From: an uncultured Trueperaceae bacterium
GTDB taxonomy: Bacteria > Deinococcota > Deinococci > Deinococcales > Trueperaceae
Assembly (NCBI GenBank): GCA_913057685.1
Contig: CAJXOA010000004.1
Location: 1-64,000 of the forward strand
Length of the DNA: 64,000 bases
Direction: 5' to 3'
Position numbers and translations under genes: made by a program. Shown here piece after piece: positions 1 through 64,000 of the stretch; position 1 is the stretch's first letter; each line of letters begins with the position of its first letter. The notes beneath the pieces are model-generated. The model saw nothing but the letters and a program-made list of their open reading frames with translations. It was not told where the DNA came from and did no database searches.

Positions 1-255
<255 letters not shown>

Positions 256-303
256 CTACCGGGACCCGGGCAAGGATCGGCGGCCCCGGAGGGCCGACGA
301 ACC

Positions 304-379
<76 letters not shown>

Positions 380-447
380 ACGGGGCGAGGCCGGAGCCTC
401 GGACCCGGGTCGGATCGCACCGCGGACGGTGCGACCGGTTCCTGGCG

Positions 448-533
448 TGGTGGGCAGGGCTGGATTCGAACCAGCGTAGGCCGAAGCCAACGGATTTACA
501 GTCCGTCCCCTTTAACCACTCGGGCACCTACCC
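448..533 (-). tRNA. tRNA-Tyr(GTA)
   Basis: Minus-strand tRNA with a long variable arm, as expected for bacterial tRNA-Tyr, and an encoded CCA. The anticodon loop CTGTAAA gives GTA. The acceptor stem GGGTAGG pairs with CCTGCCC with one G-T pair. Confidence 0.95.
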
Positions 534-568
534 ATGCACCCGGAACCGCGGCCGAGCGAACGACGTCG

Positions 569-644
569 TGGAGCCACCCATCGGAATCGAACCGACAACC
601 TTCCGATTACAAGTCGGATGCTCTACCAGTTGAGCTAGGGTGGC
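569..644 (-). tRNA. tRNA-Thr(TGT)
   Basis: First gene of the minus-strand tRNA-tuf operon. Acceptor GCCACCC/GGGTGGC, anticodon arm TCCGA-CTTGTAA-TCGGA with anticodon TGT, and encoded CCA. Confidence 0.95.
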
Positions 645-691
645 ATCCTCCTCGCGGGCGAACCCACGCGCCGCAGCGCGTCCGAAGTGGG

Positions 692-721
692 AATCTAGCA
701 CGCCCCTTTTCACGGTGTCAA
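692..721 (-). promoter_or_regulatory. Consensus promoter of the tRNA-tuf operon
   Basis: On the minus strand there is a perfect TTGACA (716-721), an 18-base spacer and TAGATT (692-697), preceded by TG as an extended -10. This is the closest match to the sigma-70 consensus seen in the window and suits a strong, growth-linked stable-RNA/EF-Tu operon. Confidence 0.85.
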
Positions 722-920
722 CGCGCCTCGGGCGCGTCGGCGACGCCCGCGCCCGCGCGCGGCCGACCCGACGCGGCGGCCCACCCCCGACCTACGCAGC
801 GGCCCACGCGACGGCGTGCCCCCATCCGCCGAACCGCCCCGATCCCCGGCGCCGCACCGGCGCCCGAACGGACGTCGTTCGGACGTCGAACGGACGGCCG
901 AACGTCCCGGCGCGCGGTGG

Positions 921-926
921 TAGAGT
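921..926 (+). promoter_or_regulatory. -10 box of the tatA operon
   Basis: TAGAGT preceded by TGG (extended -10). Transcription should start near 933, leaving a short leader that contains the AGGAGG ribosome binding site ahead of the tatA ATG. Confidence 0.6.
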
Positions 927-947
927 CCGGACTTAGGAGGTCATCAC

Positions 948-1421
948 ATGCGCATCGGTCCCCTCGGCGTTTGGGAACTGCTGATCATCCTCGTCGTCGT
1001 CCTGCTGATCTTCGGCCCCCGCCGGCTCCCGGAGATGGCGAAGGGCCTCGGCCAGTCGGTCCGCGAGTTCCGCAAAGGCATCCGCGACATCCGCAACGAC
1101 TTCGAGGAGGGCGAGAAGGACGACGGCGCCCCGCCCGCGTCCGCCCCCTCGAGCGCCGCGCAAACGCAGGCCGCCGCCGCCCAGGCCGGCCAGGCCCCGC
1201 CCCCGCCCACCGCCGGCGCCCCCGCACCGGCCCCGCAGGCCGACGCGGCCGCACCGGCCGCCCCGGCCGACGCCGCCCCCGCCGCAGCGGCCGAGGACGC
1301 CCCCGCCGCGCCGCCGTCCGCCGGCGACGCCGAGACGCCCGAGGGCGAGGGCGAGGACGTCCCCGCGACTACCGACGGCGAGGACGACGAAGCGAAGGAC
1401 GCGAAGGCGCAGGACGCCTGA
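948..1421 (+). CDS. tatA: Twin-arginine translocase subunit TatA
   Basis: A TatA-type subunit that oligomerises in the membrane to let folded twin-arginine substrates cross. The 157-residue protein starts with the classical arrangement: a single membrane helix (about residues 5-20, rich in L, I and V), the FGP hinge, then the amphipathic helix with KGLGQ and EFRKG. The family is usually 60-100 residues; here an unusually long tail from about residue 60 is almost entirely Ala, Pro, Gln and acidic residues and looks disordered. AGGAGG eight bases before the ATG supports the start. tatC follows 80 bases downstream. No tatB is seen, so this may be a minimal TatAC system or TatB may lie elsewhere. 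Confidence 0.93.
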   Translation: MRIGPLGVWELLIILVVVLLIFGPRRLPEMAKGLGQSVREFRKGIRDIRNDFEEGEKDDGAPPASAPSSAAQTQAAAAQAGQAPPPPTAGAPAPAPQADAAAPAAPADAAPAAAAEDAPAAPPSAGDAETPEGEGEDVPATTDGEDDEAKDAKAQDA

Positions 1422-1501
1422 CCCCACCGACGAACGACGCGTGAGCGGCGTCGCGCTCCGCCCCCGCGGAGCGCGACGCCGCGCCGACGAGGACCCGACG
1501 C

Positions 1502-2233
1502 ATGGCCATGTCCCTCATCGATCACTTCGCCGAGCTCCGCAACCGGCTCTTCATCGCGCTCGGCGCGTGGGTCGTCGCTGCGGGCGCCGCCTTCATCGTC
1601 CGCTTCGAACTGCTGTCGTGGCTGCAGGCCCCGCTCCCGCCCGCGATGTCGCTGAACTACTTCAGCATCCTCGAGCCGTTCGTCGTCAGCATGCAGATCG
1701 CCTCGTTCGCCGGCGTCGTGATCGCCTCCCCCGTCATCGTCGCCCAGGTCTGGGCCTTCATCGCGCCCGGCCTCTACCCCGAGGAACGCCGCTACGCGGT
1801 GCCGTTCATCCTCTTCACCGCCCTCGCCTTCGCGACCGGCGTGGCCTTCGCCTACTACGTCGTCCTGCCGTTCACGATCCCGATCCTGCTGGGGTTCCTC
1901 GGCGACGAGGCGCAGGGCCTGCTCTCCATCGGGCGCTACATCTCGGCGCTCCTGACGCTGATGGGCGTCTTCGGCCTCATGTTCGAGATGCCGGTCCTCG
2001 GCTACCTGCTCGCCCGTCTCGGTATGCTGCGCGCGGAGCCGATGCGCAAGCGCCGCCGCTGGGCGATCGTGATCGGGCTCGTGCTGGCCGCCGTCATCAC
2101 GCCGACCGCCGACCCGTTCAACTTCGCCCTCGTCGCCGGTCCACTCGTGCTCCTCTACGAAGTCACCATCGTCGTCGTCCGCGTGTCGCAACGGAAAGGG
2201 AGCCATGGAACCGAAGATCCGAGACCTTCGTAA
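1502..2233 (+). CDS. tatC: Sec-independent protein translocase TatC
   Basis: The twin-arginine signal receptor, 243 residues, with six predicted membrane helices. Visible family landmarks are the N-terminal DHFAELRNRL box, the FAPGLYPEER-like loop (here FIAPGLYPEERR) after helix 2, and ITPTADPFN near the C-terminal helices. GAGGA lies upstream of the ATG; a second in-frame ATG two codons later is an alternative start. The 3' end overlaps the next gene (aroF-type) by 29 bases, so tat and the shikimate entry enzyme are probably co-transcribed, though they are functionally unrelated. Confidence 0.95.
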   Translation: MAMSLIDHFAELRNRLFIALGAWVVAAGAAFIVRFELLSWLQAPLPPAMSLNYFSILEPFVVSMQIASFAGVVIASPVIVAQVWAFIAPGLYPEERRYAVPFILFTALAFATGVAFAYYVVLPFTIPILLGFLGDEAQGLLSIGRYISALLTLMGVFGLMFEMPVLGYLLARLGMLRAEPMRKRRRWAIVIGLVLAAVITPTADPFNFALVAGPLVLLYEVTIVVVRVSQRKGSHGTEDPRPS

Positions 2234-3305
2234 CGAAATCGACGCCCTGAACCTCGAGATCCTCGAGAAGCTCTCGCAGCGCGCCGCGATCGCCGAATCG
2301 ATCGGCGAGCTGCAGACCGCCGCCGGCGCCTCGCACTACGACCCCGTCCGCGAAGCGGAGATGCTCGAGGCGCTGACCGCCGCGAACGACGGCCCGTTCG
2401 ACGACGCGACGGTGAAGAGCCTGTTCAAGCAGATCTTCCAGGCGTCGATGCACCTCGAGAACGAGGCGGACAAGAAGAGCTACCTCACCTCCCGCCGCGC
2501 CGACGGCGAGGACACCGTCGTCCGCGTGCGGGACGTCCCCATCGGCGGCGAGAACGCCCCCGTCCTCATCGCCGGACCGTGCGCCATCGAGTCGCGCGAG
2601 CAGGTGACCGCGACCGCCGACAAGCTCGCCGGCGTCGGCGTGTCGCTGCTGCGCGGCGGCGCCTACAAGCCCCGCACCGACCCGTACTCCTTCCAGGGGC
2701 TCGGCGTCGAAGGCCTCGAGCTCGGGCGCGCCGCCGCCGACGCCCACGGCATGGGGTTCGTCGCGGAGATCATGGACGCCCGCGACCTGCCGGCGTTCGA
2801 GGCGCACGTCGACATGCTGCAGATCGGCGCGCGCAACATGCAGAACTTCACCCTCCTCAAGGCGGTCGGGCAGTCCCGCACGCCGGTCCTCCTCAAGCGC
2901 GGCCTGTCGGCCACGATCCAGGAGTGGGTGATGGCGGCGGAGTACCTGCTGCACGAGGGCAACACGAACGTCGTGCTGTGCGAGCGCGGCATCCGCACGT
3001 ACGAACCCAGCACCCGCAACACCCTCGATTTGTCCGCCGTCGCCCTCGCCAAACAGGAGACGCACCTCCCCGTCGTCGTCGACGTCACGCACTCCGGCGG
3101 CCGACGCGACCTGCTGACGCCCCTCACGAAGGCGGCGCTCGCGGTCGGGGCCGACGGCATCATGCTCGAGGTGCACCCGAACCCCGCGGTCGCCCTGTCC
3201 GACCAGAAGCAACAGATCGACTTCGAGACGCTCGACGCCTACCTCGAAGCGACCGGCTACGCCAAGGCGTTGAGCCGCGAGCGGCACGAGGTGTACGGCT
3301 TCTGA
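2205..3305 (+). CDS. aroF: Bifunctional chorismate mutase / DAHP synthase
   Basis: Catalyses the first step of aromatic amino acid synthesis (PEP + erythrose 4-phosphate to DAHP). It is fused to an AroQ-type chorismate mutase domain, which in related proteins acts as the feedback sensor for prephenate. Residues 1 to about 90 match the AroQ helical fold (IRDLRNEIDALNLEILEKL, then a Lys/Asp active-site helix). From about residue 115 comes the DAHP synthase barrel, with GPCAIES (124-130), KPRT (about 155) and LIEVHPNP-like MLEVHPNP near the C terminus. The length of 366 residues is typical of this fused type. AAGGGAG precedes the ATG, which lies inside tatC. Confidence 0.94.
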   Translation: MEPKIRDLRNEIDALNLEILEKLSQRAAIAESIGELQTAAGASHYDPVREAEMLEALTAANDGPFDDATVKSLFKQIFQASMHLENEADKKSYLTSRRADGEDTVVRVRDVPIGGENAPVLIAGPCAIESREQVTATADKLAGVGVSLLRGGAYKPRTDPYSFQGLGVEGLELGRAAADAHGMGFVAEIMDARDLPAFEAHVDMLQIGARNMQNFTLLKAVGQSRTPVLLKRGLSATIQEWVMAAEYLLHEGNTNVVLCERGIRTYEPSTRNTLDLSAVALAKQETHLPVVVDVTHSGGRRDLLTPLTKAALAVGADGIMLEVHPNPAVALSDQKQQIDFETLDAYLEATGYAKALSRERHEVYGF

Positions 3306-3351
3306 TCCGCCCGACGCGCCGCGCCGGCCCCCCCGGGAAGGAGGCCGCACC

Positions 3352-4344
3352 GTGGACGACCTCCTGAAGTTCGCCAGCCGCCTCGCCGACGTCCGGCCCG
3401 AGTACGCCAGCTCCCGCTGCCTCGCCGTCCGGCAGTCGCCCGCCGCCTGCACCCGCTGCGCCGACGTCTGTCCGCACGACGCGGTCACCGTCCGCGGGCG
3501 CGGCGTCGAAATCGACGAGGTCGACTGCAGCGGCTGCGGACTGTGCGTCCAGGCCTGCCCCTCCGGCGCGCTCGAACCCAAGGTCCGCTACGACCCCGGC
3601 CGCCCCGTCAAGTGCTCCGAGGTCGACGGCGACGCGCAGACCGTCCACTGCCTCGGGCGGCTGCAACCCACCGACCTACACCGCCTGCTGCGCGGGCGCT
3701 CGACGCTGATCCTCGCGCACGGCGACTGCGCCACCTGCCCGATCGGCGGGCAGGCGGTCCTCGACGCCATCCACGCCGTCGCGGACGACGCGCGGGCGCT
3801 CCTCGCCCTGCGCGGCGGCGAGGGCGAGATCCGCGTCGAAGCGCGCGAGCACCTCGACGACGAGGAAACCCAGGAACGCGTCAGCCGACGCGCGCTGCTG
3901 CGCGGCGGCTGGCGCGGGCTCGCCAGCGGCGCATCGGAGGTCCTCGCGCCCCTCGATCCCGGCGGCGAGGAGGGCGAAATGCCGCTCGAGGCCGCCCGCC
4001 GCTGGCGCGCCCTCGAGCTCGCCGACCTCGCCGACGACACGCCGGTCCCCTGGCCCCTCCCGGTCGTCGACGACGCCTGCATCCTCTGTCCCGTCTGCAC
4101 CCGCGTCTGCCCCACCGACGCCTTCTCGCGGACGTTCGACGACGACGGCGGCGGCGCGCTGTGGCTGGAGCCGTCGTCGTGCGTCGGGTGCGACGCCTGC
4201 GTCGGCGCCTGCCCCGTCAACGCCATCGCGATGGAGCCCACCCCCACCTGGGGGGACGCCGGCGGCGGCACCCGGGAGGCCTACCGGAAGCCGGGTCGCG
4301 ACGCCGCCGCCGGCACGGTGGCGCGCGACGACGGCGGAGCGTAG
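3352..4344 (+). CDS. Multi-cluster 4Fe-4S ferredoxin-type protein
   Basis: A cytoplasmic iron-sulfur protein of 330 residues with four CxxCxxxCP motifs in two pairs: CTRCADVCP and CSGCGLCVQACP near residues 34-66, and CILCPVCTRVCP and CVGCDACVGACP near residues 244-292. Each pair should bind two 4Fe-4S clusters. A further Cys group (GDCATCPIGG, about 125-134) sits in the linker and could hold another cluster. There is no signal peptide or membrane helix, so it is likely a soluble electron carrier or an oxidoreductase subunit; partner unknown. The start is GTG with GGAAGGAGG upstream. The TAG stop forms part of the -10 box of the next gene. Function beyond electron transfer is not inferable. 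Confidence 0.85.
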   Translation: MDDLLKFASRLADVRPEYASSRCLAVRQSPAACTRCADVCPHDAVTVRGRGVEIDEVDCSGCGLCVQACPSGALEPKVRYDPGRPVKCSEVDGDAQTVHCLGRLQPTDLHRLLRGRSTLILAHGDCATCPIGGQAVLDAIHAVADDARALLALRGGEGEIRVEAREHLDDEETQERVSRRALLRGGWRGLASGASEVLAPLDPGGEEGEMPLEAARRWRALELADLADDTPVPWPLPVVDDACILCPVCTRVCPTDAFSRTFDDDGGGALWLEPSSCVGCDACVGACPVNAIAMEPTPTWGDAGGGTREAYRKPGRDAAAGTVARDDGGA

Positions 4345-4347
4345 ACT
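4342..4347 (+). promoter_or_regulatory. Leaderless -10 box overlapping a stop codon
   Basis: TAGACT whose TAG is the stop codon of the ferredoxin gene; the ATG of the small downstream gene begins five bases after the box. Confidence 0.6.
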
Positions 4348-4352
4348 CGGGC

Positions 4353-4595
4353 ATGACCGTCGACGATTGGGTGTTCGAAGCGTTGGACCGTGCCGGAGGC
4401 CGCGGTGCGGACCTCCGCGAGGTGCAACGCTGGATCGACGAACACCACGGCGAAGAGCTCGCCCTCGATACGATCGACGCCGCGCTGGCCGACCTCGTCG
4501 AGGCCGGTCGCGCCGAAGCCCGCAGCGGCGGTCGCTACGCCGTCGTCCGCTCCGGCAGCGGCGCCGACGCCCTCAAACGGTTGTTCGGCGAATGA
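4353..4595 (+). CDS. Small hypothetical protein, winged-helix-like
   Basis: An 80-residue acidic protein opening MTVDDWVFEALDRAGG. It has two predicted helices, a hydrophobic heptad-like stretch (LDTIDAALADLVEAGRAE) and a basic GGRYAVVR segment, which together look like a minimal winged helix such as those that read out a cluster or DNA. No family could be assigned. The start is chosen because TAGACT ends five bases upstream (leaderless pattern). It sits between a ferredoxin and an acyl-CoA dehydrogenase; with its own promoter it need not belong to either. Confidence 0.7.
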   Translation: MTVDDWVFEALDRAGGRGADLREVQRWIDEHHGEELALDTIDAALADLVEAGRAEARSGGRYAVVRSGSGADALKRLFGE

Positions 4596-4644
4596 CTTCG
4601 CCACCTCGCCCCGCGCCCCGTCGCGCCCCCTTGGGAGGATCCGC

Positions 4645-5901
4645 ATGAGCGACACGACCGCCGAACCGCCGACCCCGACGCCGTCCACCCAGGCTCCGTC
4701 GCCCCGGACGGCCGCCCCCGCCGCGACGCCGATGACGCGCCGCGAGGTGGAGGACACCTTCGACCTCGACGCGCTCTACACCCCCGAGGAGCGCATGATC
4801 CGCGACGCCGTCCGCGAGTACGTCCAAAGCGAACTCGCGCCGCACGCCGGCGAGTGGTGGCGGGAAGGGATCTTCCCCGAGCACCTCCCCCGCGCCTTCG
4901 GGGAGATGGGCATGCTCGGCGTCGCCATCCCCGAGGCGTACGGCGGGGCGGGCGCCACCGCCACCGCCTACGGGCTGGTGAACCGCGAGGTGGAGGCCGC
5001 CGACAGCGGCCTCCGTAGCTTCGTGAGCGTGCAGTCCAGCCTGGTGATGTGGCCGATCCTGACGTACGGCTCCGAGGACCTCAAGAAGGCGTGGCTGCCG
5101 CGCCTCGCGACGGGCGAGGCGATCGGCTGCTTCGGCCTGACCGAACCGGACGCCGGAAGCGACCCCGGCGCCATGACGACGCGCTGCAAACGCGTCGGCG
5201 ACGACTGGGTGATCCGCGGCACGAAGCGCTGGATCACCAGCGGGACCCGCGCCGACGTCGCCATCATCTGGGCGCGCGACGAGGACTCCGGCCGCGTCCT
5301 CGGGTTCGTCGTCGAAACCGACCGCGAGGGCTTCCGCGCCGAGGACATCAAGACGAAGGCGTCGATGCGCCTCTCGGTCACCAGCGAACTGCACCTCGAC
5401 GACGTCGCCGTCCCCGACGCGAACCGCCTCGACGTCGTGGGGCTCAAAGGGGCGCTGTCGTGCCTCAGCCAAGCGCGCTTCGGCATCGCCTTCGGCGTGC
5501 TCGGTGCGGGCTTCGCGACGCTCGACGAGGCGATGCACTACCTGGAGGACCGCCCGTCGTTCGGCGAGCCGCTCACCGGCAAGCAACTCGTCCAAGCGAA
5601 GCTCGCCGACATGTGGAGCGACCTGACGAAGGGCAGCCTCCTCGCCTACCGCCTCGGGCGCCTCAAGGACGAGGGCGCGATCACGCCGACCCACATCAGC
5701 ATGGCGAAGCGCGACAACGTCCGCGCCGCGCTGCAGGCGGCGCGCCACGCCCGCGACCTCTTGGGCGGGAACGGCATCACCACCGAGTACGGCGCGATGC
5801 GGCACATGAGCAACCTCGAGACCGTCTCCACCTACGAAGGGGCGGACGCCGTCCACACCCTCATCCTCGGGCGCGCCCTCACCGGCCGCGCCGCCTTCTG
5901 A
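4645..5901 (+). CDS. gcdH: Acyl-CoA dehydrogenase, glutaryl-CoA dehydrogenase-like
   Basis: A flavin-dependent acyl-CoA dehydrogenase of 418 residues. The best family fit is glutaryl-CoA dehydrogenase (lysine/tryptophan degradation, giving crotonyl-CoA and CO2). Features that point there are the SVQSSLVMWPI stretch, the flavin-contact motif GLTEPDAGSDP, the WITSGTRAD segment, and the C-terminal TYEGADAVHTLILGRALTG with the predicted catalytic Glu near residue 397. The first 30 residues are a Thr/Pro/Ala-rich extension, probably disordered. GGGAGG precedes the chosen ATG at 4645; ATG 4732 (after the Pro-rich part) is an alternative. A strong inverted repeat follows the gene at 5952-5979. Confidence 0.88.
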   Translation: MSDTTAEPPTPTPSTQAPSPRTAAPAATPMTRREVEDTFDLDALYTPEERMIRDAVREYVQSELAPHAGEWWREGIFPEHLPRAFGEMGMLGVAIPEAYGGAGATATAYGLVNREVEAADSGLRSFVSVQSSLVMWPILTYGSEDLKKAWLPRLATGEAIGCFGLTEPDAGSDPGAMTTRCKRVGDDWVIRGTKRWITSGTRADVAIIWARDEDSGRVLGFVVETDREGFRAEDIKTKASMRLSVTSELHLDDVAVPDANRLDVVGLKGALSCLSQARFGIAFGVLGAGFATLDEAMHYLEDRPSFGEPLTGKQLVQAKLADMWSDLTKGSLLAYRLGRLKDEGAITPTHISMAKRDNVRAALQAARHARDLLGGNGITTEYGAMRHMSNLETVSTYEGADAVHTLILGRALTGRAAF

Positions 5902-5951
5902 CGCTCGGCGCGCCCCCCCAGGCGGACACGGACGCCGCCGCACGCCCCATT

Positions 5952-5979
5952 CCGCCCGACGCCCCCGCGCGTCGGGCGG
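5952..5979. terminator. Bidirectional hairpin between convergent genes
   Basis: An 11-base perfect stem CCGCCCGACGC / GCGTCGGGCGG with a six-base loop, located between the converging gcdH-like gene and the small membrane-protein gene. There is no long T run, but the stem is strong enough to serve both directions. Confidence 0.6.
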
Positions 5980-5997
5980 GTTCGTGGACGGCGACCG

Positions 5998-6315
5998 TCA
6001 GCCGGTCGCGAGCCAGGCGCCGACCAGCAACGCCACCCCGAACGCCGCGCGCGCCACGTGGTTGCGGACCACCACCCGGGGGGCGAGCGAACGGGCGGTC
6101 CACCAGGACACGACCGACGCGAGGCCCGCCCCCGCCGCCAGCCCCGCCACGCCGAGCGGCAGGCCGTAGGCGACCGCGACCGCGCCCACCATCAACAGGG
6201 CGGCGGCGGCGAGGTGCGCCCACGCGAGCGCCCGCGCGCGCCGCACCAGCGTCCACGCCCCGAACGTCGACACGCCGGCGTAGGCGACGGCGAACGCCGC
6301 GACGACGAACGTCAC
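5998..6315 (-). CDS. Small membrane protein of unknown function
   Basis: A 105-residue protein that is almost entirely hydrophobic, with about four predicted membrane helices (roughly residues 2-22, 32-52, 55-75 and 85-104) and short basic loops (VRRARA, RSLAPR). The family was not recognised. The start is GTG at 6315 in a GTGA overlap with the stop of the upstream DUF2229-like gene, implying coupled translation and a shared role. It contains no catalytic motif. Confidence 0.72.
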   Translation of the reverse strand: MTFVVAAFAVAYAGVSTFGAWTLVRRARALAWAHLAAAALLMVGAVAVAYGLPLGVAGLAAGAGLASVVSWWTARSLAPRVVVRNHVARAAFGVALLVGAWLATG

Positions 6316-7217
6316 CCCTCCCCCTCCCCGTCCGCCGCCGCGACGTCGCCCTCCACCACCGGGGCGGCGTCGCGGGACGCCGCCGGCGTCCAGCGGTCGC
6401 GCAGCGGCACCTCGTCGACGTCGCGGCGCGCCAACGCCCGCACCTTGCGGGCCAACCAGGCGTCCGCGCCGGCGGTGTCGTCGACCTCCACCACGAAGCG
6501 CGCGACGTCCGGCCGGCGGGCGAGGCGGAGGACCGCGCCGATCGCCTCGGCGTCGCTCGGCGCGAGCTTCGGGTCGTGCCGCCAGCCCTCCGCCCGCAGG
6601 TCGGCGGGCGGGAGGGCGTACATCGCGAGGATCCGCTCCCCCGCCTCGGTGCGGGCGCCGGGAGCGACGTCCGGGTCGTCCGGCGCACGGTGCCACGGCT
6701 GCCCGACCCACGCCACGGCGGCGCGCGCCCCGTCGCGCGGGGCCGGCAGCCCCGGCGCGGCGGGCGGGTGCGCGTCGGCGCGGTGGGTCTGCCACACGCG
6801 GCGCACGAGGCCGGCCGAGGGGTTGACGCGACCGAGGACCGACACGAGGGTCGTCTCGACCCCCGCGGCGTCCAGGTCGGTGGGGGCCGCCACGAGCGGC
6901 GGGAGGCCCGGCAGGACCTGCGCGAGGGCGCCGGGCAGGTCGGCGACGAACGGGTCCTGCGCCCCGCCGCGCGCCCCCTCGTAGCCGGCGTTCACGGACG
7001 GGACGACGAGCAGGTCGACGCCGGACGACGCCACCGCCTCCGCCGCCGCCGCCCGGAACGCGAGGCCCGGCACCCGCGCCACCCGAGGGTCGTCCCAGGC
7101 GGCGGCGACCGCATCGGGGTCGGCGTCGACGACGTCCGCCCCGGCGGCGGCCAACGACCGCACCCAGAACGGGCCGTAGCGGTGCCATAGAACGGAACGA
7201 ACGAACCCGACGCGCAC
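6312..7217 (-). CDS. DUF2229-like protein (acyl-CoA dehydratase activase-related)
   Basis: A 301-residue protein whose start, RVGFVRSVLWHRYGPFWVRS followed by LAAAGADVV, resembles the DUF2229 domain that accompanies 2-hydroxyacyl-CoA dehydratase activases (consensus: I-G-P-R-x-L, Y-PFW, LG-x-x-VV). Residues 68-80 (GVDLLVVPSVNAGY) fit the next strand of that fold. In full-length relatives this domain carries Cys residues for an iron-sulfur cluster; no CxxC is visible here, so the protein may have lost cluster chemistry. The tail is acidic. The GTG start fits a TACCCT box six bases upstream. Function is unknown, and the family assignment is by resemblance only. Confidence 0.55.
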   Translation of the reverse strand: MRVGFVRSVLWHRYGPFWVRSLAAAGADVVDADPDAVAAAWDDPRVARVPGLAFRAAAAEAVASSGVDLLVVPSVNAGYEGARGGAQDPFVADLPGALAQVLPGLPPLVAAPTDLDAAGVETTLVSVLGRVNPSAGLVRRVWQTHRADAHPPAAPGLPAPRDGARAAVAWVGQPWHRAPDDPDVAPGARTEAGERILAMYALPPADLRAEGWRHDPKLAPSDAEAIGAVLRLARRPDVARFVVEVDDTAGADAWLARKVRALARRDVDEVPLRDRWTPAASRDAAPVVEGDVAAADGEGEG

Positions 7218-7223
7218 GGCGAG

Positions 7224-7229
7224 AGGGTA
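7224..7229 (-). promoter_or_regulatory. Leaderless -10 box
   Basis: TACCCT on the minus strand, preceded by TGC (extended -10), six bases before the GTG of the DUF2229-like gene. Confidence 0.55.
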
Positions 7230-7281
7230 GCACGGGGTCCACCCCCGGCCGACCGACCGACCCCCGTCCAGGATGGACGCC

Positions 7282-9603
7282 TCAGGCGTCGAGGACGGCG
7301 CTCGTCGCGCCCGCCGTGAGCGCCTCGAGGGTCGCGTCGGCGAGGTCGGCGGCGGCGTCCTTGTCGAGGTACTGGTTGCCGTTGCCGCACTTGGGCGACA
7401 GCACGCACCGGGGGCACCCCGCCGCGCAGGGGCAGCTGCGCAACCGGTCGCGGGCCGCCCCGATCCAACGGCGCCACTGGTGCGCGCCCGCCGCGGCGTA
7501 CCCCACGCCGCCCGGCGCGCCGTCGTAGACGAACATCGCCGGCATCCCCAGGTCGGGGTGCAGCGGGTAGGACACCCCCCCGACGTCCGCCCGCTCGCAC
7601 AGCACGAAGGCGGGCAACAACCCGATCATCGTGTGCTCGAGGGCGTGCATGGCGGACGGGAACCGGTCCGGCGCGACCGCACCCGCCGCCTGGATCGCGT
7701 CGTACTCGATCCACACCGCCTGCGTGTCGTACTGCGCGGGCGGCAGGTCCAACGGGCGTTCCTCCAACACCGCCCCCGTCCGCGCGCGCTTGCGGACGTA
7801 CCCATGCACGACCTCCGACACCCGGACGCGCCCCACGCGCAGGGGATCCGGGAGCCCCAACGCCCGCGCCAGGTCGCCGTCGCCGCGCCCGCCGGCGTCG
7901 AGCGGGTCGATGCGGGTCTCGCTACGGACCGACGTGAACCAATCCTCGAGGTGCGGAAGCAACGTCGCGCGGCGCGCATCGAGGTCCAGCTCGACCACCA
8001 GGTAGGCGTCGCCGCGATGCAGGTGGACCGCCCCCTCGTGCAGCTCCCGGACCGCGCGCCCGACGTCGACGCTGCCGAGCGACCGGCCGTCGGGCGCCGC
8101 GACCAGGCGGACCTTCCCACCCGCCTCGCCGCGCAACGCGACGTGGCGGTGCGGGAACCAACGCCGGGCGTGGAAGCGCCCGTCGTCGCCCTCCCGCAGG
8201 TCGGGCAGCGCCGCGAGGTCGACGTCCGGCGCCAGCCACGGTTCGCGGGGATCGATTGGGCGTTCCGCGGCGGCGCACGGCAGGTGGGCGGCGTGCACCA
8301 CCTCGTTGTGGGCGTCGGCGACCGCCGCCTCGACCGAGCCGTCCAGGAGCGCGTCGGGGTGCGTGAGGTAGTGATCGTCGAGCGGGTCGTCGCCCGGCAC
8401 CAGCACCGTCAGCGCCCGCCCGCCGGCCCGGCCCGCCCGGCCGGCGCGCTGCCAGAACGACATGGACGACCCCGGGTAACCGACCATCGCGACCGCGTCC
8501 ACGCCCCCGACGTCCACCCCCAACTCGAGCGCGCTGGTCGCGGCGAGGACCGTCACCTCCCCCGCCTTGAAGGCCGCCTCGATGCGGCGGCGTTCGTCGG
8601 CGTCGTACCCCGCCCGGTAGGCGTCGACCTTCGCGGCGTCCGCCTCGCCGAGCCGCGCGTGCGCGAGGCTCGCGACGCGTTCGGCGGCCCGGCGGCTGTT
8701 GCAGAAGAACAGGCTCTTGACGTCCGCCCGCGCGAAGGCGACCGCCAGGTCGGCGGCCTCCGCGACGGGACTGCGGCGGCGGGCGGCCTCCCCCGGCCGG
8801 TCGGGCGGCACCCAGAACGCCACCTCGCGCGGGGCGCGCGGGGCGTCGTCCGCCGTCACGACCGCCGCCTCGCGGCCCGTCAACGCCGTGAACAGTTCGC
8901 CGGGGTTCGCGACCGTCGCGCTCGCGGTCAGGAGGTGCGGTGCGGCGCCGTAGTGCGCCGCGACGCGCAGCAGCCGCCGCAGGACGTTGCCGACGTGGCT
9001 GCCGAGCACCCCGCGGTAGACGTGCAGTTCGTCGACGACGATCCACCGCAGGCGCGCCAGGAACGGCGCCCAGGCGGGGTGGAGGGCGAGGATCCCGAGG
9101 TGCAGCATGTCCGGGTTCGTCAGCAGCAGGTCGCTGCCCTCGCGCACGCCCGCGCGCGCGTCGCGGGGGGTGTCGCCGTCGTAGCGCGCGACGCGCTCGG
9201 CAACGCTCGCCAACCCCGCGCGCACCGCGACGTCGCGCAACGCCGCGCGTTGGTCCTCCGCCAGCGCCTTGGTGGGGAACAACGCCACCGCCGTCCCGTC
9301 GCTGCGGGCGGCGTCGAGGAGCGGCAGTTGGTAGGTGAGCGACTTGCCCGACGCGGTCGGGGTCGCCGCGACCACGTCGTCGCCGGCCGCCGCCCGCCGC
9401 CACGCCTCCGCCTGGTGGCGCCACGGGGTCACGCCGAGGGCGCGCGCGAGGTCCCCCCACGGGACGTCCGGGACGGCGTCGGGCACGCCGTCCGCGCCGG
9501 GCAGGAAGGCGTCGACGCGGAGGCGTTCCTCGCCCCCCTCGAGCGTCCGCAACCAGGCGTGGAAGGTGGGGTGGTCGCCGGGCGGACCGGAGCGCGGAGC
9601 CAT
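7282..9603 (-). CDS. MrfA/YprA-like superfamily 2 DNA helicase with DUF1998
   Basis: A 773-residue DEAD/DEAH-type helicase of the MrfA (YprA) family. In Bacillus, MrfA acts in mitomycin C adduct repair independently of UvrABC. In order: motif I TPTASGKS (81-88), motif II as DELH (191-194), SATVAN (motif III), the helicase C-terminal domain with ATSALELGVDVGGVD and the QRAGRAGR motif VI, then a C-terminal DUF1998 domain ending in a four-Cys cluster (CPCAAGCPRC plus CG, near 735-752) expected to bind metal. The length matches the family. ATG 9603 is preceded by TAGCCT with five bases between. The 64 bases between this gene and the upstream-divergent glycosyltransferase hold both promoters. Confidence 0.9.
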   Translation of the reverse strand: MAPRSGPPGDHPTFHAWLRTLEGGEERLRVDAFLPGADGVPDAVPDVPWGDLARALGVTPWRHQAEAWRRAAAGDDVVAATPTASGKSLTYQLPLLDAARSDGTAVALFPTKALAEDQRAALRDVAVRAGLASVAERVARYDGDTPRDARAGVREGSDLLLTNPDMLHLGILALHPAWAPFLARLRWIVVDELHVYRGVLGSHVGNVLRRLLRVAAHYGAAPHLLTASATVANPGELFTALTGREAAVVTADDAPRAPREVAFWVPPDRPGEAARRRSPVAEAADLAVAFARADVKSLFFCNSRRAAERVASLAHARLGEADAAKVDAYRAGYDADERRRIEAAFKAGEVTVLAATSALELGVDVGGVDAVAMVGYPGSSMSFWQRAGRAGRAGGRALTVLVPGDDPLDDHYLTHPDALLDGSVEAAVADAHNEVVHAAHLPCAAAERPIDPREPWLAPDVDLAALPDLREGDDGRFHARRWFPHRHVALRGEAGGKVRLVAAPDGRSLGSVDVGRAVRELHEGAVHLHRGDAYLVVELDLDARRATLLPHLEDWFTSVRSETRIDPLDAGGRGDGDLARALGLPDPLRVGRVRVSEVVHGYVRKRARTGAVLEERPLDLPPAQYDTQAVWIEYDAIQAAGAVAPDRFPSAMHALEHTMIGLLPAFVLCERADVGGVSYPLHPDLGMPAMFVYDGAPGGVGYAAAGAHQWRRWIGAARDRLRSCPCAAGCPRCVLSPKCGNGNQYLDKDAAADLADATLEALTAGATSAVLDA

Positions 9604-9608
9604 GCGGG

Positions 9609-9614
9609 AGGCTA
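9609..9614 (-). promoter_or_regulatory. Leaderless -10 box
   Basis: TAGCCT on the minus strand, five bases before the helicase ATG. Confidence 0.6.
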
Positions 9615-9655
9615 CCCCGGGGCCGCCCCGGCGCCGGCGGGGACGGCCGACGTGG

Positions 9656-9661
9656 TAGCGT
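9656..9661 (+). promoter_or_regulatory. -10 box of the glycosyltransferase gene
   Basis: TAGCGT preceded by TGG. The TTG start lies 22 bases downstream with GGAGG between, so this transcript keeps a short leader. Confidence 0.55.
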
Positions 9662-9683
9662 CCCCCCGTCCGGAGGCGCCGTC

Positions 9684-10913
9684 TTGACGACCTTCCTCAT
9701 CGTGCTCCCGTACGCCCTCGCCCTCCCGTACGTCGGGTTGATGGTCCTCGTGGTGGTCGGGCTGTTCCGCCGCGATCCCGTCGCGCGGACCGACGCTCGG
9801 CCGTCCTTGAGCGTCGTGATCCCCGCGCACGACGAGGAGGCCAGCCTCCCCGGCACCCTCGCGTCGTTGTCGGCGCAGCGCTACCCCGGGGACGCGGAGT
9901 TCGTGATCGTCGACGACCGCAGCCGCGACCGCACCGCGGCGATCGTGCGCGAAGCGCAGGCGCACGACCCACGCATCCGCCTCGTGCAGGTCACCGAACC
10001 CGACCGGCGGCGCGCCCCCAAGGTCAACGCCGTCGCGCACGGGATCGCCGCCTCCAGCGGCGAGATCGTCGTCACGAGCGACGCCGACTGCCGCTACCCC
10101 GACGGCTGGCTCGAAGGCATGGTGCGGCACTTCGCCGACGACGTCGTGATGGTCGTCGGGTACGTCGAAACCACCCGCGCGCACCGGGTGGGGTCGTTCC
10201 TCGAGCGGTTCGAAACGATCGACTGGTCGTCGCTGATGACGGTCTCGCGGTCGTTGACGCGGTTCGGCTGGAAGTTCGCGTCGAGCGCCAACAACCAGGC
10301 GTACCGGCGCAGCGCCTTCGAGGCGGCCGGCGGGTTCGGCGCGATCGGGCGGGCCCCCAGCGGCGACGAGGACCTCCTCACGCAACGCCTCGGGCGCCTC
10401 CCGGGGAGCCGCATCGTCTTCGCCGCGACCCCCGAAACGCGGGTCCTCACGCACCCCATCCGCAGTTGGGGGGCGTTGTTCCGGCAGCGCCGCCGGTGGG
10501 TGTCGCGCTACCACCACCCGATGCACTACCACCCCGGCTTCCTCGCCTCGATCGGCCTGCTGGGGTTCCAATCGATCGCACTGGCCGGCGCGGTCCTCGC
10601 CACCCCGTTCGCGCCGTCGGTCGCCCCCTGGACGCTGGGCCTGTGGGGGGCGGAGATCGCCCTGATGACGGTCGGGGTGGGGCTCGGCGCGGCGCAGGTG
10701 GGCCGCCGGGACCTGATCGGGCCCGGCCTCGTCGCCTGGGCGGCGCTGCACCCGTTCTTCATCGCGGCGATCGTGATCGCCTCGCTCGCGAAGAGCGGCG
10801 AGTGGCGGGCGGGCGCCGACCCCTACCGCCGCCGGTGGCTGCAACGCCGCCTCCGGGCGTGGCGCCGCCGCCTCCGCCTGCCCGCCGCCCCCCTCCGCGA
10901 CGAACGCCGCTGA
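9684..10913 (+). CDS. Membrane glycosyltransferase, family 2 (processive type)
   Basis: A 409-residue inner-membrane family-2 glycosyltransferase. One helix leads (about 3-26), followed by the GT-A domain starting SVVIPAHDEE, with the DxD metal site in TSDADCRYP, the acceptor-site GDEDLL and the QxxRW motif (RQRRRW, about residue 271) typical of processive or polyisoprenyl-type enzymes. Three helices and a very basic tail (RRRWLQRRLRAWRRR) finish the protein. The start is TTG with GGAGG spaced seven bases upstream. The sugar and acceptor are unknown. It precedes sqdB by about 110 bases, but sqdB has its own promoter, so a role in sulfolipid synthesis is only a possibility. Confidence 0.85.
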   Translation: MTTFLIVLPYALALPYVGLMVLVVVGLFRRDPVARTDARPSLSVVIPAHDEEASLPGTLASLSAQRYPGDAEFVIVDDRSRDRTAAIVREAQAHDPRIRLVQVTEPDRRRAPKVNAVAHGIAASSGEIVVTSDADCRYPDGWLEGMVRHFADDVVMVVGYVETTRAHRVGSFLERFETIDWSSLMTVSRSLTRFGWKFASSANNQAYRRSAFEAAGGFGAIGRAPSGDEDLLTQRLGRLPGSRIVFAATPETRVLTHPIRSWGALFRQRRRWVSRYHHPMHYHPGFLASIGLLGFQSIALAGAVLATPFAPSVAPWTLGLWGAEIALMTVGVGLGAAQVGRRDLIGPGLVAWAALHPFFIAAIVIASLAKSGEWRAGADPYRRRWLQRRLRAWRRRLRLPAAPLRDERR

Positions 10914-10973
10914 CGCGCGCGCCGCGCGGTGCGCCCGCGCGGCACCGGGGCGAGCCGGGCGGGGCGCGGGTGG

Positions 10974-10979
10974 TAGACT
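10974..10979 (+). promoter_or_regulatory. -10 box of the sqdB operon
   Basis: TAGACT with upstream TGG (extended -10). It is followed by an approximately 36-base leader carrying CGGAGG before the sqdB ATG. Confidence 0.6.
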
Positions 10980-11022
10980 GGCGCGTCCGCATCACCGCCC
11001 CCCTCACGATCCGGAGGTCCCC

Positions 11023-12219
11023 ATGAAGGTCTTCATTCTCGGCGGCGACGGCTTCTGTGGCTGGCCCACCAGCCTGCACCTCTCCGCCCTCGGGCACGAG
11101 GTCGTCATCATCGACAACCTGAGTCGACGCAACATCGACAACGAACTCGAGGCCGGCAGCCTGACGCCGATCCAGTACCTCGGGACGCGCCTGCAGGCGT
11201 GGAAGGAGACGACGGGGCAGGAGATCCGCTTCGAACGCCTCGACGTCGCCCAGCACTACCACCGGCTGTTGACCCTCATCGAGGAGGAACGCCCCGACGC
11301 GATCGTGCACTTCGCGGAACAGCGCGCCGCGCCGTACTCCATGAAGTCGAGCGCCCACAAGCGCTACACGGTGGACAACAACCTCAACGCGACGCACAAC
11401 GTCCTCGCCGCGATCGTCGAGTCCGGCGTCGACGTCCACCTCGCGCACCTCGGCACGATGGGCGTCTACGGCTACGGGACCGCCGGCATGAAGATCCCCG
11501 AAGGCTACCTGCCCATCGAGGTCACCACCGACGACGGCGAGAAGGTCCGCCAGGAGATCCTCTACCCGCCGAACCCCGGCAGCATCTACCACATGACGAA
11601 GACGCAGGACCAACTGTTCTTCGCCTACTACGCGAAGAACGACCAGCTGCGCATCACCGACCTCCACCAGGGCATCGTGTGGGGGACGCACACGAAGGAA
11701 ACCGACCTCGACGAGCGGCTCGTGAACCGCTTCGATTACGACGGCGACTACGGCACCGTCCTCAACCGCTTCCTGATGCAGGCGGCGGTCGGCTACCCCC
11801 TCACGGTGCACGGGACCGGCGGACAGACGCGCGCCTTCATCCACATCCGCGACACCGTCCGCTGCATCGAGTTGGCGCTCGAGACCCCGCCCGAGCGCGG
11901 GGAGCGGGTGCGGATCCTCAACCAGATGACCGAAACGCACCGCGTGCGGGACCTCGCCGAACTCGTCGCCGCCCAGACGGGGGCGGAGGTCGCCTACGTC
12001 GACAACCCCCGCAACGAGGACGCCGAGAACGACCTGCACGTCAAGAACGACCTGTTCCTCGACCTGGGGCTGGAACCGACGACGCTGGAGGGCGGCCTGC
12101 TGGACGAGGTCACGAGCGTCGCGCGGAAGTACGCGCACCGCGCCGACCTGTCGAAGATCCCCAGCACCAGCACCTGGACCGAGCGCCAGAAGCCGGGCGT
12201 GCCCGGCGAACCCGCCTGA
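11023..12219 (+). CDS. sqdB: UDP-sulfoquinovose synthase
   Basis: A short-chain dehydrogenase/epimerase that makes UDP-sulfoquinovose from UDP-glucose and sulfite, the committed step of sulfolipid (SQDG) synthesis. The 398-residue protein opens with a variant Rossmann loop GGDGFCGWP, as in plant SQD1 and cyanobacterial SqdB rather than ordinary GalE. It also has the conserved HFAEQRAAPYSM segment, the catalytic Thr-Met of LGTMGVYGYG (about 145), the YHMTK dyad (about 189) and HQGIVWGT. Ordinary epimerases lack these. CGGAGG precedes the ATG. sqdX follows after ten bases. Confidence 0.95.
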   Translation: MKVFILGGDGFCGWPTSLHLSALGHEVVIIDNLSRRNIDNELEAGSLTPIQYLGTRLQAWKETTGQEIRFERLDVAQHYHRLLTLIEEERPDAIVHFAEQRAAPYSMKSSAHKRYTVDNNLNATHNVLAAIVESGVDVHLAHLGTMGVYGYGTAGMKIPEGYLPIEVTTDDGEKVRQEILYPPNPGSIYHMTKTQDQLFFAYYAKNDQLRITDLHQGIVWGTHTKETDLDERLVNRFDYDGDYGTVLNRFLMQAAVGYPLTVHGTGGQTRAFIHIRDTVRCIELALETPPERGERVRILNQMTETHRVRDLAELVAAQTGAEVAYVDNPRNEDAENDLHVKNDLFLDLGLEPTTLEGGLLDEVTSVARKYAHRADLSKIPSTSTWTERQKPGVPGEPA

Positions 12220-12229
12220 GCGTCGACCG

Positions 12230-13399
12230 GTGCGCGTCGCCCTCTTCACCGAGACGTTCCTGCCGAAGATCGACGGGGTCGTCACCCGCGTCGTGCGCAC
12301 CCTCGAGCAGCTTCGTGCGATGGGGCACGAGGCGCTCGTGTTCGCGCCGGGCGACCCCCCGCCGGAGGTCGCGGGCCACCGGGTCGTGAAGGTCCCGAGC
12401 GTCCCCTTCCGGCCCTGGTACCCCGAACTGTTCCTGGGGCTCCCCCGCCCCCGCATCGGCCGCGAACTCGACCGCTTCGCCCCCGACGTCGTGCACGTCG
12501 TCAACCCGGTCGTCCTGGGCTTGTGGGGCACCCTCCTCGCGCGGCAGCGGGGGCTGCCGCTGCTGGCGAGCTACCACACCGACATCACGCAGTACGCCAA
12601 GCACCTGAAGCTGCCGTTCCTCTCGCCGATCTCCGACCGGTTCCTGCGCGACGTGCACAACCAGGCGCACGTCAACCTGTGCACCAGCACCCCGATGGTG
12701 AACTCCGCGCGGGGGCTCGGCATCCGCCGCGTCCGCTTGTGGCCGAAGGCGGTCGATACCGACGTGTTCCACCCCGGGCGGCGCGACGCCGCGACGCGCG
12801 ACCGCCTGACCGACGGCCACCCCGACGAGGTGCTGCTGTTGTACGTCGGGCGCCTTTCCTTCGAGAAACGCCTCGACTGGCTGTACGCGCCCGTCACCTC
12901 CATCCCCGGCGTCCGCCTCGCGTTGGTCGGGTCGGGACCGGCGGAGGCGGACCTCCGCGAACAGTTCGCCGACACCCCGACGGTGTTCACCGGCTACCTG
13001 TCCGGCGACGCCCTCGCGAAGGCGTACGCCAGCGCCGACGTGTTCGCCTTCCCCAGCGACACCGAAACCCTCGGGTTCGTCGCGATGGAGGCGATGGCGT
13101 CCGGCGTGCCGCCGGTCGGGGCGCGCGCCGGCGGGGTGCCCGACGTCATCCGGCACGAGGAGAACGGCTTGCTGTTCACGCCCGGCGACCTGGGGGACCT
13201 CACGGAGCAGTTGCGGCGCCTCGTCACCGACGACGTGCTGCGCGCCCGCTTGGGGCGCAAGGCCCGCGAGGAGATGACGAAGTACGACTGGCGCGCCTCC
13301 ACCGAGGCGCTCGTCGACTTCTACGGCACCGCGATCGCCGTCCGCGAACGGTTCGATCCCGACCCCGACGGGACCGCTACGCCCCCCCGTCGGTCGTGA
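12230..13399 (+). CDS. sqdX: Sulfoquinovosyltransferase (SqdX/SQD2-like, GT4)
   Basis: A retaining GT-B (family 4) glycosyltransferase of 389 residues, expected to transfer sulfoquinovose from UDP-sulfoquinovose to diacylglycerol at the membrane. The N-terminal domain has ETFLPKIDGVVTR and SYHTDITQYAKHL. The mid-region VHNQAHVNLC and IRRVRLWPKAVDTDVFHP correspond to segments characteristic of SQD2/SqdX. The C-terminal domain has the donor-binding TETLGFVAMEAMASG. The GTG start lies ten bases after sqdB; no strong ribosome binding site is seen, so translational coupling is likely. Its end overlaps the convergent btuD-like gene by 23 bases. Other GT4 acceptors cannot be excluded, but the sqdB pairing makes SQDG the best reading. 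Confidence 0.9.
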   Translation: MRVALFTETFLPKIDGVVTRVVRTLEQLRAMGHEALVFAPGDPPPEVAGHRVVKVPSVPFRPWYPELFLGLPRPRIGRELDRFAPDVVHVVNPVVLGLWGTLLARQRGLPLLASYHTDITQYAKHLKLPFLSPISDRFLRDVHNQAHVNLCTSTPMVNSARGLGIRRVRLWPKAVDTDVFHPGRRDAATRDRLTDGHPDEVLLLYVGRLSFEKRLDWLYAPVTSIPGVRLALVGSGPAEADLREQFADTPTVFTGYLSGDALAKAYASADVFAFPSDTETLGFVAMEAMASGVPPVGARAGGVPDVIRHEENGLLFTPGDLGDLTEQLRRLVTDDVLRARLGRKAREEMTKYDWRASTEALVDFYGTAIAVRERFDPDPDGTATPPRRS

Positions 13400-14162
13400 C
13401 GAGCGGCGGCGGTCCGGGCAGCACCCGCACCGACGTGCGGTAGACGCGCGACAACAACGACGCCTCGAGCACCGCTTCGGGCGGGCCGTCCCCCGCGACC
13501 CGCCCGCGGTCGAGCAGCACCAGCCGGTCGAAGCGCGCCGCCTGGTTGAGGTCGTGCAGGACCGCCAGCACCCCCAACCCGTCGGTGTGCGCCAGGGTCG
13601 CGGCGTGCCCGAGCAGGTCCGCCTGGTAGCGCAGGTCGAGGTGCGCGGTGGGCTCGTCCAACAACAACCAGGCCGGCTCCTGCGCCAGCGCCCGCGCGAG
13701 CACGACGCGTTGGCGTTCCCCGCCGGACAACGCCCCGACCGGCGTACCGGCGAACCGCAGGGCGTCGGTCCGCCGCATCGCCGCCTCCACCACCTCGACG
13801 TCGTGGGGGCGTTCGGAGGCGAAGAACCCCTGGTGCGGGGTGCGCCCCATCGCCACGACCGACCGCGCGGTGAACGCCGCGGGCAGGTCGGGGCGTTGCG
13901 GGACGACCGCCATGCGGCGCGCCAACGCCCGCCGCCCGTACCGGGCCAGCGGACGGCCCTCCAGCGTCGCCCGGCCGGCGGTGGGGCGCGCCAAGCCCGA
14001 CGCGACGTCCAGCAGCGTCGACTTCCCCGCGCCGTTCGGCCCGATCAGGCCGACCAACTCCCCCGCGGCGAGGGTCAGGTCGACGCCGCGCAGCACCTCC
14101 GCGCCGGCGTCGTAGCGGAAGTGCACCCCCTCGAGCGCGAGGCGGGCGGGGGCGTCCGTCAC
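13377..14162 (-). CDS. btuD: Vitamin B12 ABC importer, ATP-binding protein
   Basis: A 261-residue ABC ATPase of the FecE/BtuD class. It has Walker A GPNGAGKST (about 37-45), the Q-loop VVPQRPDLPA, the signature LSGGERQRVVLARAL, Walker B WLLLDEP and the switch His in AVLHDLNQAARF. It powers uptake of cobalamin through the adjacent permease. GTG start in a GTGA overlap with the permease stop. The substrate is inferred from the B12 riboswitch at the head of the operon, not from this protein alone. The 3' end overlaps sqdX tail-to-tail. Confidence 0.9.
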   Translation of the reverse strand: MTDAPARLALEGVHFRYDAGAEVLRGVDLTLAAGELVGLIGPNGAGKSTLLDVASGLARPTAGRATLEGRPLARYGRRALARRMAVVPQRPDLPAAFTARSVVAMGRTPHQGFFASERPHDVEVVEAAMRRTDALRFAGTPVGALSGGERQRVVLARALAQEPAWLLLDEPTAHLDLRYQADLLGHAATLAHTDGLGVLAVLHDLNQAARFDRLVLLDRGRVAGDGPPEAVLEASLLSRVYRTSVRVLPGPPPLVTTDGGA

Positions 14163-15202
14163 GTCGGCCGCCCCCGACGCAGCAGGATCAGGAAGAACGG
14201 GCCGCCCACGAGGGCGGTGACGATGCCGACGGGGACCTCGACGGGCGCGATCACGGTGCGCGCCAGCAGGTCCGCCGCGACGAGGAACGCCGCACCCCAC
14301 GCGAGCGACAACGGCACCAGGTCGCGGTGCTCGGGCCCGACCGCGAGGCGGACGGCGTGCGGCACGACCAGCCCGACGAACCCGATCACGCCGGCGACCG
14401 CCACCGCGGCGGACGTCAGCAGCGTCGCGGCGCCCACCACCGCCCACACGAACCGTTCGACGGGCAGCCCCAAGCGCCGCGCCGACGCTTCGCCCAACAA
14501 CAAAAGGTCGAAGGCGCGGCGCGCCGCGAACCCCGCCGGCCCCGCGACGGCGAGGAGGGCGGCGACGACGGCGACGTCGCGCCACTCCGCGAACGAGAAG
14601 CTGCCCAACAACCACGCCAGGACGCCGGCGGTGCGTTCGCGGTCGGTGAGCATCACGAAGCTCGTGGCGGCCGACAGGCTCGACCCCAGCACGACGCCGG
14701 CCAGGACCAGCGACACGATCGGCAGGCGGCCCCCCTGCCGCGCCATCAGGACGGCGGCAACGACCGTCGCGAAGGCGACGACGAACGCCGCGCCCGGCAC
14801 GCCGAGCGCCGCGAGGCCGGCGGCGCCCGCCGTCCCGCCGTACACCATCGCGACCGCCGCGCCGAACCCCGCGCCGGACGCCGCCCCGAGCAGGTACGGG
14901 TCCGCCAACGGGTTGCGGAACACCGCCTGGTAGGCGGTGCCCGCCAGCGCGAGCGCCGCACCGACGACGGCGGCGAGGGCGACGCGGGGGGCGCGCACCT
15001 GCCACACGATCACGTCGCGGGTCCCCTCCACCCGGCCGCGCACCCCCCGCACGAGGGCGTCGAGGACCTCCCCCGGCGCGATCGGGACCGACCCGACCGC
15101 GACGGCGGCGACGAGGACGGCCGCGAGCGCCGCGAGCGACCCGCCGCGCACCGCCCACCGGCGCGCCGCCCCGTCGGGCGCGCGCACCGCCTGGCGGGGC
15201 AC
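14159..15202 (-). CDS. btuC: Vitamin B12 ABC importer, permease (FecCD family)
   Basis: A 347-residue inner-membrane permease with about ten hydrophobic helices. Family landmarks are RAPRVALAAVVGAALALAG near residue 70, YQAVFRNPLADPYLLG (the conserved Q-x-x-x-RNPLA-P-LLG box of BtuC/FhuB/FecCD), GFVGLVVPHAVRL and the C-terminal EVPVGIVTALVGGPFF. The chosen GTG start (15202) falls two bases after the binding-protein stop; upstream in-frame sequence lies inside btuF. It is coupled to btuD by a GTGA overlap. Confidence 0.92.
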   Translation of the reverse strand: MPRQAVRAPDGAARRWAVRGGSLAALAAVLVAAVAVGSVPIAPGEVLDALVRGVRGRVEGTRDVIVWQVRAPRVALAAVVGAALALAGTAYQAVFRNPLADPYLLGAASGAGFGAAVAMVYGGTAGAAGLAALGVPGAAFVVAFATVVAAVLMARQGGRLPIVSLVLAGVVLGSSLSAATSFVMLTDRERTAGVLAWLLGSFSFAEWRDVAVVAALLAVAGPAGFAARRAFDLLLLGEASARRLGLPVERFVWAVVGAATLLTSAAVAVAGVIGFVGLVVPHAVRLAVGPEHRDLVPLSLAWGAAFLVAADLLARTVIAPVEVPVGIVTALVGGPFFLILLRRGRPT

Positions 15203-15204
15203 GT

Positions 15205-16158
15205 TCAGCGGCGGAACCCTTCGAGGAGGTCGGCGAGGAGGGCCAACGCCTCGGGGAGGCGCGGCCCGGCGCGCGTCAACAGGTCGACCTGCGCCTGCGT
15301 GAGCGGCACGACGCCGCCGTTCGCGACGGCGTCGATCGCGGCCCACCCGGGGCGCGCCGCGAGCGTCGCGAGGCTCTCGCCCGACGGCGCGTCGAGCAAC
15401 ACGATGACCTCGGGGTCGGCGTCCACGACGAACTCGGGATCGACGAGGGGGAAGGCGCCCAGGTCGGCGGGAACGACGTTCGCGCCGCCCGCCAGGTCGA
15501 GCAACTCCCCGAGGTACGAGGTCGGCCCCACGGTGTACGGCGTCGCGTCGAGCTCGACGAACACCCGCGGGCGGGCCTCCCCCTCGACACGCTCGGCGAC
15601 GGCGTCGATCGCGTCGCGCATCGCGCGGACCTCCGCCTCCGCCGCCGCGTCGCGCCCGAGGAGGGCGCCGACCTCGCGCACGACCTCCGCGACCTCGTCG
15701 ACGGTTTGCGGCGTCCCGACGTACGTCGCGATCCCGAGCGGCGCGAGCGCCTCGTGCAGGCCGCTGTACTCGTCGGTGAGCACCAGGTCCGGCTCGAGCG
15801 CAATGATCGCTTCGACGTCCGCCTCGAAGGCGCTGCCGAGGTCGGGGAGCGCCTGGACCTCGGCCGGGACGTTGCTGAAGGTGTCGACCCCGACCAGGCG
15901 GTCGCACGCCCCGACGGCGCACACCTTCTCGGTGTGGGTGGGGACCATCGCGACGACGCGTTCGGCGGGCTGATCGAGGCGGACCTCGCGACCGAGGTCG
16001 TCGACGACCGGCCCTTGGGCCAGCGCCACGGCGGCGACCAGCCACGCCGACAGGACGGTCGCGCGAACGGCTGCGAGCCTCCCCCACGCGGGGCGCCCGC
16101 GGGGCGCGACGGGGGGGTGGGAACGACGGGTGGGGGGGCACGAACGGTGGCGCGACAT
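15205..16158 (-). CDS. btuF: Vitamin B12 ABC importer, substrate-binding protein
   Basis: A secreted or lipid-layer-anchored binding protein of 317 residues. A basic N terminus is followed by a hydrophobic stretch (about residues 28-47, ending VALAQG), read as a signal peptide without a lipobox Cys. The mature part has VVDDLGREVRLDQPAERVV and PDLVLTDEYSGLHEAL, the bi-lobed helical-backbone (class III) fold of BtuF/FhuD. ATG 16158 is chosen because GAGGAGG sits seven bases upstream and a cobalamin riboswitch precedes it. It is the first gene of the btuFCD unit. Confidence 0.9.
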   Translation of the reverse strand: MSRHRSCPPTRRSHPPVAPRGRPAWGRLAAVRATVLSAWLVAAVALAQGPVVDDLGREVRLDQPAERVVAMVPTHTEKVCAVGACDRLVGVDTFSNVPAEVQALPDLGSAFEADVEAIIALEPDLVLTDEYSGLHEALAPLGIATYVGTPQTVDEVAEVVREVGALLGRDAAAEAEVRAMRDAIDAVAERVEGEARPRVFVELDATPYTVGPTSYLGELLDLAGGANVVPADLGAFPLVDPEFVVDADPEVIVLLDAPSGESLATLAARPGWAAIDAVANGGVVPLTQAQVDLLTRAGPRLPEALALLADLLEGFRR

Positions 16159-16249
16159 CGAAGCCTCCTCGGGCTCGCGCGCGGCCGGACCGGCGCGCCG
16201 AGGGGGCGCGGGGGCACCACCCGGGCGACCGCCTCGTCCGCGCGAGGGG

Positions 16250-16347
16250 AACGCGTGCTCGGAGGCCGGCATTCGGGCTTCCCGGGAAGGGTCACCGTTG
16301 CGGGACAGCGCCGGATTCGCACCGGACTTTCCCGACCCCCGAGGGTC
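16250..16347 (-). ncRNA. Cobalamin riboswitch controlling btuFCD
   Basis: Read on the minus strand the leader contains GGGAAAGTCCGGTGCGAATC, then CCGGCGCTGTCCCGCAACGG, and a B12 box AAGCCCGAATGCCGGCC (16264-16280). These are the conserved core elements of the adenosylcobalamin riboswitch in the right order. In this family ligand binding lowers expression; with about 90 bases between the box and the btuF ribosome binding site, control could be by sequestering that site (16163-16169) or by termination. This places the importer under B12 feedback and fixes its substrate. Confidence 0.93.
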
Positions 16348-16353
16348 GCCGGG

Positions 16354-16359
16354 AGGCTA
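16354..16359 (-). promoter_or_regulatory. -10 box of the btu riboswitch transcript
   Basis: TAGCCT with upstream TGG on the minus strand; the predicted start near 16347 falls just before the first riboswitch helix. Confidence 0.6.
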
Positions 16360-16401
16360 CCACGCCCCCCGCGCCCGCCCCGGGGCGGGCGTCCCGAGTG
16401 A

Positions 16402-16407
16402 TAGCGT
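16402..16407 (+). promoter_or_regulatory. Leaderless -10 box of zapE
   Basis: TAGCGT preceded by TGA, five bases before GTG 16413. This argues against the longer in-frame GTG at 16398, which would lie upstream of the transcription start. Confidence 0.6.
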
Positions 16408-16412
16408 TCCGC

Positions 16413-17438
16413 GTGCCGGACCCCCGCCGCCCCGCCGTCGCCGACCTCGCCGCCCCGAGCCCCCGCGGGGCGTCCCTCGAATCGTTCGTGCCGCCCCCCC
16501 GGTTCGGCGCGACCGACTTCGCGTCGTACCGACCGACCGACCCGAGCCAAGCGACCGCCCGCGACCGCGTCGCGGCGTTCGCGGCGGACGCCGCCCGCCC
16601 CCGCCGGCCGGCGCCGTGGCGGCGGCCGCGGTCCGGCGTGGGGCTGTACCTCGACGGCGGCTTCGGGGTCGGCAAGACCCACCTGCTCGCCGCGGCGTGG
16701 CACGCCTCCCCGCTCCCCGACGCCGCGAAGCGCTACCTGTCGTTCCAGGAGCTGGTGTTCGTGCTGGGGGTCCTCGGGCGCGACGGGGCGGCGGAGGCGT
16801 TCGACGGCGTCCGCCTGCTCTGCCTCGACGAGTTCGAGCTGGACGACCCCGGCAACACGTTGCTGATCGCGACGTTCCTGCGCGGCGCGTTCGCGCGGGG
16901 GACCGACGTGTTGACGACGTCGAACACCGACCCCGCCGCGCAGGGGCGGGGCCGCTTCGCCGCGCAGGATTTCCGCCGCGAGATCCAGGGGATCGCCGAC
17001 CGCTTCGAGGTCGTCCGCCTCGAGGGGCCCGACCACCGCGCCGGCCGGCGCGAGGGCGGGTGGACCCCACCCGACGCCCTCGACGCCGCCGTCGCGGAGG
17101 CCGCCGGCACCGTCGCGGTGGGGACCGGCGCGGACCTCCACGCGGTCCTGGAGCGCCACCATCCGGTCCGCTACCGCGACGTGCTGGCCGGCGTCGATGC
17201 GTTGGCGTTGGTGGACCTCGCGCCGATCGCGAGTCAGAACGAGGCGCTGCGCTTCGTGCACTTCGTGGACAAGGCGTACGACCTCGGGGTGGGGCTGCGC
17301 GCGCACGGGCCGCACCCCCCGGACGCGTTGTTCGACGCGCGCTACCGCGAGGGGGCGTACGCGAAGAAGCACCACCGCGCCCTGTCGAGGCTCGCGGAGA
17401 TGCTGGCGGATCCGTTCCCCGGCGGCGCGGCGCGCTGA
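16413..17438 (+). CDS. zapE: ZapE/AFG1-like P-loop ATPase
   Basis: An AAA-type ATPase of the AFG1/ZapE family, which is linked to the Z-ring in E. coli and to membrane proteostasis in mitochondria. Visible are Walker A GGFGVGKTH (about residue 83), Walker B LCLDEFELDD (about 138), the sensor-like TTSNTDP and a C-terminal ARYREGAYAKKHHRALSRL helix. The FELDD after Walker B replaces the FxVxDIAD of typical ZapE, a mild divergence. The GTG start is fixed by a leaderless -10 box. It is divergent from the btu operon and convergent with an ABC ATPase gene ending 13 bases away. Confidence 0.87.
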   Translation: MPDPRRPAVADLAAPSPRGASLESFVPPPRFGATDFASYRPTDPSQATARDRVAAFAADAARPRRPAPWRRPRSGVGLYLDGGFGVGKTHLLAAAWHASPLPDAAKRYLSFQELVFVLGVLGRDGAAEAFDGVRLLCLDEFELDDPGNTLLIATFLRGAFARGTDVLTTSNTDPAAQGRGRFAAQDFRREIQGIADRFEVVRLEGPDHRAGRREGGWTPPDALDAAVAEAAGTVAVGTGADLHAVLERHHPVRYRDVLAGVDALALVDLAPIASQNEALRFVHFVDKAYDLGVGLRAHGPHPPDALFDARYREGAYAKKHHRALSRLAEMLADPFPGGAAR

Positions 17439-17451
17439 CGCGCCGGGCGGG

Positions 17452-18585
17452 TCAGCGGCTCGACCCCTCCAGCGCGACCGCCGCACCGACCGCCCGCAAC
17501 CAGGCGGGGTCGCCCGGCCGCAGGTCGGAGCCGGGCCCCATCCGCACGAACCAGCCCTCCCCGTCGGGGTCGCCCCCCTGGACGCAGCAGCGCAGCATCC
17601 GGTCGTGCCCGTAGTACTGCCGTTCGGTGATGACGACCGGGAGGCCCGCCTCCGCGTCCTCCGCAGCGTCCTCGGGCGCGTCGTCGGTCGCGCCCTCGCG
17701 CGCGTCCTCGGTGCGGCGCGTCAACGCCAGGTCCTCGGGACGCAGCGAGACCAGCACCTGCCCCTCCGCGTCCGCATCGAGTGGCACCGTGCCGAGCGCG
17801 GTCGTCACCCGCCCGTTGGCGGCGGTCCCCCGCACGAGGTTCGTGCGCCCCAGGAAGCCGGCGACGAAGGCGGTGCGGGGCCGGCGGTAGGTGGCCTCCG
17901 GGTCGCCCTCCTGCTCGAGGCGACCGGCGCGCATGACGACGAGCCGGTCGGCGAACGCCATCGCCTCCTCCTGGTCGTGCGTCACCAACAACGTCGTCGC
18001 GCCGCTGCGCGCGAGGATGCGGCGGACCTCCTGGCGGGTGCCCTCGCGCAGGGCGGCGTCGAGGTTGCTGAACGGCTCGTCGAGCAGCACGAGGTCGGGC
18101 CCGGGCGCCAGCGCGCGGGCCAACGCCACGCGTTGCTGCTGCCCGCCGGACAGCTGCGCCGGGTAGCGGCGCGCGAAGACCGTCAGGCCGACGAGGTCCA
18201 TCACCTCACGCGCCCGTTCGCGCCGCTCGCGGCGCGACAGGCCGGTGAGGCCGAAGGCGACGTTCTGCTGCACGTCGAGGTGCGGGAACAGCGCGTAGTC
18301 CTGGAACACGAAGCCGATCCGGCGGGCTTCGGGCGGCGTGAAGGTCGTCGCGTCCGACACCGTCCGGCCGGCGACCGCGACGCGGCCCGCGTCGGGCGCC
18401 TCGAAGCCGGCGACGAGCCGCAACAACGTCGTCTTGCCGCACCCCGACGGCCCCAGGAGCGCCACCGTCTCGCCCGGCGCGATGCGCAGCGACAGGTCGT
18501 CGACCGCCGGGTGGTTGGGGTCGTGGAAGCTCTTGCTCACCCCCTGGATCGTCAGGGCGTCGGGCCGTTCGTTCGCGTCGCTCAC
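17452..18585 (-). CDS. ABC transporter ATP-binding protein, FbpC/PotA type
   Basis: A 377-residue ABC ATPase with the long regulatory C terminus of the MOI/CUT1 class (iron, sulfate, polyamine or sugar importers). Walker A GPSGCGKTT, LSGGQQQRVALARAL, LLDEPFSNLDAALR and the switch LLVTHDQEEAMAFADR are all intact. From about residue 245 come a TOBE-like domain and an acidic insert (EDAREGATDDAPEDAAEDAEAG, split here: an approximately 22-residue Asp/Glu/Ala stretch). GTG start in a GTGA overlap with the LpxB-related gene. No permease or binding protein is adjacent, so the substrate is unknown; QYYGHD near the end resembles FbpC-type proteins. Confidence 0.85.
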   Translation of the reverse strand: MSDANERPDALTIQGVSKSFHDPNHPAVDDLSLRIAPGETVALLGPSGCGKTTLLRLVAGFEAPDAGRVAVAGRTVSDATTFTPPEARRIGFVFQDYALFPHLDVQQNVAFGLTGLSRRERRERAREVMDLVGLTVFARRYPAQLSGGQQQRVALARALAPGPDLVLLDEPFSNLDAALREGTRQEVRRILARSGATTLLVTHDQEEAMAFADRLVVMRAGRLEQEGDPEATYRRPRTAFVAGFLGRTNLVRGTAANGRVTTALGTVPLDADAEGQVLVSLRPEDLALTRRTEDAREGATDDAPEDAAEDAEAGLPVVITERQYYGHDRMLRCCVQGGDPDGEGWFVRMGPGSDLRPGDPAWLRAVGAAVALEGSSR

Positions 18586-19847
18586 CCGGGAATCCTCGCA
18601 TCCCCGGCGCCGCCCGGCGGCCCCCCGGGCGACCGTCCCGCCGGGAGCCCCGCCAGGACCGCCGCAGCGATGCGCTCCGCCCCCCCGGCCTCCCCCATGC
18701 GGGCGCGCCCGACCGCCCCCCGCCGCGCCCGCTCGGCGGGGTCGGCGGCGAGGGCGGCCAGCGCCGCGGCGATCGCGGCGGGCTCGGAGGGCACCACCTC
18801 GAGCGCGTCGCCCAACAACCGCCGCTGCTTCGCGAGGTAGCGGGCGGGGTAGCGCGCGTCGGTCGCGAACGTCACGACCGGCCGGCCGAGGCCGGCCGCC
18901 TGCTCCTGCGCCGTGCCGGAGGTCCCCACGACCAGGTCGGCCCAGGCGAGGAGGGCGGCGAAGCGGTCGCGCAGCAGGTGCACCGTCGCACCGTCCCGGC
19001 ACCAGACGACGTGCGCCTCCCCGCGTGGGGCCGCCGTCCAGCCGGCCGGGGGGGCGGGGAACGGCCCGGCCGCCCACGCCACCGCCGAGCGGACCTGGGG
19101 GAGGCGCGCGGTCGCCTCCACCATCCGCGCCAGGGCGTCGGGGGCGTGCGACCGCGTGCCGGGCAGCAACGCCACGCGCGCCACCCCCGCCGCCCCGTCG
19201 TCCACCTCGGGGGCGGGCGCGGCGTCGAGGCCGTCCATCATCGGGTTGCCGTCGTACCGGGCGGGCACGCCGGCGGCGCGGAGGCGCGCCGCACTCGCCG
19301 CGTCCCGCGGGTGGACGGCGGCGTACCCCCGCGCGAGCACCGTCCGTTCGAGCGCCGTGAAGCGGTCGCGGAAGGCGCGCACCCCGAGCCGGGCGCCGCC
19401 CGCCTCGGTGTGGACCGACACGAGCGTCTGGACGGCGTGGCGGCGTGCGGCGCGGGGCAACACCCCGAGCGCTTCGGCCCACACGTCGCCCACCGCCACC
19501 ACCCGGTCGGCGCGCAGCGTCCGGAGCGCCCGCACCTGACGCAGCGTGGTCGCCACCAGGCCGGCGCGCAGGTCGCGCGCCAAGAGGCGCGGGTCCTCGA
19601 AGGTGAAGCCGCCGCTGGGAAGCTGCAGCGAGGGCCCCACCCGCACGACGTTCAGGGGCGCGTACGGCGCGCCGTCGCCGACGGTCGGGAAGGCGGACAG
19701 GGCGACGTCCGGCCGGGCGGCCTGCATCGCGGCGGCGATGCGGGCGCCGACGACGTCCTCGCCGTGGCCGTTGGAGACGATCAGGACCGTCGGGCGCGCA
19801 GCGTCGGGGGCGGCGGGGGCGTCGGGGGCGTCGGGGGGCGGCGTCAC
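18582..19847 (-). CDS. Lipid-A-disaccharide synthase-related protein
   Basis: A 421-residue GT-B-like protein resembling the LpxB-related family described from cyanobacteria and Deinococcus (TIGR03492-type). Landmarks are LIVSNGHGEDVVGARIA at the start, LPSGGFTF, VAVGDVWAEALG, LPGTRSHAPDAL and the acceptor-side VVGTSGTAQEQAAGLGRPVV. True LpxB joins UDP-diacylglucosamine to lipid X; this family occurs in organisms without classical lipid A, and its substrate is unknown. The GTG start fits TAGACT seven bases upstream. It is coupled by GTGA to an ABC ATPase. An N-terminal PPDAPDAPAAPDAA stretch is low complexity. Confidence 0.82.
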   Translation of the reverse strand: MTPPPDAPDAPAAPDAARPTVLIVSNGHGEDVVGARIAAAMQAARPDVALSAFPTVGDGAPYAPLNVVRVGPSLQLPSGGFTFEDPRLLARDLRAGLVATTLRQVRALRTLRADRVVAVGDVWAEALGVLPRAARRHAVQTLVSVHTEAGGARLGVRAFRDRFTALERTVLARGYAAVHPRDAASAARLRAAGVPARYDGNPMMDGLDAAPAPEVDDGAAGVARVALLPGTRSHAPDALARMVEATARLPQVRSAVAWAAGPFPAPPAGWTAAPRGEAHVVWCRDGATVHLLRDRFAALLAWADLVVGTSGTAQEQAAGLGRPVVTFATDARYPARYLAKQRRLLGDALEVVPSEPAAIAAALAALAADPAERARRGAVGRARMGEAGGAERIAAAVLAGLPAGRSPGGPPGGAGDARIPG

Positions 19848-19854
19848 GCCGGGC

Positions 19855-19860
19855 AGTCTA
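19855..19860 (-). promoter_or_regulatory. Leaderless -10 box
   Basis: TAGACT on the minus strand, seven bases before the GTG of the LpxB-related gene. Confidence 0.6.
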
Positions 19861-19901
19861 CCGGGGTGGGCGCGCGCCGCCGCGGGCGGCGCAGGGCGGG
19901 C

Positions 19902-20528
19902 TCAGACGGGGTGGCAGGGGTCCAGGCGGAGGGCGGAGAGCCAGGTGACGCGCGTCCCGCCGGCCCCCTCGTGGCGCCGGACCTCGGGCGGCGCGAAGGC
20001 GCCGGAGGCGGCGAAGAAGGCGCGCACCAGCCGCTCGTGGGCGGCGTCGTCGGACGCCCGCCAGGCGAGGACCGCCTTGGCGTCGTAGAACCGTTCGGTG
20101 TACGCGACGGCGAACCGGCCGCCGGGCTTGAGGAGGCGGGCGACCTCCTCGAACGTCGCGAGGGGGCGGGTCATGTAGTGCACCGCGGCGGTGCACGTCA
20201 CCGCGTCGAAGGCGCCGTCGTCGAACGGCAGGTGGGGGTCGACGTTCAGGTCGTGGACGACCGCCTCGTCGACGTGCGGGTTGAGCGCCAACTCCTCGGC
20301 GTTGAGGCCCAACGCGGTGACGTGCGCGTCGGAGCGCGCGAGGTGCGTCGCGACGCCCGCCATCAGGTCCAACACCCGGCCGCCCGGGCGCACGAGGCCG
20401 GCGTTGGCGTCGGCCACGAAGGCGCGACCGTCGGCGTCGAAGTGGGACTCGTGGCGCGGCGCGTCGTAGAAGAGGGCGTCGGGGCGTTCGTCGAGGCGAC
20501 GAAAGAACTCGGGGCGCAGATCCTGCAT
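19902..20528 (-). CDS. Class I SAM-dependent methyltransferase
   Basis: A 208-residue methyltransferase of type-11 fold. The SAM-binding motif I is VLDLMAGVATHLA, followed by ALGLNAEELALN (acidic loop replaced by GLN), the motif IV region FDAVTCTAAVHYM and LLKPGGRFAVAY. ATG 20528 is preferred because TACTAC ends six bases upstream; GTG 20531 is the alternative. The substrate is unknown. It lies 44 bases downstream of nadK and could be read through from that operon. Confidence 0.8.
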   Translation of the reverse strand: MQDLRPEFFRRLDERPDALFYDAPRHESHFDADGRAFVADANAGLVRPGGRVLDLMAGVATHLARSDAHVTALGLNAEELALNPHVDEAVVHDLNVDPHLPFDDGAFDAVTCTAAVHYMTRPLATFEEVARLLKPGGRFAVAYTERFYDAKAVLAWRASDDAAHERLVRAFFAASGAFAPPEVRRHEGAGGTRVTWLSALRLDPCHPV

Positions 20529-20575
20529 CACGGGGTAGTAGAGCGCGCGTCCGCCCGGGCCCGCTAGGGGCTACC

Positions 20576-21514
20576 TCACGATTCGGGAGGGTCGGTCTCC
20601 CCCGTCGCGCTCGCTTCGCGGGCGGCGTCGGCGTCGGCCGCGTCGCGCGGGTCGGGGGTCAACGCCGGACCGACGCCCCACCCGAGCTTCTCGCGCATGA
20701 CGCCGTACGGGCCCAACGCCCCGCTGCTGAGCAGCGTCACGCCCCCCGGGGCGGCCTCGACGACCACCCGGTCGCCGGGCGCGAGGTCGATGCGTTCCTG
20801 CCCATCGACGAGGAGGGCGACCTCGTCGACGCGCCCGCCGACGGCGAAGGCGAGGTGGGAGGTGGCCCCCACGACGATCGCGCGGTGGGTGAGGCCGTGC
20901 GGCGCGATCGGGGTCACGACGAAGGCGCGCAGGTCGCGTGCGAGGATCGGGCCCCCGAGCGACAACGAGTAGGCGGTGGAGCCGACCGGCGTCGCGACGA
21001 CCAACCCGTCGGCGCGGTAGGCGATGGCGTGCTCGTCGTCGATCCACGTGTCGATCTGCAGGACCCGCGTCATGACGCCCTGCGACACCGCGACGTCGTT
21101 CATCGCGACGTGCGGCGGCCCACCGTTCACGCGCGCCTGCAGCAGCATCACCTCGTCGCGCCGCCACCCCTCGGGGGCGGCGCCGTCCAGGTAGCGGCGG
21201 AACGCCGCGGGATCGAACCCGGCGAGGAACCCGAGCTTCCCGACGTTCACGCCGAGGACCGGCACGTCGCGCCCCCGCAGGCGCCGCGCGACGTCGAGCA
21301 GGGTGCCGTCCCCGCCGACCGACACGACCAGATCGACGTCGTCCAAGGCCTCCCACGCACCGCGGTCCGCCCCCGCGACGACCGTCACGCCGAGCCGTTC
21401 GAGGGCGTGCGTGAACTCGCGAGCGAGGTGTTCCGCGTCGGGCTTGTGGGCGCTGGCGCGCACGACGACGCGGCGCAGGTCGCGCGCGTGCGGGAGGGGG
21501 CGGGCGCCGCTCAC
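20576..21514 (-). CDS. nadK: NAD kinase
   Basis: Phosphorylates NAD to NADP in the cytoplasm. The 312-residue protein shows the diagnostic GGDGT (67-71), the NVGKLGFL strand, the AMNDVAVSQG region (usual NE/ND motif), and TPVGSTAYSLSLGGPI of the active site. The last 30 residues are an Asp/Ala-rich extension beyond the usual family end. GTG start in a GTGA overlap with the cmk stop; it is the third gene of aroA-cmk-nadK. Confidence 0.93.
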   Translation of the reverse strand: MSGARPLPHARDLRRVVVRASAHKPDAEHLAREFTHALERLGVTVVAGADRGAWEALDDVDLVVSVGGDGTLLDVARRLRGRDVPVLGVNVGKLGFLAGFDPAAFRRYLDGAAPEGWRRDEVMLLQARVNGGPPHVAMNDVAVSQGVMTRVLQIDTWIDDEHAIAYRADGLVVATPVGSTAYSLSLGGPILARDLRAFVVTPIAPHGLTHRAIVVGATSHLAFAVGGRVDEVALLVDGQERIDLAPGDRVVVEAAPGGVTLLSSGALGPYGVMREKLGWGVGPALTPDPRDAADADAAREASATGETDPPES

Positions 21515-22149
21515 GCGTCCTGGACGACGGCGAGGGCGCGGGCGACGACGGCGTCGAGGTCGAGGTCGCTGGTGTCGATCGTGACGGCGTCCTCCGCCGG
21601 GCCCGTCTGCCGGACGTCGCCGGCGTCGCGCCGACGGATCGCGTCGGCGACGGCGGCGAGGTCGGCGGCGCGCTCCCCGACGCGGCGGGCGGCGCGCACC
21701 TCGGGGCGGGCGGTGAGGAACAGCTTCGCGCGGGCGTCGGGGAACACGTCGCGGCCCATGTCGCGGCCGTCGACGACGAACGGCCCCTCGATCTCGCGGA
21801 GGCGGGCGTTCGCCCAGGCGCGCACCTCGGGGTGCGCCGCGACGGTGGAGACGCCGGCGTCCACCGCGTCGCTGTGCAGCGCGTCGGTGACGTCGTCTCC
21901 GTCGATGAGGACGCGGTTGTCGCCGGGGGAGGCGCGCAGCGCGACGTCGTGCTCCGCGAGGCGGGCGAGGACCGCGGCCGGGTCGGACGGATCGACGTCG
22001 TCGCGCGTCAGCCAGGCGGCGGCGCGGTACAGCAGGCCGCTCGAGACGAACGGGATGCCGAGGTGCTCCGCGAGGCGGGTCGCGACGCTCGATTTGCCGC
22101 TCGCGGCGGGACCGTCGACGGTGACGACGTCGGACACGCCGCCCATCAT
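21511..22149 (-). CDS. cmk: Cytidylate kinase
   Basis: Phosphorylates CMP/dCMP. The P-loop is VDGPAASGKSS near the N terminus, followed by SSGLLYRAAAW, VDGRDMGRDVFPDA and RRVGERAADLAAVADAIRRRDAGD, all characteristic. ATG 22149 overlaps the aroA stop as ATGA; a second ATG immediately follows, and GTG 22137 is a further candidate. The length of 212 residues is slightly below the usual 220-230. aroA-cmk adjacency is seen in several bacterial phyla. Confidence 0.92.
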   Translation of the reverse strand: MMGGVSDVVTVDGPAASGKSSVATRLAEHLGIPFVSSGLLYRAAAWLTRDDVDPSDPAAVLARLAEHDVALRASPGDNRVLIDGDDVTDALHSDAVDAGVSTVAAHPEVRAWANARLREIEGPFVVDGRDMGRDVFPDARAKLFLTARPEVRAARRVGERAADLAAVADAIRRRDAGDVRQTGPAEDAVTIDTSDLDLDAVVARALAVVQDA

Positions 22150-23450
22150 AGCGCCGGGCGGTACAGGGTCGCCCAATCCTCGAAGAAGCCGGGGTAGGTC
22201 TTGCCGACGACGCCGGGGTCGCGCAGGGCGACCTCCGGGAGGCGCAGGCCCGCGATCGCGAACGCCATCGCCATGCGGTGGTCGCCGTACGTGCGGATCT
22301 CGACCGGCGCGAGGAGTTGGCCGGCCTCGAGCGGGTGGACGGTGAGGGCGTCGTCCTCCTCCTGCACGCGCGCCCCGAGGCGCGCGAGTTCGCGGGAGGT
22401 GGCGTCGAGCCGGTCGGTCTCCTTGATGCGGAGGTTCCAGACGTTCTCGATGCGGACCGGTGCGTCGGCGAACAGCCCGACGACCGCCAGCGTCTGCGCC
22501 TGGTCGGGCATGTCGGCGAGGTCGAAGGTCCCGCCGCGCAGGCGGCCCGCTGGGGGGCCCTGGACGCTCACGCCGGAGGCGCCGCGCTCGACGCGGCAGC
22601 CCATGGCCTCGAGCACGTCGAGGAGGCGGCGGTCGCCCTGCAGCCCCTGGGGCGCGAAGCCGGGCGTGCGGACCCGCCCGCCGGTGACGGCGGCGGCGGC
22701 CCAGAAGTAGCCGGCCGCCATGGCGTCCGGCTCGATGCGGTAGGTGCGCGGGTGGTAGCGCGCCGGCGTGACGGCGAAGCGGGCGTAGCCGTCGCGCTCC
22801 ACCTCCACCCCGAACGCCGCCATGACGGCGAGCGTCATGTCGACGAACGGGCGGCTGGCCAGCTCCCCGTCGACCGCGATCTCGATCGGGCCGTCCGCGG
22901 CGGGGGCGGCCATCAACAACGCCGAGAGGAACTGCGAGGAGCGGTCGCCGCGGAGCCGCACCGACCCGCCGGGCAGGCCGTCGGCGTCGATGCGGACCGG
23001 GGGACAGCCGGTCCCGCGGACGTCCTTCGCGTCGACACCCAACGCGCGGAGGGCGTCGAGCAGGTCGCCGATCGGCCGTTCCCGCATGCGGTCGGTGCCG
23101 TCCAGCGTATAGACGCCGTGCCCGAGGGCGACGATGGCGGCGAGGAAGCGGATGGCGGTGCCGGAGAGGCGCAGGTCGAGGTCGGCGCGGTCGGCCGGCA
23201 CGACGCCGCCGCGCCCGTGCACGCGGAGGTGGGTCCCGTCCGACGTGACGTCGATGCCGAGGGTCCGCAGGGCGCGCTCCATGACGTCGCGGTCCTCCGC
23301 GACGAGGGCGCCCTCGAGCTCGCTGACGCCGTCCGCGAGGGCGGCGACCGCCAGCGCGCGGTTCGTGATCGATTTCGAGCCGGGGACCGCGACGCGGGCG
23401 TCGACCGGTCCGCTGACGCGGAGGGGGAGCGGATCGCGGAGGCCGGACAC
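22146..23450 (-). CDS. aroA: EPSP synthase (3-phosphoshikimate 1-carboxyvinyltransferase)
   Basis: Sixth step of the shikimate pathway: shikimate 3-phosphate + PEP to EPSP. The 434-residue protein has PGSKSITNRALA at the PEP/S3P site, LSGTAIRFL, GDRSSQFLSALL, RIKETDRL and GDHRMAMAFAIAG. LSGTAIRFL lacks the usual NAGTAMR Asn-Ala, so it does not match the class I glyphosate-sensitive form exactly; the class cannot be settled by eye. The GTG start is fixed by TATCCT seven bases upstream. First gene of aroA-cmk-nadK. Confidence 0.93.
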   Translation of the reverse strand: MSGLRDPLPLRVSGPVDARVAVPGSKSITNRALAVAALADGVSELEGALVAEDRDVMERALRTLGIDVTSDGTHLRVHGRGGVVPADRADLDLRLSGTAIRFLAAIVALGHGVYTLDGTDRMRERPIGDLLDALRALGVDAKDVRGTGCPPVRIDADGLPGGSVRLRGDRSSQFLSALLMAAPAADGPIEIAVDGELASRPFVDMTLAVMAAFGVEVERDGYARFAVTPARYHPRTYRIEPDAMAAGYFWAAAAVTGGRVRTPGFAPQGLQGDRRLLDVLEAMGCRVERGASGVSVQGPPAGRLRGGTFDLADMPDQAQTLAVVGLFADAPVRIENVWNLRIKETDRLDATSRELARLGARVQEEDDALTVHPLEAGQLLAPVEIRTYGDHRMAMAFAIAGLRLPEVALRDPGVVGKTYPGFFEDWATLYRPAL

Positions 23451-23457
23451 GCCGCGG

Positions 23458-23463
23458 AGGATA
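23458..23463 (-). promoter_or_regulatory. Leaderless -10 box of aroA-cmk-nadK
   Basis: TATCCT with upstream TGC on the minus strand, seven bases before GTG 23450. It stands back to back with the sufE box 62 bases away. Confidence 0.6.
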
Positions 23464-23525
23464 GCACCGGCCCCGCCGGGCGGCCCGGCGCAGTCCGGAC
23501 CACGTCGCGTCCGCCGGTCGCCGGC

Positions 23526-23531
23526 TACCCT
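23526..23531 (+). promoter_or_regulatory. Leaderless -10 box of sufE
   Basis: TACCCT seven bases before the sufE ATG. Confidence 0.6.
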
Positions 23532-23538
23532 GCGTCGC

Positions 23539-23967
23539 ATGAGCGTTCCGAGTTCGTTGCAAGCCGTCATCGATCAGTTCGCGGGGGCGCCGTCGTCGTT
23601 GCGCCTCCCGCTGTTGCTGGAGTACGCCGGGACCCTCCCACCCCTGCCCGAGGCGCTGGCCGGCGCCGAGGACCGCTTCGAGCGGGTCGAGGAGTGCCAG
23701 ACGCCGTTGTTCCTCGCCAGCGAGGTGGAGGACGGCACCGTCCACGTGTGGTTCGACGCGCCGGAGGAGGCGCCGACGACCCGCGGGTTCGCGTCGATCC
23801 TGGCGACGGGGTTGGACGGCCGGACGGTGGACGAGGTGTTGGCGGTCCCCAGCGACGTCGCGTCGCAGTTCGGCCTCACCGAGCTGATCAGTCCCCTGCG
23901 GCTGCGCGGCATGGAGGGCATGCTGCGGCGCCTGCAGCGGCAGGTGCGCGAGGCGGCGTCCGCCTGA
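23539..23967 (+). CDS. sufE: SufE-type sulfur acceptor
   Basis: Accepts persulfide sulfur from a SufS-type cysteine desulfurase for Fe-S cluster assembly. The 142-residue protein has the family arrangement: a short helix, LLLEYAGTLPPLP, then the conserved active Cys in VEECQTPLFL (Cys53), and a C-terminal LRLRGMEGMLRRLQ helix. No sufS, sufB, sufC or sufD is adjacent in this window. Confidence 0.9.
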   Translation: MSVPSSLQAVIDQFAGAPSSLRLPLLLEYAGTLPPLPEALAGAEDRFERVEECQTPLFLASEVEDGTVHVWFDAPEEAPTTRGFASILATGLDGRTVDEVLAVPSDVASQFGLTELISPLRLRGMEGMLRRLQRQVREAASA

Positions 23968-23995
23968 CGCGCGTGCCGGGCCGGCGGCCGGGAGG

Positions 23996-24025
23996 GTGAC
24001 AGGCGCCGCGCAGGCCTGCTACACT
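23996..24025 (+). promoter_or_regulatory. Promoter of rpmE
   Basis: GTGACA (23996-24001), 18-base spacer, TGC-TACACT (24020-24025): a near-consensus sigma-70 promoter with an extended -10. It gives an approximately 80-base leader before rpmE. Confidence 0.75.
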
Positions 24026-24112
24026 CCGGTGCTCGTCGCGCACGGCGCGACCCGATCCTACCCCCCCGTCCCGGTCCGCCCGGGCGACCGGGCTGCGGCC
24101 CCGAGGAGACCC

Positions 24113-24322
24113 ATGAAGAAGGACATCCACCCGAAGATGGTGCCCGCGAAGGTGATCTGCGACGGCGAGGTCGTGCTGGAGACGTACAGCACCAAGCCGG
24201 AGATCCACGTCGACGTGTGGTCCGGCAACCACCCGTTCTTCACCGGTCAGCAGCGCTTCATCGATACCGAAGGGCGCGTCGAGAAGTTCCAGAAGCGCTT
24301 CGGCAGCAGCTACCGCAAGTAA
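24113..24322 (+). CDS. rpmE: 50S ribosomal protein L31, zinc-free form
   Basis: A 69-residue L31 that aligns end to end with the Thermus type (MKKDIHPKMVPAKVIC at the start, then YSTKPEI, HPFFTGQQRF and a basic tail). Zinc-binding L31 carries two Cys pairs; here only the first Cys (residue 16) is kept, while the later ligand positions read WSGN in place of CSKC. It therefore cannot hold the zinc site and is of the C-minus kind. GAGGAG lies before the ATG. A 12-base hairpin terminates the gene. Confidence 0.93.
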   Translation: MKKDIHPKMVPAKVICDGEVVLETYSTKPEIHVDVWSGNHPFFTGQQRFIDTEGRVEKFQKRFGSSYRK

Positions 24323-24355
24323 CGCCGTTCGGCGCGACGCCGACCGGATCGATGC

Positions 24356-24382
24356 ACGGCCGCCCGCACCGCGGGCGGCCGT
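24356..24382 (+). terminator. Hairpin terminator after rpmE
   Basis: A perfect 12-base stem ACGGCCGCCCGC / GCGGGCGGCCGT with a three-base loop, 34 bases after the rpmE stop and ahead of the convergent kinase gene. It could act in both directions. Confidence 0.7.
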
Positions 24383-24421
24383 CCTCGTGGGTCGGACGGG
24401 CGGCGCGCGCCGGGGCGCCGT

Positions 24422-26275
24422 TCAGCCGAGGGCCGCGCGGACGCGCGTCCCCTCGCCGGGGGCGCTGTGCATCTCGAACGTCCCGCCGCGCGCCTCGACG
24501 CGTTCGCGCATCTGCCGCAACCCCAACCCCCCGGCGCTGGTGACGCGGTCGCCGACCGCGTCGACGTCGAAGCCGGCGCCGTCGTCGGCGACGTCGACGA
24601 ACGTGCGGCCCTCCGCGTCGCGCCCCAGGTGGACGGTGACCGTTCGGGCGCCGGCGTGCTTCGCGACGTTGTGCATCGCCTCCTGGAAGATCCGGAAGAG
24701 GATCGCCTCGTTGCGGACGTCGACGTCGCCGACCTCCTGGATCTCCACCTGCACCTGCACGCCGTTCTGCGGCCCGAAATCGTCGGCGTAGCGTCGAACG
24801 GTGTCGACGAAGCCGTGCCGCTCGAGGTCGACCGGTCGGAGCGCGAAGATGCTGCGGCGGAGTTCGGCGATGGCGTCCCGGACGGTGGTGCGGGCCAGCG
24901 CGAGCTCGGCGCGGGCGCGGTCGGCGTCACGATCGAGGAGGCGGGTGGCGAGGTCCACCTTGAGGCCGGCGAACGCCAACGACTGCGCGACGCCGTCGTG
25001 GATCTCGCGGGCGATGCGCGAGCGTTCCTCCCCGATGGCGACCTCCTCGCTGGCGAGGTAGGCGCGGGCGTTGCGCACCGCGGTCGCGACCTGCCCGGCG
25101 AGCAACGCCAGGAACGGGAGTTGCCCCTCCCCCACCGCACCCGGGCGGTCGTGCACCAGCACGAGCGCCCCGAGCGTGTCGGTCTCCGTCGCCAGCGGCA
25201 GCACGACGGCGCAGGCGGCGCCCTGCAGGAGGCCGCCCCCCTCCTCGCGGAGGTCGTCGCCGATCACGCCGATCAGGTGCGGCGTGCCCGACGCCGCGAG
25301 GCGCGCGAGGCGGTCCTCGCCGGAGCGGAGCGGTTCGAGCGGCCGGTCGGGCCGCACGACCTTCGGGTGGAGCAGCGGACCGTCGTCGGCGAGGAAGACC
25401 GCGCCGGCGTTCGCGTCGACGCGTTGCATGGTGCGCTCGAGCAGCCGCCCCAACAGCCGGTCGAGGTTGCCTTCGGCGCGGACGCTGCGGTCGACCTCGA
25501 ACAGGGTCAACAGGTCGCGCATGCGTCCCCGGGTCGCCTCCAGCGCGGAGGCGAACTCGCCGGCGAGGATGTAGAAGGCGTCGCGCGCCGTCGTTTCCGG
25601 CGGGGCGTCGAACACGGCGTGGACGCTGCCTTCGGTCGTGCCGGCGATGCGCACGGGGGCGGAGAGGACGTACGCCGTCCCGCCGTCGACCGGTTCGGCC
25701 TCCCCCGGTTGCCCGCCGCCGCGAATGCGGGCGTCGCGCGCTCGGATGCGGTCGCGGGTGGCGGGGTCGAGGCCCTCCTCCGCCGTCAGGTCGGGGTCGC
25801 TGGCGCCCAACACCAGCGCGCTGCCGCGCGCGCCGGTCGCCTTGCGGATCCCGGTGACGCCCGCGCGGATCGCCTCCTCGACGTCGGCGGCGAGCGCGAA
25901 GCGTTCGGTGACGGCGTGGATGGAGGCCAGCAGGTCGTGGCTCTGCTGCAGCTCGAGGTACGTCGACCCGAGCTCCGCCTGGGCGCGTTCGCGCCCCTTC
26001 ACCTCCCCGAGGATCCAGGAGAGCGTGATGGTGGTGGCCAGCGGCCCGAAGACGGCGTAGAAGCCGAGGCGGACCCAGGGGTTCGTGCCGGGCCCGAGCT
26101 GCGGCAGGAGGCCGAGTTCGAACAGGAAGACGATGCCGATGATCGCGAGCGGCAGCCAGATGCGGGCCCGCTGGACCTCGGTGGCGAGGCGGCGGCGGGC
26201 GGAGGCGTCGCGTTCGGCGGCGGCGGCCAAACCGAACCGCCGTCCGGTCGCGCGCGATCCGTGGGGGGCGTCCAT
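24422..26275 (-). CDS. NarX/DegS-type sensor histidine kinase with GAF domains
   Basis: A 617-residue membrane-linked sensor kinase. Two hydrophobic helices (about 40-58 and 68-88) are followed by a coiled linker (QAELGSTYLELQQSHDLL), two GAF-like regions (about 105-235 and 265-400) and a HisKA_3 dimerisation helix REIHDGVAQSLAF with the phospho-acceptor His near 425. An HATPase domain follows, with NVAKHAGA, DDGAGFD and GLGLRQMRERV. This class pairs with NarL/FixJ-type response regulators, but none lies nearby, so it is an orphan here. The ATG start has TACGCT eight bases upstream. Confidence 0.9.
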   Translation of the reverse strand: MDAPHGSRATGRRFGLAAAAERDASARRRLATEVQRARIWLPLAIIGIVFLFELGLLPQLGPGTNPWVRLGFYAVFGPLATTITLSWILGEVKGRERAQAELGSTYLELQQSHDLLASIHAVTERFALAADVEEAIRAGVTGIRKATGARGSALVLGASDPDLTAEEGLDPATRDRIRARDARIRGGGQPGEAEPVDGGTAYVLSAPVRIAGTTEGSVHAVFDAPPETTARDAFYILAGEFASALEATRGRMRDLLTLFEVDRSVRAEGNLDRLLGRLLERTMQRVDANAGAVFLADDGPLLHPKVVRPDRPLEPLRSGEDRLARLAASGTPHLIGVIGDDLREEGGGLLQGAACAVVLPLATETDTLGALVLVHDRPGAVGEGQLPFLALLAGQVATAVRNARAYLASEEVAIGEERSRIAREIHDGVAQSLAFAGLKVDLATRLLDRDADRARAELALARTTVRDAIAELRRSIFALRPVDLERHGFVDTVRRYADDFGPQNGVQVQVEIQEVGDVDVRNEAILFRIFQEAMHNVAKHAGARTVTVHLGRDAEGRTFVDVADDGAGFDVDAVGDRVTSAGGLGLRQMRERVEARGGTFEMHSAPGEGTRVRAALG

Positions 26276-26283
26276 GGTGCGTC

Positions 26284-26289
26284 AGCGTA
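26284..26289 (-). promoter_or_regulatory. Probable leaderless -10 box of the kinase gene
   Basis: TACGCT on the minus strand, eight bases before ATG 26275; a weaker match than most in this window. Confidence 0.45.
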
Positions 26290-26353
26290 CCGCCTCCCCC
26301 GGCTCCGGCGCGACGTTCGGGGGCGCCCGCCCCGCGCGGTGGGCGCGAGCCGG

Positions 26354-26359
26354 TAGACT
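26354..26359 (+). promoter_or_regulatory. Leaderless -10 box of the TraB-family gene
   Basis: TAGACT eight bases before GTG 26368. Confidence 0.55.
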
Positions 26360-26367
26360 CGCCACTC

Positions 26368-27702
26368 GTGAGCGACGCGGCCCCCTCCCCCGACGCCGAC
26401 GCGACCGGCACCGACGCGACCGGCACCGACGCGACCGGCAGCGACACGCCCGGCAGCGAGGCGACGACGCCCGGCGCGCCCGGCGGTCCGGTCGAGACGG
26501 TGGCGGTGCACGGCGTCGACGTGACGCTGCTCGGCACCGCGCACGTCTCCCGCGCCAGCGCGGAGGAGGTCGTCGCGCGCATCGCCTCCGGCGCGTACGA
26601 CGTCGTCGCGCTCGAGTTGGATGCGCAGCGCCACGCGGCGTTGGTCGATCCCGACCGGATCCTGAAGACCGACCTGTTCGAGGTGTTGAAGAGCGGCCGG
26701 GCGGGGGCGATGGCGGCGAACCTGGCGTTGGGGGCGTTCCAGCAACGCCTCGCGGACCAGTACGGCATCGAGCCGGGCCAGGAGATGCGCGACGCCATCC
26801 GCACGGCGGGCGAGGAGGACCTCGAGGTCGTCACGATCGATCGCGACATCGGGACGACCCTGCGCCGCGTCTACCGCAACGTCCCCTGGTGGGGGCGCCT
26901 GGAGTTGTTCGCCGGCCTGCTGGGCAGCGTCCTGTCGCGCGACGCGATCGACGAGGCGGAGATCGAGAAACTCAAGGAGGGCGACGTCCTCGAGGCGACG
27001 TTCGAGGAGTTCGCGACGCAGGGGGGGCGGCTGTACGGGCCGCTGATCGAGGAGCGCGACGCCTACATGGCGGCGCGCCTCGAGCAGGAGGCGGCCCGCC
27101 TGACGGCGGCGCGTCGCGAGGCCAACGGCGCGGACGACGGGGGGCGTCCGCAGGTGCTCGCGGTCATCGGGGCGGGGCACCTGAAGGGGTTGGCGGCGAC
27201 GTTGCGCGAGGCCCCCACCGCCCCGCCCGCCGATCGGCTCCCGGCGCTCGACACCGTGCCGCCCCCCGCCCGCTGGGTGCGGGCGCTTCCCTGGGCGGTG
27301 GCGGCGATCGTGATCACGGGGTTCGTCGTCGGCTTCGTGCGCGATCCGGCGTTGGGCCGCACGCTGCTCGGCGATTGGGTGTGGATCAACGGCGGGGCGT
27401 CGGCGATCGGCGCGATCCTCGCCGCCGCCCACCCGTTCACGGTCGTCGGGACCGCCGTCGCCGCGCCCCTGACGAGCCTCAACCCGACGATCGGGGCGGG
27501 GTTCGTCGCGGCGGGGCTCGAGGTGTGGCTGCGCCGCCCCCGCGTCGGGGATTTCGCGTCGTTGCGGCGCGACGCGACGACGCTGCGCGGCTGGTACGCG
27601 AACCGCGTCGCGCGCGCCCTGCTCGTGTTCCTCGGGGCGACGCTCGGGTCGGCGATCGGGACGTGGGTCGCCGGCGCGCGCATCCTGACGCGGTTGTTCT
27701 GA
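26368..27702 (+). CDS. TraB/PrgY-family membrane protein
   Basis: A 444-residue protein of the TraB/PrgY (TIKI-like) family, whose members are putative metalloproteases or regulators of peptide signals. The N-terminal domain has LLGTAHVSRASAEEV, VALELDAQRHAAL and later VIGAGHLKGL, the GTAHVS/GAGH motif pair of the family. The C-terminal part holds about four membrane helices, including PWAVAAIVITGFVVGF and AHPFTVVGTAVAAPLTSLNPT. Residues 11-30 are a tandem DATGT repeat (see 26398-26457). GTG start by the leaderless rule. The substrate is unknown. Confidence 0.83.
   Translation: MSDAAPSPDADATGTDATGTDATGSDTPGSEATTPGAPGGPVETVAVHGVDVTLLGTAHVSRASAEEVVARIASGAYDVVALELDAQRHAALVDPDRILKTDLFEVLKSGRAGAMAANLALGAFQQRLADQYGIEPGQEMRDAIRTAGEEDLEVVTIDRDIGTTLRRVYRNVPWWGRLELFAGLLGSVLSRDAIDEAEIEKLKEGDVLEATFEEFATQGGRLYGPLIEERDAYMAARLEQEAARLTAARREANGADDGGRPQVLAVIGAGHLKGLAATLREAPTAPPADRLPALDTVPPPARWVRALPWAVAAIVITGFVVGFVRDPALGRTLLGDWVWINGGASAIGAILAAAHPFTVVGTAVAAPLTSLNPTIGAGFVAAGLEVWLRRPRVGDFASLRRDATTLRGWYANRVARALLVFLGATLGSAIGTWVAGARILTRLF
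26398..26457 (+). repeat. Four tandem 15-base units in the TraB-family gene
   Basis: Units of GACGCGACCGGCACC, the first two identical and the next two slightly diverged, encode DATGT/DATGS in the disordered N terminus. Typical of slippage in a GC-rich linker. Confidence 0.85.
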
Positions 27703-27777
27703 GGGCTCGGGGGCGGCGCGTCCGCTCCGCAGCGCCCCTCTGTGGCCCGGCGCGCCGTCGGGCCGCGGGCCGGTCGG

Positions 27778-27783
27778 TAGCAT
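27778..27783 (+). promoter_or_regulatory. Leaderless -10 box of the ubiD-like gene
   Basis: TAGCAT six bases before ATG 27790. Confidence 0.6.
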
Positions 27784-27789
27784 GCCGGC

Positions 27790-29679
27790 ATGCACAGCGA
27801 CCTACAGCGGTTCGTGGCGTTCCTGGAAGAGAAGGGCGAGCTCGTCCGCATCCGCGAACCGGTGCGTTCGCACCTGGAGATCACGGCCCTCGCCGACGCG
27901 GTGGTGAAGGCGGGGGGACCGGCGCTTCTGTTCGAGAACGTCGAGGGCCGCGACCTGCCGCTCGTGATCGGCCTGTACGGCACCGCCCGCCGGACGGCGT
28001 GGGCGCTCGGGGCGGAGAGCTTGGATGCGATCGGGGACCGCGTGCGGGACCTGATCGACGTCAAGTTGGGTGGGGGGTTCCTGGGGTTGGCGTCGAACCT
28101 CCCGAAGTTGGGGGCGCTCGCGTCGCTCCCCCCCAAGCGGGTGCGCCGCGCGCCGGCGCAGGAGATCGTGTGGCGGGGCGACGAGGTGGACCTGAATCGG
28201 CTGCCGGTCCTGCACTGTTGGCCGGAGGACGGCGGGCCGTTCGTGACGCTTCCCTTGGTGATCAGTCGCGATCCGCTGGAGGGCGACGTGAACGTCGGGA
28301 TGTACCGCATGCAGGTGTTCGACGCGACCACGACCGGCATGCATTGGCAGCGCCACAAGACCGGCGCGCGGCACCTGGAGCATGCGAAGCAGAAGGGCGA
28401 ACGCCTCGAGGTCGCCGTGGCGCTCGGGGGCGACCCGGCCCTGACGTACGCCGCGACGGCGCCACTGCCGCCCATCCCCGGCATCAACGAGTACTCGTTG
28501 ACCGGGTGGTTGCGCAACAAGCGCGTGGAGTTGGTGAAGGGCGTGACGGTCGACCTCGAGGTGCCCGCCCACGCCGACGTCGTGCTGGAGGGGTACGTCG
28601 ATCCCGAGGAGGCGTGGCGGGTGGAGGGTCCGTTCGGGGACCACACCGGCTTCTATACGTTGCAGGACCTCTACCCCGCCTTCCACGTCACGGCGGTGAC
28701 GATGCGCAAGGATGCGATCTACCCCGCGACGATCGTCGGGCGTCCGCCGATGGAGGACGCCTACCTGATCGAGGCGAGCGAACGGTTGTTCCTGGTGCCC
28801 GCGCAGCTGATCCTGCCCGAGATCGCGGATTACCACATGCCGCCCGCGGGGATCGCGCACAACCTGGTGAACGTCACGATCGACAAGGCCTACCCGGGGC
28901 ACGCCTACAAGGTCGCGAACGGGTTGTTGGGGTTGGGGCAGATGATGTTCGCGAAGGTGCTGCTCGTCGCGGACCGCGACGCGCCGCGCCCACAGGAGCA
29001 CCAAGCGTTCTGGCGGCACGTGCTGGCGCACGCGGTGCCGGGGCGCGACGAGGCGTTCGGCAAGGGCCCGATCGACGTCCTCGATCACGCCAGCCGCGCC
29101 TGGAGTTACGGCTCGAAACTGATCCTCGACGGGACCCGGAAGCACCCCGAGGAGCGCCCCGACGACGACCCGGCGGACGCGTGGACGCCCGCCCCCCCAC
29201 GCGACGCGGCGGACCTTCCGGCGCACGCGGAGGTCGTGGCGCAACACCAGCCGGGCGGTGGCTTCTGGTTCCTGACGACGCGCAAGACGCGGCCCGACCA
29301 GGGGCGGCACCTGGGCGAGTGGGCGGCCCGGCAGGCGGCGGCGGAGGGCGTGCGCTGGATTGCGGTCCTGGACGACGACACCGACCCGACCGACTTCGAG
29401 GACGTCATGTGGACGACCCTGAACAACATCGATCCGGAGCGCGACGTCCGCGTCGCGGACGACGCGGCGGGCGGCCCGGCGTGGCTGGTGGACGCGACGC
29501 GCAAGATCCCCGAGGAGGGCTTCGCGCGGGCGTGGCCGGAGAAGATCACGATGGATCCGGAGGTCACCGCGCGGGTCGAGGCCCGCTTCGCGGACCTGCT
29601 GGCGCAGGTGCGCGGCGACGCCGGCGACGGCGGAGACGGCGAAGGGTCCGGCGAGGACGAGCACGCCGAGGAGGCCTGA
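27790..29679 (+). CDS. UbiD-family decarboxylase
   Basis: A 629-residue member of the UbiD family of prenylated-FMN decarboxylases. It begins DLQRFVAFLEEKGELVRI, and carries LPVLHCWPEDGGPFVTLPLV, NVGMYRMQVFD, the GMHWQRHKTGARHL substrate-binding region and EGPFGDHTGFYT. These are standard UbiD landmarks, including the Arg/His side chains near the cofactor. Length exceeds E. coli UbiD (about 500) and matches the longer group often tied to futalosine-route menaquinone synthesis; that role is inference. No ubiX-like prenyltransferase is adjacent. The C terminus is an acidic Gly/Glu/Asp tail. Confidence 0.87.
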   Translation: MHSDLQRFVAFLEEKGELVRIREPVRSHLEITALADAVVKAGGPALLFENVEGRDLPLVIGLYGTARRTAWALGAESLDAIGDRVRDLIDVKLGGGFLGLASNLPKLGALASLPPKRVRRAPAQEIVWRGDEVDLNRLPVLHCWPEDGGPFVTLPLVISRDPLEGDVNVGMYRMQVFDATTTGMHWQRHKTGARHLEHAKQKGERLEVAVALGGDPALTYAATAPLPPIPGINEYSLTGWLRNKRVELVKGVTVDLEVPAHADVVLEGYVDPEEAWRVEGPFGDHTGFYTLQDLYPAFHVTAVTMRKDAIYPATIVGRPPMEDAYLIEASERLFLVPAQLILPEIADYHMPPAGIAHNLVNVTIDKAYPGHAYKVANGLLGLGQMMFAKVLLVADRDAPRPQEHQAFWRHVLAHAVPGRDEAFGKGPIDVLDHASRAWSYGSKLILDGTRKHPEERPDDDPADAWTPAPPRDAADLPAHAEVVAQHQPGGGFWFLTTRKTRPDQGRHLGEWAARQAAAEGVRWIAVLDDDTDPTDFEDVMWTTLNNIDPERDVRVADDAAGGPAWLVDATRKIPEEGFARAWPEKITMDPEVTARVEARFADLLAQVRGDAGDGGDGEGSGEDEHAEEA

Positions 29680-29703
29680 CGCCCCGCCTGCGCGGCGGCG
29701 CGC

Positions 29704-30543
29704 TCAGCGGCGCGCGGTGAGGGCGGCGACCAGGAAGACCGACGCCTGCAGCAGGATGATCGCCGCGCCGCTGGGGACGTCGGCGGCGTAGGAGGCGAAC
29801 AGGCCGACGAGGGTGGTGGTGACGCCGATCGCCACCGCGCCGACGCTCATCGCGACGAGGGAACGGGCGGCGAGGCGGGCGGCGGCGGCTGGGATGACGA
29901 GGTACGCGGCCATCAGCACGATGCCGACCACCTGCGCGGAGACGACGACCGCGATCGCGGCGACGGCGAACAGGCCGTAGTCGAGGAGGCGGACGGGGAG
30001 GCCGTCGGCGGCGGCGAGGTCGGCGTCGAACGTCGCGTAGGCGAGGCGACCCCACGCGAGCACGAGGAGCGTCACGATCGCGCCGGCGGTCACGAGGATG
30101 ATGCGGAGGTCGGCGGGGCCGACGGCGAGGATCGAGCCGAACAGCAGGTGGTAGACGTCGACGACGTTCGCGTCGGGCGGGATCATCGACAGGAACAGCA
30201 CGCCGAGCGCGACGGCGACGGCGAAGAACACGCCGATGGCGGTGTCGCTCGAGAGGTCGGTGCGGTCGCGGACCCAGGCGATGGCGAGGGCGGCGGCGAG
30301 GGTGAAGGGCAGCGCCACCCACAACGGTTGGGCGAGGAGGCCGGCGCCGCCGACCCCGTAGGCGACGAGCGCGCCGAGGGCGATCCCCCCGAACGAGGCG
30401 TGCGCGAGGCCGTCCCCGAGGAACGCGAGGCCGCGCTGGACGACGAACACCCCGAGCAGGCCGGTCATCATCGCGATGGCGGCCCCGCCGACGAGGGCGC
30501 GTTGGAGGAAGGCGTACTGGAGCGGTTCGAGGAGGGCGTCCAT
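29704..30543 (-). CDS. znuB: Zinc ABC transporter permease
   Basis: A 279-residue inner-membrane permease of the ABC-3 family (zinc/manganese) with about eight or nine helices. It has the FLGDGLAHASFGGIALG cytoplasmic-loop motif and VVGIVLMAAYLVIPAAAARLLA-like segment (VLMAAYLVIPAAAA). It is the last gene of the minus-strand znuA/znuC/znuB cluster, starting ten bases after the ATPase stop. Zinc as substrate is inferred from the His-rich ZnuA and the operator upstream of it. Confidence 0.9.
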   Translation of the reverse strand: MDALLEPLQYAFLQRALVGGAAIAMMTGLLGVFVVQRGLAFLGDGLAHASFGGIALGALVAYGVGGAGLLAQPLWVALPFTLAAALAIAWVRDRTDLSSDTAIGVFFAVAVALGVLFLSMIPPDANVVDVYHLLFGSILAVGPADLRIILVTAGAIVTLLVLAWGRLAYATFDADLAAADGLPVRLLDYGLFAVAAIAVVVSAQVVGIVLMAAYLVIPAAAARLAARSLVAMSVGAVAIGVTTTLVGLFASYAADVPSGAAIILLQASVFLVAALTARR

Positions 30544-30553
30544 CAGCGGCGCC

Positions 30554-31354
30554 TCACGGGAGGACCAGGTCGTGGTCGTGCCCCACGTGCCCGTACGCCT
30601 GCTCGAGGCAGGCGCGGGTGAGGGCGCGTTCGGGCGGCCCGAAGCCGATGCGGGTCCGGTTCAGAACGAGGACGTCGCTGGCGTGGTGGCGGGCGGCGGC
30701 GAGGTCGTGCGTCACCATCAGCACCGTCGCGCGGGCGTCGCGCTGGTAGCCCTCGAGGAGGTGGTTGAGGTCGTGCTCGGCGAGGAAGTCCACGCCGGTG
30801 GCGGGCTCGTCGAGGATCACGAGGTCCGGCTCGCGCACCAGGGCGCGGGCGAGGAAGGCGCGCTGCAGCTCCCCGCCGGAGAGGCGGGCGAGCGGGCGGT
30901 CGCGGAGGCGGGTGGCCCCCACCCGCTCGAGGGCGGCGCAGGCGGCATCGCGCTCGGTGGCGGTGATGCGGGCGGGCCAGCGCCCGCGCGCGCCGGAGAC
31001 GACGAGCTCGAGGGCGGTCGCGGGGAAGCTGCGATCGAAGGTCTTGAGTTGCGGGACGTAGCCGATGCGGCGCGGTTCGCTGCGCGGGGCGCGATCGAAC
31101 ACGCGGACCTCGCCGCCGTCGGGGCGGACGAGGCCGAGCAGGGCCTGGACGAGGGTGGATTTGCCGGCGCCGTTCGGACCGATGACGGCCAGGAAGCGCT
31201 CGCGGGGGAGCGTGAACGACACGTCGTCGAGGACGAGGGCGTCGCCGCGCGTCACGCGCAGGTTCGTGACCGCGAGCGCGGCAGGAACGGCCGCGTCCCG
31301 GACCGGCCGGTCGGCCTCGGTCCGGGACGTCGGGACGGTGGGGGCGTCGCTCAA
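30554..31354 (-). CDS. znuC: Zinc ABC transporter ATP-binding protein
   Basis: A 266-residue ABC ATPase. It has GPNGAGKSTLVQALLGL, the Q-loop YVPQLKTFDRSFPAT, LSGGELQRAFLARALVREP, ILDEPATGVD and the switch MVTHDLAAARHHA, and ends with a His/Asp-rich GHVGHDHDLVLP that could bind metal. Start choice: TTG 31354 is preferred because a TACCCT box at 31375-31380 puts the transcription start near 31368, downstream of the earlier in-frame ATG (31408). The TTG overlaps the stop of a five-codon mini-ORF as TTGA (see 31351-31368). The box implies that this pair can be transcribed independently of znuA. Confidence 0.85.
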   Translation of the reverse strand: MSDAPTVPTSRTEADRPVRDAAVPAALAVTNLRVTRGDALVLDDVSFTLPRERFLAVIGPNGAGKSTLVQALLGLVRPDGGEVRVFDRAPRSEPRRIGYVPQLKTFDRSFPATALELVVSGARGRWPARITATERDAACAALERVGATRLRDRPLARLSGGELQRAFLARALVREPDLVILDEPATGVDFLAEHDLNHLLEGYQRDARATVLMVTHDLAAARHHASDVLVLNRTRIGFGPPERALTRACLEQAYGHVGHDHDLVLP

Positions 31355-31368
31355 CGGGCGAACTCCAT
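31351..31368 (-). CDS. Putative leaderless mini-ORF upstream of znuC
   Basis: ATG GAG TTC GCC CGT TGA encodes only MEFAR. Its ATG sits exactly where the leaderless pattern predicts (six bases after TACCCT), and its stop overlaps the znuC TTG as TTGA. This would let ribosomes load on the leaderless ATG and restart at the weak TTG. Whether it is translated is an inference. Confidence 0.4.
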   Translation of the reverse strand: MEFAR

Positions 31369-31374
31369 CCCCAT

Positions 31375-31380
31375 AGGGTA
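31375..31380 (-). promoter_or_regulatory. -10 box of znuC-znuB
   Basis: TACCCT on the minus strand, in the short gap between znuA and znuC. Confidence 0.5.
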
Positions 31381-31407
31381 GCGCGGCCGTGGGGTCCGCA
31401 CCCCGCA

Positions 31408-32694
31408 TCAGTCCGCGGACAGGGCGTCGCGGATGGTTTCGGCGTTGTAGCGCATCGTCGCGAGGTACCCCTCGCGCCCCTCGCCGCCGCCGAGCGGGTC
31501 GAGGATGGCGAGCCGCACGCCGGCCTCGTCGGCCAGCACGCGGGCGGGGCGGTCGGGGAGTTGCACCTCGGAGAAGATGGCGCGCGCACCGGTCCGCTCG
31601 AGGACGTCGATGGCCTCGGCCAGCTGGCGGGCGCTGGGTTCGCGGCCGGGGAACGGCTCGATCTCCATCACGAGGTCGAGGTCGTAGTGGGCGGCGAACG
31701 ACGACCAGGCGTCGTGGAACGGCACGAACGGCTGGCCCGCGAACGGCGCGAGCAGGGTCGCGATCTCCGCGTCGAGCGCCGCGAGATCGGCCAGGTAGGC
31801 GGTTTCCGCCGTTCGGATGGCGCCCTCCGCCTCGGGCCAGTGCGCGGCGAAGCGGTCCGCGAGGAGGCGCGTGACGTCCATCATGACGACCGGATCGGTG
31901 AAGACGTGGGGGTTGCCGTCCCCGTGGTCGTGCGCGTGCTCGTCCTCGTGCGCATGCTCGTCTTCGTGGGCGTGCTCGTCCTCATGCGCGTGCTCGTCCT
32001 CATGGGCGTGCTCGTCCTCATGGGCGTGCTCGTCCTCGTGCGCATGCTCGTCCTCGTGGGCATGCTCGTCCTCATGCGCATGCTCGTCTTCGTGGGCGTG
32101 CTCGTCCTCATGCGCGTGCTCGTCCTCATGCGCGTGCTCGTCCTCATGGGCGTGCTCGTCCTCGTGCGCATGCTCGTCCTCGTGGGCGTGCTCATCCTCA
32201 TGGGCATGCTCGTCCTCGTGCGCGTGCTCATCCTCATGCGCGTGCTCGTCCTCGTGCGAATGCTCGTCCTCGTGCGCATGCTCGTCCTCATGCGCGTGCT
32301 CGTCCTCGTGGGCATGGTCGTGGTCATGGGGCTCGGCTTCGATGCCGAGGGCATCGAGGACGTGGACGACCTCCGTGTCGCCCCGGTTCGCGTCGACGAG
32401 TTCCAGCACGAATTCGTCGAGGACACCATTGACGATGACCATGTCGGCGTCCGCGAGGCGGGCGGCGTCGCGGGGGCTCGGATCGTAGGCGTGGGGGCTC
32501 GCGCCGGGCGGCAGCAACACCTCGACCTCGGCGGCGTCGCCGATGAGCCGTTCGGTCACTTCGCGGTACGGCTCGATCGAGACGACGATGCGGTCGGTCG
32601 CTTGAGCGGAGGCGAACGCGAACGTCGCGGCGACCAGGAGGAGGGCGGCCCAACGGAGCGCCCGACCGATGTGATGTTGAGAATGCATTCTCAT
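31408..32694 (-). CDS. znuA: Zinc-binding protein ZnuA with giant His-rich repeat
   Basis: The extracytoplasmic zinc receptor of the cluster, 428 residues. An N-terminal signal peptide (about residues 1-34, hydrophobic core WAALLLVAATFAFASAQ) leads to the cluster-9 fold: VVSIEPYREVTERLIGD, the first zinc His in PPGASPHAYDPSP, DADMVIVNGVLDEF, then the His-rich loop, NPHVFTDPVVMMDVTRLLAD, and PFVPFHDAWSSFAAHY. The loop (about 127-252) is 21 tandem HAHEDE hexapeptides, about 126 residues, against roughly 20-30 in E. coli ZnuA. ATG 32694 follows TACACT by seven bases (leaderless), and a perfect palindrome (32678-32693) covers codons 1-6, a likely Zur operator. Confidence 0.93.
   Translation of the reverse strand: MRMHSQHHIGRALRWAALLLVAATFAFASAQATDRIVVSIEPYREVTERLIGDAAEVEVLLPPGASPHAYDPSPRDAARLADADMVIVNGVLDEFVLELVDANRGDTEVVHVLDALGIEAEPHDHDHAHEDEHAHEDEHAHEDEHSHEDEHAHEDEHAHEDEHAHEDEHAHEDEHAHEDEHAHEDEHAHEDEHAHEDEHAHEDEHAHEDEHAHEDEHAHEDEHAHEDEHAHEDEHAHEDEHAHEDEHAHEDEHAHDHGDGNPHVFTDPVVMMDVTRLLADRFAAHWPEAEGAIRTAETAYLADLAALDAEIATLLAPFAGQPFVPFHDAWSSFAAHYDLDLVMEIEPFPGREPSARQLAEAIDVLERTGARAIFSEVQLPDRPARVLADEAGVRLAILDPLGGGEGREGYLATMRYNAETIRDALSAD
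31939..32316. repeat. 21 tandem 18-base units in znuA
   Basis: Each unit encodes HAHEDE; one unit reads HSHEDE (near 32257). Differences between units are nearly all synonymous third-base changes (C/T in His and Asp codons), so the protein repeat is under selection or is homogenised while DNA drifts. It has no spacers and is coding, so it is not a CRISPR array. Confidence 0.95.
32678..32693. promoter_or_regulatory. Palindromic operator, probable Zur box
   Basis: TGAGAATGCATTCTCA is a perfect 16-base palindrome of the Fur-family type (7-2-7, compare TGAtAATnATTATCA). It covers the transcription start and first codons of znuA. A Fur/Zur-family gene lies about 1.5 kb away (34226-34618). Confidence 0.75.
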
Positions 32695-32701
32695 GTCTGG
32701 G

Positions 32702-32707
32702 AGTGTA
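32702..32707 (-). promoter_or_regulatory. Leaderless -10 box of znuA
   Basis: TACACT on the minus strand, seven bases before the znuA ATG and directly adjoining the palindromic operator. Confidence 0.65.
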
Positions 32708-32797
32708 CCCACCCCCGTCGCCCGACGCAACCTCCCCCGCCCCCCGCGAGCGCCGCGACGCGCACCGGGCCCACCTGCGCACGCCCCCAAACGAGAA

Positions 32798-32819
32798 CGG
32801 CCTCGCCGAAGCGAGGCCG
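32798..32819 (-). terminator. Intrinsic terminator of rpmB
   Basis: On the minus strand: stem CGGCCTCGC / GCGAGGCCG (9 bases) closed by a TTCG tetraloop and followed by TTCTCGTTT. This is the most classical terminator in the window. Confidence 0.85.
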
Positions 32820-32853
32820 CGCAGCGTCGTACGGGCGCGAATCGCGCCGTCGA

Positions 32854-33096
32854 TTACTTGTGCGGGTTGACGAACACCGAGGGGTCCATCGTGCGCAGCG
32901 CCTTCGCCGACAGCCACACGCGCTGGGGCTTGCCGTCCACCCAGATCGTGCGCTTTTGAAGGTTCGGCTTCACCTGGCGCTTGTGCACTCCGACCTGCTT
33001 CAGGCCGACGCCCCCGCGCTTCTTGGGCGACCCCTTCCGCTTCGACGTCGTGGTGCTACGGGTCTTCTTTCCGGTCACGGCGCACACCCTGGGCAT
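32854..33096 (-). CDS. rpmB: 50S ribosomal protein L28
   Basis: An 80-residue basic protein with MPRVCAVTGKKTRS at the start (the usual C-x-x-TGK box; a second Cys is not present, so no zinc knuckle), KRQVKPNLQKRTIWVDG and RVWLSAKALRTM, matching L28. AAGGAG lies before the ATG at 33096. Its promoter (33258-33263) leaves an approximately 155-base leader, longer than for neighbouring genes, which may hold autoregulatory structure. Confidence 0.9.
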   Translation of the reverse strand: MPRVCAVTGKKTRSTTTSKRKGSPKKRGGVGLKQVGVHKRQVKPNLQKRTIWVDGKPQRVWLSAKALRTMDPSVFVNPHK

Positions 33097-33257
33097 CGTC
33101 GTCTCCTTCGCATGCCACGGCGCCCTCGCGCCGGCATCGTTCGTGGTCTCCCGCGCTCGCCCGACCCCGATCCGGGGGGCGCGCTTCGCGGCGCTGGATC
33201 CGCTGCGTACGCCCAAGGGGCGTGCGCGCAGGCCTACGCGCGGCGCGGCAAGTGAAG

Positions 33258-33263
33258 AGTGTA
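33258..33263 (-). promoter_or_regulatory. -10 box of rpmB
   Basis: TACACT preceded by TGC on the minus strand (extended -10). Confidence 0.65.
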
Positions 33264-33305
33264 GCACGAACGCGGGGCGCAGGAAAGGCGACGCCCGCCG
33301 CCGGG

Positions 33306-33311
33306 TACGAT
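33306..33311 (+). promoter_or_regulatory. Leaderless -10 box of pyrE
   Basis: TACGAT six bases before ATG 33318. Confidence 0.55.
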
Positions 33312-33317
33312 GCCGCC

Positions 33318-33845
33318 ATGGACCGCACCGCGCTCGCCCGCGCCCTTTACGACGTCTCGCACCTCACCGGCACCTTCACGCTGCGGAGCGGCGCCGTCAG
33401 CCACGAGTACTTCGACAAGTACCTCTTCGAGGCCGACCCCACCCTCCTCGCCGCGATCGGGGATGCGCTCGCGCCGCTGGTGCCGGACGGCACCGAGGCC
33501 CTCGCCGGCCTCGAGACCGGCGGGATCCCCCTCGCCGTCATCCTCGCGCAACGCACCGGCCTTCCCGCCCTGTTCGTCCGCAAGGAGGCCAAGACCTACG
33601 GCACCGCCAAGCTCGCCGAGGGCGGCCCGATCGACGGACGGCGCCTCTGCATCGTCGAGGACGTCGTGACCTCCGGCGGCCAGGTGGCCGCGTCGACGCG
33701 CGACCTGCGCGAACGCGGCGCGGTGATCGATCACGCCCTCTGCGTCATCGATCGCGAAGCGGGCGGCCGCGACGCGCTCGCGGCGGAGGGCGTGACCCTC
33801 ACCCCGCTGTACACGATGCGCGACCTCACCCCCGACGGGCCGTAG
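33318..33845 (+). CDS. pyrE: Orotate phosphoribosyltransferase
   Basis: Converts orotate + PRPP to OMP in pyrimidine synthesis. The 175-residue protein has LTGTFTLRSGAVSHEYFDKY at the start (the orotate loop), FVRKEAKTYGT (the catalytic Lys loop) and the PRPP motif CIVEDVVTSGGQV. It is slightly short for the family (about 180-215). Its TAG stop is the first half of the -10 box of the next gene. No other pyr gene is adjacent. Confidence 0.92.
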   Translation: MDRTALARALYDVSHLTGTFTLRSGAVSHEYFDKYLFEADPTLLAAIGDALAPLVPDGTEALAGLETGGIPLAVILAQRTGLPALFVRKEAKTYGTAKLAEGGPIDGRRLCIVEDVVTSGGQVAASTRDLRERGAVIDHALCVIDREAGGRDALAAEGVTLTPLYTMRDLTPDGP

Positions 33846-33848
33846 ACT
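33843..33848 (+). promoter_or_regulatory. Leaderless -10 box overlapping the pyrE stop
   Basis: TAGACT: its TAG is the pyrE stop codon; the HIT-gene ATG follows six bases after the box. Confidence 0.65.
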
Positions 33849-33854
33849 GTCCCC

Positions 33855-34229
33855 ATGAGCGAAGACGGCATCTTTGCCCGCATCATTCGCGGCGAACTCG
33901 ACGCCGACGTCCTCCACCAGGACGACTACGTCACCGCGTTCCGCGACGTCGCGCCGCAGGCGCCGGTGCACGTGTTGATCGTGCCGAACGAGGCGATCCC
34001 CAGCGTCGCGCACGTCGAGGGCCGCCACGAGCCGGTCCTCGGCCGCATGATCAGCGTCGCGCGCCGCATCGCGGAGGCCGAGGGGATCGCGGAGGACGGC
34101 TACCGCCTGATCGTGAACACCGGCCGGGACGCCGGCCAGGAGGTCGACCACCTGCACGTCCACCTGATCGGTGGGCGGCCGCTCGGCCCCATGCTCGCCC
34201 ACCCGGACGGGGGAACGGACCCCGCGTGA
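33855..34229 (+). CDS. HIT-family nucleotide-binding protein
   Basis: A 124-residue HINT-branch protein, likely a nucleoside phosphoramidase or related hydrolase. It has FARIIRGELDADVLHQDD and AFRDVAPQAPVHVLIVPN, and the catalytic triad motif DHLHVHLIGG (H-x-H-x-H). ATG follows a leaderless box that shares pyrE's stop. First gene of an operon leading via a GTGA overlap into a Fur-family gene. Confidence 0.92.
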   Translation: MSEDGIFARIIRGELDADVLHQDDYVTAFRDVAPQAPVHVLIVPNEAIPSVAHVEGRHEPVLGRMISVARRIAEAEGIAEDGYRLIVNTGRDAGQEVDHLHVHLIGGRPLGPMLAHPDGGTDPA

Positions 34230-34618
34230 CCCGCACCACCGCCCAACGCCGCGCCATCCTCGACGCGCTCACCGAGGCCGCGGGACCGCTGACCCCCCGC
34301 GAGGTGCACGACGCCGCGAAGCGGGAGCGACCGAACCTCGGCATGGCGACGGTCTACCGCAACCTCGCGCGCCTCGAGCGAGCGGGCGACGTGATCGCGG
34401 TGCACCTCCCCGACGACGCCACCCGCTACGAACCGGCGGGGCGGGGGCACCACCACCACTTCCGCTGCCGCGCCTGCGGCGGCGTCTTCGAGCTCGCCGC
34501 CGACTGCCCCGTCCAGGTGCTGGAGGGCGTCACGCTGCCCGGCGGGTACACCGTCGAGGACCACGCCCTCACCCTGTACGGCCTGTGTCCCGACTGCCGG
34601 ACCGGCGACGCGTCGTGA
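34226..34618 (+). CDS. Fur-family regulator, probable Zur
   Basis: A 130-residue Fur-type repressor. It has an N-terminal winged helix (AQRRAILDALTEAAGPLTPREVH, GMATVYRNLARLERAG) and a dimerisation/metal domain with the GHHHHFRCRACGGVFEL sensory site and a second CPDC near the end (two CxxC for structural zinc). The HHHHF variant of H-x-H-H-H-F is standard. Zur is favoured over Fur because a palindromic box sits at znuA 1.5 kb away, but PerR or Fur cannot be excluded. GTG start overlaps the HIT stop; its own stop overlaps the next GTG. Confidence 0.88.
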   Translation: MTRTTAQRRAILDALTEAAGPLTPREVHDAAKRERPNLGMATVYRNLARLERAGDVIAVHLPDDATRYEPAGRGHHHHFRCRACGGVFELAADCPVQVLEGVTLPGGYTVEDHALTLYGLCPDCRTGDAS

Positions 34619-35862
34619 CCGCCGCCGCCCACCGCCGCCCCCGCCTCCGGTGGGCGGTCCTCGTCGCGGTGTGCGCGACGGTCGTGGGGCTCGCCACCGG
34701 AGCGTTCGCACAGCAAACCCTCACGACCGACGACGCGACCGACATCGGCTACGTCGAGGGCACCATCCGCAGCATCGTCGCCGGCGACCGCGCCGACCGC
34801 GCGATCGTCGAGCTGCCGGACGGCCGGGTGATCGAGGCGGACCTGCCCGGCCCGGAACCGTTCGGGGGCGGCGGTGACCTCCCGCCCTTCGAGGTCGGCG
34901 ACCGGGTCGAGGTGTACTACTCGCCGTCGCCCGACGAAGCGCGAAGCTACGTCGTCTCCGACTGGATCCGGCGGCCCGCCCTCGTCGGCCTCGTCGCGGC
35001 GTTCCTGCTCGCCTCGATCCTCGTCGCCGGCTTCAAGGGCCTCCGCGCCTTCGTCGCGACCGGCGCGAGCCTGGTGTTGATCATCGGGTACGTCGTACCC
35101 GCGATCACCGGCGGCGCGAACGCCGTCCTCGTCTCCCTCGTGGGGGTGGGCGGCATCCTGGTGCTCGCCATCTACTTCGTGCACGGCATCTCCTGGTCCA
35201 CGACCGCCGCGCTGATCGGGACGTTCCTCGCCGCCGCCGCGACGCTGGGCCTGGGCGTCGTCTCCGCCGACCTCGCGCACCTCACCGGCTACGGCTCCGA
35301 GGACGCCGCCATGATCGCCGCGAGCCTGCCGGACGTGAACCTGCGCGGCTTGATGCTCGCCGGCCTCCTGATCGGGGCGCTCGGGGCGTTGACCGACATC
35401 ACGATCGTGCAGGCGTCCGTCGTCCGCGAACTGGCGCACGCCGATCCCGAGATGCGGTCGTTCGGCCTGTACCGGCGCGGCATGAACGTCGGCCGCGACC
35501 ACATCGGCTCCCTCGTCAACACGCTGGTGCTCGCCTACACCGGCGCGGCGCTGCCGCTGCTCGTGCTGCTCGGGCAGGGCGAACTGCCGTTCGCGCGGGC
35601 CGTGAACCTCGAACTCATCGCCGCGGAGGTCGTGCACACCCTCGTCGGCTCGATCGGCCTCATCCTCGCCGTGCCGCTCACGACCTTCATCGCCGCCGCG
35701 ATGTTCCGCGGTGGGCGGCTGCCGCTGAAACCGGGCGAACTCGAGCACGGCCACGCGCACGGACACGGGCACGGGCACGCGCACGAGCCCCCGCACGACC
35801 CCGAGGCCGACCGCCCCGAGGCCCCGACCGCAGGGCCCGACCATGGACGCGCCGGCGGGTGA
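34615..35862 (+). CDS. YibE/F-like membrane protein with His-rich tail
   Basis: A 415-residue protein of the YibE/F family. After a signal-like N terminus (WAVLVAVCATVVGLATGAFAQ) comes an OB-like soluble segment (about 40-115), then seven or eight membrane helices, with the GALGALTDITIVQASVVREL and GRDHIGSLVNTLVLAYTGAALPL family stretches. The C terminus ends in HGHAHGHGHGHAHEPPHD, a likely metal-binding tail. Start GTG in a GTGA overlap with the Fur-family gene. The His tail and Zur neighbour suggest a metal-related role; this is inference, as the family has no settled function. Confidence 0.85.
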   Translation: MTAAAHRRPRLRWAVLVAVCATVVGLATGAFAQQTLTTDDATDIGYVEGTIRSIVAGDRADRAIVELPDGRVIEADLPGPEPFGGGGDLPPFEVGDRVEVYYSPSPDEARSYVVSDWIRRPALVGLVAAFLLASILVAGFKGLRAFVATGASLVLIIGYVVPAITGGANAVLVSLVGVGGILVLAIYFVHGISWSTTAALIGTFLAAAATLGLGVVSADLAHLTGYGSEDAAMIAASLPDVNLRGLMLAGLLIGALGALTDITIVQASVVRELAHADPEMRSFGLYRRGMNVGRDHIGSLVNTLVLAYTGAALPLLVLLGQGELPFARAVNLELIAAEVVHTLVGSIGLILAVPLTTFIAAAMFRGGRLPLKPGELEHGHAHGHGHGHAHEPPHDPEADRPEAPTAGPDHGRAGG

Positions 35863-36469
35863 GGCGGCGATCGCGGGGCTGATCGGCGGCGCCCTCCGGC
35901 TCGACCCCGCCGCCTACCGCCTCGCGCTCGACGCCCCCGGCGGGCTCGCGCTGGCGCTGTGGATCTTCGCGCTCGCCGGGCTGTCCGCCGCCCTCGCGCA
36001 GAGCGTGGCGCTGTTCGCGAACCGGGTCCGGCCCTGGCGCTTCGTCGCCAGCCTCACGGTCGGCGCCGGCCTGTACACGCTGTCGGTGCTGGTGTGGATC
36101 GCCGCCCTCGCGCTCGTCACGACGCTGCTGCTGGACCGCGAGGTGCCCGCCGTCGCCCTCGTCCGCCTCGTCGGGCTGGCGCACGCCCCGCAACTGTTCG
36201 CCGTCCTCGGCTTTCTGCCGTACTTCGGGGCGGGGATCGGCGCGATCCTGACGATCTGGACGTACCTGGGCGTCGCCGTCGCGGCGCGCGCCACCTTCGC
36301 CCTCGACCTGCCCGAAACGCTGGGGGCGCTCGCCGGCGCGTGGCTCCTGACGCTGCTGTTGCAGCGCACCGTCGGCCGGCCGGTCGCCCGCCTCACGCGG
36401 TGGGTGCGGCGCACGGTGGCGGGCACCCCCCCGACCCCCGCGCGGCGGTCCGGCGAGGGGGGCCCGTGA
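35843..36469 (+). CDS. Yip1-like membrane protein
   Basis: A 208-residue protein with about five membrane helices and a basic, Pro-rich C terminus. Its helix pattern and the central GLAHAPQLFAVLGFLPYFG segment resemble bacterial Yip1-domain proteins (LARVLGFAQAPQ-type motif), although sequence support is modest. ATG 35843 lies inside the YibE/F gene (20-base overlap) and its stop overlaps the next GTG, so all three genes should be translated together. Confidence 0.65.
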   Translation: MDAPAGEAAIAGLIGGALRLDPAAYRLALDAPGGLALALWIFALAGLSAALAQSVALFANRVRPWRFVASLTVGAGLYTLSVLVWIAALALVTTLLLDREVPAVALVRLVGLAHAPQLFAVLGFLPYFGAGIGAILTIWTYLGVAVAARATFALDLPETLGALAGAWLLTLLLQRTVGRPVARLTRWVRRTVAGTPPTPARRSGEGGP

Positions 36470-37524
36470 CGTTCCTGCCCGACCCCTGGACGCTGCTCCT
36501 CGCGGCGTTGGCGACGTGGATCGTCAGCGGCCTCCTGGCCCCCCTGGAGACGCTCGGGTGGTGGGCCGGCTGGTTCGGCCGCAACGGCGACGATCCCGGC
36601 GCCCCCGGCCCCCTCCTCGAGGACGAACCGCCGGAGGACGTCGGGGCGGACCGGGGCGACGGGGTCGGGCGGCCGGCGCACGATGCGTGGGTCGTGTTCC
36701 TCTCCGGCATCCACGTCGTCGAGGACCAGACGTTCGCGCCGCTCGAGCGGGCGTTCCTCCGCCGCCTCCGCCACGACCTGCCCGGCACCGCGGTGCTGGA
36801 GGTGTTCCCCTACTCGGTCACGAACCGCGCCCTCACCGGCCAACGCGCGTTCGCGTGGTTCTGGCGTCGGGCGGTGCGCTGGAAGCAGGACGGCCGCCGC
36901 CTCGCCGGCCTGATCGGCTTCGCCATCAACGTCCGCAACGGCTGGCAGGTCGCCGTGTCCGCCGACCGCCGCTACGGCCCGATGTACGACCAGGGGTCGG
37001 CCCGCCTGATCGAGCGGGCGTTGCGCCGCGCCGGCTTCGATCCCGCCGACGGCGCCCCGGTGATCCTCGTCGGGTACAGCGGCGGGGGGCAGGTCGCCCT
37101 CGGGGCGGCGCCGGTCCTCGCGTCGCGGTTCGGACGCCCCCTGCAGGTCGTCTCCCTCGGGGGGGTGCTGGCCAGCCCCCGCACCCTCGAGGGGGTCGAG
37201 CGGGTCCTGCACCTGCGCGGTCGCAACGACGCCGTCGCGCGCCTGTCGACCTGGTTCTTCCCCGGCCGCTGGCGCTTCGCGCGCTGGTCGACGTGGAACC
37301 GCGGCAAGGCCGACGGCGTCGTCGAGGTCGAGGACCTCGGCGCGATGGACCACACCGGCGGGGAGGGGTACCTCGATCCGGACACGACCCTGCCCGACGG
37401 CCGGACGCACCAGACGGCGACGGCGGAGGCGATCGTGCGGGCGGTGCGCGACGCCCGCCCCGACCGCGACCCCACCCGACCCCCTCCGGGCGGCGGCGAC
37501 GCCCCCGCCCCGACGAACCGGTAG
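36466..37524 (+). CDS. Alpha/beta-hydrolase-like protein with N-terminal membrane anchor
   Basis: A 352-residue protein. Residues 8-35 are hydrophobic (membrane anchor), followed by an acidic linker and a hydrolase-like domain: WVVFLSGIHVVED strand, then the nucleophile elbow VILVGYSGGGQVAL (Ser near residue 207), DAVARLSTWFF and a possible catalytic His in MDHTGGEGYLD. Pieces fit the alpha/beta-hydrolase fold but no subfamily was recognised. GTGA overlap with the Yip1-like gene. Its TAG stop lies in the -10 box of the following reductase gene. Confidence 0.7.
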   Translation: MTFLPDPWTLLLAALATWIVSGLLAPLETLGWWAGWFGRNGDDPGAPGPLLEDEPPEDVGADRGDGVGRPAHDAWVVFLSGIHVVEDQTFAPLERAFLRRLRHDLPGTAVLEVFPYSVTNRALTGQRAFAWFWRRAVRWKQDGRRLAGLIGFAINVRNGWQVAVSADRRYGPMYDQGSARLIERALRRAGFDPADGAPVILVGYSGGGQVALGAAPVLASRFGRPLQVVSLGGVLASPRTLEGVERVLHLRGRNDAVARLSTWFFPGRWRFARWSTWNRGKADGVVEVEDLGAMDHTGGEGYLDPDTTLPDGRTHQTATAEAIVRAVRDARPDRDPTRPPPGGGDAPAPTNR

Positions 37525-37527
37525 GCT
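37522..37527 (+). promoter_or_regulatory. -10 box overlapping a stop codon
   Basis: TAGGCT whose TAG is the stop of the hydrolase gene. The downstream gene has GGAGG and its ATG 20 bases after the box, so its leader is short but not absent. Confidence 0.5.
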
Positions 37528-37546
37528 GCGCGCCGGAGGTACGGAC

Positions 37547-38503
37547 ATGATCTACCGCAACGTCGGTCGCAGCGGCCTGAAGGTCTCGCAGATCTCGCTC
37601 GGCGCCTGGACCACCTACGGCGAGAGCGTGCAGGACCGCGCCCGCATCCGCGCCATCGTCGAACGCGCCCTCGAGGGCGGCATCAACTTCTTCGACAACG
37701 CCGACATCTACGCCCGCGGCGAGGGCGAACGCACCATGACGGGCGTGCTGCACGAGATCGGCGTCGAACGCCACAAGCTGGTGTTGTCCAGCAAGGTGTT
37801 CTGGCCGATGTCGGACGACGTCAACGACCGCGGGCTCTCGCGCAAGCACGTGCTCGAGTCGATCGACCGGACGCTGGAGCGCATGGAACTCGACTACCTG
37901 GACCTGTACTTCGCGCACCGCGACGACCCCGACACCCCGATCGAGGAGATCGTCGAAGCGTTCAGCGACGTCGTCCGCAGCGGCCGCGCGCACTACTGGG
38001 GCACGAGCGAGTGGACGCCGGCGCGGATCGCGGAGGCGCACGCGTACGCCCGCGCGGCGGGCCTGGTGCCGCCGGTCGTCGAACAACCGCAGTACTCGAT
38101 GCTGCACCGCGAACGCGTCGAGACGCAGCTGCTGCCGACGACCGACGCGCTCGGCGTCGGGCTGGTCGCCTGGAGCCCCCTGGCGATGGGGATGCTGACC
38201 GGGAAGTACGACGCGGGCCTCCCCGAGGACGCCCGCCTCGCGCAGCACGACCGCTTCGCGGAGCGCTACCTGACCGACGAAAATCGCGAGCGGGTCCTGG
38301 CCCTCGCCGACGTCGCCGGCGACCTCGGCATCTCCCGCGCGCAACTGGCGTTGGCGTGGGTCCTGCGCAAGACCGGCGTCGCGTCGGTCATCACCGGCGC
38401 GACGCGCGTCGAACAGCTCGAGGAGAACCTCGGGGCGGCCGACCTGGCGCTGCCCGACGACGCGGCGACCCGCATCGACGCGATCTTCGCCGGCGACGCC
38501 TGA
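37547..38503 (+). CDS. Aldo/keto reductase, Kv-beta-like
   Basis: An NADPH-dependent oxidoreductase of 318 residues in the KCNAB/YghZ branch. It has YRNVGRSGLKVSQISLGAW, FDNADIYARGEGE (catalytic Asp/Tyr), DLYFAHRDDPDTPIEE (catalytic His region), and a cofactor-binding C-terminal SVITGATRVEQLEENL. Substrate unknown. GGAGG seven bases before the ATG. A strong hairpin at 38528-38557 ends the transcript. Confidence 0.9.
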   Translation: MIYRNVGRSGLKVSQISLGAWTTYGESVQDRARIRAIVERALEGGINFFDNADIYARGEGERTMTGVLHEIGVERHKLVLSSKVFWPMSDDVNDRGLSRKHVLESIDRTLERMELDYLDLYFAHRDDPDTPIEEIVEAFSDVVRSGRAHYWGTSEWTPARIAEAHAYARAAGLVPPVVEQPQYSMLHRERVETQLLPTTDALGVGLVAWSPLAMGMLTGKYDAGLPEDARLAQHDRFAERYLTDENRERVLALADVAGDLGISRAQLALAWVLRKTGVASVITGATRVEQLEENLGAADLALPDDAATRIDAIFAGDA

Positions 38504-38527
38504 CGGCGCGCCCCCGGGCGAACGGTT

Positions 38528-38557
38528 CGGCGGCGGCGCCCCTCGGCGCCGCCGCCG
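38528..38557. terminator. Hairpin after the aldo/keto reductase gene
   Basis: A perfect 13-base stem CGGCGGCGGCGCC / GGCGCCGCCGCCG with a CCTC loop, between converging genes. Confidence 0.65.
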
Positions 38558-38592
38558 TCACGTGACGTGGGCCAGGGAACGCCCGACCTGGG

Positions 38593-38913
38593 TCAGGAGG
38601 CGGCCTGCGGGTCGTCGACGAAGCGCGGCCGGATGCGCCGTTCGGCGTCGAGGCGGGCGGCGTCGATCCCGACGTCGCGCAACAGCCGTTCGAGCGCCAC
38701 CCCGCGGTGGTGGGCGGCGGGGTGCCGGTCCGCCAACCGCGCGGGGACGACCGGGACGTGCCGGTAGGCGCGGAGCGCGCGGGCGGTCGCCTGCGGCGCG
38801 CCGTACCGCGCGGCGTCGCGGGCGTAGCGGGTGCGGACCTCGTCGTTGGCGCGCAGGGCGTGCGCGTCCGTCGCCGGGACGGTGGCGGGTGGTGCGGCGA
38901 GGAGCGTGACCAT
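38593..38913 (-). CDS. Hypothetical protein
   Basis: A 106-residue Ala/Arg-rich protein starting MVTLLAAPPATVPATDAH, with an Arg/Tyr helix (VRTRYARDAARYG), PVVPARLADRHP and RDVGIDAARLDAERR. It has no membrane helix and no recognised domain. AAGGGAG lies nine bases before the ATG, which is the main support for its being real. It stands alone between a terminator hairpin and the divergent nnrDE gene. Confidence 0.5.
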   Translation of the reverse strand: MVTLLAAPPATVPATDAHALRANDEVRTRYARDAARYGAPQATARALRAYRHVPVVPARLADRHPAAHHRGVALERLLRDVGIDAARLDAERRIRPRFVDDPQAAS

Positions 38914-39023
38914 GCGGGCTCCCTTCACTCGATGGGCGCGAGACGCCCCCGATGGGACAGCGTGGCGCGCCCGCGCCCGCCCGTCCAGGGACGAACGTCC
39001 GCGGGCCCGGTGGGGGCCGGCGG

Positions 39024-39029
39024 TAGCAT
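39024..39029 (+). promoter_or_regulatory. Leaderless -10 box of nnrDE
   Basis: TAGCAT six bases before ATG 39036. Confidence 0.6.
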
Positions 39030-39035
39030 GCCCCC

Positions 39036-40532
39036 ATGCGCCTCGTGCACGCCGATGCCGTCCGCGCCGCCGACGCCGCCGCCCCGGCGCTCGGGGTGGC
39101 GGAGACGACGTTGATGGCGAACGCCGGCCGCGCCGTCGCCGACGCCGCACTGGGGTTCGCCCCCCGCCGTGCGCTCGTCCTGTGCGGACCGGGGAACAAC
39201 GGCGGCGACGGGTACGTCGCCGCCCGCCACCTCGCCGACGCGGACGTCGACGTCCGCGTCCTCGCCGTCGATCCCGACCGCTCGCGCAGCGTCGCGGCGG
39301 AGGCGGCCCGGGCGACCTGGACCGCCGACCGGCCGCTGCCCCCGCTCGACGCCGCGAGGCTGGACGCCGCCCTCGCCGACGCCGACCTGGTCGTCGATGC
39401 GCTGCTCGGCAGCGGCCTGGACCGCCCCCTCCGGTCGCCGCTCGCCGACGTCGTCCAGACCCTGAACGCCGCCGACGTGCCGGTCCTCGCCGTCGACGTC
39501 CCGACCGGCGTCGACGCCGACGCCGCCGTGCCGCCCGGCGCGCACGTGCACGCGGTGCGCACGGTGCAGCTCGCGTGGGCCTGCCCCGCCTCCGCCCTCG
39601 CGCCCGCCCGCTTCGCGTTCGGCGCGAGCGACGTCGCCGACATCGGCATGCCCGCCGGCGCCCTCCCGGACGGCGGCGACCCGGCGGCGTACCCGGAACG
39701 TTTCGGCGACGCCGAGGCGGCGACCACCTGGCCGTCCCCCCCGCCCGACGCCCACAAGTACGCGGCGGGGGCGGTCCTGATCCTCGCCGGGTCGCCCGCC
39801 TGGTCCGGCGCGGCGGAGCTCGCCGCGCGCGGGGCGCACCGCGCCGGTGCGGGCCTCGTGACGCTCCTGAGCGACGCCCTCCATCCGGCCCGCTGGCCGG
39901 AGACCGTCACGCCGCCCGTCGACCCGACCCCGGGCGGCCTCGCGCGCGCCTGGGGCGACGTCGCCGACCGCCACCGCGCCGCGCAGGTGATCGGGCCCGG
40001 CCTGGCCCCCGAACGCCTCGCGGAGCTCGCGGCGGTCCTCGAGCGCGACCGCACCCCGACGGTGCTCGACGCGACCGCGCTCGCCCCGGCGCTGCGTCCC
40101 GCGGTCGCCAGCGGGCCCGGCCGCTGGTTGACGCCGCACCACGGGGAGGCGGCCCGCCTGCTGGAGGTCCCGGCGGACGAGGTGCGGCGCGATCCCGTGG
40201 ACGCCGCACGCCGGTTGGCGGCGGCGTGGAACGCCGGCGTCGTGCTGAAGGGAGCGGGCGCGGTCGTCGCGGCGCCGGACGGGCGCGTTCGGGTCGTCGC
40301 CGGCGGGCACCCGGGCATGGCGGCGGGCGGGACCGGCGACGTGCTGGCCGGCACCCTCGGCGCGGCGCTCGCCGCGCCGCACGACGACGCCCTCGCGCGC
40401 GTCGCGGCGGCGGTGCTCGTGCACGCCCGCGCCGGCGAGCGGGCGGCGGCCCGGCACGGCGCCGGCCTGCGCGCGAGCGACGTCGCCGACGCGCTCGGGG
40501 CCGCCCGCGCCGCGCTCGCGGAGGCGTGCTAG
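39036..40532 (+). CDS. nnr: Bifunctional NAD(P)H-hydrate epimerase / dehydratase
   Basis: Repairs hydrated NAD(P)H. The 498-residue fusion has an N-terminal YjeF_N epimerase domain (LMANAGRAVAD, GPGNNGGDGYVAARHL, VDALLGSGLDRPLR, VDVPTGVDAD) and a C-terminal carbohydrate-kinase-like dehydratase domain (KYAAGAVLILAGSPAWSGA, LTPHHGEAARLL, VLKGAGAVVAAPDG, GMAAGGTGDVLAG). Both active-site sets look intact. Its TAG stop is the first half of the thrB -10 box. Confidence 0.93.
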   Translation: MRLVHADAVRAADAAAPALGVAETTLMANAGRAVADAALGFAPRRALVLCGPGNNGGDGYVAARHLADADVDVRVLAVDPDRSRSVAAEAARATWTADRPLPPLDAARLDAALADADLVVDALLGSGLDRPLRSPLADVVQTLNAADVPVLAVDVPTGVDADAAVPPGAHVHAVRTVQLAWACPASALAPARFAFGASDVADIGMPAGALPDGGDPAAYPERFGDAEAATTWPSPPPDAHKYAAGAVLILAGSPAWSGAAELAARGAHRAGAGLVTLLSDALHPARWPETVTPPVDPTPGGLARAWGDVADRHRAAQVIGPGLAPERLAELAAVLERDRTPTVLDATALAPALRPAVASGPGRWLTPHHGEAARLLEVPADEVRRDPVDAARRLAAAWNAGVVLKGAGAVVAAPDGRVRVVAGGHPGMAAGGTGDVLAGTLGAALAAPHDDALARVAAAVLVHARAGERAAARHGAGLRASDVADALGAARAALAEAC

Positions 40533-40535
40533 CCT
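40530..40535 (+). promoter_or_regulatory. Leaderless -10 box of thrB overlapping the nnr stop
   Basis: TAGCCT with upstream TGC; its TAG is the nnr stop codon; GTG 40542 follows after six bases. Confidence 0.65.
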
Positions 40536-40541
40536 TCGCGC

Positions 40542-41447
40542 GTGCCCCTCGAGGCGATCGTTCCCGCGAGCAGCGCGAACCTCGGTCCCGGCTTCGATTG
40601 CTTGGGCTTGGCGGTCGGCGTGCACCTGCGCGTGACCGCCACCCCCGCCGAGCGCGACGCCTTCGTCGACGAGGACGGGCTCCTCGATCCGGGTCCCGAC
40701 GACCTCATCCACCAGGGGTTCCGCCGCGCCTTCGAGGCGGCGGGCGCGACCGCGCCGCCCGTCCACCTTTCGATCCGCAACGCCATCCCCCTCGCCCGGG
40801 GGTTGGGGTCGTCGTCGGCGGCGCTCGTCGCCGGCGCGCTGCTCGGGGACGCGGCGAACGGCGGGACGCTGGGCCGCGACGGGGTGTTCGCCCTCGCCGC
40901 CGACCTGGAGGGCCACCCGGACAACGTCGCGCCCGCCGTGTACGGCGGGCTGGTCCTCGCTGCGGAGGAGGGGGGCGGCTGGACCCGGCGGGCGTTGCCG
41001 TGGCCGTCCGCTTGGCGGATCGCCTTCGGCGTGCCGCCCTTCGAGGTTCCGACCACCGCCGCGCGCGACGTGCTCTCCCCCGTCGTCCACCGCGCCGACG
41101 CGGTCGGGACCGCCGCCCGCCTCGCCTTCTGGCCGGTCGCGGTGTACACCGAGGACGCCGAGCTGTTGCGCGTCGCGAGCCGCGACGCGATCCACGAACC
41201 GCAACGCCGGGCGTTGGTGCCCGGCCTCGACGCCGCCCGCGAGGCGGCGCTGGACGCCGGCGCGTACGCGGCGTTCCTGTCGGGTGCGGGACCGACGTTG
41301 GCGGTCGTGACCGACGACGCGACCGCCCCCGCCGTCCACGCGGTGCTCGCCGACTACGCCGGTCCGGACGGGACCGTGCTGACGCCGGAGGTCGGCGGCG
41401 CGGCGCGCGTCAGCGGTCGCTTCGACGGCGTGCCCGCAACACCTTGA
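40542..41447 (+). CDS. thrB: Homoserine kinase
   Basis: Phosphorylates homoserine in threonine synthesis. The 301-residue GHMP kinase has VPASSANLGPGFDCLGLA at the start, the ATP-binding IPLARGLGSSSAALVAG, EGHPDNVAPAVYGGL and FLSGAGPTLAVV. GTG start by the leaderless rule. The end overlaps the convergent methyltransferase gene by 38 bases. No thrA or thrC is adjacent. Confidence 0.93.
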   Translation: MPLEAIVPASSANLGPGFDCLGLAVGVHLRVTATPAERDAFVDEDGLLDPGPDDLIHQGFRRAFEAAGATAPPVHLSIRNAIPLARGLGSSSAALVAGALLGDAANGGTLGRDGVFALAADLEGHPDNVAPAVYGGLVLAAEEGGGWTRRALPWPSAWRIAFGVPPFEVPTTAARDVLSPVVHRADAVGTAARLAFWPVAVYTEDAELLRVASRDAIHEPQRRALVPGLDAAREAALDAGAYAAFLSGAGPTLAVVTDDATAPAVHAVLADYAGPDGTVLTPEVGGAARVSGRFDGVPATP

Positions 41448-42711
41448 AGGCGCCCGCCGGCCGCACCTCGAGGGCCGCGCCGGCCGCTTCGGTCTCCGCT
41501 TCGTAGGGCAGGTCCGCGTTCGCGACGATCCACGCCGTCCCGCCGGGCGCGAGGCGGTGGACCGCGGTGCGGACGAACGCCCGCCCGAGGGCGGTGCGGA
41601 CCCCCGCCCCGACGTGGAACGGTGGGTTGGCGAGCACGACGTCGAAGCGGTCGTCGGTCGCGAGGTCCGCACCGAGATCGGTGTGGCGGACGTCGGCGGT
41701 CGGGACGTTGCGGCGGGCGCTGCGGACGGCGGCGAGGTCGTCGTCGACCGCGACGACGTCGCCGCCGTCGGCCGCCGCGAAGCGCGCGAGCGGCCCCCAC
41801 CCACAGCCGAGATCGAGGACGCGGAGGCCCCGCCACGTCGGGCCCTCCGCCTCGAGGGCCGCCAGCAGGTGGGCGGTGCCGGGGTCGAGCTTCGCGGCCG
41901 CGTACGTCCCGGGGAGGGCGAGCGCTCCGGCCGCCCCCTCGACCGGCGCCCACGGGCCGTCGGCCGGTGCGGGCACGCCGGGGGCGGGGGCGAGCGCGTC
42001 GTCGGCGGCGGTGGGGCGGGGGTCGGCGAGGCGCACGACGTCGGCGCGGCCGCGTTTGGCGAGCCGCTCGACCGTCCCGAACCAGCGGCCGGCGTCGCGG
42101 GCGTACCGCTTCGCACCCCGGTCGCGGTCGAGGACCGCCAACGCCACGCCGTCCGGCGTCAGGGCGCGGGCGGCGGCCGCCAGGTCGGCGTGGACGGCGC
42201 GGGTCCCCAGGTCGGCGCGCGGTGCGATCCACACCTCGTCCGCCCCGCCGGGAGCCGCGTCCCACGGGAGGCCCGCGGCGGCGTGCGCGGCGACGGCGCG
42301 CGCCCCGGGCCGGTCGGCGGCCGCGTCGCGCCGGAGGGCGTCCAGCGCGGCGGCGGAGCGTTCCAGGACGCGTCCGCCGCCGGCGGCGCGGGCCGGCACG
42401 CCGAACGCTCCCGTCGCGTCGAGGCGTCGGTCGGGGGGCGGGGCGTCGCCCCGGTCGGCGAGGAGCGCCGCGAGGAGCGCGAGGCCGTCGGGGACGTCCG
42501 GGTGGCCGCGCATCCCCGTTCGCCACGACGCCTGCACGCCGGCGACCTCGAGGAGGTCCCAGGGGCGGTCCGCCCACGCCGCGGCCGGGTCGGGGTCGGC
42601 GGAGTTGGAGGCGGCACGGTCGGGGGCGGCGCGGTCGGAGGCGGCGCGGTCGGGGGCGGACCGATCGGGCGTCCGTCGGCCGGACCGTGGGGGGCGACGT
42701 CGCTTCGTCAC
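41410..42711 (-). CDS. RsmC/RlmG-like rRNA methyltransferase
   Basis: A 433-residue SAM-dependent methyltransferase of the two-domain RsmC/RlmG type (guanine N2 methylation of rRNA). The C-terminal catalytic domain has VLDLGCGWGPLARFA (motif I), VVAVDDDLAAVRSARRN and the target-base motif IV VLANPPFHVG. The N-terminal half has a degenerate methyltransferase-like fold. Residues 1-45 are a basic then Asp/Arg/Ala repeat tail (see 42611-42670). The GTG start fits TACCGT five bases upstream. The exact target nucleotide is unknown. Confidence 0.83.
   Translation of the reverse strand: MTKRRRPPRSGRRTPDRSAPDRAASDRAAPDRAASNSADPDPAAAWADRPWDLLEVAGVQASWRTGMRGHPDVPDGLALLAALLADRGDAPPPDRRLDATGAFGVPARAAGGGRVLERSAAALDALRRDAAADRPGARAVAAHAAAGLPWDAAPGGADEVWIAPRADLGTRAVHADLAAAARALTPDGVALAVLDRDRGAKRYARDAGRWFGTVERLAKRGRADVVRLADPRPTAADDALAPAPGVPAPADGPWAPVEGAAGALALPGTYAAAKLDPGTAHLLAALEAEGPTWRGLRVLDLGCGWGPLARFAAADGGDVVAVDDDLAAVRSARRNVPTADVRHTDLGADLATDDRFDVVLANPPFHVGAGVRTALGRAFVRTAVHRLAPGGTAWIVANADLPYEAETEAAGAALEVRPAGAFKVLRARRRSDR
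42611..42670 (-). repeat. Four tandem 15-base units in the methyltransferase gene
   Basis: Diverged copies of GCGGCGCGGTCGGGG (plus strand) encode DRAAP/DRAAS pentapeptides in the N-terminal tail of the RsmC-like protein. Confidence 0.8.
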
Positions 42712-42716
42712 GCCCC

Positions 42717-42722
42717 ACGGTA
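42717..42722 (-). promoter_or_regulatory. Leaderless -10 box of the RsmC-like gene
   Basis: TACCGT on the minus strand, five bases before GTG 42711. Confidence 0.5.
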
Positions 42723-42752
42723 CCCGCCTCCGGTGGTCGTTCGGGGCCGTGG

Positions 42753-42758
42753 TAGCGT
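42753..42758 (+). promoter_or_regulatory. Leaderless -10 box of tsaD
   Basis: TAGCGT with upstream TGG, seven bases before GTG 42766. Confidence 0.6.
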
Positions 42759-42765
42759 CCCGGTC

Positions 42766-43788
42766 GTGCGCGTGGTGCTGGGCATCGATACGTCCTGCGA
42801 CGATACCGGGGTCGGCATCGTCGACGCCGCGAGCGGGGCGGTGCTCGCCAACGTCGTCGCGTCGCAGGACGCGGTGCACGCCCCGTTCGGTGGGGTCGTG
42901 CCGGAACGCGCGTCCCGCGAACACCTCCGGGTCGTCGACGACGTCGCCCGCCGCGCCCTCGCGGACGCCGGCGCGACCCTCGACGACGTCGACGCGGTCG
43001 CCGCGACGTACGGGCCCGGCCTCGTCGGGGCGCTGCTCGTCGGGCTGTCCTGGGCGAAAGCCCTCGCCTGGGCGCGAGGGGCGCGCTTCCACCCCGTCCA
43101 CCACCTTGCCGGGCACCTGGCGTCCGCCGGCCCCCCCGACCCCGACGCGGGCGGCGCGACCCCGCCGGAACTGGCGTTGGTGGCGTCGGGCGGCCATACC
43201 AGCCTGTTCCTCGTCGACGGGGCGCGCCACGCGCGGGAGGTCGGCCGCAGCCGCGACGATGCGGCCGGCGAGGCGTTCGACAAGGTCGCGCGCCTCCTGG
43301 GGCTCGGCTTCCCCGGTGGGCCGGCCCTCGCCGCCCTCGCGCGCGACGGCGACCCGGACGCCGTCGCGCTCCCCCGGCCGCTGCGCGGCCAGGCCGGCTA
43401 CGACTTCAGCTTCAGTGGCCTCAAGACCGCCGTCGCGGTCCGGCTCGAGCGCGACCCGGACCTCCCCCCCGCCGACCTCGCCGCGGCGTTCGAGGCGACC
43501 GTCGTCGAGGCGCTGGTCGACACCCTCCGGCGCGCCGCGCGCGACCACGGCGTCGACCGGGTGGTGGTCGTCGGGGGGGTCGCCGCCAACGCCCACCTCC
43601 GCGCGGCGCTCGCCGACACCGGCCTCCGCGTGCGGGTCCCGCCCGCGGGGCTGGCGACCGACAACGGCGCGATGATCGCGCTCGCGGCGTGGCAGGGCCT
43701 GGGGGTGACGGCGGACGCGGCGGAGGCGTGGACGCGCGACGCGGCGCCCTACCTGCCGCTCGACGCGGCGGCGCGGGCCGCCTCGTAG
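42766..43788 (+). CDS. tsaD: tRNA threonylcarbamoyltransferase TsaD
   Basis: Transfers the threonylcarbamoyl group to A37 of ANN-decoding tRNAs (t6A). The 340-residue ASKHA-fold protein has LGIDTSCDDTGVGIVD, the metal-binding HHLAGHLAS, ALVASGGHTSLFLV, GEAFDKVARLLGLGFPGGP and VVVGGVAANAHLRAAL. GTG start by the leaderless rule; the in-frame codons upstream lie before the predicted transcript start. The end overlaps convergent bshA by 40 bases. Confidence 0.96.
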   Translation: MRVVLGIDTSCDDTGVGIVDAASGAVLANVVASQDAVHAPFGGVVPERASREHLRVVDDVARRALADAGATLDDVDAVAATYGPGLVGALLVGLSWAKALAWARGARFHPVHHLAGHLASAGPPDPDAGGATPPELALVASGGHTSLFLVDGARHAREVGRSRDDAAGEAFDKVARLLGLGFPGGPALAALARDGDPDAVALPRPLRGQAGYDFSFSGLKTAVAVRLERDPDLPPADLAAAFEATVVEALVDTLRRAARDHGVDRVVVVGGVAANAHLRAALADTGLRVRVPPAGLATDNGAMIALAAWQGLGVTADAAEAWTRDAAPYLPLDAAARAAS

Positions 43789-44942
43789 ACCTCCCGGTAG
43801 GCGTCGGTCACGACCCCCTCGGTGAAGACCGTGACGGCCCGCTCGCGGCCGGCGGCGGCGAACGCCGCATGCCGGGCGGGGTCGGTGAGGAGGGCGTCGA
43901 CCGCTTCGGCGAGCCCCGCGACGTCCCCGACCGGCCGGAGGAGGCCGGTGACGCCGTCCTCGACGACCTCGGGGATGCCGCCGGCGTGCGTCCCGACGAC
44001 CGGAACGCCGCTCGCCATCGCCTCCAACGCCGCGAGGCCGAACGCCTCGTGGCTGCTGGGCAACAGGAACACGTCGGCGGTCCGCATGACCGCCTCGACG
44101 CTGGGGAACGCCCCCAGGAACGTCACGCGGTCCGCGACGCCCAACTCGCGGGCGAGGGCGGCGGCCTTGGGTTGGTCGGGGCCGTCGCCGACCATCAACA
44201 GCCGGACGGGTCGCCGCTCGGCGAGGTCCGCGAGGACGCGCACCACCTCGCACGTGCGTTTCACCGGCCGGAAGTTCGAGACGTGCAGCAGCAACGCCTC
44301 GTCGTCGTTCGCGAAGCGGCGGCGGACCTCGGGGTCCGCACCGGGACGAAACCGCTCGGGATCGACGGTGTTGGGAACGACGCGGATCGGGCGTTCGATG
44401 CCCAACACCCGCTTCGTTTCGTCGTGCAGGTCGCGACTGACGGCGGTCACCGCGTCGCTGGCGTGGATCGCGTGGCGGGTCGGACGCAGGTAGGCGCGGT
44501 CCATCCCGACGAGGGTGACGTCGGTCCCGTGCAGGGTCGTGACGACCGCCGGGCGGGGGCCGGCCACCATGTCGCGCGCGAGGATCGCCGCCGTCGCGTG
44601 CGGCACCGCGTAGTGCGCATGCACGACGTCGACGTCGAACGCCTCGATCACCTCCGCCAACTTCGACGCTTCGGCGAGGGTCGTCAGGGGCGCCTCGAAC
44701 AGCGGGTAGGCGAGGGTCTCCACCTGGTGGACCCACACGTTGGGGTCGGCGCGGTCGACGAGGCGGAACGGCACGCGGTTGGAGACGAAGTGCACCTGGT
44801 GCCCCTCGCGCGCGAAGCGCAACCCCATCTCGGTCGCCACGACCCCGCTCCCGCCCGCGCCGCCGTGCAGCAGCACCGCGAGGCGGAACGGCGCACCGTC
44901 GGCCGGCCGGCCGGGGGGCCCGCCCGGGGGGACGGCGCTCAC
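43749..44942 (-). CDS. bshA: N-acetylglucosaminyl L-malate synthase BshA
   Basis: First step of bacillithiol synthesis: UDP-GlcNAc + malate to GlcNAc-malate. The 397-residue GT4 enzyme shows BshA-specific features: GGAGGSGVVATEMGLRFA, GHQVHFVSNRVPFRL, YPLFEAPLTTLAEASKL, HAHYAVPHATAAIL, TLHGTDVTLVG and SNFRPVKRTCEVVRV, and the donor-site SSHEAFGLAALEAMASG. GTG start in a GTGA overlap with an upstream nucleotidyltransferase. bshB and bshC are not in the window. Confidence 0.92.
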   Translation of the reverse strand: MSAVPPGGPPGRPADGAPFRLAVLLHGGAGGSGVVATEMGLRFAREGHQVHFVSNRVPFRLVDRADPNVWVHQVETLAYPLFEAPLTTLAEASKLAEVIEAFDVDVVHAHYAVPHATAAILARDMVAGPRPAVVTTLHGTDVTLVGMDRAYLRPTRHAIHASDAVTAVSRDLHDETKRVLGIERPIRVVPNTVDPERFRPGADPEVRRRFANDDEALLLHVSNFRPVKRTCEVVRVLADLAERRPVRLLMVGDGPDQPKAAALARELGVADRVTFLGAFPSVEAVMRTADVFLLPSSHEAFGLAALEAMASGVPVVGTHAGGIPEVVEDGVTGLLRPVGDVAGLAEAVDALLTDPARHAAFAAAGRERAVTVFTEGVVTDAYREVYEAARAAASSGR

Positions 44943-45769
44943 GCGCCCGACGCCGACGGCACGTCGGGGTCGGGAAGGCCGAGGGTCGCGGGGAGTTGAT
45001 CGACGCGGTCGACGTCGGTCGCGAGTTCGGGGTCGGCACCCCACGCGAGCGCCACGCGGACGTCCAACAGCGTGTGGGCGCGCCGCTCGACGAGGCCGGG
45101 CGTGATGCGGCCGAACGCCCACGCGGCCAACAATTGCGGGCCGGCGGCGGCGGCGAGGCGCCAGGGGGCCTTGCGGAGGCGGGTGGCGACGTCGATCCAC
45201 GGCAGCAACCCCGTCAGGGCGTCGGGGGTGGCGAGCACCAGGTTGCCGCCGGTCACCGGTCCGTCGCTGCTCCGCACCCACGTGCGTGGGATGGCGGCGA
45301 AGCGCGCGTCGTAGTCGCGGCGCGCCACCACCGGGTAGACGAGGTCCGCGTCGCGGGCGTCGGCCACGAACCGGTCGACGTGCCGGGGCTCCACCCAGGG
45401 GACGTCCGCACCGACCAGCAGGAGGCGTTCGTCCGCCTCCGCCGCGACGCGGGCCGCCCCGATCCCCAACGTCAGCGAATCCAGGAGGCGCGGCCCGCCG
45501 GGCACGACGACGTGCGGGTCGGCGGCGAGCCGCCGCCCCATCGCCGCGTCGTGCGCCCCCACCCACACGATGCGGCGGACGTGCTGCGCCCCGAGGAGCG
45601 CGTCGAGCACGTACGCCCCGAGGGGGCGGCCCTTGAGCGGCACGAGCGCCTTCGCGGGCGCGCCGGTCGCGCGCGCCAGCGCGTCGCCCGGGCCCCCGCC
45701 CGCCAGGACGACGGCGGTGACGGGGGCGGGCCGGTGCGGGGGGCGGGTGGGGGCGGACGTCGCAGGCAT
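44939..45769 (-). CDS. MobA-like NTP transferase
   Basis: A 276-residue nucleotidyltransferase of the MobA/IspD-like fold. It has AVVLAGGGPGDALARATGAPAKALVPLKGRPLGA split across the nucleotide-binding LAGG...K-x-L-x-x-L-x-G region, LLLVGADVPWVEP (the metal-binding D of the G-x-DxP motif) and VTGGNLVLATPDAL. The nucleotide and sugar are unknown. It is translationally coupled to bshA, which suggests (does not prove) a sugar-nucleotide or thiol-related job. ATG fits TAGACT eight bases upstream, a box that shares the TAG stop of the PEGA gene. Confidence 0.8.
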   Translation of the reverse strand: MPATSAPTRPPHRPAPVTAVVLAGGGPGDALARATGAPAKALVPLKGRPLGAYVLDALLGAQHVRRIVWVGAHDAAMGRRLAADPHVVVPGGPRLLDSLTLGIGAARVAAEADERLLLVGADVPWVEPRHVDRFVADARDADLVYPVVARRDYDARFAAIPRTWVRSSDGPVTGGNLVLATPDALTGLLPWIDVATRLRKAPWRLAAAAGPQLLAAWAFGRITPGLVERRAHTLLDVRVALAWGADPELATDVDRVDQLPATLGLPDPDVPSASGA

Positions 45770-45777
45770 GGGCGCGT

Positions 45778-45783
45778 AGTCTA
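45778..45783 (-). promoter_or_regulatory. -10 box overlapping the PEGA-gene stop
   Basis: TAGACT on the minus strand; TAG (45781-45783) is the stop of the PEGA gene, and the nucleotidyltransferase ATG is eight bases downstream. Confidence 0.6.
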
Positions 45784-47058
45784 TCGCTCCGGCAGGCGGT
45801 CCTGGCGTAGGGCGACGTCGCGGACGACGCCGGCGGGCACGTCGATGCGGCGCACGACGGTCGCGTAGCCGGGCGCGACGACGGTGAGTTCCGCGACGCC
45901 GGGCGCCACCCCGTCGATCCGCAGGGCGACCGCGCTGCCGCCGAGCGTGCCGACGCGCCGCCCGTCGAGGAAGACGACGCTGCCGGGCACCTCCCCGCGC
46001 ACGTCGAGCGATCCGTCCTCGCGCCGCAAGGTCACGTCGAGGTCGGTGCGTTCCCCTCCGCGAATCGTGACGGTGCGGGTGCTGGCGGCGTAGCCGCCCC
46101 GTTCGAGGCGGACGTCGTAGCGACCGGGGGCGAAGCGCAGGTCGAACGCCGGTGTGCGGCCCTGGTAGACGCCGTCGACGTACACCTCCGCACCGGACGG
46201 GCGCGAGGTCACGTCGAGCGTCCCGTCCCGCACGACGCGGCGCAGGTCGAACGTCAGGCGTTCCCCACCGTCGCGGGGCAGCCGCACGCTGCGGCGTTCG
46301 GTGCGGTAGCCGTCGCGCGTCACCGTGACGGTGCGGACGCCGGCGTCGGTCGTGACGCGCAGCGGGGTGCGCCCCTGGTAGACGCCGTCGACGTACACCT
46401 CCGCGCCGCTCGGGTCGGACAGCACCGACAACGTCGACTCCCCGCGGACGGGGTCGTCGCGCACGACGCGGTAGCCGACGCTGCCCGACGCCCAGGCGTC
46501 CTGCGCGACGCGCTCCAGGAGCGCTTCGACGCGCCGTTGGAAGCCGCCGACGGCGACGTCGCTGCGCGCGAACGCCGCGTCGCCCTCGAAGCGCGCGAGG
46601 GGGGCGACGTCGAGGGTGGCGGGCCCGGCGATCGCCAGGACGCGGGAGACGCCGTAGGGCGGATCGACCGCGAAGCGGTACCCCGCGTCGGGCCCGGGCA
46701 CCGTGACCGCGACGCCGGCCGGGAGGCGGAGGCGCGGTTGGTAGCGGTTGGGAACGATCTGCTGCACGCTGCCGTCGGGCTCGACGGAGTACAGGTACAG
46801 CCACGCGTCGCGCGTTGCTTGGACGGTCACCTCGATCGGGTCGCCGACGGCGTAGGACGGCAGCCGACCGGCGCGGTCGAGGGTCACCTCCACCCCGAAG
46901 GCGGGGTCGGGGTTCACGACGATCGCCTGCGGATCGAGGCGGACGTCCTGCGCGACGGCGAGGCCGATGACGAGGGACAGGGCGGCGAACGCCGCGCGGG
47001 CGGCGCGGACGCGCGCGACGGACCACCGGGATCGGGAGGACGGCGTGAAGGGGGTCAC
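45781..47058 (-). CDS. Secreted PEGA-domain protein with DUF4384-like region
   Basis: A 425-residue exported protein. Basic N terminus and hydrophobic helix (about 14-35, ending LAVAQD) form a signal peptide; the following DPAFGVEVTLDR and DAWLYLYSVEPDGSVQQIVPN resemble DUF4384. From about residue 220 come three PEGA-type beta repeats; the first two share SGAEVYVDGVYQGRTP exactly, and the third is VVFLDGRRVGTLGG. Such proteins sit at the cell envelope and may bind glycan. The GTG start has AAGGAGG, with a TATCTT box upstream. Confidence 0.85.
   Translation of the reverse strand: MTPFTPSSRSRWSVARVRAARAAFAALSLVIGLAVAQDVRLDPQAIVVNPDPAFGVEVTLDRAGRLPSYAVGDPIEVTVQATRDAWLYLYSVEPDGSVQQIVPNRYQPRLRLPAGVAVTVPGPDAGYRFAVDPPYGVSRVLAIAGPATLDVAPLARFEGDAAFARSDVAVGGFQRRVEALLERVAQDAWASGSVGYRVVRDDPVRGESTLSVLSDPSGAEVYVDGVYQGRTPLRVTTDAGVRTVTVTRDGYRTERRSVRLPRDGGERLTFDLRRVVRDGTLDVTSRPSGAEVYVDGVYQGRTPAFDLRFAPGRYDVRLERGGYAASTRTVTIRGGERTDLDVTLRREDGSLDVRGEVPGSVVFLDGRRVGTLGGSAVALRIDGVAPGVAELTVVAPGYATVVRRIDVPAGVVRDVALRQDRLPER
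46160..46191. repeat. 32-base direct repeat, copy 1 (PEGA domain)
   Basis: Identical, base for base, to 46373-46404; both encode the VYVDGVYQGR core of neighbouring PEGA domains. Confidence 0.9.
46373..46404. repeat. 32-base direct repeat, copy 2 (PEGA domain)
   Basis: Second copy of the 32-base identity, 213 bases from the first. This spacing equals one PEGA domain and points to recent domain duplication or gene conversion. Confidence 0.9.
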
Positions 47059-47079
47059 GGGAGCCTCCTTTCGGCGGCG

Positions 47080-47085
47080 AAGATA
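47080..47085 (-). promoter_or_regulatory. -10 box of the PEGA gene
   Basis: TATCTT with upstream TGC on the minus strand; an approximately 15-base leader holds AAGGAGG. Confidence 0.55.
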
Positions 47086-47129
47086 GCACCGGCGTGTGCC
47101 GGCTTCCGCCGCGGACGCCACGCCCGCGG

Positions 47130-47135
47130 TACCCT
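47130..47135 (+). promoter_or_regulatory. Leaderless -10 box of the LolA-like gene
   Basis: TACCCT five bases before GTG 47141. Confidence 0.55.
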
Positions 47136-47140
47136 CCCCC

Positions 47141-47911
47141 GTGCTTCGACGCGTTTCGTTCGTTCCCCCCCGGCCGTGCGCCGCACGGCGCGCGGCGCCA
47201 GGCTGGCGCGCGGTCGCCCTCGCCCTCGTTCTGGTCGCCGGCGCCGCGGCGGCGGAGCCCACCCCCGACCCCGCCGCGGAGGCGCTGCTGGAGGACGTCG
47301 CGAACGCCGCTGCGGCGGTGGAGGACGTCTCGCTGCGGCTCACCGGCCGCCTCGTCGACGCCGCCGGCGGGGAGCTGGCGCTCGAGGTGGAGCTCCTCGC
47401 GATCCCCGACGCGCGCGCGCTGAGCGCGTACGTGCTGCAGCCGGACGCGGTGGCGGACAACATGCTGGTCCTGGACGGCGACACCCTGGCGAGCTACGCC
47501 TTCCTGACGCACCAGGTGACGCTGTTCGACGCCGCCGACCCCGACGCGCTCGGTGGGACGCTGCCCGACCTCGACGTCGCCTCGCTCGACCCGACCCTCG
47601 ACCCGCGCGCCTGGTTCGAGGGGTTCGTCGCGACCGACGTCACGACGAGCGCCACCGACGCCGGACCGGCGCAGATCGTGACGTTGCGGCCGGAGGCGGA
47701 GGGCCTGCAGGTGGGCCGCGTGACGTTGCTGGTGCCCGACGCGACGACGCTCCCGCGCGGCCTCCGGGTGTTCGGGCCCGACGGCGCCCTCGTCGCCGAC
47801 CTGGCGTTCGAGGACCTGGCGACGAACGTCGGCCTGACCCGCGACGAGGTGACCTACCTGCCCGAGGGGGCGGAGGTCATCGACGAACGCACGCCCCCGG
47901 ACGGCGGCTGA
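47141..47911 (+). CDS. LolA-like outer-membrane lipoprotein-sorting protein
   Basis: A 256-residue secreted protein with a signal peptide (about residues 20-38, ALALVLVAGAAAAEP) and a LolA/LppX-like beta domain: EALLEDVANAAAAVEDVSLRL at the start, then VADNMLVLDGDTLASYAFLTHQVTLF and WFEGFVATDV. Deinococcota have an outer envelope, so a carrier or stress-sensor (MucB-like) role is plausible. The start GTG 47141 is set by TACCCT five bases upstream rather than by the longer in-frame GTG. A large hairpin (47926-47966) follows. Confidence 0.75.
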   Translation: MLRRVSFVPPRPCAARRAAPGWRAVALALVLVAGAAAAEPTPDPAAEALLEDVANAAAAVEDVSLRLTGRLVDAAGGELALEVELLAIPDARALSAYVLQPDAVADNMLVLDGDTLASYAFLTHQVTLFDAADPDALGGTLPDLDVASLDPTLDPRAWFEGFVATDVTTSATDAGPAQIVTLRPEAEGLQVGRVTLLVPDATTLPRGLRVFGPDGALVADLAFEDLATNVGLTRDEVTYLPEGAEVIDERTPPDGG

Positions 47912-47925
47912 GCGACGACGGCGAA

Positions 47926-47966
47926 CCGCGCGCGACCGCCCGCCGGTGGGCGGGGGTCGCGCGCGG
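47926..47966. terminator. Long hairpin after the LolA-like gene
   Basis: Outer 12-base stem CCGCGCGCGACC / GGTCGCGCGCGG enclosing an inner CCCGCC/GGCGGG stem, with a one-base bulge. Confidence 0.7.
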
Positions 47967-48000
47967 CGTCATGTGTGGCGTCGTGTGTGGCGTCGCGCGC
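47965..48000. repeat. Three tandem 12-base units
   Basis: GGCGTCATGTGT, GGCGTCGTGTGT and GGCGTCGCGCGC in the spacer between the LolA-like gene and fumC. Confidence 0.75.
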
Positions 48001-48010
48001 GACGTCACAC
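47985..48010 (-). terminator. Palindrome after fumC
   Basis: GTGTGGCGTCGCG directly followed by CGCGACGTCACAC: 13-base arms with a single G-T mismatch, beginning seven bases past the fumC stop on the minus strand. Confidence 0.5.
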
Positions 48011-48016
48011 CATGCT

Positions 48017-49402
<1,386 letters not shown>

Positions 49403-49409
49403 GGGCGTC

Positions 49410-49415
49410 ATGCTA
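49410..49415 (-). promoter_or_regulatory. Leaderless -10 box of fumC
   Basis: TAGCAT on the minus strand, seven bases before ATG 49402. Confidence 0.6.
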
Positions 49416-49443
49416 CCCGGTTCCCCGCGGCGCCCGGTCGCCG

Positions 49444-50418
49444 TCAGGGGGCCAACACGAACGCCAGCGCCTCGCCCAGCCCGTCCCGCCAGAAGGTCCA
49501 GTTGTGGCCGGCGGAGCGCACGTCGAAGCGGTGGTCGGTGGCGCGTGCGGCGAACCTCTCGGCGGTCCGGACGCCGACCTCGTGCAACCAATCGAAGCGC
49601 CCGACCTCCTGGTAGACGCGCCACGGCAGGGGGGCGTCGTCCGCCTCCAGAACCTCCGCCGCCCAGCTGGTCTCGACGCCGTGGAAGCGGCGGTCGGTGG
49701 GGGTCCCGAGGAACGCCGGCGACTGCAGCGCCAGCCCCGCGAACGCCGTGGGGTCGCGCCACGCCGCCTCGAACCACGCCAGCCCCCCGAGCGACGCGCC
49801 GAGGGCCACCAGCTCGGTCGCCGCCGCCTCGCGACGGAGGGCGGGCAGCACGTGCTCGGCGAGGGACGCCTGGTAGGCCTCCCCGAAGCCGTACTCCTCC
49901 GTCCGGACGGCGGGGGTGCGGGGGTCGAGGAAGGCGACGCGGGCGGGGACGGCGCGGCCGGCGTCGATCAACGCATCCAGCACCGTCGGGAGGCGCGCGA
50001 CGCGCAGGTAGGCGGTGCCGTCGTGCGCCACGACGAGGGGGGCGGGGCCGGTCAGGCCCGCCGGTTCGTACAGCGCGACGCGGCGCGTCGCCCCCCCGCC
50101 GGCCGGCACGCGGAGGCGGCGGACGGTGCCGCGCGGTTCGTCCCGAAGCTCCGCGAGGGGGTGCGGCGCGTAGGTGGGGCCGCGGACCGCGGTGACGGCG
50201 TCGTACCAGGAGTTCTCCGCGCGGGCCTCCCGGCCGGGGTCGGCGCGCACCAAGCCCGCACCGTCGCGGAAGGCGTACTCGTAGTAGGCGTCGTCGGGCA
50301 GGTCGACCTCGAGGACGGGCGTGACGCTCGCGTCGATCGGGCGTTCGCGGCGGTGCATGTCGGTGTGGTCCGACAGCCACGTGCGCGCCCACGGCGGGAC
50401 CGAGATCGCGAGGTGCAT
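49444..50418 (-). CDS. Esterase-D/Fes-like alpha/beta hydrolase
   Basis: A 324-residue esterase of the enterochelin-esterase/esterase D type. It has an N-terminal beta region ([21 protein letters not shown]), a catalytic domain with [11 protein letters not shown], the nucleophile elbow [15 protein letters not shown] and a C-terminal His in [14 protein letters not shown], typical of Fes (GGHNWxxW). No siderophore genes are adjacent, so the substrate is unknown. The ATG follows TAGGGT by six bases. Confidence 0.83.
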
Positions 50419-50424
50419 GGGGCG

Positions 50425-50430
50425 ACCCTA
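50425..50430 (-). promoter_or_regulatory. Leaderless -10 box of the esterase gene
   Basis: TAGGGT on the minus strand, six bases before ATG 50418. Confidence 0.55.
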
Positions 50431-50523
50431 CCCGCTCGACCCGGCCGGACGCGCGCCCCCACGAGCGCACGTCCGAACCCGTGCTCGCGGCGTCCGCGGC
50501 GAGCGTCCGCGGCGGGGGCCTGC

Positions 50524-50529
50524 TATCGT
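50524..50529 (+). promoter_or_regulatory. Leaderless -10 box of the PatB-like gene
   Basis: TATCGT with upstream TGC, six bases before ATG 50536. Confidence 0.6.
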
Positions 50530-50535
50530 CCGCGC

Positions 50536-51693
50536 ATGACGCATCCCTACGACGCGCTGGACGCCGAGACGCTGCGGCGTCGGTCGCTGCTGAAGTGGCG
50601 GACGTACGACGAGGACGTCCTCCCGCTGTGGGTGGCCGACATGGATTTCCCCGTCGCGACCGAGGTGCGCGACGCCCTGAAGGCGTTCGCCGACGGCGAC
50701 ACGTTCGGCTACCCCGAGTGGACCGGCATCCCCGGCCTGCGCGAGGCGGTCGCCGACCGCCTCGCCCGCCGGCAGGGCTGGACGGTCGACCCCGACGCGA
50801 TCTGGATCACCCCCGGAACGGTGGCGGGGCTGTACGCCGCCGTCAAGGCGTTCGCCGCGCAGGGCGACGGCGTGGTCTCCCCGACCCCCGTCTACCCGCC
50901 GTTCCGCCTGGCGACGGAGCACCAGGGCCGCACCTTCCAGCAGGTCGACCTGCACGACGACGGGGACGGCTACCGCCTCGACGAGGCCGCGCTCGACGCC
51001 GCCATCACGCCGTCGTCGCGGCTGCTGATGCTGTGCCACCCGCACAACCCGACCGGGCGGGTGTTCGACCGCGGCGAACTCGAGGCGCTCGCGGCGCGGG
51101 TGCTCGACCACCGGTTGTTCGTCGTCAGCGACGAACTGCACGCCGACCTGAACTTCGGGCCGACCCACACGCCGTTCGCGTCGCTCTCCCCCGAGGTCGC
51201 CAAGCGGACGGTGACCCTGATCGGGCCGACGAAGGCGTTCAACCTCGCGGGCCTGAAGATCGGCTTCGCCATCGCCGAGGATCCCGACGTGATGGCGCGG
51301 TTCAAGGCTGCGGCGTTCGGCGTGTCGATGCCGGCGCCGTCGGTGTCGCAGTGGGGGGCGTTGGCGGCCGTCCGCGACGCCGACGCCTGGTTCGAGGACA
51401 CGCTGGCGTACCTGAAGGCGAACCGCGACCACGTCGCGGCGCGGGTCGCGGCGATGCCGGGCGTCCGCCACCACGCGCCGGAGGCGACGTACCTCGCGTG
51501 GCTCGACTTCCGCGCGACGCCGCTCGCCAGCGACCCTGCCGGCCTCCTGAAGGAGCGCGTCCGTCTGGCCCTCAACGACGGTGCGTCGTTCGGGCCGGCC
51601 GGAGCGGGCTTCGCCCGCCTGAACTTCGCGACGTCGCGCGGCATCGTCGACGACGCGCTCGACCGGATCGAACGCGCCCTGCGCGAGGCGTGA
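50536..51693 (+). CDS. PatB/MalY-type cystathionine beta-lyase
   Basis: A PLP-dependent C-S lyase or aminotransferase of 385 residues. The MalY/PatB type is recognised from [53 protein letters not shown] and the PLP-Lys in [14 protein letters not shown]. It probably cleaves cystathionine to homocysteine. First gene of a three-gene operon with a GTGA junction to a uracil-DNA glycosylase gene; the link looks organisational, not metabolic. Confidence 0.9.
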
Positions 51694-52415
51694 GCGACCC
51701 GGCGACCCCGGACGGCACCACCGAGCACCTCCCCGAGGCGCTGCGGACCTGCCGGCGCTGCCCGCGCCTCGTCGCGCACCGCGAGGCGGTGGCGCGCGAG
51801 AAGCGGGCCAGCTACCGCGACGAGACGTACTGGGGCGCGCCCGTCCCCGGGTTCGGGGATCCGGACGCGCGCCTCGTGATCCTCGGCCTCGCGCCGGGCG
51901 CGCACGGGTCGAACCGCACCGGGCGGCAGTTCACCGGCGACGCGTCGGGCGCCTTCCTGTTCCCCGCCCTGCACCGCGCCGGGCTCGCCGACCGGCCGCA
52001 CAGCGAGCGGCGCGGCGACGGCCTGGCGTTGCGGGGGACGTGGATCACCGCGGCGGTGCGGTGCGTCCCGCCCGGCAACGCACCGACCCGCGCCGAGGCG
52101 GCCACCTGCCGACCGTGGCTGGAGGACGACCTGCAGCGCCTCCCCGCCGCCCGCGTGGTGCTGGCGTTCGGGGCGTTCGCGCACGCCGCCTACCTCGACC
52201 GCCTCGCGGCGCGCGGCGCGAAGGTCGTGAAGGCCCGCCACCCGTTCGCGCACGCCGCGGAGCACGACCTGCCGGCCGCCTACCCGGACGCCGGCGCGCA
52301 CCAGCTGCTCGACGGCTACCACCCCAGCTTCCAGAACACGAACACGGGTCGCCTCACGCCCGCGATGATGGACGCCGTCCTGGCGCGCGCGAAGGCGCTC
52401 GCGGGCGTGGCGTGA
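51690..52415 (+). CDS. Uracil-DNA glycosylase, family 5 (UDGb)
   Basis: A 241-residue iron-sulfur uracil-DNA glycosylase of the thermophile UDGb type. Motif 1 is GLAPGAHGSNRTGRQFTGDASG (active site, cited in part), with the C-terminal HPSFQNTNTGRLTP and Fe-S Cys in CRRCPRL, VRCVPP and CRPWL. Family 5 enzymes lack the usual catalytic Asp/Asn and act on uracil and hypoxanthine; the residues fit. GTG start in a GTGA overlap with the lyase gene. Confidence 0.93.
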   Translation: MSDPATPDGTTEHLPEALRTCRRCPRLVAHREAVAREKRASYRDETYWGAPVPGFGDPDARLVILGLAPGAHGSNRTGRQFTGDASGAFLFPALHRAGLADRPHSERRGDGLALRGTWITAAVRCVPPGNAPTRAEAATCRPWLEDDLQRLPAARVVLAFGAFAHAAYLDRLAARGAKVVKARHPFAHAAEHDLPAAYPDAGAHQLLDGYHPSFQNTNTGRLTPAMMDAVLARAKALAGVA

Positions 52416-53566
52416 GCGACGGGCCGGACGCCACCCTGCACCTCGGGCCGGCGTTCGCGTCGGTGCTGGCCTCGCGGCACCCGTGGATCTACCGCGATGC
52501 GCTGCCGCGCCACGCCCTGCGGGGCGGCGAACGCGTGCGCGTCGAGGCGGGCTCGGAGGTCGCCTTCGGGCTGTTCGACGCCACCGGCGCGATCGGCGTG
52601 CGGCTGCTGACGTGGGGCGAGCCGCCGGGCGAGCGCTGGTGGGAGGACGCCGTCGCGCAGGCGGTCGCGGCCCGCGCGCCGCTCGCCGCGGCGGGCCACA
52701 CCGCCTACCGCCTGATCTTCGGGGAGGGCGACGGGCTGCCGGGCCTCGTCGCCGACCGCTACGCGCGGCACGCCGTCATCGAGGTGCACACCGACGCGCT
52801 CGAGGGGGTCCTGCCGCGAGTCGCGCGGGCGCTGTTGCGCGCCGCCCGCCTCAAGGGCGTCGTGCGGCGGGTCGACGGGGAGCTCGAGGTCCTGGCGGGC
52901 GAAGCGCCCCCGCCGGAGGTCACCGTCCGCGAGCACGGTCTGCGCTTCCTCGCGAACCTGCGCGAGGGCCAGAAGACCGGCTTGTTCCTCGACCACCGCG
53001 AGCACCGCCGCCGCGTCCGCGACCTCGCGGACGGCGCGCGGGTGTTGAACCTGTTCGGGTACGCCGGGGGGTTCAGCGTCGCGGCGCTCGCCGGCGGGGC
53101 GCGCGAGGTGTGGACGGTGGACGTCGCCGCGCCGGCGTTGCGCGACGCCGAACGCAACGTCGTCGCCAACGACCTCGATCCCGCCCGCCACCGGGCGGTC
53201 GAAGCGGACGTCTTCGCGCTGCTGCCGGAGGTGGCGAAGGCCGGCGAAACCTTCGACCTGGTGGTGCTCGACCCGCCCTCCTTGGCGCGCCGCAAGGCGC
53301 AGCGCGAGCGGGCGATCCGCGCCTACCGGCGCCTGAACGCCGGGGCGGCGGCGCTCGTCGCGCCGGGCGGGATCCTGGCGACCGCGTCGTGCACGGCGCA
53401 GGTCCCCCCGAACGCGTTCGAGAGGGCCGTCGCTGCCGGCCTCCGCGACGCGGGCGCCGACCTGGTGCGCATGGAGCGCGGCGAGCAGCCGCTCGACCAT
53501 CCGGTCCGCCCGACGTTCCCCGAGGGGCGCTACCTGAAGTTCGTCACGTACCGCGCGGGCCCCTGA
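52412..53566 (+). CDS. RlmI-like 23S rRNA methyltransferase
   Basis: A 384-residue SAM-dependent class I methyltransferase with an N-terminal PUA-like domain (HPWIYRDALPRHAL, RVRVEAGSEVAFGLFD) and catalytic motifs VLNLFGYAGGFSVAAL, DLVVLDPPSLARRK and ATASCTAQV. This is the RlmI/RlmK family that methylates C5 of a 23S rRNA cytosine. In this family the PPS motif IV and SCS/SCT motif VI are standard. GTGA overlap with the UDG gene. Confidence 0.87.
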   Translation: MSDGPDATLHLGPAFASVLASRHPWIYRDALPRHALRGGERVRVEAGSEVAFGLFDATGAIGVRLLTWGEPPGERWWEDAVAQAVAARAPLAAAGHTAYRLIFGEGDGLPGLVADRYARHAVIEVHTDALEGVLPRVARALLRAARLKGVVRRVDGELEVLAGEAPPPEVTVREHGLRFLANLREGQKTGLFLDHREHRRRVRDLADGARVLNLFGYAGGFSVAALAGGAREVWTVDVAAPALRDAERNVVANDLDPARHRAVEADVFALLPEVAKAGETFDLVVLDPPSLARRKAQRERAIRAYRRLNAGAAALVAPGGILATASCTAQVPPNAFERAVAAGLRDAGADLVRMERGEQPLDHPVRPTFPEGRYLKFVTYRAGP

Positions 53567-53599
53567 CGCCCCGCGGCGCCCCGCGCCCCGACCGGCCCA

Positions 53600-53629
53600 C
53601 GGACGCCCGGACCACGGACGCCCGGACCA
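53600..53629. repeat. 15-base tandem duplication
   Basis: CGGACGCCCGGACCA occurs twice head to tail in the spacer between the rlmI-like and dioxygenase genes. Confidence 0.85.
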
Positions 53630-53652
53630 CCTGCCGCCCGAGGCCGCGCGGG

Positions 53653-53658
53653 TAGCCT
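53653..53658 (+). promoter_or_regulatory. -10 box of the ring-cleaving dioxygenase gene
   Basis: TAGCCT; an approximately 38-base leader with GGAGG precedes the ATG. Confidence 0.5.
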
Positions 53659-53703
53659 GCCGGCCTGCGCGGCGGACGCCGCGACGCCACGGAGGTCGTC
53701 CCC

Positions 53704-54690
53704 ATGCCGTCCCCCACCGACCCGTCCCCCAACGACCTGGCCCCCACCGGCATCCACCACGTCAGCGCCCTCACGAACGACATCCGGACGAATCACGCCT
53801 TCTACACGACCGTGATGGGCATGCGCCTCGTGAAGCGGACGGTGAACCAGGACGACCCGTCGATGTACCACCTGTTCTACGCCGACGGCGCCGGTACGCC
53901 CGGGAGCGACCTGACGTACTTCGACATGCCCCGCGCCGCGCGGGAGCGTCCCGGCAACCGCAGCATCACGCGCACCACCCTCCGCGTCGACGGCGAGGCC
54001 GCCCTGGGCGCCTGGCGCGACCGCTTCGACGCGCTCGGCGTGCCGCACGGCGACGTCACCCTCCGCCGCGGCCGACTGCACCTGGACTTCGAGGACCCGC
54101 ACGGGCTCCCCCTCGCCCTCGTCGACGACGGCGGCGTCGGGCCCGCCCACCCGTGGGACGCGAGCCCCGTGCCCGCCGCGCAGCAGGTGCGCGGCCTCGG
54201 ATCCGTCGAGATCACCGTTCCCGAGCTCGGCCCCACCCACGCCTTCCTCACCGACGTCCTGCACCTCGAGGCGGAGGCGACGTACCCGCCGGACGACGGA
54301 ACCCAGGGCGCGGTGCACGTCTACCGCATGCACGCCGACGGCCCCGCCGGCGAACTGCACGTCGCGGTGGTGCCCGACCGCCCGAACGCCCGCTACGGCT
54401 CGGGCGGCGTGCACCACCTCGCCCTGCGCGTCCCGAACGACGCGGCGTACCACGCCTGGAGCGCGCGACTCGCGCGGACCGGTCGGCCGTTCAGCGGCGA
54501 GGTCGACCGGCACTACTTCCGAAGCCTCTACGTCCGCGAGCCGGGCGGCATCCTCGTCGAACTGGCGACCGACGGGCCCGGGTTCGACGTCGACGAACCG
54601 CGCGCCACCCTCGGGGAGCAGTTGGCCCTCCCGCCGTTCCTGGAGCCCCGCCGCGCGCAGATCGAAGCGCGCCTCGCGCCGCTCGACTGA
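53704..54690 (+). CDS. Ring-cleaving dioxygenase, glyoxalase superfamily
   Basis: A 328-residue two-domain vicinal-oxygen-chelate protein like MhqO/MhqA-type hydroquinone dioxygenases. Repeat 1 begins TGIHHVSALTNDIRTNHAFYTTVMGMRLVKRTVNQ and repeat 2 RGLGSVEITVPELGPTHAF (both cited in pieces elsewhere); metal ligands are the His of IHHVSA, His of VHHLALRV and Glu of GGILVELATDGPGF. Likely role is quinone or hydroquinone detoxification. CGGAGG precedes the ATG. The N terminus is a short Pro/Ser/Asp lead. Confidence 0.88.
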   Translation: MPSPTDPSPNDLAPTGIHHVSALTNDIRTNHAFYTTVMGMRLVKRTVNQDDPSMYHLFYADGAGTPGSDLTYFDMPRAARERPGNRSITRTTLRVDGEAALGAWRDRFDALGVPHGDVTLRRGRLHLDFEDPHGLPLALVDDGGVGPAHPWDASPVPAAQQVRGLGSVEITVPELGPTHAFLTDVLHLEAEATYPPDDGTQGAVHVYRMHADGPAGELHVAVVPDRPNARYGSGGVHHLALRVPNDAAYHAWSARLARTGRPFSGEVDRHYFRSLYVREPGGILVELATDGPGFDVDEPRATLGEQLALPPFLEPRRAQIEARLAPLD

Positions 54691-54704
54691 CGCCCGCCCC
54701 GCGC

Positions 54705-55523
54705 TCAGGCGTCGGGCGCCGGGCGCGCCACCCCCGCCGCGCGCAACGCCGCGAGGAGGCGCGCCTCGACGTCCGTTGCGGCGACGTCGTGCAGCAGGTC
54801 GTGCGCGCCGCCGGGCACGACGTGCAGGTCCACCGGCGCGTCGCCCGCCGCCGCCGCGAAGGCGCGGCTGCCGTCGACCGACGCGAGGGCGTCCCTTTCG
54901 CCGTGCAGGATCGTGACGGGCACGCGGGTGCGCGCGGCGTCGGCCAGGACGCGGGGGCCGAGGGCGTGCAGTTCCCGCAACGACGCGAGGCGCACCCCCC
55001 CGCGGTCGACGAGCGGGTCGCGGACGTACGCGTCGACCTCGTCGCGCACGCCGGACACCGTTCCCGACGGCACCGGGCGGGTGCGGAGGCCCGGCGCGAG
55101 CCGCGACGCGGCGGTCGCGAGGGCCAGCGCCCAGGCGGGCGTCGCGAGGGCGCTCGCGAGGTACGGGCCGGTCACCGCCACGCAGCGCGTGGCGTGCCCC
55201 GGGCGTTGCGCCGCCCGCAGCAGCAGCGCACCGCCGAAACTGTGCCCGATCGCGGCGACGGGGAGGCCGTCCGCCCCGAGGTCCGCCAATCGGGCGGCCA
55301 GCCGGTCGGCGAGCGCTTCGGCGTCGTCGATGCGGGCGCGCGGTCCGGGGCTGCGGCCGTGCCCGGGGAGGTCCAGCAGGGTCGTCTCGACCCCGGCGGC
55401 GGCCAGCCGCCGCGCGAACGGCGCGTAGCGTCCGGCGTGCTCGGCGAACCCGTGCACGAACAACGCCCGCCCCGCCGGCGTCCCCTCGGTGGGGACGACC
55501 GCTTCGTACGGCGCGTCGGTCAC
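54705..55523 (-). CDS. Alpha/beta hydrolase, monoacylglycerol-lipase-like
   Basis: A 272-residue hydrolase of the serine aminopeptidase S33/monoglyceride lipase group. Oxyanion region FVHGFAEHAGRYAPFAR, LLDLPGHGRSPGPRARI, nucleophile AIGHSFGGALLL, acid in TILHGERDALAS and His in VPGGAHDLLHD; the triad is complete. GTG start in a GTGA overlap with purS, so it is co-translated with purine genes although no purine role is apparent. Confidence 0.87.
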   Translation of the reverse strand: MTDAPYEAVVPTEGTPAGRALFVHGFAEHAGRYAPFARRLAAAGVETTLLDLPGHGRSPGPRARIDDAEALADRLAARLADLGADGLPVAAIGHSFGGALLLRAAQRPGHATRCVAVTGPYLASALATPAWALALATAASRLAPGLRTRPVPSGTVSGVRDEVDAYVRDPLVDRGGVRLASLRELHALGPRVLADAARTRVPVTILHGERDALASVDGSRAFAAAAGDAPVDLHVVPGGAHDLLHDVAATDVEARLLAALRAAGVARPAPDA

Positions 55524-55819
55524 GCCGCGCCCCCCTCGGGCGGCGCGTCGTCCGCCGGGTCGTCGTCGAGCGCCTCGAGCGCGACGTCGGCGACCTCGGT
55601 CTCGGGGTCGCGCAACAGCGCGTCGGCGAGGCGGCGGACCTCCCCGGCCACCGCCTCCGGCGCGCCGGGCAGGTCCAGGACGACGATCCGTCCCGCCGCG
55701 ACGTCGAGGACCGTCTCGGCCTGGGCCGCGTCGAGGGTGGCGCGGGCGGCGTCGGCGTCGGGGTCGGGGGCGCCCGGCCGCGCGGAGATCGTGACGTGCG
55801 CGCGGGTCCGGACGCTCAC
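55520..55819 (-). CDS. purS: Phosphoribosylformylglycinamidine synthase subunit PurS
   Basis: The small structural subunit of the three-part FGAM synthase (PurS-PurQ-PurL). The 99-residue protein follows the PurS pattern: a beta strand (AHVTISARPGAPDPDADAAR), ALk-like helix, VLDVAAGRIVVLDL and LADALLRDPETEVADVALEAL matching the usual LLANPVIEDYEIE. An acidic tail extends past the fold. GTG start overlaps the purC-like stop. purQ and purL, usual next genes, do not follow. Confidence 0.85.
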   Translation of the reverse strand: MSVRTRAHVTISARPGAPDPDADAARATLDAAQAETVLDVAAGRIVVLDLPGAPEAVAGEVRRLADALLRDPETEVADVALEALDDDPADDAPPEGGAA

Positions 55820-56439
55820 GCGGGTCCCTCCGCGAGGCGGGCGAGGAGGCGGTCGTCCGGGACGGGCGTCGCGTCGTCGTCCGCCGCCAGGTCCCACACC
55901 GTGAAGGTCGCGGGCGTGAACGGCCCCAGGAGGGCCACGGTGCCGTCCTCGCGGCGGCCGAAGCGCAGCGCGACCTCGATCAGGTCGAGGTCGCGCGCTT
56001 CGAACCACGGCCCGAGCGCCTCGTTCGCGCCGACCGTGAGCTCCCACAGGCCCTCGAGGTCGTGCTCGTGCACGGCGTGGATCGCGACGGCGGTCGCGTC
56101 GTTCAGGAGCGGACGACCGAGCGCGTCGTCCTCGAGCCGCCACTCGACGACGCGCGGGTCGAGGTCGGTGCCGACCGGGAGGCCGTAGCGCGCGGCGAAG
56201 GGGCCGGCGGCGCGGTTGCGGACGACCGCCCCCAGCGCGAGGAGCGTGGGGAGCGGCCCGGGGCCGCGCAACGCCTCGCCGTCGCGCTCCTGGAGGGCGA
56301 TCGGGAGGCCGGCGGCGGCGCACGCGTCGAAGGCGGCGGCGGCCGCCGCCGCGACGCCGGGCGGGTAGGTCGCGCGCACGCCGCCGCCCTCGACCGCGGC
56401 GAGCGTCACCCCGTCCAGCGGGGCGGGGGCGGCGGTCAC
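55816..56439 (-). CDS. purC: Degenerate SAICAR synthetase (PurC-like)
   Basis: A 207-residue protein whose position (between purB and purS) and C-terminal half fit PurC: VVRNRAAGPFAARYGLPVG, VVEWRLEDDALGRPLLND, LGPWFEARDLDLIEVALRFGR and VWDL. The N-terminal half, however, lacks the YEGKAK, DDATAF and NGKG-type ATP-binding motifs and is about 30 residues shorter than usual, and the metal-site DEISPDTCR is replaced by GPFTPATFT. It may be a divergent working enzyme, or one that no longer catalyses the step. GTGA overlaps on both sides. Confidence 0.72.
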   Translation of the reverse strand: MTAAPAPLDGVTLAAVEGGGVRATYPPGVAAAAAAAFDACAAAGLPIALQERDGEALRGPGPLPTLLALGAVVRNRAAGPFAARYGLPVGTDLDPRVVEWRLEDDALGRPLLNDATAVAIHAVHEHDLEGLWELTVGANEALGPWFEARDLDLIEVALRFGRREDGTVALLGPFTPATFTVWDLAADDDATPVPDDRLLARLAEGPA

Positions 56440-57755
56440 GACCCCTCCCGCGGGAGGCCACGGCGCGCGAAGATCGCGTCGACGTGCGCGAGGTACGGCG
56501 CGACGTCGAACGCCGCGGCGAGGGCGTCGTCGTCGAGGGGCACGTCGGGGTCGGCCGCCAACAGGTCGCGGAGGGTGCCCTCCCCCTCCCACGTGCGCAG
56601 CGCCGCGCGCTGGACCAGTTCGTACGCCCGTTCGCGGGTCAGGCCGGTCCGCAGCAGCGCGTGCAGCGCCGCTTGGGAGTGGACGAGGCCGCCGAGCACG
56701 TCGACGTTGGCGCGCATCCGGTCGGCGTCGACCACGAGGCGCTCCAGCAGCGTCGCGGTGCGGCGCAGGGCGTAGGCGGCGAGGGTCGTCGCGTCGGGCA
56801 GGACGACCCGCTCGACGGAACTGTGGCTGATGTCGCGCGCGTGCCACAGCGCGACGTCCTCCAGGGCGGGGCCGACGTACCCGCGCAGGAGGCGGGCGAC
56901 GCCGGTCAGGTTCTCCGACGCGATCGGGTTCTTCTTGTGCGGCATCGACGACGACCCGGTCTGGCCGGGGGCGAACCCCTCGCGTACCTCCCGGACCTCG
57001 CTGCGTTGCAGGTGGCGGACCTCGAGGGCGATGCGTTCGATCGTCGTACCGAGGATCGCCAGGGTGCCGGCCAGTTCGGCGTGCCGGTCGCGGGCGACGA
57101 CCTGGGTGCTGACGGGATCGGGCGTCAGGCCGAGGGCGTCGGCGACGTGCGCTTCGACGTCCGGCGGGACGTGCGCGTACGTCCCCACCGATCCGGACAA
57201 CATCGCGACGCCGACCGCGTCGCGGGCGCGGGCGAGCCGGGCCGCGTCGCGCTGCGCGGCGGCGTCGAAGCCGAGCAGCACCAGCCCGAAGGTGGTGGGT
57301 TCGGCGTGCACGCCGTGACTGCGACCGATCGTGAGGGTGTCGCGGTGGGCGTCGGCGAGGGACCGCAGGTGCGTCCGGACCGCCTCCAGGTCCGCCGCGA
57401 TGACGTCGACCGCCTCGACGAGCGCCAGGTTCTGGGCGGTGTCGACGACGTCGGTGGAGGTGAGGCCCATGTGCACGAAGCGCGCCGGTTCGCCGAAGCG
57501 TTCGGTGAGGGCGCGGGTGAAGGCGACGACGTCGTGGCGGGTGTCGCGCTCCATCGCCGCGACGCGTTCGGCGAACGCGTCGTCGAGGGGGGCGGCGCGT
57601 TCGGCGGCGTCGAGGGCGTCGGCGGTGCCGGTGGGGACGTCGCCGCGCGCCTCCCAGGCGCGGACGGCGGCGAGCTCGACCCGCCACCAGCGGCGGAGCC
57701 GCGCGAGGTCGCTCCACAGCGCGCGCATGTCGGGGGTCTGGTAGCGCTCGATCAT
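56436..57755 (-). CDS. purB: Adenylosuccinate lyase
   Basis: Acts twice in purine synthesis (SAICAR cleavage and adenylosuccinate cleavage). The 439-residue protein has [34 protein letters not shown] (catalytic His) and the flexible signature loop [11 protein letters not shown]. The ATG follows TAGCGT by seven bases. First gene of purB-purC-purS-hydrolase. Confidence 0.95.
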
Positions 57756-57762
57756 CGCGCCG

Positions 57763-57768
57763 ACGCTA
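57763..57768 (-). promoter_or_regulatory. Leaderless -10 box of the purB operon
   Basis: TAGCGT with upstream TGG on the minus strand, seven bases before ATG 57755. Confidence 0.6.
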
Positions 57769-57870
57769 CCACGCGCTCCGGCGCGGCCCGGACCGGGGCC
57801 GTGCGGGAAAAGCACCGTCGGGGACGCATCCGCGCGCCTCCGTCCGGGCCCGTGGCGGCGGCGGGGGTGG

Positions 57871-57876
57871 TACACT
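57871..57876 (+). promoter_or_regulatory. -10 box of gyrA
   Basis: TACACT with upstream TGG; an approximately 48-base leader carries AAGGAGG before the TTG start. Confidence 0.65.
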
Positions 57877-57930
57877 CACACCGATTCCGCGGCGCTGCGC
57901 CGCCGGGCGTACGCCGAAGGAGGCTTCCCC

Positions 57931-60546
57931 TTGAACGAAGGTCAGGTCGTGTCCGTCGCGCTGACGGACGAGATCAAAACGAGTTTCATCAACTACGCCA
58001 TGTCGGTCATCGTCGACCGGGCCCTGCCCGACGTCCGCGACGGCCTGAAACCGGTCCAGCGGCGCATCCTCTACGCGATGGACCAGGAGGGGCTCGCCAG
58101 CAACCGCAAGTACTCCAAGAGCGCCGGGGTGGTCGGGGAGGTCATCAAGAAGTACCACCCGCACGGCGACTCCGCGGTGTACGAGGCGATGGTCCGCATG
58201 GCGCAACCGTGGAACGTGCGCTACCCGCTGGTCGACGGGCAGGGGAACTTCGGCTCGATCGACGGCGACCCCGCCGCCGCCTACCGCTACACCGAAGCGC
58301 GCCTCACGAAGGCGGCGGAGACGTTGCTCGAGGACATCGACAAGGAGACCGTCGACGAGCTCGAGAACTTCGACGGCACGACCTCCGAACCGGAGGTGCT
58401 GCCCTCGGCGCTGCCGAACCTGCTGGTCAACGGGGCGTCCGGCATCGCCGTCGGGATGGCGACGAACATCGCGCCGCACAACCTGACGGAGATCGTCGAC
58501 GGGCTCGTGGCGTTGATCCACGACAAGGACCTCTCCCTCGACGGCCTGATGGAGTACGTCAAGGGGCCCGACTTCCCCACCGGCGGGATCATCGGGCACG
58601 AGGGGATCCGCGAGGCGTACGAGACCGGCCGCGGCTCGATCCGCGTGCGGGGCCGCGTCCGCATCGAGCGGGGCGAAAAGAAACCGCAGATCGTCGTCAC
58701 CGAGATCCCCTACCAGGTCAACAAGACCAGCCTCATCCAGACCGCCGCGGGGCTCGTGCGCAACGGCAAGATCGACACGATCTCGAACATCCGCGACGAG
58801 TCCGACCGGCAGGGCATGCGCATCGTCTTCGAGCTCAAGAAGGGGGCGCTGCCGGAACTCGTCCTCAATCAGTTGTACAAGTACACGCAGCTGCAGAGCA
58901 CCTTCGCGATCAACAACGTCCTGATCGTCGGGCGTTCGCCGAAACTGTTGTCGCTCAAGGAGACGATGCGGGCGTTCCTCGACCACCGCGCCGAGGTCAT
59001 CGAACGCCGCAGCGCCTTCGAGCTGCGCAAGGCCGAGGAACGCGCGCACGTGCTCGAGGGCTACCTGATCGCGCTCGACAACCTCGACGAGGTCATCACC
59101 CTCATCCGCAACTCGCCCGACGCGCCGACCGCGCGGGTCGGCCTGATGGAGCGCTTCGGCCTGAGCGACGCGCAGGCGCAGGCGGTCCTCGACATGCGCC
59201 TGCAGCGCCTCACCGGCCTGGAGCGCGAGAAGATCGAGACCGAGTACGCCGAACTGCAGGAGCTCATCGCGCGCCTCAAGGCGATCCTCGGGGACGAGAA
59301 CGAACTGTGGGGGGTCGTGGAGAGCGAACTGCGCGAGGTGCAACGTCAGTACGGCGACGAACGCCGCACGCAGATCGGGGTGCTGTCCGACGAGATCGGC
59401 AAGGAGGACCTCATCGCCGAAGCGGCGATGGTCGTCACCCTCACGCGCGGCGGGTACCTGAAGCGCACGCCGCTCTCCTCCTACCGCGCGCAGGGGCGGG
59501 GCGGGAAGGGCGTCAAGGGCCAGGTCGCGAAGGAGGACGACGTCAACGACATGCTGTTGGTCGGCTCGACGCACGACTACCTGGCGTTCTTCACCGACCG
59601 GGGGCGCGTCTACCGCGAGAAGATCTACGACCTGCCCGAAGCGGAACGCGCCGCGCGGGGCGGCCACATCCGCAACATCCTGCCCCTCGAGGACGACGAG
59701 ACGGTGCAGACGGTCCTGGCGATCCCGGACTTCGATCGCGACGGGGCGTTCGTGTTCGCCACCCGCCGCGGGCTCGTCAAGCGCACCGCGATCCGGGACT
59801 ACACGAACATCTACGCCTCCGGCCTGATCGCCATCAACCTCGTCGACGGCGACGAACTCGTCGCCGTCCGCATGACCGGCGGGGAGCACGACGTCGTGCT
59901 CGCCACGCGCGACGGCCAAGCGATCCGCTTCGAGGAGGAGGCGGTGCGCGAGACCGGCCGGGCGACGCAGGGCGTCATCGGCATCCGCCTGCGCGACGAC
60001 GACGAGGTCGTCAGCCTCGCGACGGTCGCGCCGACCGAGCGCGAGACGACGCAGTTGCTCGCCGTCAGCGAACGCGGCTACGGCAAGCGGACGCCGGTGA
60101 GCGAGTACCCGCAGCGCGGGCGCGGCGGGATGGGCGTCATCACCCTCCGCGTCACCGACCGCACCGGTCCGCTCGTCGGGCTCGCCCCGACGACCGGCGA
60201 GGAGGAGCTGTTGTGCCTCTCCGAGGGCGGCATCGTGATCCGCACGAAGGTCGATCAGGTCAGCAGCTACGGGCGCTCCAGCCAGGGCGTGAAGGTCATG
60301 CGCCTCGGGGACGACGACCGCCTCGTCACGGCGCTCGTGATGCTGGCCGAGGAACAGATCGACGAGGTCGGCGAGGAGGTCAACGCCGCGGAGGCCGCCT
60401 CCGCCGTCCCGGCCGCCCCGAGCGCCGCGCCGGCCCCCGCCGACGACGCCGGAACCGAGGCCGGCGGCGAGGACGGCACGCCGCTGTTCGGGGAGGGCGA
60501 CCTGCTCGGTGCGGACGACCTGAACGACGACGGGAACGACGCGTGA
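57931..60546 (+). CDS. gyrA: DNA gyrase subunit A
   Basis: The DNA-cleaving subunit of gyrase, 871 residues. The quinolone region reads [17 protein letters not shown] (Ser83 equivalent kept; Glu in place of E. coli Asp87, a common natural variant), and the catalytic Tyr lies in [10 protein letters not shown]. The C-terminal beta-pinwheel has the GyrA box as QGRGGKG. The last 70 residues are an Ala/Pro/acidic tail. Start is TTG, chosen for AAGGAGG six bases upstream. The stop overlaps the GTG of a nucleoside hydrolase gene. gyrB is not in the window. Confidence 0.97.
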
Positions 60547-61502
60547 GCGGCGCGCCCGGGGCGGCGCCCCGGGTCTGGTGGGACGGCGACCCGGGGCACG
60601 ACGACGCGTTCGCCCTGTTCTTCGCCGCCGTCCACACCGACCTCGTCGGCCTCAGCACCGTCTCCGGCAACGTCGACCTGGACGCGACGACGCACAACGC
60701 CCGCGTCGTGCGCGACCTCGCCCGCCTCGAGGCGCCGCTCCACCGCGGCGCCGCCGGCCCCCTCGTCGGCGAACCGCTGCACGCGCCCGACATCCACGGC
60801 GCCAGCGGCCTCGCGGGGCCCGCCCCCCGCACGCCGCGTAGCCCCGTCGAGGCGACGCCCGCTGCGGAGGCGATCGTCGCCGCCGCGAAGCGCGAGGAGG
60901 CGCACGGCGGCCTGTGGCTGGTCGCGACCGGTCCCCTCACGAACGTCGCGCTCGCGTTGCGCCTCGATCCCGACCTACCCCGCCGCCTGAAGGGGATCTC
61001 GATCATGGGCGGCTCGCGCAGTTTCGGCAACACGACGCCCGCCGCGGAGTTCAACATCCTCGCCGACCCCGAGGCGGCCGCCGCGACGTTCGAAAGCGGC
61101 GCACACGTCGTGATGGCCGGCCTCGACCTCACGCACCGCTTCCGGCTCGGCGCGACGCACGCCGCGGCGTTGCGCGCGGCGGGCGGCGAGGTCGCCACCT
61201 TCGCCGCGGAGCTCCTCGAGGCGTTCCTCGCCGCGTACGAGCGGCGCAGCGGCCTCGCGTCCGCCCCGATGCACGACCCCCTCGCGGTGATGCTCGTGAC
61301 CCACCCCGAGGTGTTCGACACCGAAGCGCTCCACGTGCGCGTCGAGACGGCGGGGCGACACACGCGCGGCATGACGCTGTGCGACGAGCGCGAGATCGCC
61401 CACCGCCTCCCCGCCACCGCGACGGTCGGCGTCGACCTCGACGCGGACCGGGCCTGGACGTACCTCCGGGACGCGGTCGCGACCCTCTCGAACGGCGGTT
61501 GA
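60543..61502 (+). CDS. Inosine-uridine-preferring nucleoside hydrolase family
   Basis: A 319-residue N-ribohydrolase. The calcium-binding Asp cluster is [14 protein letters not shown] (D-x-D-x-x-x-DD), followed by [39 protein letters not shown] and the catalytic His region [14 protein letters not shown]. It likely salvages purine or pyrimidine nucleosides. GTG start in a GTGA overlap with gyrA, tying it to gyrase expression without obvious functional reason. Confidence 0.9.
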
Positions 61503-61506
61503 CGCC

Positions 61507-62193
61507 GTGGCGGTCGTGCGCTTCGAACGGGTCACGAAGACCTTCCCGCGCACGCACGTGCACGCCCTGAAGGACGTCGACTTCGAGGTCCGCAAGGGGG
61601 AGTTCGTGTACGTCACGGGGCACAGCGGCGCCGGCAAATCGACGTTGTTGTCGCTCATGCTCCGCAAGATGACGCCGACCGAGGGCCGCGTGTCGGTCAG
61701 CGGGCAGGACCTCGCGCGCCTCCCCGAACGCCGCCTCCCGCTGTTGCGCCGCGCGATCGGCATGGTGTTCCAGGACCACGCGCTCCTCCCCACCCTCTCC
61801 GCGGAGGAGAACCTCGTGTTCGCGCTCCGCGCCTCGGGCACGCGCGGCAACCTCGAGCAGCGCGCCCTGCAGGTCCTGCGCCAGGTCGGCCTGGCGCACA
61901 AGCGCAAGGCCTACCCCATCGAACTGTCGATGGGCGAACAGCAACGCATCTCCATCGCGCGGGCGCTCGTGACGAACCCGCCGCTGTTGCTGTGCGACGA
62001 ACCGACCGGGAACCTCGATCCGGACACCAGCTGGGAGATCCTCGAACTCCTGCACGACGTGAACATCCGCGGCACCACCATCCTCGTCGCGACGCACTCG
62101 CGGGACCTGGTGGACCGCCTGCGCCGCCGCACCCTCGTGCTGCGCGGCGGGGAACTCGTGCGCGACGACCCGCAGGGCGGCTTCGCGCTGTAG
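61507..62193 (+). CDS. ftsE: FtsE-like ABC ATPase
   Basis: A 228-residue ATPase of the FtsE/LolD group. It has VRFERVTKTFPRTHVHALKDV, Walker A GHSGAGKSTLLSLML, the Q-loop GMVFQDHALLPTLS, signature LSMGEQQRISIARAL (Met in place of the usual Gly of LSGGEQ), LLLCDEPTGNLD and the switch ATHSRDLV. FtsE normally works with FtsX to control peptidoglycan hydrolases at division. No ftsX follows; the next gene is on the opposite strand. GTG start four bases after the nucleoside hydrolase stop. Confidence 0.82.
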   Translation: MAVVRFERVTKTFPRTHVHALKDVDFEVRKGEFVYVTGHSGAGKSTLLSLMLRKMTPTEGRVSVSGQDLARLPERRLPLLRRAIGMVFQDHALLPTLSAEENLVFALRASGTRGNLEQRALQVLRQVGLAHKRKAYPIELSMGEQQRISIARALVTNPPLLLCDEPTGNLDPDTSWEILELLHDVNIRGTTILVATHSRDLVDRLRRRTLVLRGGELVRDDPQGGFAL

Positions 62194-62206
62194 CGTCCGG
62201 CGCCCC

Positions 62207-62953
62207 TCAGACGGTCGTGACGCGCACGTCCAGGCGGTCCTCGTCCAGCATCGCCTCGAGGACCTCCCCGCGGTGCAGGGCGTCGATCATCGCGACCCCC
62301 GCCGCCTCGTCGACGTGGATGCCGTCGCGCATGACGGTGTGGCCGTACACCCCGAAGCGGTGCCCCGTCTGGCGCACCAGGTCGGGCGTCTCGTACCACC
62401 AGGTCTTCACGCTCGGGTCGCCGTAGAAGAAGTCGTCGAACGTCTGCAGGCCCGGCGTCGGACCGGCGTGCGCGACCTGCACCCCGTACCGCGACCAGGT
62501 GCGCGGCAGCGACGCGAACCACGCCACCAGGTCGTCCGGCAACGCCTCCCCACCGCGGTCGGGATCGAACTCCGCGTGCGGCGTCGGTCCGCTGCTCAAC
62601 GCCCGCAGGGGCGGGACGACCGCGTCGTCGTGGTTGCCGAGCAGGATCGTGACGTGCCCCCGCGCGGCCTCCACGAAGCGGTGCAGGCGCCGCACCTCGC
62701 GCACTTGGGCCCGCGCCGCACGGCGCAGCTGCGCGGGCGACGACGGATCGAACCGCGCCTCGCCGAGCAGCGCGGCGTACCCCGCGGCGTTCTTCGGGTG
62801 CACCAGGTCCCCGACGCACACGACCTCGATGCGTCCCTCCAGCACCGCGTCGCTCGGGGCGTACGCCGCGTTCGCCGCACCGGTCGCGCGCAACGCCCGC
62901 CAAAGGACCTCGAAGCGGGCGTGCACGTCCCCGATCGCCACGAGCTTGATCAC
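62207..62953 (-). CDS. Calcineurin-like metallophosphoesterase
   Basis: A 248-residue phosphoesterase with all the family metal motifs: GDVHARFEVL (GDxH), VCVGDLVHPKN (GDxx), LLGNHDDAVV (GNHD), QVAHAGPTPG and YGHTVMRDGIHVD (GHT-x-H region). It resembles PrpE/ApaH-like protein or nucleotide phosphatases; the substrate is unknown. GTG start in a GTGA overlap with the DdrA-like gene, suggesting a role linked to DNA damage response. Confidence 0.87.
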   Translation of the reverse strand: MIKLVAIGDVHARFEVLWRALRATGAANAAYAPSDAVLEGRIEVVCVGDLVHPKNAAGYAALLGEARFDPSSPAQLRRAARAQVREVRRLHRFVEAARGHVTILLGNHDDAVVPPLRALSSGPTPHAEFDPDRGGEALPDDLVAWFASLPRTWSRYGVQVAHAGPTPGLQTFDDFFYGDPSVKTWWYETPDLVRQTGHRFGVYGHTVMRDGIHVDEAAGVAMIDALHRGEVLEAMLDEDRLDVRVTTV

Positions 62954-63708
62954 GTCCCGCGGCCGCGGTCGACGAGCAGGCCGCGCAGCGAGGCGTACAA
63001 CGCCCGGCTCGCCTCGACGTCGCCGCCGTACCCCCCCGCCTGCGCGACGAGGCGGGCGGCCTCCACCCCCAGTCCCTCCTCCCCGAGCCGCTCGACGAGC
63101 TTGTCGATCCACCGCTGCATCTCCGGTTTCGCCGCGTCGTCCTCCGCGGTCGCCGCCAACGGCCGCGCGTCCATCGGGGCGTCCGCCGCGCCGGCCGTCC
63201 CGGTCCCGCCGGACGCCTCCGGCGCCTCCGCGGACGCGCCGGCCGCGGGGGGCGCGACCGGCGCGTCGGACCCGACCTCCACGACCTCGCGTTCGGGTGG
63301 GTGGAGCGGCTGCCCGGTCTCCGGGTCGGCGTCGACCCACGCCTCCCCCACGACGCGGACGGGGACCGCCACGCCGAACCCGGCGGCGACCGCCGTCCAC
63401 GCCGCACCGGTCGCGGCCGCCCCCGCGTCCTCCTCGAGGCCGGGGTGGGCCCGCACCGCGACGACGGCGCTGCGCGCGACGTCGCCGACCCGCAGCTCCG
63501 CGACGAGCGCCCCGTCGCCCCACGGGCGGACGGTGAACGCCCACCCGTCGGGCCCGACGACCGCGTCGAGGCGCGCCTGCAACGCCGCGGCGCGCACGTG
63601 GGGCGCCAACGCCACCCGCGCGCCCCCCTCCCCGACGTCGGTGACGTGCCAGCCGACGTCCGCCGTTTCGAACGGGGCCGTGAACGCCCTCCGGTGCCGT
63701 TCGTCCAT
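62950..63708 (-). CDS. ddrA: DdrA/Rad52-like single-strand annealing protein
   Basis: A 252-residue protein resembling Deinococcus DdrA, a Rad52-fold protein that binds and protects single-stranded 3' DNA ends. The N-terminal domain has FTAPFETADVGWHV, HVRAAALQARLDAVVGPDGW (the family's A-L-x-x-RLD-x-V-G-x-x-W core) and a helix near 95-110 (AAWTAVAAGFGVAVPV), followed by an Ala/Pro/acidic linker and a C-terminal helix (GYGGDVEASRALYASLRGLL). The basic DNA-contact residues of Rad52 are not conserved clearly by eye. ATG 63708 follows TATGCT by six bases. It is coupled to a phosphoesterase. Confidence 0.8.
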   Translation of the reverse strand: MDERHRRAFTAPFETADVGWHVTDVGEGGARVALAPHVRAAALQARLDAVVGPDGWAFTVRPWGDGALVAELRVGDVARSAVVAVRAHPGLEEDAGAAATGAAWTAVAAGFGVAVPVRVVGEAWVDADPETGQPLHPPEREVVEVGSDAPVAPPAAGASAEAPEASGGTGTAGAADAPMDARPLAATAEDDAAKPEMQRWIDKLVERLGEEGLGVEAARLVAQAGGYGGDVEASRALYASLRGLLVDRGRGT

Positions 63709-63714
63709 GCGCGG

Positions 63715-63720
63715 AGCATA
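63715..63720 (-). promoter_or_regulatory. Leaderless -10 box of the ddrA-like gene
   Basis: TATGCT on the minus strand, preceded by TGC as extended -10 context, six bases before ATG 63708. No obvious palindromic radiation/desiccation motif was recognised nearby. Confidence 0.55.
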
Positions 63721-63830
63721 GCAACCCCGTCCCCTCCGCCCGACCGCAGCCCCGCCGCCGTGCGAACGGCGTCCGACCGCCGTCCGACCGGGGCTCGGCG
63801 GACGCCCCGCCGGCCCCGGAGCCCGTGCGG

Positions 63831-63836
63831 TACCGT
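63831..63836 (+). promoter_or_regulatory. Leaderless -10 box of the terminal gene
   Basis: TACCGT five bases before ATG 63842. Confidence 0.5.
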
Positions 63837-63841
63837 GCCGC

Positions 63842-64000
63842 ATGGCGACGTCCCCCCGGACCCGCACGACCGTCCCTCGCGCGCGGCCCCTGCCCACGGT
63901 CGTCCTCGCGGCCCTCCTCGCAGTCCTCCTCACGGCCCCCCTCGGTCTCCCCGCCGCCGCGCAGCCGGCGCCGTCCCCGTCCGACGCGACGGTGGGCGAC
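63842..64000 (+). CDS. Secreted protein, N-terminal fragment
   Basis: Fifty-three codons before the window ends. The peptide is a textbook signal sequence: basic start (MATSPRTRTTVPRARPLP), hydrophobic core (TVVLAALLAVLLTAPLGL) and PAAAQ cleavage site, followed by a Pro/Ser/Asp-rich beginning of the mature protein. The family cannot be told. The leaderless box supports the start; the promoter stands divergent from the ddrA-like gene. Confidence 0.7.
   Translation, partial: MATSPRTRTTVPRARPLPTVVLAALLAVLLTAPLGLPAAAQPAPSPSDATVGD

Follow-up and report, generated by a model that had tools for sequence, protein, structure and literature searches.

A ZnuA-type solute-binding protein whose predicted disordered histidine-rich loop is an array of 21 near-perfect hexapeptide repeats

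The 64,000-nucleotide stretch of DNA analyzed here (the window), from an uncultured Trueperaceae bacterium, encodes a ZnuA-type solute-binding protein (SBP) in which 21 tandem copies of a His-rich hexapeptide replace the known disordered His-rich loop that precedes the second zinc-ligand histidine. The array takes an already known feature to an extreme and is unusually regular, and it probably serves as a tethered, low-affinity zinc antenna or buffer beside the high-affinity site. It is located on the minus strand (31939-32316), consists of 21 units of 18 bp, 20 reading HAHEDE and one, unit 4, reading HSHEDE, and spans 378 bp in frame (residues 127-252 of 428). With a Tandem Repeats Finder score of 550, it is by far the top tandem repeat of the 64 kb. 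The whole His/Asp/Glu-rich loop, delimited by composition and by AlphaFold2 pLDDT, is somewhat longer (residues 123-257; 31924-32328, minus strand), and its 135 residues comprise 47 His, 66 Asp or Glu and 22 Ala or Ser. A sequence-only reading of the window had reported a ZnuA with 21 tandem repeats at these positions; its coordinates and count are exact to the base, and both the identification as a ZnuA-type SBP and the placement of the array as its His-rich loop hold. The length of about 126 residues that it gave to the loop fits the array itself and falls short of the full His-rich stretch, and it was right that the loop is far longer than in well-studied ZnuA proteins, with 126-135 residues against the 12-50 of the His-rich loops in studied zinc SBPs (PMC4542158).

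The gene, znuA (31408-32694, minus strand, with its ATG at 32694), encodes a 428-residue zinc ABC transporter SBP of cluster A-I. The product is a full-length match to the Pfam family PF01297 (profile positions 1-263 of 263, E 5.8e-43), and among solved structures Synechocystis ZnuA (1PQ4, E 2.9e-31) is nearest to it in sequence. The two-lobed ZnuA/TroA-type fold is present in the AlphaFold2 model, for which the top Foldseek matches are the ZnuA structures 1PQ4 and 2OV1 (TM-score for 1PQ4 0.88-0.91 by target). The pLDDT exceeds 90 in much of the core and is about 40 across residues 121-258, and the loop is predicted to be a disordered segment between well-predicted lobes. The predicted zinc ligands, all encoded on the minus strand, are His68 (PHAYDP; 32491-32493), His263 (NPHVF; 31906-31908), which lies directly after the array, and His327 (PFHDAW; 31714-31716). 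All three are invariant in a 13-protein alignment and align with 1PQ4, and the loop sits between the first and the second of them.

The operon order is znuA-znuC-znuB on the minus strand, with znuA first. The ABC ATPase gene znuC (30554-31408 by its ORF coordinates; PF00005, E 1.1e-28) overlaps znuA by one base, shared between the znuC start codon and the znuA stop codon, and is followed by the ABC-3 permease gene znuB (29704-30543; PF00950, E 1e-61). The SBP misses the cut-off of the NCBIfam ZnuA equivalog (126.5 bits versus the 268 needed) and likewise that of AztC (133.5 versus 350). For this reason the protein is called ZnuA-type, not a proteobacterial ZnuA equivalog, and its zinc specificity is argued from the loop, the palindrome described below and the gene neighborhood. 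The Mn-type paralogous SBP of the same genome lacks a His-rich loop. A second His-rich stretch (EHGHAHGHGHGHAHEPPHD, 35743-35797), encoded with CAC codons, forms the end of a YibE/F-like membrane protein near the znu operon.

At the DNA level 11 of the 21 units are distinct. Their differences from the unit consensus are synonymous in 32 of 33 cases, one altering an amino acid, against a baseline of 8 synonymous changes among the 54 possible single changes. Because the units are copies and not independent, a per-column test is the safer choice; in this test, third codon positions account for five of the six variable columns (P = 0.004-0.018). Similarity between units peaks at a lag of seven (p 0.0016 by permutation, or 0.016 when all tested lags are allowed for), and from this pattern units 8-14 and 15-21 (31939-32190, minus strand) likely arose by duplication of a 7-unit, 126-bp block. 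The longest exact repeat inside the array is 56 bp. The earlier observation that nearly all nucleotide differences within the array are synonymous is thus borne out. The broader claim of a conserved peptide over drifting DNA stands within the array and fails between species, where the units differ, and the similarity of the units, which might be taken for long conservation, is owed in part, though not solely, to block duplication.

Among the His codons of the array, CAT accounts for 19 of 42 (45%), as against 4.2% in the genes of the window, and the Glu and Asp codons of this stretch, which is 75% GC, stay GAG and GAC. A founder unit or selection may account for the CAT excess. Selection against slippage is disfavored, as the Glu and Asp codons are without such diversity and the copies are not independent, and CpG deamination was rejected, since GAC before G is equally a CpG, yet mostly remains GAC. 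A cruder comparison of CAT usage in other genomes is unreliable, its background having contained wrong-strand ORFs. Antisense open frames over the array were also rejected as genes, being expected from a stop-free 18-bp repeat in frame.

A period-6 HxH[ED]3 array occurs in one of 111 genomes of the phylum, namely that of the window. His-rich ZnuA loops are found in all five species of the genus that were compared, with units that differ in each. The sister species (G004), whose SBP core is 89% identical, has loop units of HAHEDEHADE, and the remaining three congeners have other His/Asp/Glu motifs in loops of 79 to at least 98 residues. In most other family members (a few could not be parsed) the loop is 12-37 residues long and contains 0-6 His; the two exceptions have 7 His in 51 residues and 12 His in 65. 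The composition of the loop persists within the genus while its motif turns over. Conservation of the peptide between species, as first proposed, is contradicted by the sister's unit, by the other motifs of the congeners and by the many His-free loops of the family. As the contigs of two congeners (L034, L035, L036 and L037) end inside the znuA loop, draft genomes may lack or truncate long His arrays.

A perfect 16-bp palindrome, TGAGAATGCATTCTCA (32678-32693), overlaps the start codon of znuA. It is a predicted Zur operator recognized by its recurrence in the family, in many members of which a related palindrome overlaps the start of znuA or lies before it. The residues encoded across it differ among relatives (MRMHSQ, MRTNSQ, MRIRSR), so that it is the DNA that is conserved and not the peptide. 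The strict form, TGAGAAYNNRTTCTCA, has one site in the window genome at 0-1 mismatch and eight across 39 genomes of the family, of which five are at znuA, two lie before znuC-like genes and one lies before a COG0523-type gene. The product of the last of these genes starts with MKERLPVTVLSGFLGAGKT, which we take to be typical of COG0523 GTPases. Given this restriction to znuA, znuC-like and COG0523-type genes in the family, zinc-dependent repression of znuA is likely, and Zur may bring it about at the predicted operator. A candidate for Zur is the Fur-family regulator encoded about 1.5 kb from znuA (34226-34618, plus strand; PF01475, E 5.2e-23). The sequence TACACT (32702-32707, minus strand), seven nucleotides before the ATG, is a possible -10 box, and in relatives a similar TANNNT stands 6-9 nt ahead of the ATG; from its position the znuA mRNA is likely leaderless. 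In another genome (G008; L045 / L103), a divergent gene for a strongly Asp/Glu-rich protein begins close to znuA, and the two genes may use one palindromic operator.

When 84,980 species were scanned for H[AS]H[ED]3 repeated three times, 23 loci emerged, which encode 15 ZnuA-type SBPs, three ZrgA proteins (PF10986), two PCuAC proteins, one TonB-dependent receptor and two others. The latter two are outer-membrane-like, have no Pfam match, and each lie next to ZnuA and ABC-3 genes. At least 20 of the 23 loci are zinc-uptake proteins or neighbors of zinc-uptake genes. The 15 SBP loci, 14 assigned by family scans and one (L075) through its 94.7% DNA identity to L066, are distributed over Bacillota, Actinomycetota and Pseudomonadota. 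Among them is a znuA from a MAG labeled Anaerolineae (L074); it shares 92% identity with the gene of an alphaproteobacterial MAG and is probably misbinned. In a Clostridiaceae AdcA-like protein (L071), a ZinT domain is followed by about 17 units in which HAHEDE and HDHEDE are mixed.

A quick tree of the window protein and 14 of these SBPs (L065 failed parsing), with some long branches, rejects the array carriers as a single clade (AU p 7e-5), and places next to the window protein its congeners without an array of the HAHEDE kind. A separate origin is supported for the window array, but the tree gives no exact count of origins. Horizontal transfer of the array alone found no support. Copy number was expected to vary, and close relatives do differ by whole units: Anoxybacillus ayderensis and A. 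thermarum, at 96.6% identity, are separated by one 54-bp (3-unit) gap, and another close pair (92% identity) has 10 and 13 units. A literature search on the string HAHEDE gave only unrelated papers among the matches listed, as judged by title and abstract, and one on repeat-number variation in His-rich zinc loops gave nothing relevant.

From these observations we infer that the array binds zinc, hands it over and benefits the cell. In the proposed mechanism, a disordered and strongly acidic chain, with repeated H-x-H and Asp/Glu ligands, would be tethered beside the His68/His263/His327 site. When zinc is scarce, znuA would be derepressed and the chain would weakly bind several zinc ions (about ten). 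The zinc held by the loop would raise the local concentration, and ions passing from the chain to the high-affinity site would then be imported by ZnuBC. The array changes in length by whole units, so that selection would act on which ligands the loop contains and roughly how long it is, and not on one particular motif. The capacity is extrapolated from published loops. H. influenzae Pzp1 has a loop of about 50 residues, and the whole protein binds 1.6-1.9 Zn (PMC4542158); the 61-residue His-rich loop of V. cholerae ZrgA adds about 4-5 weak sites (PMC9820375). On this basis the capacity of the 135-residue loop may be about ten zinc ions, and the dozens envisaged by the sequence-only reading appear too many.

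The role of an antenna or buffer is supported by the position of the array, placed where solved ZnuA proteins have their disordered His-rich loop, by the absence of the loop from the Mn-type paralog together with the zinc-uptake link of at least 20 of 23 loci, by the occurrence of the array in carriers that do not form one clade, by the constraint at the peptide level, and by the restriction of the strict palindrome described above. Published work on such loops also favors it: deletion of the loop from C. koseri ZnuA removes two zinc sites, a loop histidine of S. enterica ZnuA is able to join the metal site (PMC8900738), and the AdcA loop aids zinc recruitment under restriction, a contribution visible only if the protein lacks a second accessory region as well (PMC7858048). 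However, deletion of the pneumococcal loop alone has no significant effect on growth (PMC7858048), and the ZrgA loop is not essential (PMC9820375). These results weaken the antenna reading, as do the many family members that cope with short or His-free loops and the NCBIfam scores below the equivalog cut-offs. The same deletions with weak or no phenotype suit the main rival explanation, in which an exposed disordered loop absorbs growth by slippage or unequal recombination, few histidines are needed and extra units are nearly neutral. The whole-unit differences between close relatives, the 7-unit block duplication and the fast turnover of motifs in the genus are also as expected from tolerated growth. 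Against it stand the variable sites, almost all synonymous, the long His-rich loops of all five congeners, and the recurrence of similar arrays in unrelated zinc-uptake proteins, and we regard such near-neutral expansion as rather unlikely.

A different function is conceivable for the same loop. Filled with zinc, it could slow or block transfer to ZnuB at high zinc and so act as a brake or sensor. For Synechocystis ZnuA, Wei et al. (2007), as cited in PMC4542158 and PMC8900738, proposed that the loop has a regulatory or high-zinc-sensing role. Nothing in the present analysis specifically supports this role, and the predicted operator would already shut the gene off in zinc-replete cells. A brake is highly improbable. 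The chance that the copy number was inflated or collapsed during assembly is very slight indeed. The draft consists of 74 contigs, and contigs break inside the loop in two congeners, but an exact repeat of at most 56 bp could be resolved by a short-read assembler, 11 units are distinct, the array is internal to a 95-kb contig, and other species, isolates included, carry related arrays, as does the sister species despite its broken contigs. The array is not an obvious assembly artefact, and 21 is the copy number of the draft assembly.

Among related proteins the loops range from none with His to 21 regular units, a natural gradient along which zinc stoichiometry, hand-over rate and fitness could be measured against array length. 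Unrelated zinc-uptake proteins with a near-identical hexapeptide provide an exceptionally clear example of a recurrent low-complexity sequence with a likely function. This recurrence and the predicted operator are what the analysis adds. A bolder and decidedly doubtful proposal is that HAHEDE is a preferred, self-contained weak zinc-binding hexapeptide found repeatedly in evolution, with array length determining how much zinc the uptake protein of a lineage can buffer; if true, HAHEDE copy number would be tuned by gain and loss of units in each lineage.

Among the closest comparisons is the loop of the sister species, which has the same flanks and includes HAHEDE as part of its unit. That unit, however, has ten residues, and the contigs break inside the loop. 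HAHEDE or near-identical units (HSHEDE, HAHEEE, HAHDDE) occupy the same loop in AdcA-type SBPs of Anoxybacillus, Priestia, Metabacillus and Halobacillus, in AztC/AdcA-like SBPs of Actinomycetota and in ZnuA of Alphaproteobacteria, but these arrays mostly have 3-13 units, the cores are distant and the carriers are not one clade. The three ZrgA proteins carry H[AS]H[ED]3 arrays without any sequence or structural relation to cluster A-I SBPs. The studied ZnuA/AdcA/AztC proteins (from E. coli, Salmonella, Synechocystis, C. koseri, H. influenzae as Pzp1, and S. pneumoniae) share with the window protein the fold, the placement of a disordered, His/Asp/Glu-rich loop, and a gene adjoining znuC/znuB homologs. 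By contrast, their loops are irregular His-rich segments of 12-50 residues, and that of the window protein is a near-perfect hexapeptide array of 126-135.
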